From contig NZ_SACS01000017.1 in the NCBI RefSeq assembly GCF_004005945.1, positions 1 through 64,000 on the forward strand: a stretch of 64,000 nt of DNA, given 5' to 3'. Of this stretch, positions 1 to 64,000 are shown one piece after another (position 1 is the stretch's first letter; every line of letters starts with the position of its first letter). The notes beneath the pieces are model-generated. The model was not told the origin of the DNA and did no database searches. It was given only the letters and a program-made list of their open reading frames with translations. The DNA comes from Rheinheimera riviphila (GTDB lineage Bacteria > Pseudomonadota > Gammaproteobacteria > Enterobacterales > Alteromonadaceae). The position numbers and the translations under genes were made by a program.

Positions 1-2
1 TC

Positions 3-53
3 TACGAGTTGAGCAATGAGGCGGGGGGCTACTCTACATACGAGGTCAGATAA
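3..53 (+). CDS. Possible C-terminal end of an upstream gene (partial)
   Basis: Frame 3 is open from the first base to a TAA at 51-53 and encodes a 16-residue tail (YELSNEAGG...YEVR). The other two forward frames stop earlier. Nothing in so short a tail identifies a family. It could equally be chance; it is listed because the next gene is convergent and a rightward gene entering the window would fit. Confidence 0.3.
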   Translation, partial: YELSNEAGGYSTYEVR

Positions 54-105
54 TGCTGCCTCTAGGGCGGAACAGCCTCCCCGGTAAACTGATAAAATTA
101 TTAAC

Positions 106-465
106 TCAATAAGATTCAACATACAAGATACTCTGTTGCTGACCAGTACTTAGCGCGCCGTTGCGCGTGGCAAGGGTGAGCAGCTGACGCTGGTTTTTTT
201 GATGTTTGTGAAACACCACCAATGGAAAAATCTGTCTGCTTTTTTCATTAACCACAAAAAAGCGTTTTGGCAGACTTGAACATTGTTCAACAGGATCGTC
301 TGTTGACGTCTGGTCAATCACACAGTGTATCGTTGGCGCCGCTTTGCTCGTGGCAATGGCAACAGCTTCTTCGTAACTACAGTTGCTACAAAAAAATCCA
401 TGCTCTGCGGCCATTCCGGATGACGTAAACATCATCACCAATAACAAAATAATTATATTGTTCAT
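106..465 (-). CDS. Small exported protein of unknown function
   Basis: The encoded product of 119 residues starts with a clear signal peptide (MNNIIILLLVMMFTSSGMAA), which is why the ATG at 465 is preferred over the in-frame upstream start at 531 that would bury it. The mature part is small and has a CSNC pair just after the cleavage site (residues ~25-28) plus two further cysteines, so it may be disulfide-bonded in the periplasm. No family is recognised. It lies downstream of, and on the same strand as, the decarboxylase but is separated from it by a hairpin terminator, so it is probably transcribed alone. Confidence 0.6.
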   Translation of the reverse strand: MNNIIILLLVMMFTSSGMAAEHGFFCSNCSYEEAVAIATSKAAPTIHCVIDQTSTDDPVEQCSSLPKRFFVVNEKSRQIFPLVVFHKHQKNQRQLLTLATRNGALSTGQQQSILYVESY

Positions 466-624
466 CCGACTAAATCCATTTAATGTGAGTGTAATTTCCA
501 TATAACGCTGCGAGCGAGTATCTGTTTCCAACTCGCAAGAGTCAAGTTTGTAGCACCAGAGTCGCGCATTTAAGTTTGCAATGGCTGGCTAACGAAAATC
601 TCCGATATGTTCTTCGTTGACTGA

Positions 625-652
625 TAAAAAAAGCCCGCAATGCGGGCTTTTT
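625..652. terminator. Bidirectional rho-independent terminator
   Basis: A 7-bp G/C-rich stem (AGCCCGC/GCGGGCT, arms 632-638 and 642-648) with a 3-nt loop is flanked by seven A on the left and a run of T on the right. Read on the minus strand it ends the decarboxylase transcript with a good U-tract. Confidence 0.85.
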
Positions 653-682
653 ACCAAGAAATGATCCGAGTGCGCAGCTAAC

Positions 683-2944
683 TCAGCGCACGCAATCCAC
701 GTAATACACCTTTTTACCATCAACTTCCGTCAGTGCCAGACCATGGATATAAGTCTCAAAGCCTGGGAACTTGCCGTTAAACTCGCGGGCGAATTTCAGG
801 TAGCTGACGATGGTTTCGTTAAAGACTTCGCCTGGCACCAACAGCGGAATGCCTGGTGGATATGGCGTCAGCATCACGGCGGTGATACGGCCGGTCAGTT
901 CGTCTAATGGCACCCGTTCGATTTCTTTGTGCGCCATTTTGGCAAAAGCATCGGCTGGTCGCATCGCTGGCACCATTTCCGATAAATACATTTCGGTGGT
1001 CAGTTTGGCGATGTTAAAGGTGCGGTAGATCGCGTGGATCTGGTCGCACAAATCTTTGAGGCCAATCCGTTCATACTGCGGATATTTCTGGATAAATTCC
1101 GGCAGAATGCGCCACAGTGGGGCGTTTTTGTCGTAATCATCTTTAAACTGCTGCAGCGCCGTGACCATGGTATTCCAGCGGCCTTTGGTGATGCCGATGG
1201 TGAACATGATAAAGAAGCTATACAGACCGGTTTTTTCAATCACTACACCGTGCTCGGCCAGATATTTGGCGACGATCGCGGCAGGAATACCTGCGTCAGA
1301 GAAGTTGCCGTCGACATTCAGGCCTGGCGTTAAAATGGTGGCTTTGATAGGGTCGAGCAGGTTAAAACCTTCGGCAATCGCGCCAAAGCCGTGCCAGTTT
1401 TCATCGGCGTGCAGCATCCAGGCGTCGCGGTGATCCAGACCTTCGTCAGTTAAATCATCCGGGCCCCAGACTTTAAACCACCAGTCATCGCCGTATTCGT
1501 CGTCAACTTTGCGCATCGCGCGGCGAAATTCCAGCGCTTCGTCCAGTGATTCTTCCACTAAAGCGGTGCCGCCCGGCGCTTCCATCATCGCCGCTGCCAC
1601 GTCGCACGAGGCGATAATGGCGTATTGCGGGCTGGTGGAAGTGTGCATCAGATAAGCTTCGTTAAATAAGTTGGTATCCAGCTTATTGTTATTGGCGTCT
1701 TGCACCAGAATTTGCGAGGCCTGTGAAATACCGGCCAGCAGTTTGTGGGTGGATTGGGTTGAGAACACCATCGAGGTATCACAACGCGGCCGGCCTTCGC
1801 CGATGGCGTGGTAATCGCCGTAGAAGTCGTGGAACGCAGCATGCGGCAGCCAGGCTTCGTCAAAATGCAGCGTTTCGATCTCGCCATCCAGCAACGACTT
1901 AATCTCTTCAACGTTATATAAAATACCGTCGTAAGTAGACTGGGTAATGGTCAGCACCCGCGGTTTCACGTCCGGGTTTTTCGCCAGCACTTCGCGGATA
2001 AATGGGTTGGCTTCCATTTTTTTGCGGATGGTGGCCGGTTCAAATTCGCTGCGTGGAATAGGGCCGATAATGCCGTAGTGGTTGCGCGTTGGCATTAAAA
2101 ACACCGGCAGCGCGCCAGTCATCATAATGGCGTGCAAAATCGATTTATGGCAGTTACGGTCAACCACCACAATATCATTTGGCGCTACAGTGCTGTGCCA
2201 GACAATTTTGTTCGAGGTTGAAGTGCCGTTGGTGACGAAAAATAAGTGATCGGCGTTAAAAATGCGGGCGGCGTTGCGCTCAGAAGCAGCGACCGGGCCG
2301 GTGTGATCAAGCAACTGACCCAGTTCATCGACCGCATTACAGACGTCAGCCCGCAGCATGTTTTCACCAAAAAACTGGTGGAACATCCGACCGACCGGCG
2401 ATTTTAAAAAGGCCACGCCACCGGAGTGTCCCGGGCAGTGCCAGCTATAAGAGCCATCTTGCGCGTAGTGGGTCAGCGCGCGGAAAAACGGCGGCGCTAA
2501 TGAATCTAAATAACTTTTGGCTTCGCGGATAATATGCCGCGCCACAAATTCCGGCGTGTCTTCGTGCATATGGATAAAACCATGCAGCTCACGCAGGATA
2601 TCGTTGGGGATATGGCGGGCGGTGCGGGTTTCGCCGTACAGATAAATTGGAATATCCGGGTTACGACGGCGGATCTGTTCAACAAAACTGCGCAGTTGTG
2701 CCAACACCGAAATACTTTCTTCTTTGCTGCCGCTACCAAATTCTTCGTCGTCAATTGACATAATAAAACCGGCAGCGCGGCTTTGTTGCTGGGCAAATGA
2801 GGTTAAATCGCCGTAGCTGGTGTAACCGACCACATCCATGCCGGCTTTTTCGATGGCAGAAGCCAGTTCGCGGATGCCGGAGCCGCTGGTATTTTCTGAG
2901 CGGAAATCTTCGTCAATAATGACCAGAGGAAAGTAAAAACGCAT
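683..2944 (-). CDS. Orn/Lys/Arg decarboxylase (LdcA/AdiA type, PLP-dependent)
   Basis: A full-length inducible-type basic amino acid decarboxylase of 753 residues (E. coli AdiA and Pseudomonas LdcA are about 750). It has the N-terminal receiver-like wing domain (~1-140), the PLP core with the STHK lysine motif in STHKLLAG (~residue 400), the HFDEAW segment, and the C-terminal domain ending in PYPPGIPLL and FPGFE. Segments such as LLDHTGP, NGTSTSNKIVWHS and VVVDRNCHKSILH look closer to the LdcA lysine-decarboxylase group than to AdiA, so the substrate is probably lysine (to cadaverine), but arginine cannot be excluded from sequence alone. The enzyme is cytosolic. No antiporter gene lies next to it, so a dedicated acid-resistance pair is not evident. 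Confidence 0.9.
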   Translation of the reverse strand: MRFYFPLVIIDEDFRSENTSGSGIRELASAIEKAGMDVVGYTSYGDLTSFAQQQSRAAGFIMSIDDEEFGSGSKEESISVLAQLRSFVEQIRRRNPDIPIYLYGETRTARHIPNDILRELHGFIHMHEDTPEFVARHIIREAKSYLDSLAPPFFRALTHYAQDGSYSWHCPGHSGGVAFLKSPVGRMFHQFFGENMLRADVCNAVDELGQLLDHTGPVAASERNAARIFNADHLFFVTNGTSTSNKIVWHSTVAPNDIVVVDRNCHKSILHAIMMTGALPVFLMPTRNHYGIIGPIPRSEFEPATIRKKMEANPFIREVLAKNPDVKPRVLTITQSTYDGILYNVEEIKSLLDGEIETLHFDEAWLPHAAFHDFYGDYHAIGEGRPRCDTSMVFSTQSTHKLLAGISQASQILVQDANNNKLDTNLFNEAYLMHTSTSPQYAIIASCDVAAAMMEAPGGTALVEESLDEALEFRRAMRKVDDEYGDDWWFKVWGPDDLTDEGLDHRDAWMLHADENWHGFGAIAEGFNLLDPIKATILTPGLNVDGNFSDAGIPAAIVAKYLAEHGVVIEKTGLYSFFIMFTIGITKGRWNTMVTALQQFKDDYDKNAPLWRILPEFIQKYPQYERIGLKDLCDQIHAIYRTFNIAKLTTEMYLSEMVPAMRPADAFAKMAHKEIERVPLDELTGRITAVMLTPYPPGIPLLVPGEVFNETIVSYLKFAREFNGKFPGFETYIHGLALTEVDGKKVYYVDCVR

Positions 2945-3302
2945 TGTGGCTCCTTAGTTTCGGGCAACTGTCTCAACGGATGGTTTGCATCGTTGGCAGC
3001 GCGAACAGCAATTGACTTATCAGCCAGATAAATTGCTAAAGCCAGGCTGCATTGCTATGCAGTCCGGCATTTCAGTCTAGCTGATCTTAAGTCGATGAAT
3101 ACCCCCATGACAGTGGGGCGGAAAAACCTGCACACCATACCTGAAATCTCAGTTTTTTCCAGTGAAAATCTGATGAATGCGGCAAATTGTCAAGGGATGG
3201 CGCAGTTAAGACTGCCGTCGTTTCCTATCACTCAAAAGCGAGGTCGCCAGAGACCATCATCGCAAATAGATATGCCAGAATTATGACTTAGCATGCAGAC
3301 GG
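2945..3302. other. Intergenic region, no gene seen
   Basis: This 358-bp stretch lies between the start of the decarboxylase and the end of the Kelch gene. It must hold the decarboxylase promoter. Short open frames in it lack ribosome-binding sites and protein-like composition. A small dyad (CTGCAT/ATGCAG near 3048) is the only structure noticed. Confidence 0.5.
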
Positions 3303-4391
3303 TTATTTTGAACCCAACTGCCAGCGCTGCACTAAACCTGTGGTTTCTTTTAGCCCTGCGACAGTCGCGCCACCAATCAGATACACCGAGTCACCTACCG
3401 CTACAGCACCATGGCCGTGCCGGGCTGGTTGCATTTTGCCCTGCGCCTGCCAGCTGGATGTCTTGGGCACGAAACACCAGATGGTGCTAAACACGTTGTT
3501 CGGCTCCAAGCTCCCTTCACCACCAAACAGACAAATGTGTTGACCGACCGCAGCGGCAGCCAGTCCAGCCTGGGCTTCAGGTAAATCCGGGGTTTGTGCT
3601 TTGGGTAACCAGCTTGCACTTTTAAAATCAAAAGCGGCCAAGCCATTTGAGTTGCCAAGTTTGCGATTGCGACCACCGAGCCACCAGGCCTGTTGATCCA
3701 GCACTGCAATCGCCGCACTGTTTTTCTTCACCGGTAGCTTGGTTAAGGTTGTCACCGCAGTAGGCGCCGGCAAATCTGTTGGATTGATTTGCCAATGCCA
3801 ATCCTGATCAACATGATGTTGCCACTGGCTATTGTCGCTACCTGCCGGACTACGGCCGCCAAGCAGATGGATTTGATCATCTTTGACAAAACTAACGGTT
3901 TCGGCCAGCGGTTTGGGAAGTTTCCCCACCGCTTGCCAGGGCGTAGCATTGGCGCTGAGTTTTAAAATATCGGCGCTGGCCTGCCAGTTACCTGCTTGCC
4001 AGAATTGGCCATTATTCGCCGAAGTTGCACGGACAAAACCACCGAGTAAATACAGATCGCTACCCACCGATACCAGCTGCGCATGGTGCCGGCCTTCGGG
4101 TAAATCCGGGCCGCGCCGCCATTGGTTTTTGGCAATATCGTAAATTTGCACTGCTGCCGTCATCTGCCCATCTTGCTCGGGCAAAGCATCGCTGATCCCG
4201 CCTGCGACATAAATCTCGCCCTGATGCAGCACCGGATAAATTTCCTGCACAGCAATTGGCATGCTGGTCAGTTCAGTCCAGGACTGGGTGCTGGCTGCAA
4301 CTGTCAGGTGAGTCGCTGCCGTACTGAATAAAGGGGTGAATAGCACCAGCAAACTGCCAATGGTTATTGATATTTCTGATATTTTTTTCAC
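3303..4391 (-). CDS. Periplasmic Kelch-repeat beta-propeller protein
   Basis: The 362-residue product has an N-terminal signal peptide (about residues 1-26, ending STAA) followed by about six Kelch blades, each ending in a hydrophobic strand and a glycine pair: YVAGG, YLLGG, HLLGG, WWLGG, CLFGG and YLIGG. The start is a GTG at 4391, supported by an AAGGAG ribosome-binding site about 8 nt upstream. The fold is a six-bladed propeller like that of sialate epimerase NanM, but no sialic-acid genes are nearby, so no enzymatic role is assigned. The adjacent DJ-1-like gene is divergent. Confidence 0.8.
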   Translation of the reverse strand: MKKISEISITIGSLLVLFTPLFSTAATHLTVAASTQSWTELTSMPIAVQEIYPVLHQGEIYVAGGISDALPEQDGQMTAAVQIYDIAKNQWRRGPDLPEGRHHAQLVSVGSDLYLLGGFVRATSANNGQFWQAGNWQASADILKLSANATPWQAVGKLPKPLAETVSFVKDDQIHLLGGRSPAGSDNSQWQHHVDQDWHWQINPTDLPAPTAVTTLTKLPVKKNSAAIAVLDQQAWWLGGRNRKLGNSNGLAAFDFKSASWLPKAQTPDLPEAQAGLAAAAVGQHICLFGGEGSLEPNNVFSTIWCFVPKTSSWQAQGKMQPARHGHGAVAVGDSVYLIGGATVAGLKETTGLVQRWQLGSK

Positions 4392-4511
4392 GATGATGCT
4401 CCTTCTGGGAAATTTTCATGCTGTATTGATTGCAGCATAGACCGCCCAGATTTGACATTTATTTCACAGCTGCCGTGCCACTGTCACTCTGAACAATGAT
4501 GGAGGTGCATG

Positions 4512-5627
4512 ATGTGGAAGAAAATTTTATGGATATTGCTGTCGATTTTGTTAGCGATAGTCGCAGTGATCGGTTGGTTATGGAGTTTGGTCGATGACTC
4601 GCCAGCACTGACCGAACTGAGCGCGACGCGGGCAGAGCACATTGCTTATTTGCAGCAGTCGCTGACGGCCCAAGCAGATGATAAGCCACGCGGCAAAGTG
4701 CTGGCGGTAGTCACCAGCACGGCTTTTTATCCGCCTGCCGTAGTGGACGGCAAAACCAAAAAAACCGGTTATGAACTCACCGAATTATCCAGGTTTTATT
4801 GGGTATTGCAGGCCAATGGTTTTGCCGTGGATATGGCAAGTCCACTCGGTGGCGACGCGCCAAGGGTGCTGGATGACGACGATATGGCGGAATTTGATTA
4901 CGCCTTTCTAAACGATGCTACCGCGATGCAAAAAGCCCGCAATACCCGCAAATTAGCGGATGTGAACCCGGCAGATTATCAGGCGATTTATTTTGTCGGT
5001 GGCAAAGGCTCGATGTTCGACTTTCCGAACAATCCGGATATTGCCCGGTTGGTGCAGGCGATGACAGCGCAGCAGAAGTTGGTGTTAGCGGTCTGTCATG
5101 GCCCAGCCGCGCTGGCGCTTCTCACCAACAGCGACGGCACGCCCTGGCTTGCAGGGAAAAAAGTCACCAGTTTTACCAATGCCGAAGAATTGTTGCTGCT
5201 GCCCGATGCGGCGAAGCGTTTCCCGTTTTTACTGCAAAGCAAACTGGAACAACAAGGCGCGTTGTTTGCCGAAGGGCCGCGGTATTTACCTAATCTGGTA
5301 ATAGATGGGCAACTGATCACCGGTCAAAACCCTTGGTCGGTGTGGCAACTGGCCGAAGCGACAGTGCGGGCTTTGGGGGTTGAACCACGACCACGGCTCG
5401 CCAGTGCCGAAGAGCGCACCATGCAATTGTTGTTGATCAATCAAAACGCCGGCCTTGATGCGGCCGTGTTACAAATCAATGATTTGCTGGCGCAAGGTCC
5501 GCTGCAACGCAATTTAGTGCTGATGATGGCGTTGGTCGCCGGCATGGCCGGTGAGTGGTCGCAAGGCGCCACGCTACTGCGGCTGACCCAACAGCTCAAA
5601 CAGCAGCAACAGATGCAGCTGCCATAG
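4512..5627 (+). CDS. Membrane-anchored DJ-1/PfpI family protein (class I glutamine amidotransferase-like)
   Basis: An N-terminal hydrophobic helix (residues ~5-27) anchors a DJ-1/PfpI domain (~60-290). The nucleophile elbow AVCHGPAAL carries the family cysteine, and the YFVGGKG loop and an N-terminal TSTAF strand are present, as in Hsp31-like proteins (glyoxalase III or chaperone in characterised members). A C-terminal helical extension of about 80 residues is extra. Two adjacent ATGs exist at 4509 and 4512; the GGAGGTG at 4501-4507 is too close to the first, so 4512 is chosen. The physiological substrate is unknown. Confidence 0.8.
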   Translation: MWKKILWILLSILLAIVAVIGWLWSLVDDSPALTELSATRAEHIAYLQQSLTAQADDKPRGKVLAVVTSTAFYPPAVVDGKTKKTGYELTELSRFYWVLQANGFAVDMASPLGGDAPRVLDDDDMAEFDYAFLNDATAMQKARNTRKLADVNPADYQAIYFVGGKGSMFDFPNNPDIARLVQAMTAQQKLVLAVCHGPAALALLTNSDGTPWLAGKKVTSFTNAEELLLLPDAAKRFPFLLQSKLEQQGALFAEGPRYLPNLVIDGQLITGQNPWSVWQLAEATVRALGVEPRPRLASAEERTMQLLLINQNAGLDAAVLQINDLLAQGPLQRNLVLMMALVAGMAGEWSQGATLLRLTQQLKQQQQMQLP

Positions 5628-5744
5628 TGAAAGGAGGCATAGTGGAAGGAGCCAAATTGAAGGTTTTTGCGACACCGCCACTGCCGGCGAATTACGGTGT
5701 TGATGCCGCAACAACTGGCAGAGGCTTTGCTTCAGAAATGGCGG

Positions 5745-7664
5745 TTAACTCCGATACTGACTCAGACTTTGGTCATACTGGCTGGCAATTTCCCGGACTT
5801 TGAGGCTGGCTGCTTCAGTGCGCTCGGCGTGATTTCGGCTCTGTTCGGTGGTTTGCACCAGATCTTCGGTTTTTTGCTGCATCAAATCGGACAACTGTTG
5901 CTGTACCTTGGCCAAATCGTTGATTTGGCCATTCAGTCTGGTAATCACCTGACTGGCACTTTTTACTTTTTCCACGGCAACTGAAGCCATCGTCGTTTGC
6001 TCTTTGGCGACCAGAACTTTATCGCGGTATTCCAAATTCATTTGTTCAACTTGCTGCACACCACTTTGCAACTGATCAATCATCTGCTTGATTTCATTGG
6101 TACTCGATTGGGTGCGTCCGGCCAGTGATCGCACTTCGTCAGCGACAACCGCAAAACCACGACCTTGTTCACCGGCACGTGCTGCCTCAATCGCAGCATT
6201 CAGAGCCAGTAGATTGGTTTGACCGGCGATTGAACTGATCACTTCTAAAATGGAGCCGATTTTTCCACTGGCCGTACTGAGCTGCAACATTGCTGATGCA
6301 GATTTTTCGACGGCTTCAACCTGAATTTCAGACTGCTGCATCACAGCACCAAGTGCCTGACTTGCCTCGGCAGCCACTGCCGCAATCAGGTTGCTGTTTT
6401 CGCTGGCCTGCAGGGCATTGGTCGATACTTCATGATTGGTTTCGGCTAATTTAATTGCCGCATCCGACACCTGGGTCAGTCCCTGGGCACTGTCGTGGGC
6501 ACCGGATAAACTCTGTTGCGAAAATCCGGCGAGCTGTCCGGCCGAGCCGACTAAATCCACCGTGACATTTTTCAGTTGCGAGACCATTTGATGCAACTGC
6601 TCCAACAACATATCGAACTGGCGTGCCATCTGGCCAAATTCATCGTTGCTATAGACCGAAAAACGCCGGGTTAAATCACCTTCGCCATTGGTGATGGCAG
6701 CGATAGCAGCGGTGGTTTGCAAAATGCGGCTGATCACCAGTTTTTGCAGCAGAAAATACACCGAACCAATCAAACAGACGATCGCAATAAATAGCCAAAA
6801 CACCGTTTGCGCGATTTGCCCGCCGATATGGCTGCGGATTTCTGCCCGGTTCATTGCGGTGACAATGGTATATTTCCAGGGGGCAAATTCTTGTTTGGTC
6901 AGCTGCCAGTCGGCCGGATTTTTAAGTGCATCGGCAATCTGCTGTTCATTCAGATGCGAAGATGCCGCGCGGACTACGTTATTGTTGTCAATCAAGGCGA
7001 CAAAACCCTTGTTGAGTAACTTACTGCTGCTGACCAACTGATTGAGCTGCGCCAAGTCAGCTTTGTAGCCGACATAAGCGATCCCCACAATTGTGCCGCT
7101 TGTATCCAGCAAGGGTTCGTACCCGGTGACAAAGGGGTTACCCAGAATATCGACATTGCCGTAGAACGGTTGTTGTTGCCGGATCGCCTGAATTGCCGCG
7201 CCATTTTTGGCCAGAGCGGTGCCGACAGCCCGGCCATTTGCCGTCTGCACGTTGGTGGAGATCCGGATAAAATCATCGCCGGATTTACTAAATAAAGTCG
7301 CAGTGCCACCCATTAATTGGGTATGTAAATCGACTAACGCGAATTGATTGGCCTGACCGGTGCCGCCCAATAGAATATCCGGCACTGATGTTTGTTCGAC
7401 GGTGGTGCTGGCGCCGGTGGTTAAAGCACCGCTATCGCTGATAGTTTTTTGAAATAAATTCATGCTGGCTTTGACTTGCTGGCTCAGCAAAAAGTCGGTG
7501 AGCACCAGTGAATTCGAAATTTCCCGTTGTAAGCTTTGTTCCTGCATTTTTAAATTACTCTGCAGTTTGCTGCTGCTGTCACTCCAGACGAACAGCAATG
7601 CCAGCAATAAAAAGAACAAACCGACGCCAATCAGGATAGCCAGAAATTTACGTTGAATCGACAT
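5745..7664 (-). CDS. Methyl-accepting chemotaxis protein with Cache sensor
   Basis: The 639-residue chemoreceptor has TM1 at ~8-29, a periplasmic Cache-type sensor of about 250 residues (with the [10 protein letters not shown] and VGIAYVGY segments typical of Cache3/Cache2-like domains), TM2 at ~287-308, a HAMP domain (~310-362) and a long cytoplasmic coiled-coil signalling domain. The kinase-interaction tip ([19 protein letters not shown], near residue 480) is intact. It would signal through CheA/CheW, which are not in the window. The ligand is unknown; Cache sensors of this class often bind small organic acids or amino acids. Confidence 0.93.
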
Positions 7665-7745
7665 GAGCGCTCAGTTTTGGGTAATTTGAGAAAATGAGTA
7701 TATAGCCTAGTCACTGTCGGAGTTAATTAGCAACTTAATCGATTT

Positions 7746-7871
7746 ATACCCTTCATCCTTGAAGATTCGGGGTTGTTGGCCGCCTTCATTCACCCCAGTC
7801 ACATAGGACTACTATGCTCCTGGGGATTCACTCAGTTGCCGCCTACCCGAATCTTCAATGATTTTGGGTAT
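7746..7871. repeat. 126-bp imperfect palindromic intergenic element
   Basis: The arms 7746-7771 and 7846-7871 are near-perfect inverted repeats (outer ATACCC/GGGTAT, then TTGAAGATTCGGG/CCCGAATCTTCAA). The complementarity continues inward through GGCCGCC, TTCACCCCAG/CTGGGGATT and CATAG/CTATG to the centre, so the whole element can fold into one long hairpin. It has no coding capacity. The layout is that of a dispersed palindromic or MITE-like intergenic repeat of Gammaproteobacteria; copy number cannot be judged from this window. Confidence 0.75.
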
Positions 7872-7939
7872 CACTGGTAGGCAACACACTCAATGTGGCT
7901 GCAAAAAATGCCGCAAGCTGAAGATTAATCTGTGCTTGC

Positions 7940-7945
7940 TTGACA
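7940..7945 (+). promoter_or_regulatory. -35 box (TTGACA) of the XRE-azlCD operon
   Basis: A consensus TTGACA stands 14-20 nt before AT-rich hexamers (TATAGA at 7961) that lie inside the palindromic operator. The regulator bound there would cover the -10 region. Confidence 0.5.
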
Positions 7946-7952
7946 TTTAGTC

Positions 7953-7984
7953 GTTCGTTATATAGAACGTTCTATATATCGAAC
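7953..7984. promoter_or_regulatory. 32-bp palindromic operator upstream of the XRE regulator
   Basis: A perfect 20-bp palindrome (TATATAGAACGTTCTATATA, 7959-7978) is extended on both sides by GTTCG/CGAAC arms with a single mismatched pair between. It lies 18 nt before the regulator's ATG and overlaps the likely -10, the arrangement of an autorepressed promoter. Confidence 0.7.
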
Positions 7985-8001
7985 ACTTGAAAGAATCCCC
8001 G

Positions 8002-8577
8002 ATGGACAAACCAACCCTCGAAACTTTGGGACGGCATTTACAAAGCTTACGGCTGGCACGTGGCTTGTCGTTGTCGCAATTGGCGGCAGACGCTGGGATT
8101 GCCAAATCAAACTTATCGCGACTAGAGCAGGGCTGCGGCAATCCGACGCTCGACACCATCTGGCGTTTATCGCTACAGCTAAAAGTTCCGTTTGGTGATC
8201 TGATTGCACCGGTGAATGTGGCAGTTGGCGATCATGGCGTGATGGTCAGGCTCATTGACCAGGGCAGCGATCAACCCGCGGTCGATGCGTACTGGATGTC
8301 CTGTGCACCTTTTACCGAACGCAACGCCGAAGCGCATGCGGCCGGCACTGTTGAAGCTATTACCTTGATCAGCGGTCAGCTGGAAGTGGGCAATGTCGGC
8401 AATATCAGGCTGCTTCGCGCTGGCGAAAACCATCGTTTTGCGGCCGACGAGCCACATTTATATCGCACTGGCGAAAGCTGGGCGACGGCATTATTAACCA
8501 TTGTCTATCAACCTGCTGCAAATTCAGCTGATGTTGGCACCGATGTCATCGTTGATCCAACAGGGGAGGCCAACTGA
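8002..8577 (+). CDS. XRE-family regulator with C-terminal cupin domain
   Basis: The N-terminal helix-turn-helix (about residues 9-63, LGRHLQSLR...LSQLAADAGIAKSNLSRLEQG) is followed by a small cupin-like sensor domain (~90-175), the architecture of PuuR/SutR-type regulators (191 residues). The ATG at 8002 is chosen because an in-frame TTG at 7987 lies just after the operator and adds only five residues. The stop overlaps the azlC start (ATGA), so it is translated with azlCD and probably controls their transcription, like AzlB in other bacteria though of a different family. Confidence 0.85.
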   Translation: MDKPTLETLGRHLQSLRLARGLSLSQLAADAGIAKSNLSRLEQGCGNPTLDTIWRLSLQLKVPFGDLIAPVNVAVGDHGVMVRLIDQGSDQPAVDAYWMSCAPFTERNAEAHAAGTVEAITLISGQLEVGNVGNIRLLRAGENHRFAADEPHLYRTGESWATALLTIVYQPAANSADVGTDVIVDPTGEAN

Positions 8578-9323
8578 TGGACACTGCTGGCAACACCAGC
8601 CCGACAACGTCGCCCTGGCGGCTGGGTGCAAAAGATGCTCTGCCGCTTTTGGGTGGCTATATTCCGGTGGCGATTTCCTTTGGGCTTATTTCGGTACAAG
8701 CTGGCTTTAGTGCGCTGGAAAGCACCCTGATTTCGGCGCTGATTTATGCCGGCGCTTCGCAGTTTTTGTTTATTGCGATGGTCGCTTCCGGTGCGCCTTT
8801 GTGGCTGGTGGTGTTGATGACCTTGCTGATCAACGCCCGCCATGTGGTGTATGGGCCTAATTTAGCACCTTATTTGCCGCCAAGCCGCTATTGGCCCTGG
8901 TTGATGCATGGTCTCACCGACCAGATTTTTGCGTTGGCGCATAGTCGGTTGCCACTGCTAGCTGAGAAAGATCGGCTGGGTTGGTATACCGCTGCAGCGC
9001 TGGTGGCGTGGTTCAGTTGGATCGCCGGTACTGCATTGGGGGCGGTGGCGGGGGCGCAAATTACCCAGCGCTGGCCGCTACTGGGAGACGTGATGCCGTT
9101 TGCGCTACCGGCATTATTTTTGGTGTTGTTGGCGCCGCGTTTTACCTCAACGGTGTGGTCGCTGACGTTGGTGTGCACTATCAGTGTCGCAATGCTGCTA
9201 AAACTACTCGGCATCAGCAATGGCGCTATTCCGCTGGCGGCTTTGGCCGGGGTGGCAATGTTTTATCTGTTGCAGGCCCGGGTGAATGCCAGGATAAAAA
9301 ACGGAGTTAAAGCTCATGGATAA
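8577..9323 (+). CDS. azlC: AzlC family branched-chain amino acid exporter, large subunit
   Basis: A polytopic inner-membrane protein of 248 residues with the AzlC/YgaZ signature near the N-terminus (LGGYIPVAISFGLIS) and the INARHVVYG segment typical of the family. With the small partner AzlD it forms an exporter for branched-chain amino acids and analogues. The start overlaps the regulator stop by one base. The stop codon lies in the first copy of a 13-bp tandem triplication that links it to azlD. Confidence 0.9.
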   Translation: MDTAGNTSPTTSPWRLGAKDALPLLGGYIPVAISFGLISVQAGFSALESTLISALIYAGASQFLFIAMVASGAPLWLVVLMTLLINARHVVYGPNLAPYLPPSRYWPWLMHGLTDQIFALAHSRLPLLAEKDRLGWYTAAALVAWFSWIAGTALGAVAGAQITQRWPLLGDVMPFALPALFLVLLAPRFTSTVWSLTLVCTISVAMLLKLLGISNGAIPLAALAGVAMFYLLQARVNARIKNGVKAHG

Positions 9324-9352
9324 CTGTCATGGATAACGGTCATGGATAACGC
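9314..9352. repeat. 13-bp unit repeated three times across the azlC/azlD junction
   Basis: TCATGGATAAC(T/G)G occurs at 9314, 9327 and 9340. The azlC stop TAA is in the first unit and the azlD start ATG in the third. The ATGs of the first two units are in other frames and hit TAA after six codons. Confidence 0.85.
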
Positions 9353-9692
9353 GGTCTGGCTGGCGATGGCCATCTGTGCAGTAGGCACATTTTTGTTGCG
9401 CGTGCTCCCAATGCTCTGGATGAAACGCCATTTAATCCGGCAACAAGCCGCAGCCACCGACGCGCCAATGCCGGTCTGGCTGACGGTGCTGGCGCCGACC
9501 ATGATCGCGGCGATGTTTGGCGTGTCGCTGGTGCCTGCAAACCAAAGCTTCAGCGCCTGGCTCGCTACCGCATTGGGCATTCTGACCACCTTGCTGGTGT
9601 GGCGTCGCACCCGCTCCTTAGGCTGGCCGGTCTGCGCCGGGGTACTAATGTTTGGGGTGGTGGAAGTTGTGGCGCTGGTAGCTGGCGGTTAA
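9342..9692 (+). CDS. azlD: AzlD family branched-chain amino acid exporter, small subunit
   Basis: A small membrane protein of 116 residues with about four hydrophobic helices and the AzlD/YgaH-like pattern (FLLRVLPML near residue 15; LAPTMIAAMFGVSLV). It pairs with AzlC. It starts 18 nt after the azlC stop, inside the third copy of a tandem repeat. No good Shine-Dalgarno sequence precedes this ATG, so translation probably depends on coupling to azlC. Confidence 0.88.
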   Translation: MDNAVWLAMAICAVGTFLLRVLPMLWMKRHLIRQQAAATDAPMPVWLTVLAPTMIAAMFGVSLVPANQSFSAWLATALGILTTLLVWRRTRSLGWPVCAGVLMFGVVEVVALVAGG

Positions 9693-9875
9693 ACTCAGTA
9701 CACATTGTCAAAGTCTTTAAAAAGGGTTTATGACTTCAAAAATATAGGTCGATATCATCGGCTGTATTTTCACCATTTTGATCTTTTTATGTGGATTTTC
9801 AGAGAGTTTTATCTTAATTTTTTGCTGTCAGCAACCTGCTTAACGGAAAAAACAGACTTATTCAAGGGACTACTT

Positions 9876-10451
9876 ATGGTTGATATCAGGACGCAAAAAC
9901 AGCTATATCACTTAACTGACATTGAAAACCTTGGTTCCATTTTAAGGCAAGGGATCTTACCTCGTAGGTATCTGAATGGTTTTGTTGACGTAGCAGATCC
10001 AGCTATCGTTGCGTCACGGTGTGGATTACAACTTGAAAATTATGTGCCATTCCATTTTTTTGCCAAAAATCCTTTTGATGGCAAAGTTCAGAATAATCAT
10101 CCGCAAAAAAATTTTGTATTACTTGCCGTTTCACGCGCTCTTGCCGCTGCACAAAACTGGAAAGTAATTCCAACGCATCCGCTGGCTACAGGGCAAATTC
10201 AGCTTCTGAATTACGAGGACGGCATGCAGGCAATCGACTGGGAGTTAATGAACCGCAGAGACTATCGTCATGAGCCGTGCCGCTTAACGTGTATGGCTGA
10301 GTGCCTGTCACCTTATGCAGTTGCACCTGGCAGTATTTTTAGTATTAACGTCAGAGATAGTGATTCAAAACAGCAAGTCGAACAATTAAAAACAGCACAT
10401 GGTATTTTATGCCACGTAAACATTACTCCGCATATGTTTGTTGGAGCTTGA
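9876..10451 (+). CDS. DarT-like DNA ADP-ribosyltransferase, divergent second toxin
   Basis: A 191-residue protein that shares the DarT (DUF4433) layout: an N-terminal NAD-binding motif YHLTDIENLGSILRQGIL (residues ~11-28), the middle NYVPFHFF segment (canonical DYVPFYF), then IDWELMNRRDY and the CMAECL motif with the candidate catalytic Glu near residue 142. It is clearly different from the canonical DarT encoded immediately downstream. The ATG at 9876 has an AAGGGA site 7 nt upstream; the longer frame from a TTG at 9705 has no support. It ends 2 nt before the next start, so it is the first gene of a three-gene operon. Target base and activity are inference from family resemblance. Confidence 0.7.
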   Translation: MVDIRTQKQLYHLTDIENLGSILRQGILPRRYLNGFVDVADPAIVASRCGLQLENYVPFHFFAKNPFDGKVQNNHPQKNFVLLAVSRALAAAQNWKVIPTHPLATGQIQLLNYEDGMQAIDWELMNRRDYRHEPCRLTCMAECLSPYAVAPGSIFSINVRDSDSKQQVEQLKTAHGILCHVNITPHMFVGA

Positions 10452-10453
10452 CG

Positions 10454-11104
10454 ATGGCATACAACTATAGCGGCACATTAAATCCGGAACGAGGGTTGAT
10501 TTGGAGAATAGTGCATCGCGATAATATCCCTTGGATCCTAGATAACGGCTTGCATTGTGGCAGTAGCACTGTAAAGAGCGGTCAATGGGTGTCTATTGGT
10601 AATTCCGAGTTGATCGGTAAAAGAGCAAATCATCCAGTACCAGTGCCGCCATATGGTTGTTTAAATGACTATGTGCCGTTTTATTTCACACCATTTTCGC
10701 CGATGTTGTTGAACATTCTATCTGGTCGGGGTGTGCCGCAACGGTCTAATAAGGAAATCGTGATATTGGTGTCTTCTGTGGAGCGTATTCAGCACTTGAC
10801 ATTGGACTATGCGTATACGGATATGCATGCTTATTATCAGTGGGCAACCTTTTACAAAGACCCAGCACAGTTAAGTCAAATCGACTGGTCTATTTTGCAA
10901 ACTCGCGACTTCAGTCGGAACATGAATGACCCTGCTAAATTTGAACGATATCAGGCTGAATTTTTGGTACATCAGCATTGCCCTGTTCAAGCATTACAGG
11001 GGATGGTTTGTTACGATGAGGTGGTTCAGCAGCAGTTAAACGGCTGGTTACAACAAAGACAGTTGTTGATGGATGTCCGTGTACGTCCTGGGTGGTACTT
11101 CTAA
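10454..11104 (+). CDS. darT: DNA ADP-ribosyltransferase toxin DarT
   Basis: A 216-residue protein, the usual length for DarT. It has the N-terminal [18 protein letters not shown] motif, [28 protein letters not shown], the RDFSRN...DDP-type region, and QAEFLV carrying the catalytic Glu (about residue 169), ending RPGWYF. Characterised relatives use NAD+ to ADP-ribosylate thymidine in single-stranded DNA at short motifs, blocking replication, and act as toxin-antitoxin and phage-defence effectors. The start ATG at 10454 matches the conserved MAY N-terminus of the family. The stop overlaps the darG start (TAATG). Confidence 0.93.
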
Positions 11105-12189
11105 TGATTACATATATTCAAGGCAATTTACTGGACGCTCCGGCCGAAGCTCTGATCAATACGGTAAATACCGTTGGTGTGATGGGCAAGGGCATTGCGT
11201 TGATGTTTAAAGAGCGTTTCCCGAAAAACATGCTGGAGTATGCTAAAGCTTGTAAAGTTAAACAGGTGGTTACGGGGAAGATGTTTGTGACCGAAACCTC
11301 TGAGCTGTTAGGGCCACGTTGGATTGTCAACTTTCCGACGAAACAACACTGGAAATCTCCATCTAAAATGGAGTGGATTGACGAAGGACTCATAGATCTA
11401 CGCCATTTTATAATCGATAACCAGGTGCGATCTATTGCTATCCCACCGCTTGGTGCAGGGAATGGTGGACTTGACTGGCAACAGGTAAAGCAAAGGATTG
11501 AGTCGGCTTTGGGTGATTTAGCTGATGTTGAAGTACTGATTTACGAGCCTACAGCCCAATATCAAAACGTAACGGCTAAGCTAGGGGTGAAAAAGTTGAC
11601 TCCCGCCCGAGCTTTAGTTGCTGAACTGGTCAGGCGCTACTGGATCCTCGGCATGGATTGCAGTTTACTGGAAATTCAAAAGCTAGCCTGGTTTTTACAG
11701 CGTGTGATTGAACAGCATGGTTTGAAAAATGAACTGAAATTGCACTTCACTGCTAATTTCTACGGACCTTATGCCAATAATCTCGACCATCTGCTGAATG
11801 CTCTGGATGGCAGTTATTTAAAAGCGGATAAACGGATCCCGGACTGTGAGCCACTGGACGTGATCTGGTTTAATGATGATGAAAAAAGTGCGGTATTGGC
11901 ATATCTCAGTAGTGAAGCAAAACCCTATTTGCCTGCACTGGAAGCAGCGACACAATTGATTGATGGTTTCGAGTCGCCTTTTGGGATGGAACTGCTATCG
12001 ACTGTAGATTGGTTGCTGTTTAAAACGGGATGTGAACCGACACTTGAGTCGGTGAAAGAGGGCATTGCTAACTGGCCTGCAGGCGAAAATTGGGGACAGC
12101 GTAAGTTGTCACTGTTTAGTGAAGAAAATATCATATTTGCAATCAATCGATTGCAGGATTTCAACCCCAGCAAGGCCAATCCACTGTAG
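11104..12189 (+). CDS. darG: DNA ADP-ribosyl glycohydrolase antitoxin DarG
   Basis: A 361-residue antitoxin. The N-terminal macrodomain (~1-155) has [19 protein letters not shown], the FPTK motif with Lys80 at the position reported as important in DarG macrodomains, and [12 protein letters not shown]. The C-terminal ~190 residues are the helical domain that in DarG relatives binds and neutralises DarT. It removes ADP-ribose from DNA and blocks the toxin directly. It is translationally coupled to darT through a one-base overlap. Whether it also neutralises the divergent first toxin is unknown. Confidence 0.92.
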
Positions 12190-12194
12190 GACGA

Positions 12195-12214
12195 AGCCCC
12201 TTGAAATCGGGGCT
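12195..12214. terminator. Hairpin between convergent darG and siderophore operons (weak terminator)
   Basis: AGCCCC (12195-12200) and GGGGCT (12209-12214) form a 6-bp G/C stem just after the darG stop. There is no clear T-tract on either strand, so termination is only suggested by its position between convergent operons. Confidence 0.35.
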
Positions 12215-12284
12215 GAAATTCACTTCCTTAAATAGTTTGGGTATCGATCACAAATTGTCACCATCGTCACAATCCGTGTAAAGC

Positions 12285-14510
12285 CTACACCGTTTGCAAA
12301 CACAAGCTACGTTGTAATGCCTGTTTGTCAGTTTTGCCGCTGGAGTTACACGGCAGACTGTCCAGCCAGAGCAATTGTGGCCGCATATAGGTTGGCAGCA
12401 GCGCCGTGAGCTGAGTGCGGATATGGGGTTCCTGAGTTTGTTCGCCGACCAGACAGGCTAGCAGCCGATCCGGTTCGCGCAACAACAATACTGCGCAGTC
12501 ATACACCGCGCTTTGCTGACGCAATACGGATTCTATTTCACTGAGTTCAATGCGATGACCCCGCAGTTTGATTTGATCGTCAAGTCGGCCCAGATACTGA
12601 TAGCGATCTGCCGTTAATTGCCTGACCAAATCACCGCTGTGATACCAGCGCACGCCATCGGCGGCGGTGACAAAACGCTGTGCGGTCAATGTGTCTTGCT
12701 GCCAATAGCCGTCAGCCAGTGCCGGGCTTGCAATCAATAATTCACCGACCATCCCGGCGCGGGCACGACCTCCATCACTGCACAGAACCCGGTGGCGGTA
12801 GCCGGGCAAGGACGGGCCCAGCACCGGCGTTTCTGGTGTTTCGGCCATCATCGACCAGATGGTGGCTTCAGTCGGTCCGTAACAGTGCAACAAGCGGCCG
12901 CAGCGTTTTTTCAGCTGGCTGATGAGTGCAGTATCCAGTGCCTCGCCGCCGGCAAGGACAGTCAAATCAGCTTGTCCTTGCCAGCCTGAAGCCAGTAAAG
13001 CCCGAAACAGCGTTGGGGTTCCCTGTAGCAAATCGACACCGGCCAATAATGCAGGTTCGGCCGCTAGTGCCCGGTTTTGTTGCTCTGCCAGCAAGCGCAG
13101 CCGGGCGCCACAATACAGCGGCAACAGCAGTTCCAGCAGCGAGATATCAAAACCGACACTGGTATGGGCCAGCACCCGCTGCGTTGGTTGTAACGCTGTG
13201 CGCTCGGCAGCTGCGGCCAGAAAAGTACTGAGTGCCTGACGGTTCAGCATCACCGCTTTGGGCGTGCCGGTGCTACCGGACGTAAACATCAGATAAGCCA
13301 GTGCTGTGCTGCGGGTCGGTTGCAACAGCGGTATCGTATTGACCGCATGATGTGGCAGCGTAGCCACCGGGATTGTAGCTACTGGGATTGTAGTTACTGG
13401 GAGTTTAGTTACCGGGATTGTAGGCAGTGCCATGGCAGGCGTCAGTCGGTCACTGAGCAGTAACGCCGGTTGTAATTGAGTCAGCTGTTGCTGCAGGCGT
13501 AGCGCCGGTAATTGCCGATCGAACGGCACAAAGGCACAACCGGCAAACAAACATGCCAGACAAGCGGCCAGTTGTGACGGGCCACGCGCCAGATCCACCG
13601 CCACAATGGCTCCCAAAGGCAAATGGGAGATCTGGTGTTGCCAGGCCGCGACCAGTCCACTCAGTGCTTTGGCGGACCAATGTTGTTCACCCCATTCCAG
13701 CGCAAACTGACTGTGCTGCAGTTGCTGAAACAAAATTGTGACCGCGCAAGGTGGCTCGATTGCAGCGGCCAGCACGCTGGCGGATGCGTCGGTATCATCC
13801 CGATAAAACCCTTCGAGCAGCGCCTGTTGTTGCAGGGGCGACAACAGCGGACCGGCGAGCTGCTGTTGCCCGCCTGGTACATCAAGCAGACACAGACCCT
13901 GCGCCACTGCGGCGATGACCAGCTGCGCTTGCGCCAGACAAGCGGGCAAGGGCAGTGTCAGAAACAACAACGCGGTTGGATTGTCACTGCAAAGCGTGGT
14001 GGCAATAGCGGGTGTCAGCTGTTCCTGTTGCAGCGTTAAACCGGGGGCGGTGTTGTAAAAAAGTTCTACCGGTTGCAGCACACTATGCTGTAGCTGGTGG
14101 CGCAGCCGCGATAATGGCAGCGATGGCCAGCCGGATTTGCTGGTGGGCAGGAATTGGGCTGGATCCGTCTGCGGGAGCAGCGGTTTGTGCCCGCTCGGTG
14201 CTGTGGCTGGCACGGTCGCTAAGGCTTGCCACAGCCCATTCAAATCACAGTGCTCTGGCTGCCAGCTCAGCAGCAACCAGCAGCTCTCACCCTGTTGCCA
14301 GATCTGCAGAATGGCCGGAATTTGGTGCTGCTTTTGATGTTGCAGTACAGTGCGCGCTTGTTGCTGCCACAAGGAGCGCAGCAGGCGGTGCTGGCCAAAT
14401 TCAACCGCTGCGTCGGGCAATTGTTGCTGCCAAAGGGCGACAATTGCCGCCGCAGTGGGGGCAGATATCGCCGCGGACAACTGCAGTATGGTGTTGGTGT
14501 TGATCATCAT
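12285..14510 (-). CDS. Free-standing NRPS adenylation protein with atypical N-terminal region
   Basis: A 741-residue protein with one complete adenylation domain (~residues 255-735): A3 MFTSGSTGTPKA near 405, A4 FDISLLE, A5 CYGPTEATIW near 541, A7 YHSGDL, A8 LGRLDDQIKLRGHRIEL and the A10 lysine in SGKTDK. No carrier domain follows, so it should load a carrier in trans. The ~250 residues before it look like a degenerate condensation-type remnant: there is no HHxxxDG motif. My hand-aligned specificity code is roughly D-I-L-Q-V-A-C-I-W-K, which recalls glycine-type codes but is uncertain. It is the last gene of the siderophore operon, 23 nt after the reductase. The most likely partner is the terminal carrier of the large NRPS, which has no own A domain. 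Confidence 0.82.
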   Translation of the reverse strand: MMINTNTILQLSAAISAPTAAAIVALWQQQLPDAAVEFGQHRLLRSLWQQQARTVLQHQKQHQIPAILQIWQQGESCWLLLSWQPEHCDLNGLWQALATVPATAPSGHKPLLPQTDPAQFLPTSKSGWPSLPLSRLRHQLQHSVLQPVELFYNTAPGLTLQQEQLTPAIATTLCSDNPTALLFLTLPLPACLAQAQLVIAAVAQGLCLLDVPGGQQQLAGPLLSPLQQQALLEGFYRDDTDASASVLAAAIEPPCAVTILFQQLQHSQFALEWGEQHWSAKALSGLVAAWQHQISHLPLGAIVAVDLARGPSQLAACLACLFAGCAFVPFDRQLPALRLQQQLTQLQPALLLSDRLTPAMALPTIPVTKLPVTTIPVATIPVATLPHHAVNTIPLLQPTRSTALAYLMFTSGSTGTPKAVMLNRQALSTFLAAAAERTALQPTQRVLAHTSVGFDISLLELLLPLYCGARLRLLAEQQNRALAAEPALLAGVDLLQGTPTLFRALLASGWQGQADLTVLAGGEALDTALISQLKKRCGRLLHCYGPTEATIWSMMAETPETPVLGPSLPGYRHRVLCSDGGRARAGMVGELLIASPALADGYWQQDTLTAQRFVTAADGVRWYHSGDLVRQLTADRYQYLGRLDDQIKLRGHRIELSEIESVLRQQSAVYDCAVLLLREPDRLLACLVGEQTQEPHIRTQLTALLPTYMRPQLLWLDSLPCNSSGKTDKQALQRSLCLQTV
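13360..13420. repeat. 15-bp in-frame minisatellite in the free-standing A protein
   Basis: About four degenerate copies of a 15-bp unit (GTAGCTACTGGGATT on the plus strand) encode PV(A/T)TI-like pentapeptides in the linker directly before the A3 motif. Length variation here would keep the frame. Confidence 0.8.
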
Positions 14511-14533
14511 TCAGATCCCTGAAAATTGCAAAG

Positions 14534-15388
14534 TCAGGCTCCGGCGACCGGAGCATTATCGTCCATCACCTGATGCCGTGGCATTTCGTATGCAGCTTCA
14601 TCAAGTCCGGCGCGCCAATAAGGAATGGCATAAAGCTGCTCACGTTGCAGCGGCAGCTGATGACGCAGGTAGCGGCGCAATTGCAGTACTATCTGTTCTT
14701 CACCGGCCAGCCAGATGGAACTGCCCGGTGCCGGTAATGGTGCGGCTTTGACGGTGTCGATCAGCAATGCGGTTTGCTGATAGTTGCCGACCAGCCAGTG
14801 GCAAGTTACCCGGACCGGCACCTTCAGTTGCGGAATGTCGTCGTGGCTGCTGACCAGACAAAACACCGTCCCTTGTGCATCTGCTGGCAGCTGTTCGAGC
14901 ATGGCGCAGATCGCCGGTAAGGCGGTCATATCGCCGACCAGTAAAAACGGCAGGTTTGGCGGCAACATCGGTTGCGGGCCACCCGGCAGCGACAAGGCGC
15001 AATAGTCGCCGCGCTTGCAGTGCAGGGCGAAACGGCTGGCCGGGCTACTATCGCCATGGATTGCCACATCGATATCCACTTCCGCCAGCTCAGGCCGGTG
15101 TGCCCGCACTGTGAACGTCCGGACATCAGGTTTTAGTGCCTGATCCGGCCATACCGGGCCATGTTCGCCAAACACCGGCAGCAGCGGTTGCAGTTGGCCT
15201 GGTTTTGGCAACAACAGTTTGACATGGCAGGCCGGCCAATAATGCGGAGGTTCGGCAAGGGCGGAGCCGGTCAGGGTAATACGCCGCAAATTGGCGGATA
15301 CCGGTTGGCTCTGCACAACCTGCACCAGCCGTATTCTGGCTGGCGCCTGCGGCACAGGTCTGTGGCGCTGTTCCTTAAGCTGTTCCAT
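14534..15388 (-). CDS. Siderophore-interacting protein (ferric-siderophore reductase, ViuB/SIP family)
   Basis: A 284-residue flavoprotein of the SIP family. It has the FAD-binding RTFTVR motif, the HGDSSPASRFA loop, GDMTALPAI in the NAD(P)H-binding part, WLAGEE, and the C-terminal YWRAGLDEAAYE signature. These enzymes reduce the imported ferric siderophore in the cytosol to release Fe2+. An ATG at 15400 overlaps the NRPS stop (TAATG), but the second ATG at 15388 is preceded by GGAG at 6-nt spacing, so it is chosen. Its place inside the biosynthetic operon ties recycling of the product to its synthesis. Confidence 0.9.
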   Translation of the reverse strand: MEQLKEQRHRPVPQAPARIRLVQVVQSQPVSANLRRITLTGSALAEPPHYWPACHVKLLLPKPGQLQPLLPVFGEHGPVWPDQALKPDVRTFTVRAHRPELAEVDIDVAIHGDSSPASRFALHCKRGDYCALSLPGGPQPMLPPNLPFLLVGDMTALPAICAMLEQLPADAQGTVFCLVSSHDDIPQLKVPVRVTCHWLVGNYQQTALLIDTVKAAPLPAPGSSIWLAGEEQIVLQLRRYLRHQLPLQREQLYAIPYWRAGLDEAAYEMPRHQVMDDNAPVAGA

Positions 15389-15399
15389 ATGCGGCTCCA

Positions 15400-18300
15400 T
15401 TAAAAACTCTGTTGGTTAAGTTCGGTCTGCCGACAGCGTCGCAGCACTCTAAGCAATTGATACAAAGTGTCTGCCTGTTCAAACAGATCAACCGGCAGCT
15501 CACAGGCAAACGTCTGCGCCAAGCGGGTGCGTAGCAACACTTTGTGCAAAGAGGTCAGTCCCAGTTGCTGCAATGGCTGCGCCGCTTGTGAAGGGCGGAT
15601 CTGTAGCTCGGCCGGCAGCAAACACAACAGTTCAGTCAGTCCCGGTGGTTCCTGCAAACTGATCTCCGCCACTGCGGCGTGGTGAGCGCTCTGTGTGCCG
15701 GTTGCCGCATCAAAGCACAGCGGTTGCCAGCTCTGGCCACGACACAATTCACGACACAATTGCCAGACGATACCAACCCAGGCATCGAGCAGCTTTTCTG
15801 CCAGGGTTGGGTCGACCTGGTCCGGATCCAGATAACAGGCAAACAGCAACTGGCCGCCGTGATCGGCCATGCTGACGCCTAGCGGTAATTCCACCGGCTC
15901 GTGCGGCTCGCCGATCAGCTGTGGCCGCAGCAGCGCGTCCACTGACGGCGATGGCTTGGGGTAGTTTTCATATAAAAATACCGATTCATACCAGCTGTGG
16001 TTGCGGCTTTGCACTTGTAGCAGCGGGCAAGCCGGATGCGCGTTGGCTGACAGCAATTGCTGTTGTAGTTGCTGCAAGCCGTTGCTATGGCTGTCTACTT
16101 CCCGCCAGTCCAATAACAACGGCACTGTGTTGTTGTACAGGCCAACACTCTGCCCAAGTCCGGCGACTGGCAGATCCCGCCCAGCCACCACATAACCACA
16201 ACAGCTGATCGGCTGGCGGCTGTGCTGTTGCAGCAACAGATGCCAGCTGTACAGCCCGAGCACACTCGGAGTGATGCCCTGTTGCTGGCAAAACAGCTGC
16301 AATTGCTGACTGTCCGCGACCGGCTGTAACCGTTGCAAAGCGAGCTCCCGGCGCTGGCGGGGGGTGGGCAGGCGCAGATCCACCGCCAGGTATTCAGATA
16401 GTGGATAACCAGGGTGGGGTCGTTGCAGTTGTTGTTGCCAATAAGCGGTCGTGGTTTTTTGCGTTTGTTCCAGCAGCCGCCGGTACGGCAGATAAGCCTG
16501 ATCGGGCGCAGCGGGCACCATCTGGCCAAGTTGCAGCTGCTGGTAATGCTGCTGCACACTGCTCATCAGGTTTGGCATACTCCAGCCATCGGTTATGGCA
16601 TGGTGCATCAGCAGTAATAGCACATGGTGGCTGGCGGAGATCTGCAGCAACTGCAGTTTCAGCAACGGGGCTGTATCCAGACGCAAGCCAGTGCTGAGTT
16701 GCTGCACCGCCTGTTGGCTGATCCATTGCTCTTTCTGCTGCGACTCCGCCTGCTGTAATGCAGCTGGTAGTTCGTGCTGATGCCATGGGATCTGCACGGT
16801 CTGTAGCACCAGTTCCAGTGGTTGTTGCTGCCAGTAGAGGCAGCTGCGTAGTGCCGGATAACGGTTGGTCTGGGCTTGCCATGCCTGCTGATAACCAGCA
16901 GCGTCAAAAGCACCATGGAAATCGAGGCGGATTTGTTGATGGTAAGCCCGGTCGTGCGGGTCACGCAGTGCCAGCGCCAGCATACTTTGCTGCAGCGGTG
17001 TCGCCGCGAGTACCGTCTGCAGCGGATATTGCCGTTGTAACAGCGCCAGTTCAGTGCTGGTGGTCGGCGCGGTTGGCATATCGCCGGGCGTCAGGCGTTT
17101 GCCCCCCAGCGCCAGTGTGGCGGCTTCGGCCAGCACTGCCTGGATTTCACGTTGCAATAACTCCAGCAAATGACTGTTGGCGATGCCGGCAATACCGCCG
17201 ATCTGCCGCAGCTGCAACTGACCGTCGACGACCGCGCCGTGCAGGCTGATCAGCTGCCGGTGCTGGTTGTCAGTGGCAATGGTGCGCAGCGGCTCTGCCA
17301 GTCGCAGCGGACTGAAGCAAAGCCGGTCGGCCTGCCCGTGATTCTGGCCATTATGTTGACCTGCAGCCGGATCCGCGCTGCTGAGCACACCATGGTAATT
17401 GAGGACCACCGGCGGCAGCGTCAGCTGATGGGTCGGTTCGCTGGCCCATAATAAAAAGCCGATCCCCTGATCGGGCAACAGTCGGCGCTGATCTTTGGCA
17501 GCGGTCAGCATCTGCGAAAAAGCTGTGGTGGTATCGACCAGCACCGGCGTCAGACTGCTGAACCAGCCGACGCTACGGCTTAGATCCAGCGCGCTACCAT
17601 CGGCAGCTGTCAGGGCATGACGGCCGTGACTTTCCAGCGCCAACAACGGTTTTTCACAGATCGCCAGCTGCGCCAGTGTGCGGGCGATCGCCAGCAACAG
17701 CAGATCCGCCGGATCGGTACCCAGCGGCTGATGCAAGGAACCCAGCAACAATGCAGTGTGTTCTGTATTGAGCGTCAGCGTGGCCGGCTCTGGCTGAGTC
17801 GCTGGCGTGGCGCGATAAGGCAGGGCATTTTGACAAAGTTGGCGGTATAACGTCAGTTGCGCGCCGTGTTGCTGCCGATAAGCCCGCAGCTGTTCGCCCC
17901 ACTGCCGGTAACTATGGGTTTTGCTGGCCAGACTTTCACTACGGCAAATTCGGCGCAGATCGGACAACAACACCGGCCAGGACAGCGCATCAATCAGCAG
18001 ATGGTGGCAGATCAGCAGCAATACATCGTGACCCTGCGGCAGCTGGCTCAGCGACGCAGCCTGAGTTGCCGCGGTGATGGCGCTATTCCGTCGCAGCGCA
18101 TCGGCACCCCCGCGCCACAGCACGGCCCGGCAGAGGCTGCCATGTTGGCCGGTCGACGACAGCGCAAACTGTTGCAGTTCGTTGCTTTGCTGTACCAGTT
18201 CGGCAGCATTGAGGCTGTGAGCATCCAGTTCCAGCAGCTCAATGGGGATACCGGCGTAGTGTTGGGTGCCCGCCGCTGGCTGCACTGCAAGACCGAGTAC

Positions 18301-21300
18301 GTCATGCTGTGCCAGTAATTGATCCAGAAAATGGCGCCATTGGCCGCTGGCGAATACCGGGACTGCACATAACACCGCCTGATTAAAGTATCCCGGGTTT
18401 TGATACTGTTGATCGAAAAACCAGCGCTGCACCGGCTGTAGTGGAAATTCGCCGGTTAACACACCCTGTTCGCCTAACGACAGCTGCCGTCGTTTCGGAT
18501 CGGCCAGCAACTGCGCCAGCTGGCGCACGGTACGCTGTTCAAACAGATCCCGCACTTCACACTGATAACCCAGTTCCCGGACAAGGCCTGTGAGGCGGAT
18601 ACTGCGCAGCGAATCGCCGCCGATGGCAAAATAATCGGCATCGGCACCATACTGGCCGGGCAGGACCTGTTGCCACAGTTGCAGCAGTTTTGCTTCCAGC
18701 AGCGCCAGCGGTTCGGTTTGGGAACTGAGATGTTGTGAAGGTTCCGGCAGAGCCGCCACATTTATTTTGCCATTGCTGGTCAGTGGCAACGTTTGCAGCC
18801 AGATCAGCCGGGCTGGCAGCAGATAAGGCGGCAGTTGCCGGGCGAGTTGTCGCAGTACCGCTTCTGCATCCGGCGCCTCGCCATCACAGACCGCGTAAGC
18901 ACACAGCTGCTGCTGGCGGATCAGCACGTGGCACTGTCGCAGCGTCGGCACCTGTTGTTGCAGTGCCTGCAGGATCTCCTGTGGTTCAATCCGGTAGCCC
19001 CGCAACTTCAGCTGCTGATCACGCCGGCCCAGAAACTCCAGCTGACCGTCACCATGGCGACGCACCAGATCGCCGCTGCGATAGATCCGCAAGGTTGGAT
19101 CTGCGGCATAAAAACCACGGCAGAAACCACCGGCTTCAGGGGCGACTTGTAACTTGTCACCCTGCCAGTAACCGAGTGCCAGTTGTGGCCCGGCCAGCAC
19201 CAGTTCACCCGCCATGCCCGGTGCGCAGTGCTGACCCTGTTCGTTCAGAATAAATGCCTGAATGTGACGGATCGGCGCACCAAGCCCAACACTGCGATCG
19301 GCGCGCACTTCATCACAAAATGCGGTCACTGTGGCTTCGGTCGGGCCATAGAGGTTAAATAGCCGCTGCTGCGGGAATCGCTGGATCAGGCCAGCCGGAC
19401 AGGCTTCACCGCCAAAAATCAGCGACTGACAAGCGCCCAGTTGCCTGGTATCCAGCACCTGTAACAAGGCCGTCGGACAGATCAGATGCTGGATGTCATG
19501 CTGTTGCAATAACGCCGGCACCTGTTCAGCGCTGCCAAGATACAGGCTGCTGCCTGCATACAGCGCCAGCAGCGCCGCCATATGACCGGCATCAAAGGCC
19601 AGCGTCATCGGCGACAACAGTGTGCTGCCGGGTGCCACCCTAAATCGTTGTTGGTGGTCTGACAACAAGCGGTTAAAGGCCTGCGGGCACACCGCGACGC
19701 CCTTTGGCTGCCCGGTGCTGCCTGAGGTGTAAATCAGGTACAGCGGCTGGCCGGGCGCATAAGCCGGAGTCATTGTCGCCGTGAGCATGGCCGGTTGGGC
19801 CGCGGCCAACTCTGGCAGGACACCTGACCAGTCAAGTCGTGGTCCTGACCATAACAACGGCTCGCCGCTGGCTTCCAGCTCAATCAGTAATACCGGACTG
19901 GCGTCACTGAGCAGTTGCCCCAGCCGTGCGGCCGGTTGTTTTGGTTCCAGCGGCAGGTACGTCAGGCCTTCGGCTTGCGCCGCCAGGATCAGCGTCAGCA
20001 GCGTGGCAGATGGCGCCCCCAGCAGCGCCAGCCGGTCGCCTGCGACTAATCCTTGTTGTTGTAGCCGCAGTCTGGCCTGTGCTACTTCTGTTGCAAGAGC
20101 TGCGTAGCTGAGCCGGCGGCTACCGTCGTCAATTGCCAGTTGTTGCGGTTGCGCTGCGGCCCATTGAGCCAGTCGTTGCAGCGGCGGATCCGGGAGCTGG
20201 GATTGGCTCAAATCAGCTGCGTTGCAAGCGGGATCTGCAGTGGCTGCCAGCTGATAATGACCTATCGGCCGCTGTGGATCGGCCAGCAGTTGGTCGAAAC
20301 ACAGCTCCAGCGCCGTCGCCATGGCTTCCAGCGTTGGCAGCGCAAACAGGTCGGTACTGAACAACCATTCGATCCGCACATGCTCCGGTGTTTCAGTCAG
20401 TTTAATCGCCAAATCGGTTTTAGCCGGTAAGTCCGGCAACACCTGATCACGGCCTTTGATCCCCGGCAGCAGTTCGTCAAACTCAACCATCGCCTGATAA
20501 ATCAACATGATTTGAAACAACGGATTTGCTGAAGGGCTACGTGCCAGTTGCAACGCCTCGGGCAAGACTTCAAAGCGTTGGATCTGATGGTCAAAGGCGG
20601 CCAGGTCGGTGGCCAGCACATACTGCAGAAATTGTACAAAGCCCAACTGCTGGTCGAGCTGAGTGCGCAGCAGCAACGTATTGACAAAAAAGCCAATCAG
20701 CTCATCGACATCGCTGCGATCCCGCGCCGCGATCGGTGTGCCGATCAGCAGGTCGTTGTCACGGCTGTAGTGGTGCAGCAGCAATGCAATCAACGCATGG
20801 ACGCCTATAAACGCCGTTGCGCCTTGTTGTTGACACAGCTGCTTAAATTGTTGCCAGCGTGCATTGGGTAAATAACTGAAATGTACCTGGCCGGCACTCG
20901 ATAACACCGCCGGGCGCGGATAATCAGTCGGGATACTATGCAAAGCGCTGATCCCCGCCAGTTGCTGCTGCCAGTACGGCAGGAACAGCGCCTGATAGTC
21001 AGTGCAGGCGCTGGAACGTTCAAAACGGGCATAATCGATAAAGGTCAGTGCCGGTGGCGCCGGCATCTGTCGTTCCCCTTGCTGGTACGCTGCCATCAGC
21101 TGACGCAACCGGCCAAACAGTTTTTTAATCGACCAGCCGTCTGAAATCAGATGGTGTTGGGTAAATACCAGCACATGCTCTGTTGGTGTCAGTTTGATCA
21201 ACACCACCCGGCTGAGCTGACCTGACGTCAGGTCAAATGGCGCCCGGATGTCGAGGCTGAGCAGTTCCTGTAACTGCTGTTGCTGGACATCGGAGGCGAG

Positions 21301-21774
21301 GGCACTGAGATCAAGTTGTTGATACAGCAGCGGACAGTCGGTTGGAGCTAAAATCTGCTGCAATGGCTCGCCGTCAGCGTCCTGTCGGAATGCGGTGCGC
21401 AGGCCGGGTTCATTATAATGCAGTGCCAGAAAAGCCCAGTGCAACGCGGTGCTGTCCAGCGTGCCATAAAGCCGGAAATGGATCGGCATGTTGTACATGG
21501 TCAGGCCTTCACTTTGCTGGCTGAGAAACCACAAACCACTTTGTGATGATGTCAGCGGGCCGGTGTCGGCGCCACTGACCGTCAGCGGCAGTTCAAAGCG
21601 GGCGCGGGCGGCCAGGGTGTGTTGCAGACCGGTTTTTTGTGCCTTGATCAAGGCCGCAAGGTCGGCGTTGATGGCACCGGGGCGTGCTTTGGAAGTCAAC
21701 TGCCCGGCGTCGTTTAACGCCAGCAGAATGCCTTGTCGCTCCAGACTGGCCAGCAACGTAATAGGGTCTTGCAT
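15400..21774 (-). CDS. Siderophore NRPS, TubC docking-C-A-T-E-C-T
   Basis: A 2124-residue megasynthase. The domains in order are an N-terminal TubC-type docking domain (~1-50), condensation (HHLISDGWS ~215), adenylation (YTSGSTGQPKG ~680, NLYGPTEAT ~806), carrier (GGDSLR ~1051), epimerisation (HHLLIDALSW ~1255, VGWFSSLTP, NYHG ~1460), a second condensation (HHAITDGWS ~1722) and a terminal carrier (LGLTSL ~2071). The second module has no A domain and there is no thioesterase. The hand-read code of the A domain (about D-A-M-L-I-G-L-V-T-K) matches nothing I recognise; its residue should become D because of the E domain. The ATG at 21774 has GGAG six bases upstream; the longer frame from 21840 has none. 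It acts after the C-A-T NRPS and probably with the free-standing A protein. Confidence 0.9.
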   Translation of the reverse strand: MQDPITLLASLERQGILLALNDAGQLTSKARPGAINADLAALIKAQKTGLQHTLAARARFELPLTVSGADTGPLTSSQSGLWFLSQQSEGLTMYNMPIHFRLYGTLDSTALHWAFLALHYNEPGLRTAFRQDADGEPLQQILAPTDCPLLYQQLDLSALASDVQQQQLQELLSLDIRAPFDLTSGQLSRVVLIKLTPTEHVLVFTQHHLISDGWSIKKLFGRLRQLMAAYQQGERQMPAPPALTFIDYARFERSSACTDYQALFLPYWQQQLAGISALHSIPTDYPRPAVLSSAGQVHFSYLPNARWQQFKQLCQQQGATAFIGVHALIALLLHHYSRDNDLLIGTPIAARDRSDVDELIGFFVNTLLLRTQLDQQLGFVQFLQYVLATDLAAFDHQIQRFEVLPEALQLARSPSANPLFQIMLIYQAMVEFDELLPGIKGRDQVLPDLPAKTDLAIKLTETPEHVRIEWLFSTDLFALPTLEAMATALELCFDQLLADPQRPIGHYQLAATADPACNAADLSQSQLPDPPLQRLAQWAAAQPQQLAIDDGSRRLSYAALATEVAQARLRLQQQGLVAGDRLALLGAPSATLLTLILAAQAEGLTYLPLEPKQPAARLGQLLSDASPVLLIELEASGEPLLWSGPRLDWSGVLPELAAAQPAMLTATMTPAYAPGQPLYLIYTSGSTGQPKGVAVCPQAFNRLLSDHQQRFRVAPGSTLLSPMTLAFDAGHMAALLALYAGSSLYLGSAEQVPALLQQHDIQHLICPTALLQVLDTRQLGACQSLIFGGEACPAGLIQRFPQQRLFNLYGPTEATVTAFCDEVRADRSVGLGAPIRHIQAFILNEQGQHCAPGMAGELVLAGPQLALGYWQGDKLQVAPEAGGFCRGFYAADPTLRIYRSGDLVRRHGDGQLEFLGRRDQQLKLRGYRIEPQEILQALQQQVPTLRQCHVLIRQQQLCAYAVCDGEAPDAEAVLRQLARQLPPYLLPARLIWLQTLPLTSNGKINVAALPEPSQHLSSQTEPLALLEAKLLQLWQQVLPGQYGADADYFAIGGDSLRSIRLTGLVRELGYQCEVRDLFEQRTVRQLAQLLADPKRRQLSLGEQGVLTGEFPLQPVQRWFFDQQYQNPGYFNQAVLCAVPVFASGQWRHFLDQLLAQHDVLGLAVQPAAGTQHYAGIPIELLELDAHSLNAAELVQQSNELQQFALSSTGQHGSLCRAVLWRGGADALRRNSAITAATQAASLSQLPQGHDVLLLICHHLLIDALSWPVLLSDLRRICRSESLASKTHSYRQWGEQLRAYRQQHGAQLTLYRQLCQNALPYRATPATQPEPATLTLNTEHTALLLGSLHQPLGTDPADLLLLAIARTLAQLAICEKPLLALESHGRHALTAADGSALDLSRSVGWFSSLTPVLVDTTTAFSQMLTAAKDQRRLLPDQGIGFLLWASEPTHQLTLPPVVLNYHGVLSSADPAAGQHNGQNHGQADRLCFSPLRLAEPLRTIATDNQHRQLISLHGAVVDGQLQLRQIGGIAGIANSHLLELLQREIQAVLAEAATLALGGKRLTPGDMPTAPTTSTELALLQRQYPLQTVLAATPLQQSMLALALRDPHDRAYHQQIRLDFHGAFDAAGYQQAWQAQTNRYPALRSCLYWQQQPLELVLQTVQIPWHQHELPAALQQAESQQKEQWISQQAVQQLSTGLRLDTAPLLKLQLLQISASHHVLLLLMHHAITDGWSMPNLMSSVQQHYQQLQLGQMVPAAPDQAYLPYRRLLEQTQKTTTAYWQQQLQRPHPGYPLSEYLAVDLRLPTPRQRRELALQRLQPVADSQQLQLFCQQQGITPSVLGLYSWHLLLQQHSRQPISCCGYVVAGRDLPVAGLGQSVGLYNNTVPLLLDWREVDSHSNGLQQLQQQLLSANAHPACPLLQVQSRNHSWYESVFLYENYPKPSPSVDALLRPQLIGEPHEPVELPLGVSMADHGGQLLFACYLDPDQVDPTLAEKLLDAWVGIVWQLCRELCRGQSWQPLCFDAATGTQSAHHAAVAEISLQEPPGLTELLCLLPAELQIRPSQAAQPLQQLGLTSLHKVLLRTRLAQTFACELPVDLFEQADTLYQLLRVLRRCRQTELNQQSF

Positions 21775-21817
21775 CGGATACTCCTGCCAGCCTTGGCTGG
21801 CGATGTAAGCAAAAGGT

Positions 21818-22555
21818 TCAGGCGCCAAGTGTGGCGCCACCGTCGATCACCAGTTCCTGCATGGTGATGTGGCTGGCCTGGCTAGACACCAGAAACAGCG
21901 CGGCTTGCGCCACCTGGCTGGCGTCTGCGATCCGGCCAAGCGGAATACCAAGGCGGAATTTAGCGGCATCGCCACCAAGCGTGCGCGCCCGATCTTCCGG
22001 CTGTTGCCAGAGCTGATGCAGCATCGCGGTGTCGGTGGATCCGGGCGACAATACATTGCAGCGCCCGCCGCTGGCGGCCAGTTCCAGCGCCAGGGTTTTA
22101 CCAAAATGGGCCAGCGCCGCTTTGGCTGCACCGTAAGCTGCCATGCCGAGTCGCGGTACCCGGCCGGCATTGGAGGCAATCAACACCACCGCCGCATTAC
22201 CCTGGTGTTGCCAGTGCGGCAGCAGCGCGCGGCACAGATAAAAGGCGCTGTCGGCGTTGACGGCAAAAGTCTGGCGCCACTGCGCATCGCTGGTGTCCGA
22301 GATCGCGGCCGGATGTAGCACACCGGCGGCGTGGATCAGCAGATCCGGCAATTGTGGTTGCGCCTGACAAAAGGCCGTGACTGCGGCGCTGTCGGTTAAA
22401 TCAAGTTGGATGATGTCAACGCCGACGCCAGCATCAACACCGACACACCGGTCCAGCCCGAGCACCGCAAAACCATCGGCTTTGGCCTGTGCCATTAATG
22501 CCTGACCAACACCACCGGCGGCACCGGTGATCCATAACAGCGGCGGCTTTACCAT
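21818..22555 (-). CDS. entA: 2,3-dihydro-2,3-dihydroxybenzoate dehydrogenase EntA
   Basis: A 245-residue short-chain dehydrogenase. It has the N-terminal TGAAGGVGQAL nucleotide-binding glycine motif, HAAG, catalytic Ser in IASNAG, YGAAK (Tyr/Lys) and the NVLSPGSTDTAM segment diagnostic of EntA/DhbA/VibA. It oxidises 2,3-dihydro-2,3-DHB to 2,3-dihydroxybenzoate with NAD+. It overlaps the preceding NRPS gene by 7 nt, so it is translated within the siderophore operon. Confidence 0.92.
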   Translation of the reverse strand: MVKPPLLWITGAAGGVGQALMAQAKADGFAVLGLDRCVGVDAGVGVDIIQLDLTDSAAVTAFCQAQPQLPDLLIHAAGVLHPAAISDTSDAQWRQTFAVNADSAFYLCRALLPHWQHQGNAAVVLIASNAGRVPRLGMAAYGAAKAALAHFGKTLALELAASGGRCNVLSPGSTDTAMLHQLWQQPEDRARTLGGDAAKFRLGIPLGRIADASQVAQAALFLVSSQASHITMQELVIDGGATLGA

Positions 22556-25500
22556 ACCAGCTCCTCCGCTGAGTCCTGGTGCTGCAGGTTGTCGATGTGA
22601 TCGGCCAGCTGTTGCAAGGTCGGATGATTAAAAGCATCAGACACTTTCAGGTGCAGGCCAAGCTCACGCGACAGCCGGTTCATCACCTGAATGGTTTGCA
22701 GCGACTGACCGCCCACCGTGAAAAAGTTATCCTGCGGTTGCAATGCCTGGATGCCGAGCACTTGCCGCCAAATCTCAGCCACCTTGGCTGCGGTGCCGCT
22801 GAGATCACTGGAACCGTTGTTGTCATTGCGGCTCTGCTCAGCCGGCAAGGTGCGTAGCAGGGCTTTGTCGACCTTGTTGTTGCGATTGAGCGGCAGTGCT
22901 GGCAACAAGGTAAAACGCGATGGGATCAGCGCCGCAGGCAGCGTTTCGGCCAGATAGCGGCGTAGCTCGGCCGGTAGCTCCGCTTGCTGTGCCGGGGTCA
23001 GATCGGTGTTGCAGACCAGCCAGGCCTGCAGATAACGCTGCTGGTCGTTACTGATCCCCAGCACCACCGCCTGTTGCACTGCGGGATGGCGGCACAGCGC
23101 CTGTTCGATTTCACCGGGTTGGATCCGATACCCGGACAGCTTAAATTCGTCGTCCTGTCGGCCGCAGTAATAAATCAATCCATCTTGCAGCTGCACGGCA
23201 TCGCCGGTGCGGTACAGTCGTTGGATCTGGTCGCCGATAAGCAACTGCTGATGGGCGGTGGTTTGGCTCGCTGCTGCGGACAGCCCCACATAACCGGCGC
23301 TGACGGTAGGTCCGAGCAACACCAATTCACCACTGGCGGCCGGGCGGTCGTGGCGGTCGAGCACCAGTGCCTGCACCCCTGGTAACGGTGTGCCGATTGG
23401 CAACAGCGCGTCGGGTTGCCAATGACTGACGTCCTGACACAGCGCGACGACTGTGGTTTCGGTCGGACCATAGCTGTTGATCAGCGTCACCGGCTGCGAC
23501 CGCGCTACTTGCTGTTGCCACTTGGTCAGCAGCTCAGCTTTGAGCGCTTCGCCGCCGACAATCACCTGCCGCAGTGTCGGCGGCAGTGTCGGTGGCAGTG
23601 CCCCGGTGTTTTGCTGCGTTTCTGTATCCTGCAGCGACAGCACCCATTCATGGAAAAATGCCGTGGGTAAGTCGGCGACGCTGATGCGCTGCCCGGTTAA
23701 TAACGCCTGAAAATCGGCCATCGACTGCAGGGCAGCGTCATCCCGCAATACCAGCGTGGCGCCGACACTCAGACTGACAAAAATTTCTTCAATGCTGGCG
23801 TCAAAGTGCAGCGGTGCGAATTGCAACACCCGATCCTGCGCCTGCCAGCCATAGCGCTGAGCGGCCGCCATCACAAAATGGCTGAGCGCACCGCGATGAA
23901 TTGGAACTGCTTTTGGGACACCACTGGAGCCTGAGGTAAATAACAAATACGCCTCATCGTTGGCGCTGGCCTTGTTGCTTATTTTGTTGCTTACTTTGTC
24001 GCTTACTTTGTCGTACGGCAGCGTTGATGGACCATCTGCCAGGTCGGTTGTCAGCGCACTGAGTCGTTGCACCGCCGGCTGTTCCGGCAGCTGTGCAGCC
24101 AACTGCTGGGCGAGTTGCCAGGTTTGATCTTCGCAGATCAGCAGCTGCGGTGTTGCCAGCGCCAATTGCTGTTGCAAGCGGGCTGGCGGTACTGTGACAT
24201 CCAGCGCGACAAAGCTGTAGCCGCCGGCCAGGCAGGCCAACAGCAGCGCGATGGTGGCGGGCTGGCGCGACAACAGCAGGCCAATCCGGCTCTGTGCCGG
24301 CAACGCCTGCTGCTGTAATGCGTGGTGATAGTGTGCAACCTGTTGCCACAGTGCCTGATAACTAAGCTCTGCAGACTCCGCACTGCTTTTGGCACTGATC
24401 GCACAGTGCTCACCACGTTGCTGCACCTGCCGGGCGATACTCTGCAAAATATCCGGTGCAGCAGAGGCTTCAGTCCCCAGCAGCGCCGCAGCGCGCGCTT
24501 TGGCCAGAAGTTGCTGGTTGGTATTGATCAGCGTGGTATCCGGCGCCGCCAGCTGCGCGTCCAGCAGCTGAAAAAACAGGCAACGTAGTTCGGCCAGGGT
24601 GTCGTTGCTATAACAATTTGGATTGGCGTCAAAATCCAGCAACGGCGGCGCATCGCCTTGTAAATAGACTTCGAGGATCAGATCTTCCACCGTGCCGGTG
24701 ACCAGATGCAAAGTTCGCGATGCCACATCGCCAAAAGTTGCGGCATAATCAAATGGCATAATATTGACCAGTGGGCCATACAGCCTTTCTGACACCTTAT
24801 GCTGGTCGCGTTTCATCTCTTCATAACGATAAGACTGATACGGCCTGAGCTCGCGTTTGCGCCGGGCCAGTTGCTGTGCCAGGCTCAGCAACGTCTCGCC
24901 TTCGATATCGGCAAACAGCGGCACGATGTTGGTATGCATACAAGGCACCTGCAGCGCTTTGCTGCCGATGCGGTTCATCATTATCAGCCCAAGGCACAAC
25001 CGGTTTTCGCCGCTGTAGTACTGCAACAAGGCGCTGAGACTGGCCAGCAGCAGATCAGGCCAACTGATCCGATGTTGCTCAGCCAGTTGCTGCAATTGTT
25101 GCCACTGTGTGCGACTCAAATGCTGCGACTGGCGCAAATAATAAGGCTGTAGTGCCCCCGTGCCTGTAACAAAAGATACCGGCTGTGGCCAACTGGCACA
25201 TTGCTGTTGCCAGTATTGGGCCGAGAGCTGTTTCTGTTGCTGCCACTGCTGTTCTTCTTCGAACACTGCGGCCATGCTGCCAAAGGGGCAGGCCGGAATG
25301 CTGTTGCCGTTCAGCAAGGCATTGTAAATCACCGCCACCCGGCGAAACAAAATGGCATTGCCATACCCATCCAACGCAATATGGTGTGACATGTTGAACA
25401 AATAATCCTGGGCCGGTGCGCGAAACAGCACAAAGCGGATAGGCAGGTTGCGGCCGAGCTCAATGGGTTGCAACACCTGGGCACGGGCATATTCGGTAAA

Positions 25501-25785
25501 AAAATCCCGGTCGCGCGGTCCGTCCAGCACTAATTCGTCAATCTGCAATGGCAGATCCGTGTGTTCCCGCCAGGCACTCAGGCTGTCGTCAGCCGTGTCA
25601 GCCAGATAGAGACAACTAACGACCTCGGCTTCACCGACCGCCTGACGTAACGCCTGACACAGCAGATCGGCGTTAATTTTACCGGCAAAAGCGATGCATT
25701 CGGCGGTGTTGTACAAGGCACTCTGGCCGTTCATTTGCTGGCCGAGCCAGATGCCCTGCTGGGCCAGGGTCAATGGCTGCTTCAT
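22549..25785 (-). CDS. Siderophore NRPS, C-A-T, probable lysine-activating module
   Basis: A 1078-residue single module: condensation domain (starter-type N-terminus LTLAQQGIWLGQQM; HHIALDG at ~131), adenylation domain (LLFTSGSSGVPKA ~613, FDASIEE, NSYGPTETTV, A8 CGRQDDEFKLSGYRI) and carrier (GGQSL ~1028). My hand-aligned code, D-A-E-D-I-G-S-V-V-K, is close to lysine-type codes. The C domain resembles EntF-like domains that take DHB from the EntB carrier, so a DHB-lysine intermediate is the likely product. The short acidic C-terminal tail after the carrier (QDSAEELVW) may dock with the TubC domain of the next NRPS. Start and stop overlap entB and entA. Confidence 0.9.
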   Translation of the reverse strand: MKQPLTLAQQGIWLGQQMNGQSALYNTAECIAFAGKINADLLCQALRQAVGEAEVVSCLYLADTADDSLSAWREHTDLPLQIDELVLDGPRDRDFFTEYARAQVLQPIELGRNLPIRFVLFRAPAQDYLFNMSHHIALDGYGNAILFRRVAVIYNALLNGNSIPACPFGSMAAVFEEEQQWQQQKQLSAQYWQQQCASWPQPVSFVTGTGALQPYYLRQSQHLSRTQWQQLQQLAEQHRISWPDLLLASLSALLQYYSGENRLCLGLIMMNRIGSKALQVPCMHTNIVPLFADIEGETLLSLAQQLARRKRELRPYQSYRYEEMKRDQHKVSERLYGPLVNIMPFDYAATFGDVASRTLHLVTGTVEDLILEVYLQGDAPPLLDFDANPNCYSNDTLAELRCLFFQLLDAQLAAPDTTLINTNQQLLAKARAAALLGTEASAAPDILQSIARQVQQRGEHCAISAKSSAESAELSYQALWQQVAHYHHALQQQALPAQSRIGLLLSRQPATIALLLACLAGGYSFVALDVTVPPARLQQQLALATPQLLICEDQTWQLAQQLAAQLPEQPAVQRLSALTTDLADGPSTLPYDKVSDKVSNKISNKASANDEAYLLFTSGSSGVPKAVPIHRGALSHFVMAAAQRYGWQAQDRVLQFAPLHFDASIEEIFVSLSVGATLVLRDDAALQSMADFQALLTGQRISVADLPTAFFHEWVLSLQDTETQQNTGALPPTLPPTLRQVIVGGEALKAELLTKWQQQVARSQPVTLINSYGPTETTVVALCQDVSHWQPDALLPIGTPLPGVQALVLDRHDRPAASGELVLLGPTVSAGYVGLSAAASQTTAHQQLLIGDQIQRLYRTGDAVQLQDGLIYYCGRQDDEFKLSGYRIQPGEIEQALCRHPAVQQAVVLGISNDQQRYLQAWLVCNTDLTPAQQAELPAELRRYLAETLPAALIPSRFTLLPALPLNRNNKVDKALLRTLPAEQSRNDNNGSSDLSGTAAKVAEIWRQVLGIQALQPQDNFFTVGGQSLQTIQVMNRLSRELGLHLKVSDAFNHPTLQQLADHIDNLQHQDSAEELVW
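23970..24016. repeat. 12-bp in-frame minisatellite in the C-A-T NRPS
   Basis: GCTTACTTTGTC-like 12-mers repeat about four times and encode the tetrapeptide series DKVS-DKVS-NKIS-NKAS in the linker immediately before A3. It is the same position as the pentapeptide repeat in the free-standing A protein. Confidence 0.8.
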
Positions 25786-26684
25786 CAGACGGCCTCAGCC
25801 AGCACAATTTGCTGACGTTGCAACAACGCCAGCCAGGCATTGAGGGTGGGTTGTTCGGCCAGATCGATAAAATCGACCGCTAACCCTTGTTCACGCCATT
25901 TGGCAACGATGGCCATGATTTGCACCGAATCGATGCCATAGTCCAGCAAGTTGGCGTCGGCTGAAAATTCGGCGACATCATCCGCCACCAGGTGCAGCAC
26001 ATGGGCCGTCAGACTGTTTGAATCAAGCAAGGTTAATTCTCCTTCAGAGCAAAGCTGTTGGCTGAAAAATGCGGTGGGCAATATCACGGCCGCGCGTCCG
26101 GCCAGGTAATGTAAGGCGTGCAGATGGCTGGCGAGGTCAAAATCGGCGATGGCATCGGCAATCACAAAAGGCTGGATATCGCGCATAAAAGCATCGACAG
26201 CCGTGGTCTGGATGCCGATATGTGCATAAATGCCACAGATCAGCAGTTGGTCGCGGCCACATTCTTGTAACAGTTCCTGCAACGGACTTTTGGCAAAGGC
26301 GCTGTAGCGCCATTTGGTCAGGACAATGTCATCGGCACGTGGCGCCAGTTCGTCGACAATCGCGGCCAGCGCCGGATCGGCAGCTGTGAGACCAGGCCCC
26401 CAGATATCATTGAGCAGCGCCCGATCGGCCGGTGCTTGTTCGGCCGGCTGCGCGGTGTAAATCACCGGGATTTGTTGCTGGTCAGCATAGTGACGCAGTT
26501 GCAGAATATGCTGCAGCAAGGTGCGTAACAGTGGGCAATCAGCGGCATAAAACCGGCAGAAATACTGCTGCATATCATGGATAAGTAATGCCGCACGGCC
26601 GGGTTCGGGTTGCCAGTGCGCCTTGTTGCGGGGCAATTCAGCCGCTTGTGGCAGCGGATACGACAAAATACGGGGGATAGTCAT
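25785..26684 (-). CDS. entB: Isochorismatase / aryl carrier protein EntB
   Basis: A 299-residue bifunctional protein. The isochorismatase domain (~1-205; LLIHDMQQYF near residue 34, LTKWRYSAF, CGIYAHIG) cleaves isochorismate to 2,3-dihydro-2,3-DHB and pyruvate. The C-terminal aryl carrier domain (~215-290) has LLDYGIDSVQIM with the phosphopantetheine serine, to which EntE attaches DHB. The length matches EntB/VibB/DhbB (about 290). One-base overlaps with entE upstream and the C-A-T NRPS downstream show tight operon structure. Confidence 0.93.
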   Translation of the reverse strand: MTIPRILSYPLPQAAELPRNKAHWQPEPGRAALLIHDMQQYFCRFYAADCPLLRTLLQHILQLRHYADQQQIPVIYTAQPAEQAPADRALLNDIWGPGLTAADPALAAIVDELAPRADDIVLTKWRYSAFAKSPLQELLQECGRDQLLICGIYAHIGIQTTAVDAFMRDIQPFVIADAIADFDLASHLHALHYLAGRAAVILPTAFFSQQLCSEGELTLLDSNSLTAHVLHLVADDVAEFSADANLLDYGIDSVQIMAIVAKWREQGLAVDFIDLAEQPTLNAWLALLQRQQIVLAEAV

Positions 26685-28306
26685 CAGGTTTCCTCAATAG
26701 TAGGGAAGATTGTGGCGTACAGGGCGCGTAATGCGGGTTTGTCAGTTTTACCGACGGCGGTGAGTGGCAGCTGGTCACTGCATTGCACTTTGTCCGGAAT
26801 TTTGAAATCAGCCAGGCCTTGCTCCCGCAAAAAGCGGCGCAGGCTCACGGCTGTCGGCGTTGGCCGTTGTGGATCGCACACCAGCACCGCCAGACTTTTT
26901 TCGCCCAGCAGCAGATCCGGAATGCTGATCACCGCAGCCTGACGGACTGCCGGGTGTTTCAGTAACTCAGTTTCGACTTCGGCGGCGGCAAACTTTTCAC
27001 CACCACGATTGACCTGATCTTTGAGTCGGCCAACCACCTGTAACAAGCCGTCGGGGCCTTCCCGCACTAAATCGCCGGTGCGGTAAAAACCGTCGGCGGT
27101 AAAACTGTCTTCACCCCCTTGCCAGTAGCCGCAGATGGTATAAGGACCGCGGGTTTGCAGCTCGCCAGGTTCACCGCGCTGAACGATGTTCCCAACGGCA
27201 TTGACGATGCGGATCTCATCGAGTTTGCTCATTGGCCGACCCTGATAATGCCAACGCAGCGTTGGCGGATCGGTCAGCGCGGTATAATTGACCAGCCCTT
27301 CCGCCATACCGTACACCTGCTGCACGATGCAGCCGAATTGTTGCTCCAGCGCTTGCGCCAGTGTTGGCGACAAGGCAGCTCCGCCAATTTGCAGCACCTC
27401 CAGCACCGGGCGCGGCAGATTTTCCGGCGCATCCAGCCACAGTCGGGCTGCGGCTGGTACCAGTGCCGCCCAGTTCACCTGATGCTCGCGGATCAGCGCA
27501 AAACAGCTGCTGGCTTCCGGACTCGCGGCCAACACCAATGTACCGCCGGCGCAAAACACACCAAGGGCTCCAGGAGAACTCAGCGCAAAATTGTGCCCGG
27601 CCGGCAGCGCACATAAATAACGCAACTGCGGGGTCCATTGACACACGGCGACGCTGTCCCGTACGCTGCAGGCGTAGTCGCGATGGGTTCTGGGAATCAG
27701 TTTTGGGATGCCGGTACTGCCGCCAGAGAGCTGAAATAAAGCCAGTTCCTGTTGCAGTTGTGGCGCTGGATCTGCTGCTGTAGAAAGCGCTGGCAAGATG
27801 GTGCCCGGTTGGAAAAAGTCCGGCAGCGGATTTGCCAGCGAATGGCTGCCCAGGCAATAACGCTGCGGGATATCAGCCAGGCCATCCGGCAGTTGGTTCC
27901 CGCTAAATAACGGATGACGACTGTCAAACACCAACAACGCCGGTTGTAGCTGCAGCGCAAATTCCCGGAGTTCTTTGCGACCATGCCGGTACAGAGCATT
28001 GAGTGGCACCAGACCCGCCTGCCAGCACGCGATCAGTACCAGATAAAACTCGGCGCAGTTGCCAAGCTGTACCAGAACCGGTTGCCCGGCTTGCAATCCT
28101 TGCTGCTGCCATAATCTGGCTAGTTGTGTCGCGGCCTGCCACAGTTGTCGGTAGCTTAGTTGGCGGTCGCGGCAAATCAGCGCGATCTGCTGCGGCCTAT
28201 GGTGCGCCTGTTGCCAGCACCAGTAATGCAGTGGCTGATCCTGCCAGGCCCCTTGTTGCTGATAAAGTGCAGCGCGGGCCGTTGGCCACTGAGTAAAATG
28301 CCCCAT
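26684..28306 (-). CDS. entE: 2,3-dihydroxybenzoate-AMP ligase EntE
   Basis: A 540-residue ANL-superfamily ligase that activates DHB with ATP and transfers it to the EntB carrier. Motifs: QLSGGSTGIPKLIPRTH (phosphate loop), the HNFALSSPG segment typical of DHB ligases, QVYGMAEGLVNYT, YRTGDLV, GRLKDQVNRGGEK and the C-terminal catalytic Lys in AVGKTDK. The ATG at 28306 (TGATG overlap with entC) gives the normal EntE length; the longer frame to 28477 only overlaps entC. Confidence 0.94.
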   Translation of the reverse strand: MGHFTQWPTARAALYQQQGAWQDQPLHYWCWQQAHHRPQQIALICRDRQLSYRQLWQAATQLARLWQQQGLQAGQPVLVQLGNCAEFYLVLIACWQAGLVPLNALYRHGRKELREFALQLQPALLVFDSRHPLFSGNQLPDGLADIPQRYCLGSHSLANPLPDFFQPGTILPALSTAADPAPQLQQELALFQLSGGSTGIPKLIPRTHRDYACSVRDSVAVCQWTPQLRYLCALPAGHNFALSSPGALGVFCAGGTLVLAASPEASSCFALIREHQVNWAALVPAAARLWLDAPENLPRPVLEVLQIGGAALSPTLAQALEQQFGCIVQQVYGMAEGLVNYTALTDPPTLRWHYQGRPMSKLDEIRIVNAVGNIVQRGEPGELQTRGPYTICGYWQGGEDSFTADGFYRTGDLVREGPDGLLQVVGRLKDQVNRGGEKFAAAEVETELLKHPAVRQAAVISIPDLLLGEKSLAVLVCDPQRPTPTAVSLRRFLREQGLADFKIPDKVQCSDQLPLTAVGKTDKPALRALYATIFPTIEET

Positions 28307-29559
28307 CAGCAGGCCTCCGTCAGTTCTGGCAGGCCAAGCGCCCCCAGCATAGTGGCAAACTTGGCATTGGTTTCTGCCAGCTCCGCAGCTGGCTCGGAAG
28401 CAGACACAATACCGGCGCCGGCGTACAGGGTCAGTTGACCGGCTTTGGCACGGGCACAGCGGATCATCACCTGCCATTGGCCATTGCCAGCCAGATCCTG
28501 CCAGCCGACAGCACCGCAGAAAAAATCACGCTGATAGGTTTCGATTTGACGAATAGCCTCCCGCGCGGCGGCGGTGGGCTGGCCACAGACAGCTGCTGTC
28601 GGGTGCAGCAGTTGTAAAATATCCAGCGATGGGATGTCGGCGTTGACAAGCTCGGCTTGAATGTCGCTGGCCAGATGCCAGAGCCGGCTGGTCGCAAGCA
28701 AAGACGGCTCGGCCGGCACCTGCAATATTTTGCAGTACGGTGCCAGCACTTCGCTGATCTGTTGCACCACCAACTGATGTTCATAGCGGTCTTTTGGGCT
28801 GTGTCGCAACACCTCAGCCTGGGCCTGGTCTCGCGTCAGATCCGTCAGATCACGACGACAGGTGCCCGCCAGTGGCTGGGTGCGGATCTGATTGCCATGG
28901 CGCGCCAGCAGCAACTCCGGGCTGGCGCCAAACCACACCTCACCTCCCGGCAACGGTACGGCAAAAGTGGCGGCGCCGGGGTTTTGCTGCAGTAACGACA
29001 GCAGACAATCAGCCAGGTCCAGTTGTTCGCTGTGGCATTCAATGGCACGGCCAAGCACCAGTTTTTTCAGCTTCGGTTGTTGCAGCAGTTGCACGGCCTG
29101 GCGCACCTGGCGGGTAAATTCAGCAGCCTTGTTGTGTCCCAGCCGCAGCGGCGCAGAAGTTTTGGCTTGTTGCTGCAGCCGTGTGGTCAACTTATCCGCG
29201 CCGATACGCTCGACCTGACGTGGGATCAGAAAACTGGCGTTCTGACCGGGATCAAAGGGGATCAACTGGATCAACACCGGCTCGACCACGCCATCAGCTT
29301 TGGCTGCGGCCAGCTTGTCCTGCAATAGAAGGGCAAGCCCAGGACTGTTCGTAGGCAGCTGAAACTGGGCATAACAACCATGGGTCAGCAGAAATTGCGA
29401 ACCTGCCGCCACAATACAGCTTTGTGCTGGCAGATAACCCTGGAGCAATTTGCTGTCAGTCCAGCGGGGATTACCGGAAGGGGCCAACAGCATGTTGTCG
29501 GCAGCCGCAAGATCGTCAGTTAGTTGTGACGCACTGCAACAGATGTCGGCAGGGCACAT
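28306..29559 (-). CDS. entC: Isochorismate synthase EntC
   Basis: A 417-residue chorismate-utilising enzyme converting chorismate to isochorismate, the first committed step of DHB synthesis. Family features include KLVLGRAIE, the PEL loop (FGASPELLL), PLAGTCRRD, SPKDRYEHQLV, LHPTAAVCGQPTAAA and the C-terminal GAGIVSASEP. The ATG at 29559 is preceded by AAGGAG six bases away; an upstream in-frame ATG at 29589 lies before that site and inside the Fur-box region. It is the first gene of the operon. Confidence 0.94.
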   Translation of the reverse strand: MCPADICCSASQLTDDLAAADNMLLAPSGNPRWTDSKLLQGYLPAQSCIVAAGSQFLLTHGCYAQFQLPTNSPGLALLLQDKLAAAKADGVVEPVLIQLIPFDPGQNASFLIPRQVERIGADKLTTRLQQQAKTSAPLRLGHNKAAEFTRQVRQAVQLLQQPKLKKLVLGRAIECHSEQLDLADCLLSLLQQNPGAATFAVPLPGGEVWFGASPELLLARHGNQIRTQPLAGTCRRDLTDLTRDQAQAEVLRHSPKDRYEHQLVVQQISEVLAPYCKILQVPAEPSLLATSRLWHLASDIQAELVNADIPSLDILQLLHPTAAVCGQPTAAAREAIRQIETYQRDFFCGAVGWQDLAGNGQWQVMIRCARAKAGQLTLYAGAGIVSASEPAAELAETNAKFATMLGALGLPELTEAC

Positions 29560-29574
29560 CGCATACTCCTTTAT

Positions 29575-29593
29575 ACAAATGAGAATCAATACT
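29575..29593. promoter_or_regulatory. Fur box 1 (entC promoter)
   Basis: The core AATGAGAATCAAT matches 11 of 13 central positions of the GATAATGATAATCATTATC Fur consensus. It sits directly upstream of the entC ribosome-binding site. Confidence 0.75.
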
Positions 29594-29605
29594 ATTTATG
29601 TTGTT

Positions 29606-29624
29606 GCAAATGATAATGGTTCGC
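29606..29624. promoter_or_regulatory. Fur box 2 (entC / MFS divergent promoter)
   Basis: GCAAATGATAATGGTTCGC matches about 13 of 19 bases of the Fur consensus. It lies in the 136-bp gap between entC and the exporter, so both directions should be iron-repressed. Confidence 0.75.
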
Positions 29625-29695
29625 AATAGTATCAGTAAAGCAATTTTCCATACGAAAATTTGATATTTTTTACTTAAATTTGATAAGGAAGCCTG

Positions 29696-30940
29696 ATGTC
29701 GCAAGAAAACACCGCTGAATATGGACCTCTGCACAGCTTTGTCTGGCTGGCTGTTGCTATCCATCTGGTATCGCTGGGTGGTTTTATGATGCTGATGCCG
29801 CTTGGTCCCGACTTGACCCGCAGCCTGCAATTACCCAGTGACCAGATTGGGTTGCTCACCGGCTGGGCCACGCTGGTCGCCGCAGGTTGTGGTTTGCTGG
29901 CAGCGCCCTGGCTGGATAAAGCCAACCGGCGCACGGTGTTGCTGGTTTGTCTGGGGGGGAAATCGCTGTTACTGGCCTTGGCGGCCCAGGCTGAGCAACT
30001 GAGCAGCCTCTATCTGAATTATCTGCTGTCGGCCGCATTAGCCGGGCCTTTGTCTGCAGTGTTAATGGCGGCAGTGCTGGATTTAACGCCGGGACCACAG
30101 CGTGGCCGGGCGATGGCTTTGCTGGGAGCCGCTTTTCCACTCGCCGCTATTTTGCTGGTGCCGTTGGCTTTGCAGACGGCAATCTGGCTGAGCTGGCGCT
30201 GGTCCTTTGGATTATTTGTTGTGGCAGGTTTGTTGTTGTGTCTGGCTACATTAAAGTTGATGCCGTCGTTGCCCGGCCATGCCAGTGCCGGTCTTGCCAG
30301 TATGCGTCAGTTGCTGCGTCAGCGCGATTGCCAGCTGGCGGCGGCCTTAATCGCGCTGACCATGGCCGGGCATTTTCTGCTGATCCCCAGTCTGTCGGCT
30401 TATTTTCAGTTTAATCTGGGCTTTGCCAGGGAGCAGATCAGTCTGCTATACGCCGTGGGTGGCGTCGTTAGTCTGCTATTACTGCAGTTCACCGGACGAT
30501 TGGCCGATCAAGGTTATCAATCGTGGTTGGTATTTGGCTGCAGCGCTCTGATGGCATCTGCTGTTTTGGCTGGTATTGTCTGGCCGCTATTGTCGGTGTG
30601 GTTGTTCTTTTGTTTACTGATGTCGACCAGTGCCGTACGCAGTGCAGTGCTGATGAGTAGTTTCAGCGAAATCCCAGCGCCGATGCAACGTGCAGCCTTT
30701 ATGTCGTTGCTCGGTACCGTATCCAATCTGGCAGCTGGGGCGGGCAGCGTATTTGCTGCTGCTTGGCTCGGCAATAACGCGCAGCAGCTGACCGGTTTTG
30801 CCGGTCTGGGTTTCATCAATGTGTTGGCGATTGCTGGTTCGTTGGTGATCTGGGGATTGTATTTGCGTGAACGGCAGAAAATCGCGGCAGCTGCAGCACA
30901 GGCAACCGCCTTAAAAGAAGCGAGCGAACAACCTGCATGA
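29696..30940 (+). CDS. MFS transporter, probable siderophore exporter
   Basis: A 414-residue, 12-helix major facilitator of the DHA1 type; the loop after helix 2 carries LDKANRRTVLL, corresponding to the MFS motif A region. It is divergent from entC across two Fur boxes, so export of the catechol siderophore is the likely role, as for EntS, although sequence resemblance to EntS itself is weak. AAGGAA lies 5 nt before the ATG. Confidence 0.85.
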   Translation: MSQENTAEYGPLHSFVWLAVAIHLVSLGGFMMLMPLGPDLTRSLQLPSDQIGLLTGWATLVAAGCGLLAAPWLDKANRRTVLLVCLGGKSLLLALAAQAEQLSSLYLNYLLSAALAGPLSAVLMAAVLDLTPGPQRGRAMALLGAAFPLAAILLVPLALQTAIWLSWRWSFGLFVVAGLLLCLATLKLMPSLPGHASAGLASMRQLLRQRDCQLAAALIALTMAGHFLLIPSLSAYFQFNLGFAREQISLLYAVGGVVSLLLLQFTGRLADQGYQSWLVFGCSALMASAVLAGIVWPLLSVWLFFCLLMSTSAVRSAVLMSSFSEIPAPMQRAAFMSLLGTVSNLAAGAGSVFAAAWLGNNAQQLTGFAGLGFINVLAIAGSLVIWGLYLRERQKIAAAAAQATALKEASEQPA

Positions 30941-30949
30941 ACCACGCCG

Positions 30950-30973
30950 AGTCGCCGGATCTCCCCGGCGACT
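30950..30973. terminator. Hairpin between convergent MFS and PepSY genes
   Basis: A perfect 9-bp G/C-rich stem (AGTCGCCGG/CCGGCGACT) with a 6-nt loop lies between two convergent stops. There is no strong T-tract; position makes a shared terminator likely. Confidence 0.55.
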
Positions 30974-30996
30974 ATTGCTGATCAATGTAAGAATGT

Positions 30997-32670
30997 TTAA
31001 GAATGAACGGGCGCGGCGGCGGCTTCTGACTTCGCTGGCGCAGACCACAGGCTGTGCAAGCTAGCATTGTGTTGACGTTGCCGGGTTTTGTACGCCGCAA
31101 AGGCAAAGATGGCAGCAAACAGCAGCGCCATCAGATCAACGCCAACAGTACTGCTAAAAGCAGACAAGTCCGGCTGACGCCATTGCAGATATAAACTGGC
31201 AAATGGCAATGCCGCACAGCTGACCGTTAACAGCAACAAACCCTGATAAGCCGCGCGGGCGGCACCTTGCCAGAAAGTCCAGATCATAAAAACCACGAAC
31301 ACGCTGTAGTAGCTGACTAAATAGGCATAGTTGAGGTTGCTGCCTAAAGTGCCAGGCCAATTCCCGCCCAGCCCATACCCGCCCAGCAGTTTACCGCTCA
31401 GCAATGTCAGCACCACCGCCAGCATCGAGCCCAGGCAAACACCAACGGTCAGTGCGGCCATGATCCGGGTACTGCGGCTGACTTGTTGCTGTTTCTGACT
31501 GCGTTTATCCAGCCACAACAGATTGCCGCTGTAAAACAAAAAGGCACCAAACAGGCCCATCACAAAATAACCCCAACGGCCCCAGTCGCCGGCATAACTG
31601 CCATAATGCAGCGCAAACAAGCCCATCACCGTTTTGCCATAGTCTGCGCCTGGCTGATTGGAAAAAGTAAATGGTTGAATTTCAAGGGTATAAGGATGCA
31701 TGTATAAATAATCGGCATCAGGGCCACGCACCATCCCGTCCGGGTTCAGCATCTGAATAATCACCACGGGTGATGGCGAGGTCAGTCGCATGTAACTCAG
31801 GTGCACCGGCTGATGCGCCGGACTGTACGCCTGCGCCGCAGCCAGCTGTTGTGCCAATGGCGGCAGACTGGCGACATCATAGCTTTGGCGTGGTGGCTCG
31901 CCTTGGGCAAACATTGGCGTATCGCCATAAAATGGTCCTAGCCCGTCATAAATTAAATCGTGAAAGGCAAACACAATCACCGTCCAGGCGATGATCAAAT
32001 GAAACGGCAAGCTGGCGATGCCAACCAGATTGTGGCTGTCGAGCCAGAAGCGGCTGCTGCCTTTGCTGGTTCTGAGCGCAAAAAATGTTTTGGTTAGGGT
32101 CGGTAGCAGGATCACCACCCCTGATACTAACGCCAGAAAATACAGCACTGCGGCAATGCCCAGCAGATAAACCCCTGCCTGATCATGGCCAATTTCGCCG
32201 CCAATGCCAGCGCTTCGATGCAGATAATCCAGCAGATCGGCAAAGCGGTTTTCGGTGTGCTGTTGCAACACGATTTGGTTCGGCTGGCTCGACGCGTCCT
32301 GTTGGTTCGGCGTAACCAGCCGGGCTTCGGTCAGCTGATTGTCCAGCAGTAATCCACGCGCGTTGCCCTGACTGTACCAGCGGATCACCGGTGCACTTTC
32401 GCGTAAATCCAGGGTAAAACCAGCCTGCAGCGCCGGTGCCGGTTGCTGTAACGTGGTATCTAACAAGGTCTGCCAATCGCTCAGCGAAGCAGGCGTCGGA
32501 TTGTCGGCTCCGGCCGCAGATAACGCCGGGCTGATCCACTGCTGCAACTGATGTTTAAACATGGTCAGACTACCGGCGTAAAAACCGATAAACAACAATA
32601 AACCGGCGCAGATGCCGGTCCAGGTATGTAAGCTTTGGTAAGTTCGTAAAATGTCAGCCCTGACTTTCAT
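30997..32670 (-). CDS. PepSY-associated TM helix protein (PiuB-like, iron-uptake associated)
   Basis: A 557-residue inner-membrane protein of the PepSY_TM family. It opens with a conserved helix (TYQSLHTWTGICAGLLLFIGFY) and has PepSY-like periplasmic segments, a SHNLVG(I) helix with histidines that could bind haem, and four or more further helices. Relatives such as PiuB or FsrB are encoded next to ferric-siderophore receptors and are thought to act in ferric-siderophore reduction. The ATG at 32670 has GGAG six bases upstream and overlaps the previous gene by ATGA. It is divergent from the TonB receptor across a Fur-like box. Confidence 0.85.
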   Translation of the reverse strand: MKVRADILRTYQSLHTWTGICAGLLLFIGFYAGSLTMFKHQLQQWISPALSAAGADNPTPASLSDWQTLLDTTLQQPAPALQAGFTLDLRESAPVIRWYSQGNARGLLLDNQLTEARLVTPNQQDASSQPNQIVLQQHTENRFADLLDYLHRSAGIGGEIGHDQAGVYLLGIAAVLYFLALVSGVVILLPTLTKTFFALRTSKGSSRFWLDSHNLVGIASLPFHLIIAWTVIVFAFHDLIYDGLGPFYGDTPMFAQGEPPRQSYDVASLPPLAQQLAAAQAYSPAHQPVHLSYMRLTSPSPVVIIQMLNPDGMVRGPDADYLYMHPYTLEIQPFTFSNQPGADYGKTVMGLFALHYGSYAGDWGRWGYFVMGLFGAFLFYSGNLLWLDKRSQKQQQVSRSTRIMAALTVGVCLGSMLAVVLTLLSGKLLGGYGLGGNWPGTLGSNLNYAYLVSYYSVFVVFMIWTFWQGAARAAYQGLLLLTVSCAALPFASLYLQWRQPDLSAFSSTVGVDLMALLFAAIFAFAAYKTRQRQHNASLHSLWSAPAKSEAAAAPVHS

Positions 32671-32966
32671 GCCAGACTCCGTAATAGAAAAAAGCTGCAA
32701 TACAACAGGGCGGTAATGCTACCAAGCACTATCCAGGCACGTCGGCCGCTTGGAAATAGATAAACCCCGGCCAAAATTACCAGCCAGACTGGCGTCACCA
32801 GCCACATTGCAAACTGAGTTTTGTCGCCAGACTCAATCGCACCCGGGCCATACCAGACAAAAAAGCCAACACAAGCAAAAGCGATGGCTAAACCAGCAAA
32901 AACACCGGCCAGTGTTTTTTGCAGCCAGTCTTTTTTGGGGGAAGAGGTTCGGTCAGGTCTCGTCAT
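32667..32966 (-). CDS. Small membrane protein of the iron-uptake operon (DUF3649-like)
   Basis: A 99-residue protein with three hydrophobic helices (FAGLAIAFACVGFFVWYG, FAMWLVTPVWLVILAGVYLF, WIVLGSITALLYCSFFLL). Small proteins of this type usually accompany PepSY/PiuB membrane proteins beside TonB receptors. The family name is from memory and tentative. Start at 32966 chosen because it overlaps the upstream gene by only 14 nt. Confidence 0.65.
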   Translation of the reverse strand: MTRPDRTSSPKKDWLQKTLAGVFAGLAIAFACVGFFVWYGPGAIESGDKTQFAMWLVTPVWLVILAGVYLFPSGRRAWIVLGSITALLYCSFFLLRSLA

Positions 32967-33225
32967 GACGGCCTCCGGCACGGAATAAAGTGGCAAAAGG
33001 CAGCAGCATCAACCACAACATCAACAGCAATAAGCTGAAAAATATCGTGGTGGACATACTGAATTGCAACGCGGCCGTCGTCGTTGCCGCAACAGCCGCC
33101 AGAGTGCCAACGTGCCGCCAACGGCGCGACAGTGGTTTTTTTAGTAAACGTTGGTGTCGGTTGCTGCCATACCACAGTAGAACAGCAATAAACAGCAAGA
33201 CGATGACCAGGATTAATTTCAGCAT
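32953..33225 (-). CDS. Small membrane protein, first gene of the PepSY operon (DUF3325-like)
   Basis: A 90-residue, probably three-helix membrane protein (LILVIVLLFIAVLLWYG; HVGTLAAVAATTTAAL; FFSLLLLMLWLMLLPFATLF). An AGGATC site precedes the ATG at 33225. It opens the operon that runs to the PepSY protein and is divergent from the TonB receptor. Family name tentative; function unknown. Confidence 0.6.
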   Translation of the reverse strand: MLKLILVIVLLFIAVLLWYGSNRHQRLLKKPLSRRWRHVGTLAAVAATTTAALQFSMSTTIFFSLLLLMLWLMLLPFATLFRAGGRHDET

Positions 33226-33265
33226 CACAAGATCCTTTTGAAAACGTGCCGATTTTAATGTAAAT

Positions 33266-33284
33266 AGGAATGATTCGCAATTGA
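33266..33284. promoter_or_regulatory. Fur-like box between PepSY operon and TonB receptor
   Basis: On the minus strand TTGCGAATCATTCC has the AATCATT half of the Fur consensus and about 10 of 19 matches overall. It lies in the divergent gap, 69 nt before the receptor start. Confidence 0.6.
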
Positions 33285-33352
33285 TATGTTAAAATGTTTG
33301 TGCTACTTTGCCGTCACTTTTTAATGGGTGTTTAAATCGGGAGTTGTCAAAC

Positions 33353-35434
33353 ATGGAAATCAATAACAAATTTGTGCTGAAACCTTTGGTTCTGGCCATG
33401 CTGATCAGTAGCGGCAGCGTGACGGCGCAGGCAGCGCTGACACCAGACGGCGAGGCGGAGCGTAAAGCGCGGGAATCGATTGAAGTCATTACCGTCACCG
33501 GTGAAAAAACCGAGCGTTCACTCAAAGATACCGCAGCCTCAGTGGCGGTGATTAATCAGCAGATGCTGGACAGCGGTCAAATTGTTTCGATGTCAGATGC
33601 GCTCAAAGACGTTGCCAACGTGGTGGTACTGACCGGTGCTGTGCCGGATATCCGCGGCGTGTCAGGCAATGGATCGGCCACCGGTTTTAACTCCTTTACC
33701 GGTGGCGCCAGGGCGCGGGTCAGCCATCTGGTGGATGGGGTGGCGCAGCCCTTTGTGGCAGAAGTGACCGGCGATACCGGCCTGTGGGATATCGAGCAGG
33801 TCGAAGTGTTCCGTGGCCCGCAATCCACCAGTAATGGCCGCAACAGCATCGGTGGCGCGGTGATTGTGCGCACCCGTGATCCGGTGATGCAAACGGAAGG
33901 TGCACTGCGCCTTGGTTATCGCAATCAACACAACTTTTTAGACAGTGCGCTGGCATTTTCGACGCCGATTGTGGAAGACGAGCTGGCGGTCCGTGTCGCC
34001 ACACAGTGGATCAACGGCGATACCTATTCCAACCCGGTAGTTTATGCCAGCAATCCGTCAAAAACCGACTTTGCCGCGCTGGAAACCCAGAACAGCCGCG
34101 CCAAGTTGCTGTGGACACCCAAAGCCAACCAAGACCTGAAATTGTTATACAGCTACAACCACTATCAGGAAGAGGGCAATGCCGGCCGGTTGTTTTTTGA
34201 TGCGAAAAATCCACAAGACTATATCCCGTTGTTCCAGCGTGAGATGAAAACTGAAGCCGATACCCACAGCCTGCAACTCGACTATCAGTTGGCGCCGTTG
34301 ATGGCCGTAGAAACTTTAGTCGCCTATCTGGATCATCAATGGGGCTTTGATGGTTATGAAGCGGACGCCAGCGACGAATCCGATGTGCGGATGCACCAAA
34401 AAGAATGGACAGTCGACAGCAAATTATCGGTTGGCGACAGTAAACACAGTCACTCCGGTTTTGTTGGGGTTGCTTACTTTTCCCGCGAACAGAATTTTAA
34501 CAGCCAGGGTCTGACTCAGTACTTTGGCGACGACAGCAGTGATTCCAAAGCCATCTACGGCGAAGGCAATTACCGTTTCTCAGAAACGTGGAACCTGACC
34601 GGTGGTGCCCGCGTTGAACATGAAAGTCAACAACGGGATTTTTCGTTGTTTAGCCGTGGCAAATGGAACCGGGCGCAGCTTGATAACAGTAAAACCTTTA
34701 CCCTGCCCAAATTAGTGCTGCAATACCATCCGGCGGAACATACCACCTTGTCACTTAGCGCACGGCAGGGTTACAACGCCGGTGGCGGCGCACTGAACAA
34801 TATGACCAACGAATATTACTATTACGATTCGGAAAAGGTGAACACCTTCGAGCTGAGTTCACGCTCGGTGCTCGGCTCCGGCGACATCAGTCTCAGTGCC
34901 AACTTGTTCTGGAATGATTTCAGCGATTATCAGGCGCTGAGCAGCACCCGCACCATCACTAATATCGATGCTGCACACAGCTATGGTCTGGAACTGGAAG
35001 CCTATAGCATGCTCGGCGATGACTTTCAGCTGCATGCCGCGGTTGGTTTGTTGCAATCGGAAATTGCTCGCGCGCCGGTGAGTTTTGCCAGCGCTATTGG
35101 CAACGAACTGAACTCCGCACCCAGCACCAGCGCGAGTCTGGGATTAACCTGGTGGCTGACTGAAGCCTGGCAGCTGGATATCAATACCAATTATGTTGGC
35201 GAGTTTTATGGTGATTTGAATAATACCGCAGAACGGACTGCCGGCGATTATGTGCTGACCCGGTTGTCTGCGGGTTATCATCAAGATAGCTGGCAGCTGA
35301 ATCTGTTTGTCAATAATGCGTTTGACGAATACGGCGTGACGTCCCGCGATCCGGCGAGTTGGGCTTATGTGAATGGGTACGTCGCGACGGTGACACCACG
35401 TACCGTTGGCGCTTCATTTACCTATCGTTATTGA
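33353..35434 (+). CDS. TonB-dependent outer-membrane siderophore receptor
   Basis: A 693-residue receptor. It has a signal peptide (ending TAQAA, ~residue 26), a TonB box-like EVITVTG, a plug domain (~45-165; VFRGPQSTSNGRNSIGGAV) and a 22-strand barrel ending in an aromatic residue (FTYRY), as the Bam machinery requires. With a Fur-like box upstream and an EntD gene downstream it is the likely uptake receptor for the siderophore made by this locus. The ATG at 33353 is chosen because the extension to the TTG at 33308 would precede the signal peptide. Confidence 0.9.
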   Translation: MEINNKFVLKPLVLAMLISSGSVTAQAALTPDGEAERKARESIEVITVTGEKTERSLKDTAASVAVINQQMLDSGQIVSMSDALKDVANVVVLTGAVPDIRGVSGNGSATGFNSFTGGARARVSHLVDGVAQPFVAEVTGDTGLWDIEQVEVFRGPQSTSNGRNSIGGAVIVRTRDPVMQTEGALRLGYRNQHNFLDSALAFSTPIVEDELAVRVATQWINGDTYSNPVVYASNPSKTDFAALETQNSRAKLLWTPKANQDLKLLYSYNHYQEEGNAGRLFFDAKNPQDYIPLFQREMKTEADTHSLQLDYQLAPLMAVETLVAYLDHQWGFDGYEADASDESDVRMHQKEWTVDSKLSVGDSKHSHSGFVGVAYFSREQNFNSQGLTQYFGDDSSDSKAIYGEGNYRFSETWNLTGGARVEHESQQRDFSLFSRGKWNRAQLDNSKTFTLPKLVLQYHPAEHTTLSLSARQGYNAGGGALNNMTNEYYYYDSEKVNTFELSSRSVLGSGDISLSANLFWNDFSDYQALSSTRTITNIDAAHSYGLELEAYSMLGDDFQLHAAVGLLQSEIARAPVSFASAIGNELNSAPSTSASLGLTWWLTEAWQLDINTNYVGEFYGDLNNTAERTAGDYVLTRLSAGYHQDSWQLNLFVNNAFDEYGVTSRDPASWAYVNGYVATVTPRTVGASFTYRY

Positions 35435-35442
35435 TCAGTGTT

Positions 35443-35479
35443 GCCACCACAGAGGCGCTAGCCGCGTTTTTGTGGTGGC
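35443..35479 (+). other. Long hairpin after the TonB receptor
   Basis: GCCACCACA and TGTGGTGGC (9 bp, perfect) enclose a 19-nt loop right after the receptor stop. With a T-run inside the loop but none after the stem, it may be a 3'-end stabiliser or weak terminator. Confidence 0.4.
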
Positions 35480-35522
35480 GCAGGTGTTTCGCCGCGACTT
35501 TTAAAGTGTTCAGGGGGCCGTT

Positions 35523-36200
35523 ATGCCATTTGCGCCACTCGCTGAATTCAGGTCTTTGCTCAGCCTGCCATGTTTGCTCGTCCGCTTTGATCTGACCTTG
35601 CACACCCCAGCCGATTTTGATTCGTTAGGTATTTTTTTCCCGCCGAGTCTGATGCAAGCCGTGCCAAACCGTCGTGCGGAATACCTTGCCGGTCGATGGT
35701 GTGCGCAGCAAACCATGGCACAACTCGGGATCCGGGATGTGCAGACCGGCACTGCAGAAAACCGCGCGCCATTGTGGCCATCGGGTGTTGTAGGGACAAT
35801 AACGCACAGTCATCATTTGGCGTTGGCGATGGTAGCGCGGGCAGATACTTGCCGTGGTATTGGCGCTGATATTGAATTTTACATGAGCCAACAGCAAGAG
35901 CTGGAACTACAGAGCACAGTGTTACATCCGTTTGAACAACCACAGTTTACGCTGCTCAGCCGCCAGCTTCGTTGTCCGTTGACCTTACTCTTTTCTGCCA
36001 AAGAAAGTATCTTTAAAGCACTTTATCCATCGGTAAATCAGTACTTTGGCTTTGAGGCCGCGGCTTTAACCGGCTTTAATGAAAGTTATCTGTGGTTTAG
36101 CATCACCACAGCCCTCAGTGCCGCAGTGCCTGCAGGCAGCAAAGTGACGGTTCGGTATCAGCTATTTGATGCATGGTTATGCACTGAATGTCAGTTTTGA
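35523..36200 (+). CDS. entD: 4'-phosphopantetheinyl transferase EntD
   Basis: A 225-residue EntD-type Sfp transferase: RRAEYLAGRWCA (CoA-binding arginine region), GVVGTITHS, GIGADIE with the Mg-binding Asp/Glu, and LFSAKESIFKALYP. It converts the apo carriers of EntB and the NRPSs to holo form, so it is essential for the pathway although encoded ~6 kb away from the biosynthetic operon. It is on the same strand as the receptor, 88 nt downstream. Confidence 0.92.
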   Translation: MPFAPLAEFRSLLSLPCLLVRFDLTLHTPADFDSLGIFFPPSLMQAVPNRRAEYLAGRWCAQQTMAQLGIRDVQTGTAENRAPLWPSGVVGTITHSHHLALAMVARADTCRGIGADIEFYMSQQQELELQSTVLHPFEQPQFTLLSRQLRCPLTLLFSAKESIFKALYPSVNQYFGFEAAALTGFNESYLWFSITTALSAAVPAGSKVTVRYQLFDAWLCTECQF

Positions 36201-36254
36201 CCTTCAGGGTGTCTTTGCTTACAGGCGCGCCGCATTGCTGCCAGAGCCTGACGA

Positions 36255-36401
36255 CTACAACCGCCGCCCCTGAATGACATCAACCAGAAACAGCACCACT
36301 GCAAACACCAGTAAAATGTGCAGCAAGTTGCCAATCGCCAGCGGGGATACAAAACCCAGCACCCATAAGATCAATAGAATTATTGCAATTGTTTTTAGCA
36401 T
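36255..36401 (-). CDS. Tiny membrane protein, lmo0937/DUF5670-like
   Basis: A 48-residue protein, almost entirely two hydrophobic helices (IAIILLILWVLGFVSP; LLHILLVFAVVLFLVDVIQG). The pattern with a short polar C-terminus resembles the lmo0937 family of stress-associated small membrane proteins. The start at 36401 is preferred to the upstream 36479, which adds a basic, non-conserved segment. Confidence 0.65.
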   Translation of the reverse strand: MLKTIAIILLILWVLGFVSPLAIGNLLHILLVFAVVLFLVDVIQGRRL

Positions 36402-36437
36402 GAATGGTCGTCGGTAATGAATAGAGGCACAGAGAGT

Positions 36438-36460
36438 GACGGCGAATTCGTTTCGCCGTC
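36438..36460. other. Hairpin between amylase and small membrane gene
   Basis: GACGGCGAA/TTCGCCGTC, 9-bp perfect stem with a 5-nt loop, with extra outer pairs (GCACAG/CTGTGC). Downstream of the GH13 stop on the minus strand; no T-tract, so a terminator or processing hairpin is only suggested. Confidence 0.4.
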
Positions 36461-36493
36461 TGTGCGGTGGCCAACACAAGCGTGAGATTGTTT

Positions 36494-38401
36494 TTACTGG
36501 CGCTGCAATACCACGGATCCCAAGGCAGGTAATTCGATGGTCAGGCGATGTTGCTTCGCCGGGTTGGTGCTCTGTTGATGTTGGCTGAAGAGGTCAGTAA
36601 AAACGACTGGCGCTGCAGATAGTTGCCAGGTTTTGATTAAATCAGCCGGCAATTGCAGGTTAAAACTGACTGGCTTTTCGGCAAAATTACTCACCACCAA
36701 CAGCTGCTGCTTGTCATCAAAGCGGGCAAAGCTGAGTTGTTGTTCGCTGTAGCCTGGGCTGGTTAGATTGAGCGGATGCAAAGACACGAACTCGCCTTTG
36801 AGGGCGCTGGCTTCACTGCTGAATTTCAGCAATTGCTGATAAAAAGCCCGCAAAGAAGCTTGTTCAGCCGTTAACCCACCGCCATCGTACTTGCCGCCAT
36901 TGAGCCAGCCCTGATGCGCCGGCACGCCAACATAATCAAAAATACTGGTTCTGCTCGGCTTGCCAAAACCGGCGTCCAAAGCACCGGCTTCACCGACTTC
37001 TTGACCAAAATACAATAAGGTTGGCGCTTTGCCGACTAACGTCGACACCACCATCGCTGGTTTGCCTTTTTCGGCAGCGCCTGCAAATTCCGGGCTGGCG
37101 ATACGCTGCTCGTCATGGTTTTCCAGAAACTTCAGCATATGTTGGTCGATATCAGCCACTTCAGCATGTTTAGCCAGTACTTCAGAGCTGGTACCTTTAC
37201 CTTGCATCAACAGTTTTAAGCTGTCGTAAAAACCGACTTTGTCGTACAGATAATCCATTTTTCCAAGCTGCACATAGTCGCGATATAACTGCGGTTGATA
37301 GACTTCTGCCAACAGCAACGCATCCGGGCTTTGCAATTTGATGCTGCTATTTAAAAAGCTCCAGAATTCTACCGGCACCATTTCAGCCATATCAAAGCGG
37401 AAACCATCAACGCCCATTTCCAGCCAGAATTTGGTGATATCGCGGAATTTTAACCAGGAATCGGGTAACTCTTTGCCTTGCCAGAAAGCGGCGTGTGCTG
37501 CGTGGTTTTTGTTGGCGTAGTCGGCGGGTAAACGCTCAAAATCGTAGCTGCCGTCCGGTTTGACGCCGTAGTTTATTTTCACCGTTTCATACCAGTCATT
37601 AAAATCGGGTTTGGCGGCGCGTGCGCCATTGCCGGTCCATTTGGCGGGCATTTCGGCGAATTTGCCATCTTTTAGTGGATGGGCTTCCGCGCCAAGTGGG
37701 GTAAATTCAGCTGGAATATCTGGCAGTTCGAAAGCCTGGCCCGGTACATAATAGAAGTTGTTGTGTTTGCTGTATTCCAGCGTTGTGTTGTCATCAGCGC
37801 CAAAATCGCGTACGTCTGTGGGTTTGCCCAGCGATTCGTAATGGCGCGCCACGTGGTTTGGCACGATGTCGATAATCACTTTGATACCGTGCTGATGCGC
37901 ACGTGTGATCAATGCCTTAAATTCATCGAGCCGTTTGGCAGGATCAACGGCTAAGTCTGGATTGACACTGTAATAATCTTTCACCGCATAAGGCGAACCG
38001 GCGCGGCCTTTAATCACGTCTGGATCGTCTGCGCTAATACCAAAAGCGCTGTAGTCGGCGACCAACCCATGGTGTGGCACGCCGGTGAGCCATAAATGCG
38101 ATACGCCCATGCCTTTTAGCGCAACAAGTGCAGCATCGTTAATATCATTAAATTTACCCACACCATTTTCTGCCGCGGTGCCAAAACGTTGATTGGTAGT
38201 ATTGCTGTTGCCAAATAACCGGGTAAAGGCTTGATAAACAACAATTTTGCCGCTGCTGTTGTTTGTGACAGCAGGGGTTGCTGCGGTGGCTGACAAAGGT
38301 GCTGCTATGGTTGCCGCCGGCTTGGCGTCGCTGGCTGGATTACAAGCCATAAGCGTCAAAGCTGTCGCAGAAATTAGTGCTAAACATCTGAATTTGTTCA
38401 T
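36494..38401 (-). CDS. GH13 alpha-amylase family lipoprotein
   Basis: A 635-residue protein with a lipobox (LTLMAC, Cys20) followed by a low-complexity Ala/Thr linker and a GH13 catalytic barrel. The four GH13 motifs are present: DIVPNH, GFRFDMAE (nucleophile Asp), LLLAEVYQP (acid/base Glu) and LENHDEQR. A C-terminal beta domain ends GSVVLQRQ. It should hydrolyse alpha-1,4-glucans or maltodextrins at the outer membrane or in the periplasm; the exact subfamily cannot be told by eye. No maltose transport genes are adjacent. Confidence 0.88.
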   Translation of the reverse strand: MNKFRCLALISATALTLMACNPASDAKPAATIAAPLSATAATPAVTNNSSGKIVVYQAFTRLFGNSNTTNQRFGTAAENGVGKFNDINDAALVALKGMGVSHLWLTGVPHHGLVADYSAFGISADDPDVIKGRAGSPYAVKDYYSVNPDLAVDPAKRLDEFKALITRAHQHGIKVIIDIVPNHVARHYESLGKPTDVRDFGADDNTTLEYSKHNNFYYVPGQAFELPDIPAEFTPLGAEAHPLKDGKFAEMPAKWTGNGARAAKPDFNDWYETVKINYGVKPDGSYDFERLPADYANKNHAAHAAFWQGKELPDSWLKFRDITKFWLEMGVDGFRFDMAEMVPVEFWSFLNSSIKLQSPDALLLAEVYQPQLYRDYVQLGKMDYLYDKVGFYDSLKLLMQGKGTSSEVLAKHAEVADIDQHMLKFLENHDEQRIASPEFAGAAEKGKPAMVVSTLVGKAPTLLYFGQEVGEAGALDAGFGKPSRTSIFDYVGVPAHQGWLNGGKYDGGGLTAEQASLRAFYQQLLKFSSEASALKGEFVSLHPLNLTSPGYSEQQLSFARFDDKQQLLVVSNFAEKPVSFNLQLPADLIKTWQLSAAPVVFTDLFSQHQQSTNPAKQHRLTIELPALGSVVLQRQ

Positions 38402-38535
38402 TTATTAGGTTCATCGCTGACATGTTTGGATTTATGCTAGCACAAAGGCCGCGGCCCGCGCCGATCCTGCATACGTTTGCATAATGAAGCCTGTCTGATG
38501 CAACAGCTGCGCTTCTGACGTGATCAAGGGTGCCG

Positions 38536-38811
38536 CTACTGGCTATATTGCTGATCAATCGCATAAATTTTATCAAGTAATTCGCGGTTGGCAGGATGAT
38601 CGGCTTCGGCAAAACTAACCTGACTTTCATTGGCCAGCACCAGCACTGCCTGTTGATAACCAAAATAGACATGATGACCAAAAAAACTCACGGCAACAGC
38701 CACGCCTTGCAACTGATAACCAACGCCAAACGGCGTGTCAGCAATACGGCCAAAATTCTCGGCTTTGGCAAAAATTCCCATCAATAGCCGCGGTGAGGGC
38801 AGGGCAGGCAT
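38536..38811 (-). CDS. Hypothetical protein, 91 residues
   Basis: An ordinary-looking small soluble protein with a beta-rich middle (YQLQGVAVAVSFFGHHVYFG) and a helical end. No family is recognised and neither ATG (38811 or 38781) has a good ribosome-binding site. It overlaps another, less protein-like frame, so the call is moderate. Confidence 0.45.
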   Translation of the reverse strand: MPALPSPRLLMGIFAKAENFGRIADTPFGVGYQLQGVAVAVSFFGHHVYFGYQQAVLVLANESQVSFAEADHPANRELLDKIYAIDQQYSQ

Positions 38812-38996
38812 GGCGACCGGGTCCGCTGGTTTGAAGTAAATTCAGTATGGCTAATTCTACAGCAGCTGTCACTCATTCGGGGGCGGCGCAATCGGTGAGC
38901 GGCTGGGCTAAAACGAGAGCTATGACGAGAGCTATAACCAGTGCTTGGGTTGCCGTGACGGACACAGCTGGTTATAGTCGGGAAAAAGGAGAAGTT

Positions 38997-39611
38997 ATGA
39001 AGTTTCAACGTACCGCTATATTTACCAGTTTGTTGTTGTCGGCTGGTGCTGTTTCTCACGCTCATGCCCACAACCATGCTGCCGCGCACCCGCTGCCAAC
39101 ATCACAACAGCAATTTTTCGACCAGATCAAAGCCTATTGCGGTCAGGCTTTTGCCGGCAAGCTGGTGAAAAGTAACGACAGCGATAAAGATATGCTGAGT
39201 AAAACCATGGTGATGCATGTGCGTGAATGCAGCGATACCGAGCTCAAAGTACCGTTTCATGTCGGTGACGATCATTCCAGAACCTGGGTGATTACCAAAA
39301 CCGAGCAAGGCCTGCGCTTAAAACACGATCACCGGCATCAAGACGGCACGTCCGATAAAGTCACCATGTACGGTGGCGATACATCAGCCCCTGGCACCGC
39401 CAACAAACAAGCTTTTCCGGTGGATCAACATTCCAAAACCATGTTCGCTGCCAACAAGATGCAAGCCTCTACCGGTAACACCTGGTTTGTCGAAATTATC
39501 CCCGGCAAAGTGTACCGTTATGGCTTAAAACGTGAAGGCCGTGAATTTGAAGTTGAATTTGATTTAACCAAGCCAGTAGCGACACCGCCGACGCCTTGGG
39601 GACATCAATAA
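38997..39611 (+). CDS. Secreted protein with His-rich N-terminus, unknown function
   Basis: A 204-residue product. The signal peptide (MKFQRTAIFTSLLLSAGAVSHA) is followed at once by a His-rich stretch (HAHNHAAAHP). The mature part is polar, with two cysteines (CGQ; RECSD) and many histidines (KHDHRHQDG), which could bind metal, but no known domain is recognised. The ATG at 38997 has AAGGAGAA 5-10 nt upstream; the frame extends further upstream without a start signal. Confidence 0.7.
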   Translation: MKFQRTAIFTSLLLSAGAVSHAHAHNHAAAHPLPTSQQQFFDQIKAYCGQAFAGKLVKSNDSDKDMLSKTMVMHVRECSDTELKVPFHVGDDHSRTWVITKTEQGLRLKHDHRHQDGTSDKVTMYGGDTSAPGTANKQAFPVDQHSKTMFAANKMQASTGNTWFVEIIPGKVYRYGLKREGREFEVEFDLTKPVATPPTPWGHQ

Positions 39612-39626
39612 ATCATGGCTTTATTG

Positions 39627-39649
39627 AGCCTGCCGCAAAGTGGCAGGCT
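39627..39649. terminator. Hairpin after the His-rich secreted protein
   Basis: AGCCTGCC/GGCAGGCT, an 8-bp perfect stem with a 7-nt loop, 15 nt after the stop. No T-tract follows, so efficiency as a terminator is uncertain. Confidence 0.4.
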
Positions 39650-39820
39650 GAGGCCAAGCCAAAGCGCGCTGCGTCAGACAGACTAGCCAAGAGCTCCGCC
39701 ACTGCGTTACCATCGGCGCACCGCGCGGTGAGCCTCACACCAAAGAATGTTCAGCATTCGGTGCTGCCAACTGCAAGCGGCCATTCTAATAAAATTCGAA
39801 TAACAACCATGGAGCTTTGA

Positions 39821-41545
39821 ATGAAAGCGAATTTTTGGTTTTCAGGAACAACGCTGGCGCTGACCACCTGCCTTGGCCTGGCTGCTTGTTCTGAGCCGCC
39901 AAAGCCGACTGAGCAGGCTGCTCAAACAACACCAGCGACAACACCTGCTGCTGCCGAAGCAGCACCAGCCACTGCGTTAGTTGACACTTTGATGAACCCA
40001 AAACTGGGCGAATACATCAAAACCTTATCTTCAGATGAATTTCAAGGCCGCGCGCCAGCCACCAAAGGCGAAGAGCTAACGCTGGCGTATATCTCGGAAC
40101 ACTTTAAAAAAATCGGCTTAAAGCCACTGTCCGGCGACAGTTTTGTCCAGCCAGTGCAGTTGGTACAAATTGACCCGAAAGAAGTGTCCAGCATGACGTT
40201 CACGGGCGAAAAAGCCCCGGCAGCATTTAAATATCGTGAGCAAATGTTCACCTGGACCACCCGCGTCACCGAACTTTCAGAAGTGAAAGAATCTGAGATG
40301 GTGTTTGTCGGTTACGGCATTGTGGCACCGGAATATAACTGGAACGACTACGAAGGCCTGGACGTGAAAGGCAAAACCGTGGTGATGTTCGTCAACGATC
40401 CGGGTTTTGCCACCAAGGATCCAAACCTGTTCACCGGCGACGCCATGACCTACTACGGTCGCTGGACTTACAAGTTTGAAGAAGCGGCCCGTCAAGGCGC
40501 TGCGATGGCACTCATCGTCCACGAAACTGATGCTGCCTCTTATGGCTGGCATGTGGTCGCCGGCGGTTCTGCCACCAAATTTGACCTGATCAACCCAAAT
40601 AAAAACGCCGATCGCGCCGCCATTGAAGGCTGGGTAACCACAGAATCTGCGCAGACGTTGTTTGCCGGTGTGGGTGAAACCATTGATTCAATGCGTAAAA
40701 AAGCCCTGAGCAAAGACTTCACGCCAGTGCCACTCAATATCAAAGCTTCAGTGAGCGTGAAAAACAACGTGCGTGAGCTGACCTCAGGCAACGTCGCTGG
40801 TTTTATTGAAGGCAGCGAAAAACCGGATGAAGTAGTGCTATATATGGCGCACTGGGATCACCTGGGCGTTGATTTTTCTAACCCGAAAAACAAAGTGTTT
40901 AACGGCGCAGTCGACAACGCATCCGGCACCGGCGGCCTGATGGCGCTGGCCGAATATTACGCTTCCCAGCCAAAACCAAAACGCAGCGTGGCTTTTATCG
41001 CAGTGACTGCGGAAGAACGTGGTCTGCTGGGCTCAGCCTGGTATGCGAAAAACCCATTGTTCCCACTGAATAAAACTGTCGCTGGCATCAACATGGACGT
41101 GATGAACGTCAATGGCCCGATGAAAGATATGGTGGTGGTCGGCAAGGGCAATTCTGAGCTGGAAGTGATTTTAGAGAAATACACCAAAGAGCAGGGCCGT
41201 TATATCGCGCCAGAGCCGAATCCGGCAGCAGGTTCATACTACCGCTCAGACCACTTCAACCTGGCTAAAGCCGGCGTACCAATGCTGTACGCCAAAGGCG
41301 GTGTTGATAGCGTCGCCAATGGTAAAGAATGGGGTTTGGCGCAAGCGAAAAACTTCAACACCTGTTGCTACCACAAAGTAGAAGACGAATATAACGAAAA
41401 CTGGGACTTGTCCGGCGCCCAGCAAGACTTATTCCTGTACTACCGGGTGGGTGCTGAGTTGGCGAACTCCGACGCCTGGCCGAATTGGTACGAAGGCAAA
41501 GAGTTCCGCGCAGCGCGGGATGCTTCTCGGGCTGACGTTAAGTAA
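39821..41545 (+). CDS. M28 family zinc peptidase, lipoprotein, with PA domain
   Basis: A 574-residue lipoprotein (lipobox LAAC, Cys ~23; Thr/Ala/Pro linker). A protease-associated insert (~110-290) precedes the M28 core. Zinc ligands are seen in AHWDH (~343), VDNASG (Asp), TAEERG (catalytic and ligand Glu), NMDVMN (Asp) and YRSDHF (His). Such enzymes remove N-terminal residues from peptides in the periplasm or at the cell surface. A strong terminator follows. A close paralogue is encoded at 48193-49887. Confidence 0.92.
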   Translation: MKANFWFSGTTLALTTCLGLAACSEPPKPTEQAAQTTPATTPAAAEAAPATALVDTLMNPKLGEYIKTLSSDEFQGRAPATKGEELTLAYISEHFKKIGLKPLSGDSFVQPVQLVQIDPKEVSSMTFTGEKAPAAFKYREQMFTWTTRVTELSEVKESEMVFVGYGIVAPEYNWNDYEGLDVKGKTVVMFVNDPGFATKDPNLFTGDAMTYYGRWTYKFEEAARQGAAMALIVHETDAASYGWHVVAGGSATKFDLINPNKNADRAAIEGWVTTESAQTLFAGVGETIDSMRKKALSKDFTPVPLNIKASVSVKNNVRELTSGNVAGFIEGSEKPDEVVLYMAHWDHLGVDFSNPKNKVFNGAVDNASGTGGLMALAEYYASQPKPKRSVAFIAVTAEERGLLGSAWYAKNPLFPLNKTVAGINMDVMNVNGPMKDMVVVGKGNSELEVILEKYTKEQGRYIAPEPNPAAGSYYRSDHFNLAKAGVPMLYAKGGVDSVANGKEWGLAQAKNFNTCCYHKVEDEYNENWDLSGAQQDLFLYYRVGAELANSDAWPNWYEGKEFRAARDASRADVK

Positions 41546-41575
41546 CAGTTTCGGCTGTGTTGTTCGCCATTTTTT

Positions 41576-41616
41576 AAAAGCCGGAGTTTGCTTTGCATGT
41601 TCCGGCTTTTTTATTT
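41576..41616 (+). terminator. Rho-independent terminator of the first M28 gene
   Basis: AAAAGCCGGA/TCCGGCTTTT (10-bp perfect stem) with a 15-nt loop, followed by further T residues, 31 nt after the stop. Confidence 0.88.
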
Positions 41617-41663
41617 GTTGGCAAACAATGGATGCTGTGTTTTTCGATTGCCAATCCGGGCTG

Positions 41664-41897
41664 GTTTTAAAAGCGTTTCGCCTGTGGCGAGTATCTTTCT
41701 TTTGCTTCGCCAAAAGAAAGATACCAAAGAAAAGGCGACCCCGGATCGCTCGAAAGCCCGCAATAAAATCAACAGTTTGAGGCGCCGACAAAACTCGCGG
41801 TTCGCTACCGTCGAACCGCTCAAACAGTTGTCGGCTTAAAACCTCAAACAGTCGATTTTAAAGCGGCTCGCTTTACGGGGATGAAGAGCAAAAGCTT
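41664..41897 (+). repeat. Structured ~234-bp repeat, left copy
   Basis: Inverted relative to the copy at 42861-43093. From left to right: CGCC/GGCG mini-stem; a perfect 14-bp hairpin (GTATCTTTCTTTTG/CAAAAGAAAGATAC, 41691-41724, loop CTTCGC); a conserved block (41733-41760, GGCGACCCCGG...AAAGCC); then a nested long stem with GTTTGAGG/CCTCAAAC, GCCGACAA/TTGTCGGC (41784-41791 with 41828-41835) and GCGGTTCG/CGAACCGC (41797-41819). No coding frame of substance. The stems differ in sequence from the other copy yet pair perfectly, so the fold rather than the sequence appears to be kept. Confidence 0.85.
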
Positions 41898-41956
41898 ACT
41901 TTCGGATTATCCCCTTTGAGCGAAATTCGGAAATTCAACTTAGTTTTGTTCTGACC

Positions 41957-42598
41957 CTAAAATTTACAATTAGCATTATCTTCCAAATAAGCACCAAAGG
42001 CGTTCCAAGTTTCAAGTACTGTAACCTTCAAAAATTGAGATACAGCATCTATGGATTGACCTGCAAGTAGGGCAGTTGTATTAAACCCTTGAGTACTGGA
42101 GCCGACTTCCATTTGTATGGAGCCTTTTCCGAGAGCATGTGCTACACCATCTATGGGATTTGTATATCCAGTAAATAACCCTTTCAGGAACCCACAAAGG
42201 CCCGAGTTTCTATTAAGTATTTCTAGATGAACTCGAGCGTGTATTACAAGGTTATTCAATTGGGATATTGTGGAATTAATCTCGCCAATTACTTTTGAAC
42301 GGATACATCCAGTATAAAAATAGTTATTCGTTATAATTCTGATGTCTTTTTCAAGGTAATCGTTGCCAGTCATGCATTGTTGACATTGTCTACGTAATTC
42401 AAGTTCGATTTGTGAAATTATACCATCAAGCCTCTTTTGAACTTGCACTACATCAAGGTTACTGAGTACCTGTAATGATTGCTTTTGTTCCCCGTTTGGT
42501 TCACTAAGATGTTTTGCGGCACCGGATAAAAATTCAGCATTGAATGCTGCCAGTAATTCTCCGATCTCCTTCTGGAACTTGTCTGGATTCCAAGACAC
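41957..42598 (-). CDS. Orphan protein between structured repeats, unknown function
   Basis: A 213-residue protein with no signal peptide; largely helical in composition, with several cysteines (RRQCQQC pair ~70) and a glycine-rich, weakly hydrophobic segment (~150-190: GFLKGLFTG, VAHALGKGS, TALLAGQSID). No family is recognised. Its DNA is visibly more A+T-rich than the neighbourhood, and it is the only gene between two inverted copies of a structured repeat, which suggests it was acquired as a unit. It should be intact: start and stop are clean and composition is protein-like. Confidence 0.65.
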   Translation of the reverse strand: MSWNPDKFQKEIGELLAAFNAEFLSGAAKHLSEPNGEQKQSLQVLSNLDVVQVQKRLDGIISQIELELRRQCQQCMTGNDYLEKDIRIITNNYFYTGCIRSKVIGEINSTISQLNNLVIHARVHLEILNRNSGLCGFLKGLFTGYTNPIDGVAHALGKGSIQMEVGSSTQGFNTTALLAGQSIDAVSQFLKVTVLETWNAFGAYLEDNANCKF

Positions 42599-42860
42599 GA
42601 TACTCCTCCCCGTAGATTTAGCAGTATGTTTTCAACAGGCACGGAACCCATGACTTCAGTAATTTCTCATATTAATCGATGTTTCAACTTAAAAGTTTTT
42701 ATTCATACTTTCAACTGCCTATCAGCACCAGTTGTGACTACGGGAGTGAGAAAGGCAGTGGGATGTCTGCGAAATGCAGCAAATTATTCAGGCTTTGGCG
42801 CATGGAAATCTTCCGTGCAAAAGTCCAGATTATAAACGTTTGATTCAAGTTTGAAGTGTG

Positions 42861-43093
42861 AAGCTAAGCGCTTTTCCGCCCCTTAAAGCGAGCCGGATGT
42901 TTGGCCGGTTTTGAGGTTTTAAAACTGCGCACTGTTTGAGCGGTTCGACGTTAGCGAACCGCGAGTTTGCGCAGTTGCCTCAAAATCGAGACAAACTTCC
43001 GGGCTTTCGAGCGATCCGGGGTCGCCTTTTGTTGGTTACTTATTTTGGCGAAGCAAAATAAGTAACTCGCCATCGGCGAAACGCTTTTTAAAC
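42861..43093 (-). repeat. Structured ~233-bp repeat, right copy (inverted)
   Basis: Read on the minus strand it matches the left copy block by block. The first hairpin is GTTACTTATTTTG/CAAAATAAGTAAC (43035-43066, same CTTCGC loop on the minus strand), the shared GGCGACCCCGG...AAAGCC block follows, then nested stems TTTTGAGG/CCTCAAAA, AACTGCGCA/TGCGCAGTT and the shared GCGGTTCG/CGAACCGC tip. Unpaired and tip segments are conserved; helical segments have changed on both strands together. Confidence 0.85.
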
Positions 43094-43193
43094 AATCAAA
43101 GCAGCAGCTTTGCCACTAAGGCACTCAGCTGTGACTTTCAGCAACCGACTGATACACTAATCCGCATCTATCTATGCCAAAAAGGTCTCATCA

Positions 43194-43856
43194 ATGCGCC
43201 TATTTTCCCTACTATTCATCCTCTGCTGCATGCCAATATCGCTGATTGCAACTGAGCAAGACCACCAACAAGACCACAAACAGCATAGCTATATGGGCAG
43301 CCATGGCATGGTGTTATTTGCTGCGGGTGATACCGTGCTGGCTTCCCATCTGCCGCTGTACCGGGCGCCGCATGATTATCAGTTGGTGTATCAGTTGGCA
43401 CTGCCGGCTGCCGAACAGCAGGCGGTGTTGGCGTTATTGCGTGATGGCCAGCAACTGACGCTGCTGCCGCAAAATTTTGATCTGCGTCTGCTAATTGAAG
43501 GCAAGACTTTTGACATCGGTGCTGCGGTGTATCAGGGGCATTTTGAACGGGGTGGCCGTTTATGGCTGGACAATATTCAGCTCACTTTTGCCCGTCAGTT
43601 ATACCGTCGGCCGTTACAGCAATTAAGCGTTGCAACGAACGCCCGGTATGATGTGTTCAGTGTTGCGAACAGCCATTTTTTACTGCATCGCATCGCTGCT
43701 GCGCCTAGTTTTGATCAGATTTTACAGTTACCGGAATTACCGGCAACGCCGGTCACTCTGGCTACCACTGACGGCGCAGCCACGTTACAGCTGCTGAAGG
43801 CGATGGGTATTTCTGCCACACAGCTGTATCTGGAAACCGCAGATCTAAGTCAGTAA
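43194..43856 (+). CDS. Exported protein of unknown function
   Basis: A 220-residue product with a signal peptide (MRLFSLLFILCCMPISLIA) followed by a His-rich segment and the striking motif MGSHGMVLFAAGDTVLASHLPLY (too regular to be chance; it recalls a family of uncharacterised marine proteobacterial proteins). The remainder is beta-rich. No catalytic signature is recognised. It converges with the YdeI-like gene 17 nt away. Confidence 0.7.
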   Translation: MRLFSLLFILCCMPISLIATEQDHQQDHKQHSYMGSHGMVLFAAGDTVLASHLPLYRAPHDYQLVYQLALPAAEQQAVLALLRDGQQLTLLPQNFDLRLLIEGKTFDIGAAVYQGHFERGGRLWLDNIQLTFARQLYRRPLQQLSVATNARYDVFSVANSHFLLHRIAAAPSFDQILQLPELPATPVTLATTDGAATLQLLKAMGISATQLYLETADLSQ

Positions 43857-43873
43857 CCACACAAACAACAGTG

Positions 43874-44425
43874 CTAGTCCGCCGCCTTTGGCGCGCAAAA
43901 GGCTTTGCTGTAAAACCCTGAGGGATCAAAACAACAAACCCGCCGCTGGCCGGAGCTGAGCTTGTCACAAGCCTCGACAATCCGTTTCTGCCGGGTTTTG
44001 GCTTGTTTGGCTGACGTTACCCAGTGGATCCAATCCAGCCGGGCGAGGGGCGTGGTGTCGTCCCAAACCGCCCGGGCCGCAGGTGCAGCTTGTAGCGCGT
44101 GATACAAATCCGTCGGAATTTCCGGTTCCGGCTCTGCTGCCACCGACCTGATTTCAAACCTGGCAATATCGCCGAAGTTTAAGCCCGCGGTTTTGAGTAA
44201 ATCCTCGTTCAGCCGCAGCCAATGACTTAATTGTCCATCCGGCTCCAGCGTGGCCTGGAAGGCATGACCGTTGATGGAGCCTTCAATGGAGGTCCTGCCA
44301 CGCCTTGGAAGTTTGGCACTGGCGAATTCGGGCAAAACAACAAAAGCCCACAAATTATCACCATCTGGTTGGGCCGGACGCCGTAGTATTTCTTCAAACT
44401 GCGATGTTGTGTCTTGTTGGGTCAT
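43874..44425 (-). CDS. YdeI/OmpD-associated family protein (DUF1905 plus OmdA)
   Basis: A 183-residue cytosolic protein with an N-terminal DUF1905 beta-barrel-like domain (~20-95; SIEGSINGHAFQATLEPDG, LNEDLLKTAGLNFGD) and a C-terminal YdeI/OmdA helical domain (IPTDLYHALQAAP, ARLDWIHWVTSAKQAKTRQKRI). The biochemical role of the family is unsettled. The C-terminal ~30 residues (CCFDPSG...) are an extension beyond the usual end. Confidence 0.82.
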   Translation of the reverse strand: MTQQDTTSQFEEILRRPAQPDGDNLWAFVVLPEFASAKLPRRGRTSIEGSINGHAFQATLEPDGQLSHWLRLNEDLLKTAGLNFGDIARFEIRSVAAEPEPEIPTDLYHALQAAPAARAVWDDTTPLARLDWIHWVTSAKQAKTRQKRIVEACDKLSSGQRRVCCFDPSGFYSKAFCAPKAAD

Positions 44426-44872
44426 ATCGAATTAATCCTTTAATAAGATGGCTCAGTAGCCAAAATCTGTCGCTTGCCATGGCGATAATGATGTAGCCAA
44501 ATTAGCCGTTTTTACTTTGGTGTTCAACCATACAACAAGCAATGTGGCGGTGCTGACACCAGAAACTTGCCATAGCCGACACCAGTACCACAGATTGGTA
44601 TTAAAAAAATGACCAAATGGCAAAAGCAGCAATCGTACTTTTCACATGCGATCAAAGCGGCAAAAATGCATTCAGTATGTAACGGGTTACATTCAAAGTT
44701 GGCGCCCATTGTCCTGCCGAAATTTTCTGATAGCCAAAATGGCTGACAACGCATACAGTTAACCGCAGCCAGCGTGAATTACAGCTCAAAAATCGTGCTT
44801 TTGCTGCAATAATCAGGTCAGCTGAACCACCGTCTGCCGTCAGAGCAGAGTCAAACACCAAGGAGAACCGAT
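44426..44872. other. Intergenic region upstream of the 3-keto-sugar operon
   Basis: A 447-bp gap. Open frames in it are cysteine-rich and lack start signals, so no gene is called. It contains an operator-like dyad at 44677-44692 and must hold the promoter for the operon that follows. Confidence 0.5.
44677..44692. promoter_or_regulatory. LacI-type operator dyad
   Basis: ATGTAAC-GG-GTTACAT: seven of eight base pairs of a 16-bp dyad with an even centre, the form of GntR/LacI-family sugar repressor operators. It lies 180 nt before the DUF1080 gene start. The cognate regulator is not in the window. Confidence 0.5.
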
Positions 44873-45580
44873 TTGAAACTCATCAAACTCACCCAACTTG
44901 CATCGACCATGCTGCTTGCTGCAACCCTCAGCGTACCTACGCTGGCCGCAGATAATGTGCTAAATAATGAAGAAAAAGCGCAAGGTTGGCAGTTGCTGTT
45001 TAATGGCAGCGATATGTCGCAATGGCGTAATTTCAAAAAAGCAGATTTAAGCGACAAATGGCAGATTGAAGACGGTGCGATGAAGCTCGCCGCAGGTGGT
45101 GGTGGTGACATTCTGACCAAAAAACAGTACCAGAATTTTGAGCTGCTGCTTGATTGGAAAATTGCCGAAGTCGGCAACAGTGGTATTTTTGTGCTGGTTG
45201 ATGAAACCGGTAACACTATTTACGCCCATGCGCCGGAAATTCAGATTCTGGACAACGAACGCCATTCAGATAACAAGCTGGCGACCCACCTTTCAGGTTC
45301 GTTATACGACATGATTGCTTCACCTGCGTCATCGCACAAAAAGGCGGGTGAGTGGAATAGCACCAAAATTCGGTTGCAAAACAGCAAGCTGACCATTTGG
45401 CAAAATGGCGTGCAAACGGCCGAAGTCACCATCGACAGCCCGGAATGGCAGGCACTTTTGGCAGCCAGTAAATTTGCGAAATGGGATGGTTTTGCCAAAG
45501 CGAAATCCGGCCATATTGGCCTGCAGGATCATGGTGACCAGGTCTGGTTTAAGAATATTAAAATTAAAGAGCTGAACTGA
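44873..45580 (+). CDS. DUF1080 family 3-keto-glycoside hydrolase-like protein, periplasmic
   Basis: A 235-residue product with a signal peptide (ending TLAADN) and a DUF1080/concanavalin-like beta-sandwich (GWQLLFNGSDMSQWRNF, ILTKKQYQNFELLLDWKI, NSGIFVLVDE, WNSTKIRLQN, GHIGLQDHGD). Characterised members cleave 3-keto-disaccharides. The start is a TTG at 44873 with AGGAGA upstream; no ATG fits. It overlaps the GMC gene by one base, and the pair makes sense: oxidise a sugar at C3, then split the 3-keto glycoside. Confidence 0.85.
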   Translation: MKLIKLTQLASTMLLAATLSVPTLAADNVLNNEEKAQGWQLLFNGSDMSQWRNFKKADLSDKWQIEDGAMKLAAGGGGDILTKKQYQNFELLLDWKIAEVGNSGIFVLVDETGNTIYAHAPEIQILDNERHSDNKLATHLSGSLYDMIASPASSHKKAGEWNSTKIRLQNSKLTIWQNGVQTAEVTIDSPEWQALLAASKFAKWDGFAKAKSGHIGLQDHGDQVWFKNIKIKELN

Positions 45581-47274
45581 TGAGCAACTTTGAAGCTGAA
45601 GTACTGGTCGTTGGTTCGGGTGCAGGTGGCGCCATGGCCGCTTATGAGCTGACCAAAGCCGGTCGCAAAGTATTATTGCTGGAAGCGGGGCGTGATTATG
45701 ACCCGAAAGCCGAGACCCCGATGTTTAAACGCAATGGCGAAGCGCCGTTGATGGGCGCGGGCAATAGCGATAAAGATTTTGGTTTTTATGACGCCACCGT
45801 CGATGGTGGCTGGCAGGTGCCGGACGAGCCTTACACCAGCGCTGAAAATTCCGAATTTTTGTGGTGGCGGGCGCGGATGCTCGGTGGCCGCACCAATCAC
45901 TGGGGTCGTTATTCTTTGCGCTTTAGTGAACATGATTTTAAAGGCAAAAGCCGTGATGGACTGGGCGCCGACTGGCCCTTTGAATATAACGACATTGCGC
46001 CCTGGTACGATAAAACCGAAGCTTTAGTTGGCGTCTGCGGCACCAATACCGGCCTGGACGATATGCCACCTTCGCCGGAAGGTGTATTACAACCGCCGCC
46101 GCTACCGCGTATTCCGGAATTATTCGTGGCTGCTGCTGCGAAAAAGCTTGGCATTCCAACAGCGCCGATGCACCGCGCCGTGTTAACCCGGCCGCTGGAT
46201 AGCCGCGCTGCTTGTTTTTATGCCACGCCATGCGGTCATGGTTGTTCGATTGGCGCGGCCTTTCAAACCACGACCTCCCTTATTCCAATGGCCAAAGCCA
46301 CCGGCAATTTGCAGGTGCTGACTAACGCCATGGTGAAATCGGTGGATGTTGACGACAAAGGTAATGTGGTTGGGCTTAGTTACATTGATAAAAAAACGGC
46401 CACCGAACATAAGTTAACTGCCAAGGTGGTTATTCTGGCAGCCAGTGCCTGTGAATCGGCGCGGCTGTTACTCAATTCGAAAAGCGCCAAGCATCCAAAT
46501 GGCCTGGCCAATTCCAGCGGTCAGGTTGGCAAAAATATTATGGACTCGACCGGTGCCAATTTTGGCGCCATGGTGCCAGCGCTGCAAGGCCGGCCGATTT
46601 ACAACGAAGATGGCCACACTGCGAATCATTTGTTTATTCCGTGGTGGGGCCATCAGGCACAAGCCAAGAAAGAGCTGAAGTTTCCGCGCGGTTATCACTT
46701 TGAACTGGGTGGCCGTTTTAGTGAACCGGGCGCCAGTATCGATACCAGTCTGCAAGGTTATGGTAAGGATCTAAAAAAGCAGGTCAAAAATAAATACGGT
46801 GCTTATGTGCATTTTGCCTTGCGCGGCGAGATGGTACCGAACGAGCATTGTTATATGGATATTGACCCTTCGGTGAAAGACAAATGGGGCATTCCGGTGC
46901 CAAGGTTTCACTGGAAATGGTCCGAGCATGAATTGAATCAGGTGGAGCACGGTCTGCAAACGGCCAAGGCGATCCTGACCGAAATGGGTGCGACGGTGGG
47001 CGAACTGCCAACGCCGGAGCAGGCCATTTTAAAAGGCGGCCAGATCATCCATGAAGTGGGTACCACCCGGATGGGCGCATCGCCCAAAGACTCGGTGACT
47101 AATCAATGGGGCCAAACCTGGGATTGTCCGAACCTGTTTGTGATGGATGGCGGCGTGTTCGCTTCGAATCCGCATAAAAACTGTACCCTGACCATTATGA
47201 CGCTGGCGATGCGCAATTCAGCCTGGCTGGCTGAGCAGTTGGCGGCGGGTAGTTTAATGAAAGGAGCTGTCTGA
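45580..47274 (+). CDS. GMC oxidoreductase, FAD subunit of a glucoside 3-dehydrogenase-like complex
   Basis: A 564-residue flavoprotein: N-terminal Rossmann motif VVGSGAGGAMAAYEL (residues 6-20), LLLEAG, the GRTNHWG loop (~105), HGCSIGAAFQTT, and the C-terminal HEVGTTRMG and NPHKNCTLTIMTLA segments with the GMC catalytic His/Asn region. It has no signal peptide; it is probably carried across the membrane by the Tat-type small subunit encoded next. The closest functional models are sugar C3 dehydrogenases of the LacA/LacC kind. Confidence 0.88.
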   Translation: MSNFEAEVLVVGSGAGGAMAAYELTKAGRKVLLLEAGRDYDPKAETPMFKRNGEAPLMGAGNSDKDFGFYDATVDGGWQVPDEPYTSAENSEFLWWRARMLGGRTNHWGRYSLRFSEHDFKGKSRDGLGADWPFEYNDIAPWYDKTEALVGVCGTNTGLDDMPPSPEGVLQPPPLPRIPELFVAAAAKKLGIPTAPMHRAVLTRPLDSRAACFYATPCGHGCSIGAAFQTTTSLIPMAKATGNLQVLTNAMVKSVDVDDKGNVVGLSYIDKKTATEHKLTAKVVILAASACESARLLLNSKSAKHPNGLANSSGQVGKNIMDSTGANFGAMVPALQGRPIYNEDGHTANHLFIPWWGHQAQAKKELKFPRGYHFELGGRFSEPGASIDTSLQGYGKDLKKQVKNKYGAYVHFALRGEMVPNEHCYMDIDPSVKDKWGIPVPRFHWKWSEHELNQVEHGLQTAKAILTEMGATVGELPTPEQAILKGGQIIHEVGTTRMGASPKDSVTNQWGQTWDCPNLFVMDGGVFASNPHKNCTLTIMTLAMRNSAWLAEQLAAGSLMKGAV

Positions 47275-47275
47275 G

Positions 47276-48061
47276 ATGACGAAAAATACCAAGCTGAATT
47301 CAGCAGACCCAGGCTATCAGTATCAGTCGGGCATGACCCGGCGTGATTCGTTAAAGCTATTGGCGGCGCTGGCCGCAAGTACCATGCTGCCGCTGTTGGC
47401 CGGTTGTGAAAAGCCGGCTGGCAATGCGGCACCCGCAGTTCCTGCCACAGCCGCCAAAACCGGCGAACACTGGCCGGATTTAAAGTTAACGCCGGTCGGA
47501 AACAAAGGTTACGGCAAAGATCCAAACTTAATTATGCCGCCCAAATCGCCTTGGCCGCTGACGATGACTGCCGCCCAGCTGACGCTGTTGGCGATTGTCG
47601 CCGACATTCTGATCCCACGCGATGGCCAGGTGCCCGCAGCGTCCGAAGTCAATGTGCCAGCGGTGGTGGACGAATGGATCAGCGCGCCTTATGAGCGGCA
47701 GCAGCAAGACCGCCCGGTCATTTTGGCGGCACTGACCTGGCTGGACGACGAAGCAACGATGCGCTATCAGGCGATTTTTGCCAAACTGACGCCAGCACAG
47801 CGGCTGACGATCATTGACGATATCGCTTATAACAATGAGCAAACACCGCAGCAGTTTAAGCGTATTGCCAATGCTTTCAGTCACCTGCGTGGCTTAGTGG
47901 TGGCAGCGTTTTTCGCCACGCCAGAAGGCACCAAAGATATTGGTTATGTTGGTAATGTGCCGATAGCCGGCGATTATCCGGGGCCAACACCAGAGGCTTA
48001 TGCGCACCTTGATAAAGTGTTGGCAGAGCTTGGGCTTTCGGCGTTTGCGTATAAAGCGTAA
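47276..48061 (+). CDS. Gluconate 2-dehydrogenase subunit 3 family protein (Tat-exported small subunit)
   Basis: A 261-residue protein. The N-terminus has a twin-arginine motif (TRRDSLKLL, ~residues 21-29), a hydrophobic stretch and a lipobox-like LLAGC, so it should be a Tat substrate. The rest matches the subunit-3 family (LLAIVADILIPRDG, VDEWISAPYERQQQ, FFATPEGTKDIGYVGN). It partners the GMC FAD subunit, with a single base between the two genes. A cytochrome c subunit, usual in such complexes, is not nearby. Confidence 0.87.
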   Translation: MTKNTKLNSADPGYQYQSGMTRRDSLKLLAALAASTMLPLLAGCEKPAGNAAPAVPATAAKTGEHWPDLKLTPVGNKGYGKDPNLIMPPKSPWPLTMTAAQLTLLAIVADILIPRDGQVPAASEVNVPAVVDEWISAPYERQQQDRPVILAALTWLDDEATMRYQAIFAKLTPAQRLTIIDDIAYNNEQTPQQFKRIANAFSHLRGLVVAAFFATPEGTKDIGYVGNVPIAGDYPGPTPEAYAHLDKVLAELGLSAFAYKA

Positions 48062-48075
48062 ATGACGCTAACGGC

Positions 48076-48171
48076 GGACTTGCCTTCGGCCGAGTCCACC
48101 CTACTATTTGAATATAAACCATTTTCGGAAATTACAACGGTAGGGCGTACTCACCCGCAGGGTAGTACGCC
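48076..48171. repeat. Two REP-like hairpins between subunit 3 and the second M28 gene
   Basis: GGACT/AGTCC (48076-48099 region) and GGCGTACT/AGTACGCC (48144-48151 with 48164-48171) form two adjacent stem-loops in a 131-bp gap. The G/C-rich GTAGGGCG...CGCC wording is typical of dispersed REP-like sequences. Confidence 0.45.
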
Positions 48172-48192
48172 AACCCAACCACGGATCCCAGC

Positions 48193-49887
48193 ATGAAAAA
48201 ACCATTGTTTCCGCGCAACTGGCAGTTACTGATGACAGCTTTAGCGCTGTCGCCATGTATTCAGGCTGCCAATGCTCTACCAGAACAACCGCAACTACAA
48301 CAAACCGAATTCAGCAGCAACTTCGGTAAATATTTCAAAGAAGTCGCTTCCGACGAGCTACAAGGCCGGGCACCGGCGACCGTCGGCGAAGAGCGCACTG
48401 TCGCTTATATCGAGCAGAATTTTAAACGGTTGGGGCTAACGCCTTTTGCCAACAACAGTTATCGCCAGGCGGTGCCGGTGGTGCAGATTGATCCGGTGGC
48501 GGTGTCGGCTTTGACATTCAGTGGCGACAAACTGCCAACAAGCCTGGCTTATAAAACGCAAATGATGGCGTGGTCGACGCGGATGTTGCCGCAAATTGAA
48601 GTCAAAGACAGCGAACTGGTGTTTGTCGGTTACGGCATCGTCGCGCCGGAATATGGCTGGAATGACTATAAAAATATCGACGTCAAAGGCAAAACCGTGG
48701 TGATGTTTGTCAACGATCCGGGTTTTGCTACCGGCGATCCCAAGCTCTTTACCGGCAAAGCCATGACTTATTACGGTCGCTGGACTTACAAGTTTGAAGA
48801 AGCGGCACGCCAGGGCGCGGCGATGGCGCTGATCGTTCATGAGACTGACGCTGCAGCTTATGGCTGGAATGTGGTGGCGGGCACCAGTCCGATCCGCTTT
48901 GAGCTGGCTGATCCGAATAAAAACCAACACAAAGCCGCAGTAGAAGGTTGGGTCACCACTGAGTCTGCGACGCAGATTTTTGCCGCCTCCAATCAAACTA
49001 TTGATTCGATGCGTAAAAAAGCGCTGGACAAAAACTTCCAGCCCTTTGTTTTAGGCGGCAAAGCCAATATCAGTATCAAAAACCAGATCCGCGAAATCGA
49101 TTCCAGTAACGTGATTGGTTATATCAAAGGCAGCAAACAGCCGGATGAGCTGGTGCTTTATATGGCGCACTGGGATCATTTTGGCCTCGATTTCAGCCGT
49201 AAAGACGACAAAATTTTTAATGGCGCGCAGGATAATGCCGGTGGTATCGCTGGTTTATTGGCGCTGGCCGAGAAGTTTCAACAAGGCGAAAAACCCGAGC
49301 GCTCGGTGGCCTTTATTGCAGTGACCGCTGAAGAGCGTGGCATGCTCGGTTCACGCTGGTACGCTGCCAACCCGTTGTTACCGCTAAATAAAACCGTTGC
49401 CGGGATTAACATGGATGTGATGAATGTCTATGGTCCGATGCGCGATGTGCAGGTCTTCGGTTATGGCGCTTCTGAATTGGAGCCGATGCTGCATAAATAC
49501 GCCAAGGCGCAAGGCCGCTATATCGGGCCTGAGCCAACGCCGGAAGATGGTTTTTATTATCGCTCAGACCATTTTCAGTTAGCCCGTTACGGCGTACCGA
49601 TGTTGTATGCGCGCGGCGGCGTCGATAGTTTTGCTCATGGCAAAGATTGGGGCCTGGCGCAGCGGCGTGATTACACCAGTAACTACTATCACAAAGTGAA
49701 TGATGAATTTAGCCCTGCTTGGGACTTACGTGGTTCACAGCAGGATTTGTGGTTGTATTATCAGGTGGGGCAGGAGTTGGCCAATTCCACGCTCTGGCCA
49801 AACTGGTATGCCGGCAAAGAGTTTAAAGCAGCGCGCGATGCGTCACGGGCCCTGTTACCGGATCCATCACCGGACAGCGAAAAATGA
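48193..49887 (+). CDS. M28 family zinc peptidase, exported, paralogue of 39821-41545
   Basis: A 564-residue product with a standard signal peptide (ending IQAAN) rather than the lipobox of its paralogue. The core is nearly co-linear with that protein: the ELQGRAPAT start, GKTVVMFVNDPGFAT, YYGRWTYKFEEAARQGAAMAL, zinc motifs AHWDH, QDNAGG, TAEERG, NMDVMN, YRSDHF. It should be a soluble periplasmic or secreted aminopeptidase. It follows the 3-keto-sugar operon by 131 nt, probably as a separate transcript. Confidence 0.92.
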   Translation: MKKPLFPRNWQLLMTALALSPCIQAANALPEQPQLQQTEFSSNFGKYFKEVASDELQGRAPATVGEERTVAYIEQNFKRLGLTPFANNSYRQAVPVVQIDPVAVSALTFSGDKLPTSLAYKTQMMAWSTRMLPQIEVKDSELVFVGYGIVAPEYGWNDYKNIDVKGKTVVMFVNDPGFATGDPKLFTGKAMTYYGRWTYKFEEAARQGAAMALIVHETDAAAYGWNVVAGTSPIRFELADPNKNQHKAAVEGWVTTESATQIFAASNQTIDSMRKKALDKNFQPFVLGGKANISIKNQIREIDSSNVIGYIKGSKQPDELVLYMAHWDHFGLDFSRKDDKIFNGAQDNAGGIAGLLALAEKFQQGEKPERSVAFIAVTAEERGMLGSRWYAANPLLPLNKTVAGINMDVMNVYGPMRDVQVFGYGASELEPMLHKYAKAQGRYIGPEPTPEDGFYYRSDHFQLARYGVPMLYARGGVDSFAHGKDWGLAQRRDYTSNYYHKVNDEFSPAWDLRGSQQDLWLYYQVGQELANSTLWPNWYAGKEFKAARDASRALLPDPSPDSEK

Positions 49888-49964
49888 TGGAAAAATCCGC
49901 CATCACCCCGCAATCGACTATCTTTATCAAATCGCCGAAAATCTGTAGTTGGTTGTTATAGGTT

Positions 49965-51845
49965 ATGCTGGAAAAACTATCGTCATTATCGGGATCGTCA
50001 CAGGCGCTGCAGCAATTGCAGGACCTGCGTACCCGCCGCTTATTACAAATTATTGCCATCTCATTGTTAGGACTGCTGATCGCGCTGCTGCTGGTAAACG
50101 GCGCGACCAAACTGTTGTTGCTCACTGGTTCACTGGCGCTCTGCTGCGCCGCTGCTGCAGCCTTTTATCAACGGTCGTTGCTGGCGGCCTACTTATTGTT
50201 GTGGTCGATGGTATTGATGTTGTCGGGGCTGGCCTGGGTAGCCGGTGGGCTGCGCGACATTGCGGTATTGGGTTATCCCGGCGTATTAATTTATGCCGCG
50301 CTTTTTGGCAGCAGTATGCTTTTTGTGTCATTGCTGCTGTTTATTATCGCATTTTGCGCGCTGATGGCCTGGGCCACCATGCAGGGGTTGCTGATCCCGC
50401 ATATCCCGGTGATCAGCTGGAACACGGTGGTGTTTATTGGGGTGATTTTACTGATCACCGGTTTTAGTGTGTACCTGATGACCAAAGATTTACGCCAGTT
50501 GATGGACTCGTTACAACGGGAAAACGAGCGGGTGCGCAACAGCCAGGCGGAAATTGAACGCTTGGCGCATCACGACCGCTTAACCGGTTTGCCAAACCGG
50601 ATCCTGGCGGAAATTATTTATCAGCAGCTGTTACAACACTGTCGCAGCAACGATTTACGGCTGGCGGTGTTGTTTTTGGATCTGGATAATTTTAAGCCGG
50701 TGAACGATTCGTTAGGCCATTCGGCCGGTGATTTGGTGTTGCAGCAGTTGGCAACCCGGTTGCTGTCGCAAATGCCGGAAGGGGCGATGTTATGCCGTTT
50801 TGGCGGTGACGAATTTCTGGCGTTGGTGCCCACGGACGCCGATGACGGTAAATTGTCGTTACTGGCCAAAGCGATGATCAATCAAACCTGCAGCCCGTTT
50901 TTAGTGATGCAAACCCATATCGAAATTTCCGGATCTGTAGGTATCGCCGTGGTGCCGCGCGATGGCGTGGAATTTAACGTGTTGTCGAAAAAAGCTGACA
51001 TGGCGATGTACAAAGCCAAAAGTGACGGCCGCAATACCTGGCGCTTTTACGATGAAGAAATTGATAAAGCCAATATCGATAAATTTAACCTGTTGCAGCA
51101 AATCCGGCTGGCGCTCAAAGAGCAACAGTTTCAGCTGTATTATCAACCCAAAGTCAATTTAACCACCGGTGCTATCACCGGAGCTGAAGCGCTGGTGCGT
51201 TGGCCACAGTTGGATGGCTCGGTGATCAGTCCGCTGGAATTTATTCCGCTGTGTGAAGAATCAGGACTGATTGTTGAACTGGGCCATTGGGTGTTGCAGG
51301 AAGCCTGCCGCGCTTGCCAGCGTTGGCAGCAGCTAGGCTACGGCGGCATTACCGTGGCAGTGAATTTGTCCTCGGTGCAATTTCGTGATGGCGCGTTGGA
51401 GCAGTCCGTGCAACAAGCGCTCAAAGATGCGGGGTTACCGGCGGCGGCGCTGGAGCTGGAACTGACCGAATCGTTGTTGATTGGCGAAGCGCTGAATATT
51501 CAGCAGCAACTGGATCAGCTCAGCAGTCTTGGACTGACCTTCGCCATTGATGATTTTGGCACCGGTTATTCCAACTTAGGTTATTTGCGGCGCTTTAATG
51601 CCACCACGTTGAAAATTGATAAGTCTTTTATCAGCTCGTTATGTATGTCAAAAAGGGACGAACCGCTGGTGCAAGCCATAGTGCAGCTGGCAAAAAGTCT
51701 TGGCTTAAACACTGTGGCCGAAGGGGTGGAAGACGCCCAAACCTTACAAAAACTGCAGCAAATGGGTTGTGATGAAGCGCAGGGTTATTTCTGGTCGCCG
51801 CCCTTGCCGGAAGCTGATTTTCTTCGCTTTTTGCCCTCTGTTTGA
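49965..51845 (+). CDS. Membrane GGDEF-EAL protein (c-di-GMP turnover)
   Basis: A 626-residue protein with about six N-terminal helices (~25-172), a short coiled coil, then GGDEF (~185-345) with an intact FGGDEF site (~282) and EAL (~365-615) with EALVRW, the DDFGTGYSN loop, KIDKSF and VAEGVE. Both active-site motifs are intact, so diguanylate cyclase and phosphodiesterase activities are both possible. The membrane part is not a recognised MHYT or MASE type by eye. The 3' end overlaps the convergent solute-binding protein gene by 61 bp. Confidence 0.92.
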   Translation: MLEKLSSLSGSSQALQQLQDLRTRRLLQIIAISLLGLLIALLLVNGATKLLLLTGSLALCCAAAAAFYQRSLLAAYLLLWSMVLMLSGLAWVAGGLRDIAVLGYPGVLIYAALFGSSMLFVSLLLFIIAFCALMAWATMQGLLIPHIPVISWNTVVFIGVILLITGFSVYLMTKDLRQLMDSLQRENERVRNSQAEIERLAHHDRLTGLPNRILAEIIYQQLLQHCRSNDLRLAVLFLDLDNFKPVNDSLGHSAGDLVLQQLATRLLSQMPEGAMLCRFGGDEFLALVPTDADDGKLSLLAKAMINQTCSPFLVMQTHIEISGSVGIAVVPRDGVEFNVLSKKADMAMYKAKSDGRNTWRFYDEEIDKANIDKFNLLQQIRLALKEQQFQLYYQPKVNLTTGAITGAEALVRWPQLDGSVISPLEFIPLCEESGLIVELGHWVLQEACRACQRWQQLGYGGITVAVNLSSVQFRDGALEQSVQQALKDAGLPAAALELELTESLLIGEALNIQQQLDQLSSLGLTFAIDDFGTGYSNLGYLRRFNATTLKIDKSFISSLCMSKRDEPLVQAIVQLAKSLGLNTVAEGVEDAQTLQKLQQMGCDEAQGYFWSPPLPEADFLRFLPSV

Positions 51846-52528
51846 CGTTGTAGTTGCTCGCTTAATGCCGGGATTAAGTGCTGATGCCGCTGATGGACAA
51901 AATGGAATAATTGCTCCGTTGCCAGTACCTCAGGCAGTCTGACTAAGTTTGCCGCTTGTTCGTCGCCCGCCGTTGCTTCGTGTAGCGACTGCAAATCTTC
52001 CATGAGCAGATCAATTTTGTTCTGTTGCAACATTTGCACGGCCTGACCCGGCGTGTTCACCATCGTTTTGTGGCCTGCGACATCGTATAGCTCAGCCATT
52101 TTAAAACCCCGCACAAAGCCGATCCTTAAAGTTGCATCTTGCTGCCATAGGCCAAATTCATGTTCCCTTCCGGCATGCACAAAGGCATAGAGTTGAACCT
52201 GAGCCAGTGGCACCGGCACTTGCAACAGCTGTGGGTAGTGCTGGCCAACAGCGGCGATGCGGAATAATTCACCGTCAAATTTGCCCTGACTACTCATTTT
52301 TAACGAGCGTTCGGCGGGCAGATATTGAATATTGAGTTGATAGCCAATAGCACGATAGGCTTGGGTTAATTGTTGTTCAATCTGGATAGTGAGCGCCGTG
52401 CGGTTCAGACTGGCGGTTACAGAAAAAGGTGGCAGCTGCTGCGCATCGGCAACCTGTAGCGAAGTGCTCACCCATAACCAAGATAGCAGCGCGGCGCTGC
52501 CCCAGTTGATTCGATATTGTCGACGCAA
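51785..52528 (-). CDS. Periplasmic amino acid-type solute-binding protein (SBP_bac_3-like)
   Basis: A 247-residue product with a signal peptide (ending VADAQ) and a type II periplasmic-binding fold (AYRAIGYQLNIQYLPAERSL, IGFVRGFKMAEL, AVQMLQQNKIDLLMED). No transporter permease or ATPase is adjacent, and such orphan proteins often act as sensors or have lost transport partners. The basic C-terminus (KKRRKSASGKGG) overlaps the EAL gene on the other strand, so that tail may be constrained by the overlap rather than by function. Confidence 0.75.
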   Translation of the reverse strand: MRRQYRINWGSAALLSWLWVSTSLQVADAQQLPPFSVTASLNRTALTIQIEQQLTQAYRAIGYQLNIQYLPAERSLKMSSQGKFDGELFRIAAVGQHYPQLLQVPVPLAQVQLYAFVHAGREHEFGLWQQDATLRIGFVRGFKMAELYDVAGHKTMVNTPGQAVQMLQQNKIDLLMEDLQSLHEATAGDEQAANLVRLPEVLATEQLFHFVHQRHQHLIPALSEQLQRQTEGKKRRKSASGKGGDQK

Positions 52529-52575
52529 AATACCTCCGGATCCGGCTTTGTTTTCCTAAAGTTAGCACAAGAAAT

Positions 52576-52608
52576 AATTGAGGACAGCCGAAGCTGCCCT
52601 CAATTTTA
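52576..52608. terminator. Terminator of the M16 peptidase gene
   Basis: AATTGAGG-A-CAGC pairs with GCTG-C-CCTCAATT around a CGAA tetraloop, 17 nt after the M16 stop on the minus strand, with T-rich sequence on both outer sides. Confidence 0.7.
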
Positions 52609-52621
52609 AAACCGCAGAGAA

Positions 52622-55477
52622 TTAAAGTTGGTAATCTTCAACCGCAAAGCCAAGAGCCTGCAGCTCAGGACGCAGCTTTTTCGCATCCCCAACCACTACA
52701 ATCGACATGTCTTTGCTGTTCAGATGCTTTTTCGCCAGCGCATTAATTTCCTCTTTGCTGATACTGGCCACAATCTGATTACGTTCTTTCACAAAATCCG
52801 GTGACAGCTTGTGTTCCAGGATTTGCGCCATAAAACCAAGTTTGGCATTGGGTGTTTCATACTCCAGTGCATCAGCCTGATTGATGGCCTGACGCATAAA
52901 GTTCAGCTCGTCATCGGTGATGCCTTGTTGCTGATAACGGTCGATTTCTTTTAAGAACTCTTGCAGCGAAGCGGCGGTTGCATCAGCACGAACTGCTGCC
53001 TGTGCGGTATAAACACCGGCAACTTTATCGGCCCCAAAACCAGAAAACGCGCCGTAGGTATAGCCTTTTTCTTCGCGTAAGTTCAGGTTAATGCGGCTAT
53101 TGAAGTTACCTCCCAGCACGAAATTCATCAGGCCAGCGCGATAAAACTCACCGGTAATATCTTCGGTGATGCTGCGTTTGCCAATGCGGATTTCAGACTG
53201 AGGTGCATCTGGTTTGTCGACCAGATAAATAGTACCGGCTTTGGCCACGGCGGTTGGCGTGGCAACTTTCAGTGCTGGCGCCTGACCTTGCCATTGTTGC
53301 AGGGTTTTACTTAATAAAGGTTGTACTGCAGCCTGGGTAATATCTGAGACCACAATCAGTTGGCTACCGGCCGGTTTAAAGTTCTGTTGATAATAAGCTT
53401 GCAGATCGGCAGCCGTCAGTTTGCTGACCGTTGCCAGTGTGCCCTGACCGTTGTAACCCATAATATGGTTACCGTACATCAGTTTGCGATAGGCTTGTTG
53501 CGCCAGGAAACCGGCGTTTTTCTCCGAGTTTTGCAGACCTTGCAACGTCTGTTGTTGTACCCGGTTGAAATCCTGAGCATTAAACGCCGGATTCAGTAAT
53601 TTTTCTTCCAGCAACGCCAGTGTTGCCGGCAGGTTTTTGGTCAAACTGGACACAAACACTGTCAGATATTCGGCTTCAGCGCCGAAGCTAATGCTGCTGC
53701 CTAATTTTTCCAGCGCCAGACTCATTTGCTCGGTACTGTAGTTTTTGGTGCTTTCGTTCATCAGGCTGGCCACCATCGACGAAATACCTACTTTATCCGG
53801 TGTTTCGTAATACTGACCACTTGGAATTTTCAGCAGTAACGAGGTGGTTGGGGTTTCCGTTGTTTGCGCACCCAAAATGGCAATGCCATTGCTTAAGTCG
53901 GTGCGCCAGGTTGCCGGTAACTCCACCGCCGGGTTTACGCTGGCTTTAGGCTGAACGTTGCGATCAAAGTTATCCACGGCACGACGGGCCTGTAAGTCTT
54001 CAGCCTTGGTGGTGGACGGGCCGCCAAAATCATGGGCAACCGGTTTAAAGTTATCAGCGCGGGCAATCATCGCTGTTTGGCCTTTAGGTACCACGCTCAT
54101 CAGCACCGCATGTTTGCCTTTAATATACTGATTATAAACACGTAACACGTCGGCTTTGGTCACCGCGTTATAGCGGGCAATATCATCGGCGACCTGATCT
54201 GGCTGGCCGAAGAAGGTTTCGCTGTAAGCCAGCTGACTGACTTTGCCCTGTACACTTTGCAGACCAAAAATGTTGGCCGCTTCCATTTTCGCTTTGACTT
54301 TGTTCAGGTCGTCATCGGTCACGCCACGTTGTTCAAATTCCAGCAAACTGTCGCGGATCACTTTTTCGATGTCAGCCAGATTTTTGCCTGAAGCCGGGTG
54401 TGGCAATGCCAACAGCGTGAAACTACAGGACAGTTCCATACAACGGTGGCTTACTTGCGCCTGCACCGCCGTCTGGTTTTTTACCAGGTTTTTGTACAGC
54501 AGCGAGTTGTTACCACCGCCTAAGATTTCCGACAGGATATCCAGCGCCGCTTCGTCCTGATGCCAGGCGTAAACTGTTGGGTAAGTCACATAAAGCAACG
54601 GTAAATGGACGTTATCTTCCATAGAAATGTAACGATCTTCGCTTAACATCAGTAATTCTTTGGGAGCAGGTGTGACTTCAGGGCCAACCGGAATAGAGCC
54701 AAAGTATTGTTGCACCAGCGGCAGCACATCGTCTGCTTTCACGGCACCACCGATGGTCAATGTGGCATTGTTCGGACCATACCAGCGCAGGAAAAAGGCT
54801 TTTACATCGTTGACGTTGGCGCGGTTTAAATCATCCATCCAGCCGATCACCGGCCAGGAATACGGATGTAAATCCGGATACAAAGCCTGGGAAACGCGCT
54901 CATATAACCTGCCATAAGGTTGGTTGTCGACGCGCTGGCCCCGTTCGTTTTTGACGGTTTCACGTTGCACTTCGAATTTTTTCTCGGTCACAGCGTCCAG
55001 CAGAAAACCCATCCGATCGGATTCCAGCCACAGTACTTTTTCCAGCTGGTTTACCGGGACTGTCTGGAAATAGTTAGTGCGGTCGGAATTGGTGGTGCCG
55101 TTCATGTTGCCACCTGCTTCGGTGATGATTTTAAAATGCTCTTCATCGTCGACGTTTTCTGAACCCTGGAACATCATATGTTCAAAGAAGTGGGCAAAAC
55201 CAGATTTACCAGCTTCTTCCCGTGCTGAACCTACATGGTAAGTCACATCAACATGCACCAGCGGATCTGAGCTGTCTTCATGCACAATCACCGTTAAGCC
55301 ATTGGCTAACTTGTATTTTTTATGCGGAATAGCCAGACCGGTTGTTTGGCTTTGGTCGGCAACTAAGCTGATCCCGGCTGGCAGCGCGGCGGCGTTTGGC
55401 GTGGATTGTGGGCTATTGCATGCTGCAAGACTGGTTGCAAGCGCCACTGCGATGGCAATTTTATGTAATTTACGCAT
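52622..55477 (-). CDS. M16 family zinc metallopeptidase, lipoprotein (pitrilysin-like, two-lobe)
   Basis: A 951-residue lipoprotein (lipobox LAAC, Cys20). The N-terminal M16 half has the inverted zinc motif HFFEH (~100) with the downstream Glu region (ETVKNERGQRVDN); the C-terminal half is the inactive lobe with the R/Y motif region (NLREEKGYTYGAFSG). It digests peptides in the periplasm or on the outer membrane. The ATG at 55477 places the signal peptide at the N-terminus; the frame reaches 55519 without support. Confidence 0.92.
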   Translation of the reverse strand: MRKLHKIAIAVALATSLAACNSPQSTPNAAALPAGISLVADQSQTTGLAIPHKKYKLANGLTVIVHEDSSDPLVHVDVTYHVGSAREEAGKSGFAHFFEHMMFQGSENVDDEEHFKIITEAGGNMNGTTNSDRTNYFQTVPVNQLEKVLWLESDRMGFLLDAVTEKKFEVQRETVKNERGQRVDNQPYGRLYERVSQALYPDLHPYSWPVIGWMDDLNRANVNDVKAFFLRWYGPNNATLTIGGAVKADDVLPLVQQYFGSIPVGPEVTPAPKELLMLSEDRYISMEDNVHLPLLYVTYPTVYAWHQDEAALDILSEILGGGNNSLLYKNLVKNQTAVQAQVSHRCMELSCSFTLLALPHPASGKNLADIEKVIRDSLLEFEQRGVTDDDLNKVKAKMEAANIFGLQSVQGKVSQLAYSETFFGQPDQVADDIARYNAVTKADVLRVYNQYIKGKHAVLMSVVPKGQTAMIARADNFKPVAHDFGGPSTTKAEDLQARRAVDNFDRNVQPKASVNPAVELPATWRTDLSNGIAILGAQTTETPTTSLLLKIPSGQYYETPDKVGISSMVASLMNESTKNYSTEQMSLALEKLGSSISFGAEAEYLTVFVSSLTKNLPATLALLEEKLLNPAFNAQDFNRVQQQTLQGLQNSEKNAGFLAQQAYRKLMYGNHIMGYNGQGTLATVSKLTAADLQAYYQQNFKPAGSQLIVVSDITQAAVQPLLSKTLQQWQGQAPALKVATPTAVAKAGTIYLVDKPDAPQSEIRIGKRSITEDITGEFYRAGLMNFVLGGNFNSRINLNLREEKGYTYGAFSGFGADKVAGVYTAQAAVRADATAASLQEFLKEIDRYQQQGITDDELNFMRQAINQADALEYETPNAKLGFMAQILEHKLSPDFVKERNQIVASISKEEINALAKKHLNSKDMSIVVVGDAKKLRPELQALGFAVEDYQL

Positions 55478-55705
55478 GAGGGTTCTCTGGTAATAATTAT
55501 TTAACAATCGAGTGACCATTTAACCATGTCCTGATGTTATCGTGCCAATACAATATGTAACAAATTGCAACACAGATCGCGTATCCGTTCAGGCATCAGG
55601 CGTGCAGCGATACCGGACAGATTTTAACCGGATTTATTGCAAATTCAGTCAGATGCGCCTAGCGTCTGTATACTCCGATAGGTTTTTTCTGGCAAGGTAA
55701 TAGCG

Positions 55706-57922
55706 TTGGTTACGTCAAAACGTATTGGCATTCAATGGCTTAAAATACTTCGGCGCACTTTTGCTGTTTTGCTGCTACTAATGATCGTGCTGGTTTTGCT
55801 GCTGTTGCTGGGTTATCAGTTATTGCCGGTCCGGCAATTACAAGTATCGGGTGTTGCTGTGGGTTGGCAGCAGATCCGGCTGGCAGAATTGTCGTTGCAG
55901 GCAGGACAAGGCGAACAATGGTGGGATGTGCAAGTGCGCGGGCTCGAAATTGGCTGGCGTGGCTGGCCCTGGCCTTCTGTTCGCGCACAGCAGCTGCAAC
56001 TGGCGCCGGTGCTGAATGTCGTCGATGCAAATGCCGGAATAGCGGCGACCGAGGCTGTCCCGACCGAGGCCATTGCCGCAGCAGCTGTCCCAAATATCAG
56101 CACTAACACCAACACTGAATTCCAGATCCCGCAGTTTCCCGAAATAGCTATTCCGACGTGGGTACCTGAACGTATCGACCTACCGCACTTGATATTGCAA
56201 TGGCCTTGTCAGGATCGTCAGCAAGGGTGTCAGTTACAGGGGGCGTTGCAGGCGTTCCGTGAGGGCAGCAAACAGGTGATTGATTTACAACTACAAGGGG
56301 ATGGCCAGCAAGTTCAGCTGCAGTTGAATTTACGCACGCAGGAGCAACGACTGGTGCAACTCAATATCAGCCAGCTTGCGGTGCAGTTGGATATGAAGGC
56401 GCTGGCCGCTGCCGGCTGGATCCAGGGATTACCCGTCGGGTTAGTGCCGGAAAATATTCAGCTGCAGCTGTCCGGATATTGGCAGGCGGATGAATTGCAG
56501 CTGACCTTATTGCAACCGCTGCGGGTCGCATTCAGCTATCAGGATCCGCTTAACGATGGTGTCAGACTGAAACTCGCATCGGCGGCTTTGCAACTGCTAA
56601 GCGGCCAGTTGCAATGCCTTGAACCGCGCTGGCGGCAATGTCAGTTGCAACTGGATGCCACAGCTGAAGTGCGGCAGTTAACGCATCCGCTGCTAAAAAC
56701 AATGAATTGGCAGTGGCAAGGGCAGGCGCAGGGGCAATTAGCCGCACTGAAATTAAGCGGTTCAGTCCAAAACACGCAGGCGTTAAAAGTGACTTATCAG
56801 GCAACGTTGTCACCGGCGGCCCTCTCGATGCAGTGGCAATTGGCCGATGTATTTTTTCTGGCCGGAAATCCATTGCAACTGACCCGATTATGGCCAGAGT
56901 TGCTGGAGTTACAACGTGGAAAAGTTTCCGCCGAAGGTGACTTGCAATTGCAGTTACCGGGCGGGCAGCTGAAACAGTTGCGGGCGAATGTACAGCTGAA
57001 CGAACTGGCTGGTATTTATGATCGCACCGCATTTGCTGGTTTAACTGTACAGCTGTTGCTCGAAGCTGATCTGCGATCTTTTACCCTGCAACTGCCTGAG
57101 CTGGTGCTGCGGCAACTGAATCATGGTTTTGAAGCCGGGCCTGCGCGAGTCGCCGCGCAGTATCGGGCGGACTGGTCAGCACCTGTCAGCGGTGACGTCA
57201 GGCTAGCTCAGGCACAAATTGCTATATTTGGCGGTCAGCTCGCCCTTGCTGAAACGCAGTTTAATCTACAACAACCAACCATCGAATTCCGGTTGTTGGT
57301 GCAACAAATGCAGCTGGCGGCACTGTTAAAACAACACCCGTCCGGGCAGTTGTTGGGCGAAGGCGTGTTTAGTGGCACTATTCCGCTACGTTATCAGCGT
57401 ACACCTGGGCTCGCGTCGACAGCAACACCGTTGACAAAAGCGCTGCCGACAACAAAAAAAACGCCGACAACAAAAGCACCGCTAGCTCAGTGGCAAGTGC
57501 TAGGCGGCAGTTTGCAGGCAGAAGCACCAGGCGGACGCTTGCAATATCAATATCAGCCAGTGCCGGGGAAAAAAGCATCGGGGATGGATTTAGCCTTTGA
57601 AGCACTCAGTGATTTTCGCTATCAGACATTGGCAAGTACGGTGGAATTACAGCCGGACGGTAAGGTGTTACTGCAGGTGAAGCTGCACGGTTTTAATCCA
57701 AAATTGCAACAAGGCCGACCGGTGCATTTTAATATCAATGTCGAAGAGGATTTACCGGCTTTGCTCACCAGTTTGCAGCTGAGTGGGCAAATTAGTGACA
57801 AGGTGCGGCAGCGCATTCAACAAAAAATTCAGCAGCAGAGCAAGCAACAGACTACGCAACAGCAGAAGCAACCTATGCAGCAAAAACCTGCCGTGAAACC
57901 GGCAGCAGAAAAATCGCAGTGA
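55706..57922 (+). CDS. ydbH: YdbH family AsmA-like intermembrane phospholipid transport protein
   Basis: A 738-residue protein: one N-terminal membrane helix (~18-37), then a long beta-rich groove region of AsmA/TamB-like type and a Gln-rich tail. The next two genes are ynbE and ydbL, the partners that in E. coli form the YdbH-YnbE-YdbL bridge moving phospholipids to the outer membrane. The start is a TTG at 55706 with AAGGT 7 nt upstream. A low-complexity insert (LTKALPTTKKTPTTKAPL, ~residues 572-590) and the Gln-rich end look recently expanded. It overlaps nothing but is separated by 11 nt from ynbE. Confidence 0.85.
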   Translation: MVTSKRIGIQWLKILRRTFAVLLLLMIVLVLLLLLGYQLLPVRQLQVSGVAVGWQQIRLAELSLQAGQGEQWWDVQVRGLEIGWRGWPWPSVRAQQLQLAPVLNVVDANAGIAATEAVPTEAIAAAAVPNISTNTNTEFQIPQFPEIAIPTWVPERIDLPHLILQWPCQDRQQGCQLQGALQAFREGSKQVIDLQLQGDGQQVQLQLNLRTQEQRLVQLNISQLAVQLDMKALAAAGWIQGLPVGLVPENIQLQLSGYWQADELQLTLLQPLRVAFSYQDPLNDGVRLKLASAALQLLSGQLQCLEPRWRQCQLQLDATAEVRQLTHPLLKTMNWQWQGQAQGQLAALKLSGSVQNTQALKVTYQATLSPAALSMQWQLADVFFLAGNPLQLTRLWPELLELQRGKVSAEGDLQLQLPGGQLKQLRANVQLNELAGIYDRTAFAGLTVQLLLEADLRSFTLQLPELVLRQLNHGFEAGPARVAAQYRADWSAPVSGDVRLAQAQIAIFGGQLALAETQFNLQQPTIEFRLLVQQMQLAALLKQHPSGQLLGEGVFSGTIPLRYQRTPGLASTATPLTKALPTTKKTPTTKAPLAQWQVLGGSLQAEAPGGRLQYQYQPVPGKKASGMDLAFEALSDFRYQTLASTVELQPDGKVLLQVKLHGFNPKLQQGRPVHFNINVEEDLPALLTSLQLSGQISDKVRQRIQQKIQQQSKQQTTQQQKQPMQQKPAVKPAAEKSQ

Positions 57923-57933
57923 CAGGAGGAATT

Positions 57934-58125
57934 ATGCAATCAACCAGCAGCATTGCCATTGTTTTCGGGCTTTGTACACTCATCGCCTGCACACCAACAG
58001 TGCAGGTCGCGATGCCTAGTGAACCGATTAATATCAATTTAAATGTGAAAATTCAGCACGAAATTCTGATTAAAGTGGATAAACAACTCGACCATTTGCT
58101 GGATGAATCCAGCGGTTTATTTTAA
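57934..58125 (+). CDS. ynbE: YnbE family lipoprotein
   Basis: A 63-residue lipoprotein (LIAC lipobox) with the family core EPININLNVKIQHEILIKVDKQLD. In E. coli YnbE stacks at the end of YdbH to complete the bridge at the outer membrane. AGGAGG lies 5 nt before the ATG at 57934. Confidence 0.9.
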   Translation: MQSTSSIAIVFGLCTLIACTPTVQVAMPSEPININLNVKIQHEILIKVDKQLDHLLDESSGLF

Positions 58126-58137
58126 GGAGCGCGCAGC

Positions 58138-58476
58138 ATGAGAAAACTAATCGGTTTAACTGCAATGTTGCTGTTGTTGAGTCAGCCGCTGCAGGCGATG
58201 GATTTACAACAAGCAATGACGGCGTTACCCACAGCTAAAGCTCAGGGCCTGGTTGGCGAACAACCGGATGGTTATTTGGGCGTGGTCAAAGCCAGTACCG
58301 ACACCGCTTCCGTGGTGCAATTGATCAATAACGCCAGGCGCGCCGAGTACCAAAAGCTGGCCACAGCCAATGGCCTGCAGCTGGCCGATGTCGAAGTGAT
58401 GGCAGGGCAGAAGGCGTTGGAAAAAACCCAAAGCGGGCACTTTATTTTGCGGGATGGTCAGTGGGTAAAGAAATAA
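58138..58476 (+). CDS. ydbL: YdbL family periplasmic protein (DUF1318)
   Basis: A 112-residue exported protein (signal peptide ending LQAM) with the DUF1318 core: AQGLVGEQPDGYLGVV, LINNARRAEYQKLA, and a C-terminus ending DGQWVKK. It is thought to chaperone YnbE. It is the last gene of the ydbH-ynbE-ydbL operon; AAGGAG lies 7 nt before the ATG. Confidence 0.9.
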   Translation: MRKLIGLTAMLLLLSQPLQAMDLQQAMTALPTAKAQGLVGEQPDGYLGVVKASTDTASVVQLINNARRAEYQKLATANGLQLADVEVMAGQKALEKTQSGHFILRDGQWVKK

Positions 58477-58562
58477 TCACTTCATAACAGCAGCATAACA
58501 GCAGCAGAGCGCGCAAAAATCTGTTCGTTTTTCAAACGGTGTCATGTTCTTGGAATGATGAC

Positions 58563-58596
58563 AAAAAAACAGCGACTGTGCAGGCAGTCGCTGTTG
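58563..58596. terminator. Terminator of the S8 protease (and convergent ydbL)
   Basis: AACAGCGACTG/CAGTCGCTGTT, an 11-bp perfect stem with a 6-nt loop. On the minus strand it is followed by a run of T (A-run at 58563-58569 on plus), 27 nt after the protease stop. Confidence 0.85.
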
Positions 58597-58621
58597 TATC
58601 AAAGTGCTAACACATAATCTG

Positions 58622-60232
58622 TTAGTACTGGTAGCTGAAGGTCAAACCACTAAAGGCAGTGTAACCACGGATCCCTACATGCCAGTTGCCTGCTTGTGGA
58701 TTATTGATGGTACAGACTTCATTGTTGCCGTTCAGATAAGGCCGGCAGTTATAGGTGCTGGTGGTCGGTGCTGCACCAAACCGGACATACAAGTCAGCAT
58801 CACCGGTACCGCCGGTAATCGTAAAGGTCACTTTGGTGACCCCAGCCGGAATCGCGTAAGAGCTTTGTAACCATTGGCCTGCGCTGCCCGATAGATTCGG
58901 GAAGGTTGCGCCACCACCTGGAGGGGTAGTACCGCCACCGCCGCTACAGCCGTTGTTGGTGATATCGTCGACTGCCGCTTTCGCCTGCACAATACCAAAA
59001 CCAAACGAAGTGTCGCGACCGGCAGTACCGCGGTCCTGCGCAGTGCGGTTTAAGGCGCTACGAATTTGCGGCGCGGTACATTGCGGGTGATTACTCCACA
59101 CCAGCGCCGCGACAGCAGCGACGTGTGGCGATGCCATCGAGGTACCGCTGATGCTGTTGTAGCCACCGTTGTTCCAGGTTGAGTTGACTGCGACCCCAGG
59201 GCCAGCCAGTTCAACCTGAGCGTTACGCTGTGAGAAACTGGCGAGGTTACGGCTCGAATCGACCGCGGCAACGGAAACCACCGCATCATAAGACGCCGGG
59301 TAAGACAGGCTAGTATTGCCGGCGTTACCGGCAGCGGCGACTAATAACATGCCACCATTGTAGAAGTTGGTCATGGCGGTTTGTTCGGTGGTGCTGGAAC
59401 TGCCGCCCCCCAGACTCATATTCACCACTTTGGCGCCGGCATCTTTACAGGATTGAATCGCCTGGATCAGATTGGACGCTGTGGTCCAGTTGCCTGAGTT
59501 ATTGAAAATTTTCACGATATGCACACCGGCTTTGGCTGAAGGCAGCACGCCAATCACGCCGTCGGCATTGTTCAGTGCCACCATAGTACCGGCGACGTGG
59601 GTACCATGGCCGTTACCATCGCTGTTCCAGGTGCCGTGTCCGGAAAAGGCATAACCAGTAACACCGCTATTTGGCAGATCTGCGTGACTTGCATGGTAAC
59701 CAGTATCGATCACGCAGACTTTGGTGTTGGTGGCATTAATGTCACTGACCAGATTGGCCTGAACCATGGTAATACCGTACGGCGTGGTTTGGGCTTTGAT
59801 GGAAGGCACATCCAGAATGTAGCGTTTTGGATCCACTTCTACATATTGGACGGAAGGATCATTTTTGAACTGCGCCAGTTGCGATGGTGTCAGTTCCACG
59901 ACACTCGCGTTCACCTGTTGCAGATGCATCAGCGCATCTACATTGTATTTACGGAGCAAGCGGTTGGCTTTTTGGGATGAAAATGCCACGTTATCTGCGA
60001 CACCGGCTTCGATAGTAGATGAGTTCGCATCCAGCTCTGCCATCGCAGTGTCATTTTTGTACTTCACGATATAGCGGGTCTTGGTGTCGTCACTCAGATC
60101 AATTGGCGTCACTTGATCGAAGTCCTGACTAGTAATTGCCTGGGCAACGGCCATTGAAGCGGTAGATAAAGTAAAGATTGCGGTAATGCCAAGCATGGCA
60201 AGTTTGGTCGGGTTTTTCATGGTATTTTTCAT
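58622..60232 (-). CDS. Secreted subtilisin-like serine protease (S8) with C-terminal PPC domain
   Basis: A 536-residue preproprotein: signal peptide (ending AVAQA), I9-type propeptide (~50-135; YIVKYKNDT), catalytic domain with Asp in VIDTGY (~173), His in GHGTHVAGT (~208) and Ser in GTSMASPH (~361), then a Gly/Thr linker and a PPC domain (~425-536; GDADLYVRFG, YNCRPY, GIRGYTAFS). This is the architecture of alkaline proteases of aquatic Gammaproteobacteria; PPC is usually removed after secretion. AAGGTAG precedes the first ATG. Confidence 0.93.
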   Translation of the reverse strand: MKNTMKNPTKLAMLGITAIFTLSTASMAVAQAITSQDFDQVTPIDLSDDTKTRYIVKYKNDTAMAELDANSSTIEAGVADNVAFSSQKANRLLRKYNVDALMHLQQVNASVVELTPSQLAQFKNDPSVQYVEVDPKRYILDVPSIKAQTTPYGITMVQANLVSDINATNTKVCVIDTGYHASHADLPNSGVTGYAFSGHGTWNSDGNGHGTHVAGTMVALNNADGVIGVLPSAKAGVHIVKIFNNSGNWTTASNLIQAIQSCKDAGAKVVNMSLGGGSSSTTEQTAMTNFYNGGMLLVAAAGNAGNTSLSYPASYDAVVSVAAVDSSRNLASFSQRNAQVELAGPGVAVNSTWNNGGYNSISGTSMASPHVAAVAALVWSNHPQCTAPQIRSALNRTAQDRGTAGRDTSFGFGIVQAKAAVDDITNNGCSGGGGTTPPGGGATFPNLSGSAGQWLQSSYAIPAGVTKVTFTITGGTGDADLYVRFGAAPTTSTYNCRPYLNGNNEVCTINNPQAGNWHVGIRGYTAFSGLTFSYQY

Positions 60233-60404
60233 TATAGCTACCTTGGATTTTTATAATTACCTTGGATTATTGAAGTAGTCCCTGCTGGTTTTTGTGCATC
60301 CTGCGGCGCCAAACTTAGTCTTTGGAATGTCAAAAACTTCATATTTTTGTGATAAAGACTTTATAAATTTCTTTATTAGTAAATTCTGCTTTAAAAGCCA
60401 CGGC

Positions 60405-60451
60405 AGACTGTCCGCTCGGTAGCTGCGGACAGTCTGGCTGTCCGCGGACAG
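60405..60451. promoter_or_regulatory. Upstream activator palindromes (TGTCCGC/GCGGACA)
   Basis: Two inverted repeats share the same half-site: AGACTGTCCGC/GCGGACAGTCT with a 9-nt spacer (60405-60435) and a perfect 14-bp CTGTCCGCGGACAG (60438-60451). They lie 65-111 nt upstream of a -24/-12 promoter, the place for an enhancer-binding protein. Confidence 0.75.
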
Positions 60452-60515
60452 TTTTCAACTGCACTCATTTCTTCTAAAACCCTTATAAAACAAAGGTATA
60501 AATATTTATTCCGGC

Positions 60516-60530
60516 TGGCACGGCCTGTGC
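60516..60530 (+). promoter_or_regulatory. Sigma-54 (-24/-12) promoter
   Basis: TGGCACGGCCTGTGC matches the TGGCACG-N4-TTGC consensus except for one base, with GG and GC at the correct distance. Transcription would start near 60542, just before the adaptor gene. Confidence 0.75.
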
Positions 60531-60563
60531 AGTAACAGGCTATCAAGTCAGAAGGAACAGCAG

Positions 60564-61832
60564 ATGATCCAAGGTACCGAACAACAAGATATCGCCGTCA
60601 AGGGCAGCACCAGGCCAAAGCCGGTCAAGAAAATATTGATGGCTGGCGTCGTCGGCGGGTTGCTGTGGCTCAGTTGGCAGTGGCTGTTTGCCGGTGGTGC
60701 GCAGGCGTCACTGGTGATCCCACGCCAGCAAGTGCAGATTGGCACTGTTAGTCGTGGCGATTTTGTCCGTGATTTAGCGGTGCAGGGCAAAGTGGTTGCG
60801 GCCAATGCGCCAACTTTATTTAGCCAACAAGCCGGTCAAATTCGCTTATTAAAGCAACCGGGTGAGCCGGTAACTTTAGGCGATTTGCTAGCGGTGATTG
60901 ATAGCCCGACGCTCGAAAACGAAGTCAAACAACAACAAGCTTTACTCGCCAGTATGACGTCCGAGATTGAACGCGCGACCTTGCAAGCGCGCGAACAACA
61001 GCTGGACATGGAGCAGGTGCAAAACACCGCCCAAATTAATCGACAGGCAGCAAAACGGGAACTTGCCCGCGCCAAACAATCGCTGCAACTGGGCGTATTA
61101 CGCCAACTCGATCTGGACATCGCCAACGACAAAATGACCCAGTCCGAATTGGAATTTGCCCATGCCAAACGCAAAGTGCAGTTGGCCTTGGATAAACTGG
61201 CGTTTGAGCAAAAATCCGGGCAACAGGCGTTAGAACGCCAGCAACTGGTCGTGGCGGAACTCAACCGCAAACTGGCGGCGTTGCAAATTAAAGCGCCGGT
61301 CACCGGCCAGGTCGGGAACTGGTTGGTGGAGCAGCAAAATCATGTGCTGGAAGGCCAGGGCTTGCTAACGGTGATTGACTTAAGTCAGTACGAAGCTGAG
61401 CTCAGCGTGCCGGAAAACTATGCCGCTGAGCTGGCGGCCGGTTTGGCGGTGGAAGTCAGTCTGAATGGTCAGATGCTGCAAGGTGCGCTTAGTCATGTGG
61501 CGCCGGAGGTGAAAGAAGGGCAGGTCAGCGCCCGTGTGCGTTTTCAAAGTCAGGATGCGGCAAGTTTACGCCAGAACCAACGGTTGTCCGGCCGGATTAT
61601 TTTCGAACAAAAAACCAATGTGCTCAAAGTCGCGCGTGGCGATTTTATCAGCTCAGGTGGTGGTCGTCAGGCGTACCGGTTGATTGACAACATTGCGACC
61701 AAAACACCGGTTGAATTAGGTGCGGTGTCAGTGCAATGGGTCGAAGTGCTGGCTGGCCTGAGTGAAGGCGACCAACTGGTGATTTCAAATCTCAGCGAAT
61801 TTAAAGATCAGCCGCAAGTGCGGTTGAATTAA
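60564..61832 (+). CDS. HlyD/MacA-type periplasmic adaptor of an ABC export system
   Basis: A 422-residue protein with one N-terminal helix (~30-50), then a biotinyl-lipoyl half-motif (~65-110), a long helical hairpin (~115-230), the second lipoyl half (KAPVTGQVGNWLV) and a beta-barrel domain. It should bridge the MacB-like ATPase/permease genes that follow to an outer-membrane factor. GAAGGA precedes the ATG. It is the first gene after a sigma-54 promoter. Confidence 0.88.
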   Translation: MIQGTEQQDIAVKGSTRPKPVKKILMAGVVGGLLWLSWQWLFAGGAQASLVIPRQQVQIGTVSRGDFVRDLAVQGKVVAANAPTLFSQQAGQIRLLKQPGEPVTLGDLLAVIDSPTLENEVKQQQALLASMTSEIERATLQAREQQLDMEQVQNTAQINRQAAKRELARAKQSLQLGVLRQLDLDIANDKMTQSELEFAHAKRKVQLALDKLAFEQKSGQQALERQQLVVAELNRKLAALQIKAPVTGQVGNWLVEQQNHVLEGQGLLTVIDLSQYEAELSVPENYAAELAAGLAVEVSLNGQMLQGALSHVAPEVKEGQVSARVRFQSQDAASLRQNQRLSGRIIFEQKTNVLKVARGDFISSGGGRQAYRLIDNIATKTPVELGAVSVQWVEVLAGLSEGDQLVISNLSEFKDQPQVRLN

Positions 61833-61885
61833 CTCTGTTTTGTAGTGTGCTGATGCACCTGCGACCATCAACAAGGACAAACCCG

Positions 61886-62584
61886 ATGATCCAATTAAAG
61901 AATTTAAGCAAAATTTTCAGAACCGAACTGATTGAAACCCATGCCCTGCGCAGTATCGAGTTACAGGTGAAGGAAGGTGAATTTGTTGCCTTAACCGGGC
62001 CTTCTGGCTCGGGCAAATCCACTTTGTTAAATGTGCTGGGCACGCTGGAACATTTTGATGAAGGCGATTATTTGCTGGATGGTCAGTCAGTGAAAGGACT
62101 CTCAGATAGCGCTTTATCAAAATTACGCAACGAAAAAATTGGCTTTATTTTTCAGGGCTTTAACCTGATTAAAGATTACAGCCTGCAAGACAACATCGAA
62201 TTGCCGCTGCGTTATCGTGGCATTGCCGCCAGTGAGCGTAAACGTCGTGCTGAACAAGCTTTGGAGTTGGTGGGGTTAGCGGCGCGCCGTGATTATCACC
62301 CATCGCAGCTCTCCGGTGGTCAGCAGCAACGGGTGGCGATTGCCCGCGCTATTGCCGGACAACCACGGATTTTGCTGGCGGATGAACCGACCGGTAACCT
62401 CGATTCGTTGATGGCGCGTCAGGTGATGGAGCTGTTAGAAAAAATCAATCAGGACGGTTGTACCATTTTGATGGTGACGCACGATCCGGATCAGGCACGT
62501 CGCGCTGGCCGCCAGGTGCAGATTGTCGATGGGCAGCTCAGTGACGCGGCGATGTATGACCCGCTGGCCGTGAAACGGGCTTAA
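61886..62584 (+). CDS. ABC transporter ATP-binding protein (MacB/LolD type)
   Basis: A 232-residue ATPase: Walker A GPSGSGKST (~38), Q-loop FQGFNLI, signature LSGGQQQR, Walker B ILLADEPTGNLD, His switch THD. It is of the MacB/LolD class that works with FtsX-like permeases. The ATG at 61886 has AAGGAC upstream; the frame extends to 61847 without a site. Confidence 0.92.
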   Translation: MIQLKNLSKIFRTELIETHALRSIELQVKEGEFVALTGPSGSGKSTLLNVLGTLEHFDEGDYLLDGQSVKGLSDSALSKLRNEKIGFIFQGFNLIKDYSLQDNIELPLRYRGIAASERKRRAEQALELVGLAARRDYHPSQLSGGQQQRVAIARAIAGQPRILLADEPTGNLDSLMARQVMELLEKINQDGCTILMVTHDPDQARRAGRQVQIVDGQLSDAAMYDPLAVKRA

Positions 62585-62594
62585 GGGGAAACAC

Positions 62595-63893
62595 ATGGAA
62601 CAATTTCTGTATTACCTGAAAGTCAGTTGGATCAGCATCAAACGTGCGCCTTTGCCGTATGCGCTGACCATTTTTATCTTAAGTCTGGGGCTTGGGGTAT
62701 TTTTCGCCAATGCTACTTTTTACTATCAGCTCAATTCAGACCCACTGCCGCATAAAAGCGATAAATTGTTTTTTCCAATGACGTTGATGGTGCCTTATGA
62801 GTGCGCAGACTGCCCGCCACCCCGGGTGTTGAGTTATGCCAACGTGCAAAAGCTGAGTCAGAGCGATATTCCGACGGCTAAAGTCGGCATGTACAGCGCT
62901 GACGGTTATTTGCGGCTCGATACCAAACAAGCTCCAACCCCGGTCAGTATCCGGATGACCCAACCGGATTTTTTCCGGATGTTTGAAGTGCCGTTGTTGC
63001 ACGGTAGTATCTGGGCCGATGATAAAGCCCGTCTCGAGCTGATCTTAGCTAAACAAACCGCCGAAAAAATGTTTGGTCACAGTGACGTTGTCGGTGAAAA
63101 AATTCTGCTGGATGACCGCCATTTTACTGTGGTGGCGGTGCTGGACGACTGGCAAATGTTACCACGGCTGTATGACGCCAATAACCGCGCCCATTTGTCG
63201 GAAGCGGATCAGGTGTATATGCCGCTGGAGACCGGTTACGATTTTAATTACATGTCCAATCGCCAATCGCAAACTTTTGACGATACCGACTATCGTCAGT
63301 TGGCCACCCAAGGCCGGACCGGCGCATTAAACCAACTGCAATTTTGGGTGCAGCTGGATACCGAAGCGCAACAACAGGCCTATCGCCAGTTTATGAGCAA
63401 CTTAGTGGCCGATGAACAGAAAGCCGGTCGTCACCCAAGTGCTCCGAACAATCAATTGGTGCCGATGCGCAATATCGTCAGCTACTTCGGTGGTGAATCA
63501 GCAGATATCAAAGCTTTTGCTTTAGTGACGTTATTGTTTTTAGGCGTTTGTTTGTTCAATGCCAGTCATTTATCACTCAACCGCTATATCAGTAACCAAT
63601 ATGAATTCAGCCTGCGCCGCGCGCTTGGTGCCAGTCGTGGTCAATTGCAGCAACAAATGCTGGCCGATGTGTTGTTAATGGCAACCTTTTGTTGTGCTGG
63701 TGGTTTGCTGATCGCCTGGGGCGGCGTGAGCTTACTGAATTTCCTGTGGCCAGCCAACAGCCTGTTTGGCCGCTGGGACCTGACGTTATTACTGCTGTTA
63801 TTAGTTCTCACATTCACGATGAGTTATCTGGTGACTTTGTATCCTTCGCTGCGTGCATCATTTGGCGGCTTAAATCAGCAATTAAAGGAATAA
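62595..63893 (+). CDS. FtsX/MacB-like ABC transporter permease 1
   Basis: A 432-residue permease with TM1 (~20-42), a large MacB-type periplasmic domain (~45-290, with CADCPP) and three C-terminal helices (~312, ~360, ~395). The lone ATPase is upstream and a second permease begins 4 nt downstream, so the transporter is probably a heterodimer of permeases. Confidence 0.88.
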   Translation: MEQFLYYLKVSWISIKRAPLPYALTIFILSLGLGVFFANATFYYQLNSDPLPHKSDKLFFPMTLMVPYECADCPPPRVLSYANVQKLSQSDIPTAKVGMYSADGYLRLDTKQAPTPVSIRMTQPDFFRMFEVPLLHGSIWADDKARLELILAKQTAEKMFGHSDVVGEKILLDDRHFTVVAVLDDWQMLPRLYDANNRAHLSEADQVYMPLETGYDFNYMSNRQSQTFDDTDYRQLATQGRTGALNQLQFWVQLDTEAQQQAYRQFMSNLVADEQKAGRHPSAPNNQLVPMRNIVSYFGGESADIKAFALVTLLFLGVCLFNASHLSLNRYISNQYEFSLRRALGASRGQLQQQMLADVLLMATFCCAGGLLIAWGGVSLLNFLWPANSLFGRWDLTLLLLLLVLTFTMSYLVTLYPSLRASFGGLNQQLKE

Positions 63894-63897
63894 CTCT

Positions 63898-64000
63898 ATG
63901 TCATTGCATTTATTAATAAAATCTTTGCTGCGTCGGAAAGTGGTCACAGTGTTGTTATTGGTACAGCTGGCGATGACGCTGGCACTGTTGGTGAATAGTT
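63898..64000 (+). CDS. FtsX/MacB-like ABC transporter permease 2 (partial)
   Basis: The gene starts with an ATG at 63898 after AAAGGAA and runs off the window. The 34 visible residues (MSLHLLIKSLLRRK..., then a hydrophobic helix) are the cytoplasmic start and TM1 of a second permease. A histidine kinase and sigma-54 response regulator often follow in such operons. Confidence 0.75.
   Translation, partial: MSLHLLIKSLLRRKVVTVLLLVQLAMTLALLVNS

Follow-up and report, generated by a model that had tools for sequence, protein, structure and literature searches.

Structure of the unit in the window

What is the pair of inverted, folded repeats at 41664-43093 of the window (the whole 64,000-nucleotide stretch of Rheinheimera riviphila DNA that was analysed), and does its fold act in DNA or in RNA? 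According to both a reading of the sequence and a repeat search of the window, two inverted copies face inward around a 213-aa orphan ORF (41957..42598, minus strand). The repeat search recovered four pairs of inverted arms (left/right: 41664-41702/43055-43093, 41722-41783/42977-43038, 41791-41841/42918-42968, and 41864-41889/42870-42895), at the place where the sequence-only reading had put the pair.

Read from the outside in, an element has a terminus (TTTTAAAA-like, then GCGTTTCGCC), which is followed by the outer hairpin H1 and by a conserved core; next come H2, the long main hairpin, whose loops are large and asymmetric, and lastly the inner box. The left, A-type element spans 41665..41907 on the plus strand and is matched by covariance model R1 at 41733-41880 with 156.9 bits. 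It comprises the outer terminus TTTTAAAA plus GCGTTTCGCC (41665..41682), H1 with a perfect, 100% complementary 14-bp stem (41691..41724), the core GGCGACCCCGG...CGAAAGCCCG (41734..41760), H2 with covarying stems (41751..41870), and the inner box (41875..41907), which follows a GGGG run and is common to the orthologous unit in genome G013; all of these lie on the plus strand. The H2 loops AACTCG, GCTANCGTC, CTCARACA, TTAAAACCT, and CGGCTCG are invariant or nearly invariant. The right, B-type element is inverted with respect to the left one (42866..43093, minus strand; R1 match at 42879-43027, 145.5 bits) and carries its H2 at 42889..43009, H1 with a 13-bp stem at 43035..43066, and the outer terminus GGCGAAACGC plus TTTTTAAAC at 43075..43093, likewise on the minus strand. 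The unit also reaches outward via the TTTTAAAA/GCG terminus and inward via the box past GGGG. Judged from another locus, a TTTAAA-like target or duplication may be present at the left outer terminus.

The helices that differ between the two copies had been said to pair perfectly in both, and every stem named was confirmed. Thus, GTATCTTTCTTTTG/CAAAAGAAAGATAC at 41691-41724 and GTTACTTATTTTG/CAAAATAAGTAAC at 43035-43066 pair perfectly, as do the stems GCCGACAA/TTGTCGGC and AACTGCGCA/TGCGCAGTT of the window pair.

As for the surroundings, two peptidase-like genes, apparent paralogues, lie at 39821-41545 and 48193-49887 of the window; DNA identity is ~69% between either of them and the other's counterpart in G013. 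A further palindrome between genes (GTAGGGCGTACTCACCCGAAGGGTAGTACGCC-like) is found repeatedly close to units, at ~4200 in L017, ~4700 in L058, and ~48110-48270 in the window.

Fold and covariation

Both window copies fold far better than shuffled sequences (z −6.9 and −6.3, with 0 of 200 shuffles as good). For the genus, 65 near-full copies yielded 62 core references (three were skipped by name), 49 of which were aligned over the inner core. In these 49 copies 95.7% of stem cells pair, compared with 75.8% in shuffles, and pairing drops to about 45% when the partner is slid by one column. Both-sided change is seen in 22 of 32 consensus pairs, the number of both-sided cells is 326 (95 in shuffles), and the covariation score equals 0.532, against 0.173 in shuffles and 0.07-0.16 with the partner slid by 1-3 columns. 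Across the same alignment, the unpaired blocks CGAAA, AACTC, GCTA, CTCA, ACA, and TTAAAACCT show little or no variation. Because pairing and covariation in the 49 copies exceed those of shuffles, the two-copy comparison from which the sequence-only reading had proposed a fold under selection, its loops conserved and its stems covarying, holds in the larger family; the other copies keep their pairing rather than accumulate unpaired stem changes.

Strings of small hairpins (e.g., CAACGCTTGCGTTG-AACAGCTTTAGCTG-GCCCCGAAGGGG) occur inside elements L301, L302, L305, L308, L309, L311, and L312 and at 6151-6217 of L017, as if hairpin modules inserted into unpaired stretches of the element.

Distribution of the element

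According to a DNA search of 79 genomes, the window's genus carries the element throughout (22 of 22 genomes, counting the one from which the window comes); none of 26 genomes from other genera of the family has it, and of the order's 31 remaining genomes 2 give weak matches only. Since no more than 9 candidates were scored in each genome, the copy counts of this search are lower bounds. The H2 loops were also written as a DNA pattern, a slightly stricter form of which matched none of 100 shuffled versions of the window; scanned over 84,980 species genomes, the pattern gave at least 120 stretches. Among the matches listed, at least 39 belong to Rheinheimera, at least 32 to Chromobacterium, at least 11 to Vogesella, at least 7 each to Aquitalea and Pseudogulbenkiania, at least 6 to Chitinibacter, at least 5 to Craterilacuibacter, at least 1 to Deefgea, at least 2 each to another Neisseriaceae MAG and betaproteobacterium L13, and at least 8 to gammaproteobacterial MAGs. 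A looser pattern matches 2 of 398 genomes sampled phylum-wide, both in the window's genus, and the covariance model run over the order matches 3 of 394 genomes, all of that genus, with 7 candidates scored per genome and misses likely.

Presence is patchy in Rheinheimera and Neisseriales, and many Neisseriales copies match in core and H2 and have an H1 of different sequence. By the covariance model, genomes carry from 2 to 24 copies, 124 in 11 genomes. Regarding mobile carriers, neither a plasmid collection (two queries) nor a phage collection (one query) has a match to the element, and viral contigs hold 3 stretches with its DNA pattern. The literature search, with most subscription journals outside its coverage, returned no account of the element among the matches listed. 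The elements are apparently an undescribed family of about 230 bases, common to Rheinheimera and Chromobacterium-type bacteria.

Arrangement and orientation of copies

A unit may be a solo element, a short pair facing inward, or a pair that encloses cargo, from one gene to a few. The 124 copies found by the covariance model in 11 genomes form 26 neighbouring pairs within 3 kb; of these, 23 converge, 2 are in ++ and 1 in −− orientation, and none diverge (binomial p 1.6e-11 versus one quarter, a test that assumes independent orientation, yet some sites are orthologous between genomes). Only 46 of the 124 copies, however, stand in convergent pairs. A looser nhmmer set of fetched loci shows 52 of 67 neighbours within 3 kb converging, 12 on the same strand, and 3 divergent. 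Gaps in convergent pairs are about 66-246 bp, or about 0.5-3.5 kb with cargo. A motif search for a partner within 2.5 kb of 15 solo copies found none.

Partner elements tend to be unlike each other, most clearly in short units. The comparison covers 52 units and counts several loci twice, e.g., L057/L188, L059/L127, and L075/L150 (same genomes in two collections); in it, the partners of short units (gap <260 bp, 27 in all) are less alike than same-genome non-partners in 22 of the 24 with a comparison. For longer units partner identity is lower in 15, equal in 2, and higher in 6 of 23, and the rule is less clear. Such unlikeness may mean that the left and right ends are distinct, or that long perfect palindromes are selected against.

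At three loci (L212 4225-5185, L225 1449-2305, and L161 4953-5872) three elements stand head to tail, spaced roughly regularly. As for replication, all 9 solo copies on the G015 chromosome (L281, L301-L308) run with the fork according to GC skew, but in the larger set 24 of 41 do so, or 19 of 29 at |skew| above 0.02, which amounts to no general replication-strand bias of solo copies; a lagging-strand reading was dropped.

Cargo genes

The 30 scanned proteins between neighbouring elements comprise those of 29 of the 43 listed ORFs and of L017:5768-6049, 7 of them lying between same-strand neighbours rather than in convergent pairs. Proteins between neighbouring elements include Phd/YefM, ParE, DUF2971, AAA_13, NACHT, HEPN, UDG, and MerR proteins, as well as a beta-flower protein, a zinc ribbon protein with ankyrin, and orphans. 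The scanned ParE toxins lie between same-strand neighbours, and Phd is found in such a position as well as in a convergent pair. PADLOC candidates among the cargo are the DUF2971 protein (PDC-S31) and the AAA_13 protein (PDC-S06). The 213-aa protein of the window has no family over the cut-off and is distantly related to cargo of L056, a unit at another locus in G013 (22% identity, E 5e-6); a search of viral contigs for its relatives gave none. That the elements often bracket small swappable genes, e.g., toxin-antitoxin and phage-defence genes, suggests a non-autonomous gene-cassette system.

In one IMG/VR contig a pair of elements (L239 1232-4381) encloses a 769-aa NACHT protein with no match in PADLOC, possibly the product of a defence gene.

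Exchange and insertion at orthologous sites

Orthologous sites hold different contents. At the site of the window's unit, G013 (L059) has a DUF2971 gene where the window has the 213-aa orphan; its B-type element is nearly the same, its A-type element has a different tip and H1, and similarity ends just inside the inner boxes. L017/L058 and L019/L060 have flank, H1, and core in common, and differ in H2 and beyond. In L075/L084 the flanks, one nearly whole element, and H1 of the other are common, with cargo being HEPN in one and MerR in the other. The exchange breakpoints fall in or beside the core in three orthologous comparisons (L017/L058, L019/L060, and one end of L075/L084).

Clean empty sites, which the sequence-only reading had proposed to look for, were found for one unit. 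In G015 about 1.1 kb, containing one element, a 155-aa ORF, and more, stands between conserved flanks and is absent in 11 of 11 other genomes; on the right it ends without an element. A search of 21 genomes gave no empty site for the window's own unit, whose right flank was present only in G013 and in one weak hit. Ten orthologous sites of the L089 locus comprise one with a full element (L280), three with a partial one (L272, L275, and L276), and six with none by the model, two of which (L273 and L279) show short end remnants by eye. There, L278 reads GCCTTTAAATGTCG where L276 reads GCCTTTAAAAGCGTTT...GGCGAAACCGCTTTAAATGTCG, and the unit remnant in L276 is flanked on both sides by TTTAAA. Where the sequence is AT-rich, the duplication at insertion is ambiguous.

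Search for a mobilising enzyme

No transposase or recombinase is present among the 30 proteins between neighbouring elements. In a scan of 148 of the 252 neighbouring proteins, from ORFs of up to 480 aa, no family occurs in more than 3 of the 148, and no recombinase is among the 25 of 124 families listed. Of 14 genomes 11 have Y1 transposase genes, and the window's own genome also has them; at this sensitivity the genes are absent in the other 3 of the 14 (G003, G009, and G019, the last with 24 copies of the element). A RAYT/Y1 reading was rejected, with no element beside any Y1 gene examined (0 of 23 Y1_Tnp loci, with flanks up to about 1.5 kb, some shorter). In the window's genome, numerous copies of the short repeat AAAAAGCAAGACCTGACCCTATCCATTTGCT, perhaps a REP family belonging to the gene, come after a Y1 transposase-like gene (L053 1-1720).

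Origin of the paired elements

The explanation preferred here, judged about as probable as not, is that the pair forms a gene-cassette unit with structured DNA ends, inserted by an enzyme that acts in trans on the folded strand and changing its cargo by homologous recombination. Observed are the fold with its covariation and strict Watson-Crick pairing, the convergent layout, the dissimilar partners of short pairs, the differing cargo at orthologous sites, and one occupied/empty site; the mode of movement is inferred. Each end would be a hairpin array (terminus, H1, core, H2, and inner box) that takes up its fold in single-stranded DNA, with the conserved unpaired motifs as putative recognition sites. 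Insertion would take place at TTTAAA-like sites and would depend on a trans-acting enzyme that reads the folded single strand. Cargo between pre-existing ends would also be swapped, probably by homologous recombination between elements. Such recombination is likely to exchange cargo in addition to the enzyme; the enzyme may no longer be active, and recombination may be the sole process at work today.

A reading in which the elements are portable homology arms, i.e., old repeats with no active enzyme whose contents are swapped by natural transformation and homologous recombination much as in the minimal mobile elements of Neisseria, is rather unlikely. It agrees with exchange breakpoints in the most conserved blocks (core and inner box), with the failure to find an enzyme among the proteins scanned, and with the fact that many Neisseriales are competent, but leaves unexplained the strict covariation with conserved loops, the insertion at a clean site, and the convergent rule.

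The nature of the fold bears on a second alternative, namely a structured RNA (a 3'-UTR, terminator, or ncRNA module) that occurs by chance as inverted pairs. It is supported by strong folding, long covarying helices, intergenic position, and the fact that 26 of 41 solo copies have their upstream gene in the same sense. Wobble pairs, however, are nearly absent. The 49 genus copies have G-U in 20 of 1494 standard pairs (1.3%), with 12 C-A cells and 55 cells of other mismatches, and 24 Neisseriales copies have it in 9 of 590 (1.5%), with 11 C-A and 22 other mismatches (28 cores were extracted and 23 more skipped by pattern or length). The control, 6S RNA of the same genus under the Rfam structure (five sequences of one RNA family), has 40 G-U of 228 (17.5%), 5 C-A, and 20 other mismatches. 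C-A was counted because it is G-U on the other strand, and in the element G-U is about as rare as this complement. The stems thus appear to be kept Watson-Crick, with little sign that either strand tolerates wobble, as a DNA hairpin would lead one to expect, and the near absence of wobble pairs favours a fold at the DNA level. An RNA is also at odds with inverted pairs that place the sequence on both strands and with the Rfam search, in which nothing in the window reaches a gathering score and all 9 hits with E of 10 or less fall short of theirs; the sequence-only reading had likewise known no named family. Such an RNA is therefore improbable. Among the roles that reading had offered, the structured ncRNA or terminator is not supported, given this wobble share and the convergent pairs, often around cargo, while the substrate of a transposase or recombinase fits best.

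It is more improbable still that the fold is mere mutational upkeep, i.e., that template switching in hairpins holds the arms in perfect complementarity without selection on function: this accounts for paired changes without wobble intermediates, for a hairpin tip that differs as a whole module between the window's A-type element and its orthologue, and for whole hairpin strings inside some copies, but not for asymmetric unpaired motifs that are invariant or nearly so in the 49 genus copies and recognisable in Neisseriales, which need selection or very recent transfer.

Taken as a gene-cassette system with structured DNA ends, the family links DNA hairpin repeats, gene cassettes, and the turnover of defence genes, which are usually separate subjects. 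With a fold so constrained, a protein that binds or cleaves it should be findable. The cassettes offer a handle for finding uncharacterised defence genes, and wobble-pair counting suggests itself as a possible test to tell DNA folds from RNA folds.

Comparison with known systems

REP sequences (PMC3733652) are GTAG- and CGTC-tagged palindromes of 20-40 bp that stand solo or as inverted dimers, heterodimers being common, and no dedicated transposase is reported there for the CGTC class. The element is similar in being chromosomal, intergenic, and palindromic, solo or in inverted dimers, with hairpins at the DNA level, and the convergence of 23 of 26 neighbours corresponds to the inverted dimers of REPINs. 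It differs from the 20-40 bp REP in its length of about 230 nt, several hairpins, and long conserved loops, in pairs that often enclose genes, and in its low copy number (2-24 per genome by the covariance model). CGTC lies inside the H2 tip loop and GTAG in some inner boxes, neither at the end where a REPIN has its tag, and the RAYT gene flanked by the repeat has no counterpart in the 23 Y1_Tnp loci.

In the minimal mobile elements of Neisseria, one chromosomal site can hold different genes, which strains can exchange. Orthologous sites of the element hold different genes in the same way, but the exchanged stretch is here bounded by a dedicated structured element.

MICs and MITEs are non-autonomous units with inverted ends and no transposase, MICs having passenger genes. 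The window unit, too, consists of inverted ends and a passenger gene without a transposase. Its ends, however, are large covarying folds rather than the short TIRs of a known IS. The termini read GCGTTTCGCC in a TTTAAA context, and in a comparison made without ISfinder no parent IS was found; no known Rfam or IS/MITE family that would account for the element, and so undo the sequence-only reading, was found either.

In integrons, the attC site of a cassette folds as a single strand with unpaired recognition bases, and cassettes carry toxin-antitoxin, defence, and orphan genes. The fold of the element, its asymmetric conserved loops, and its lack of wobble would agree with a substrate of the folded-single-strand kind, as far as sequence can tell, and its cargo includes the same three sorts of genes. 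Unlike integron sites, those of the element are two per cassette, inverted, and dispersed rather than in a head-to-tail array, and no integrase is found among the 30 enclosed proteins or the 25 of 124 neighbour families listed. A second integron-like capture and swap system, with two inverted, unlike sites that fold in single-stranded DNA and a putative recombinase, common to Rheinheimera and Neisseriales, is a tentative and somewhat unlikely proposal. Although it departs from REPINs and integrons in a defining feature of each, the element resembles REPINs in layout, MICs in its passengers, and attC sites in its folding.
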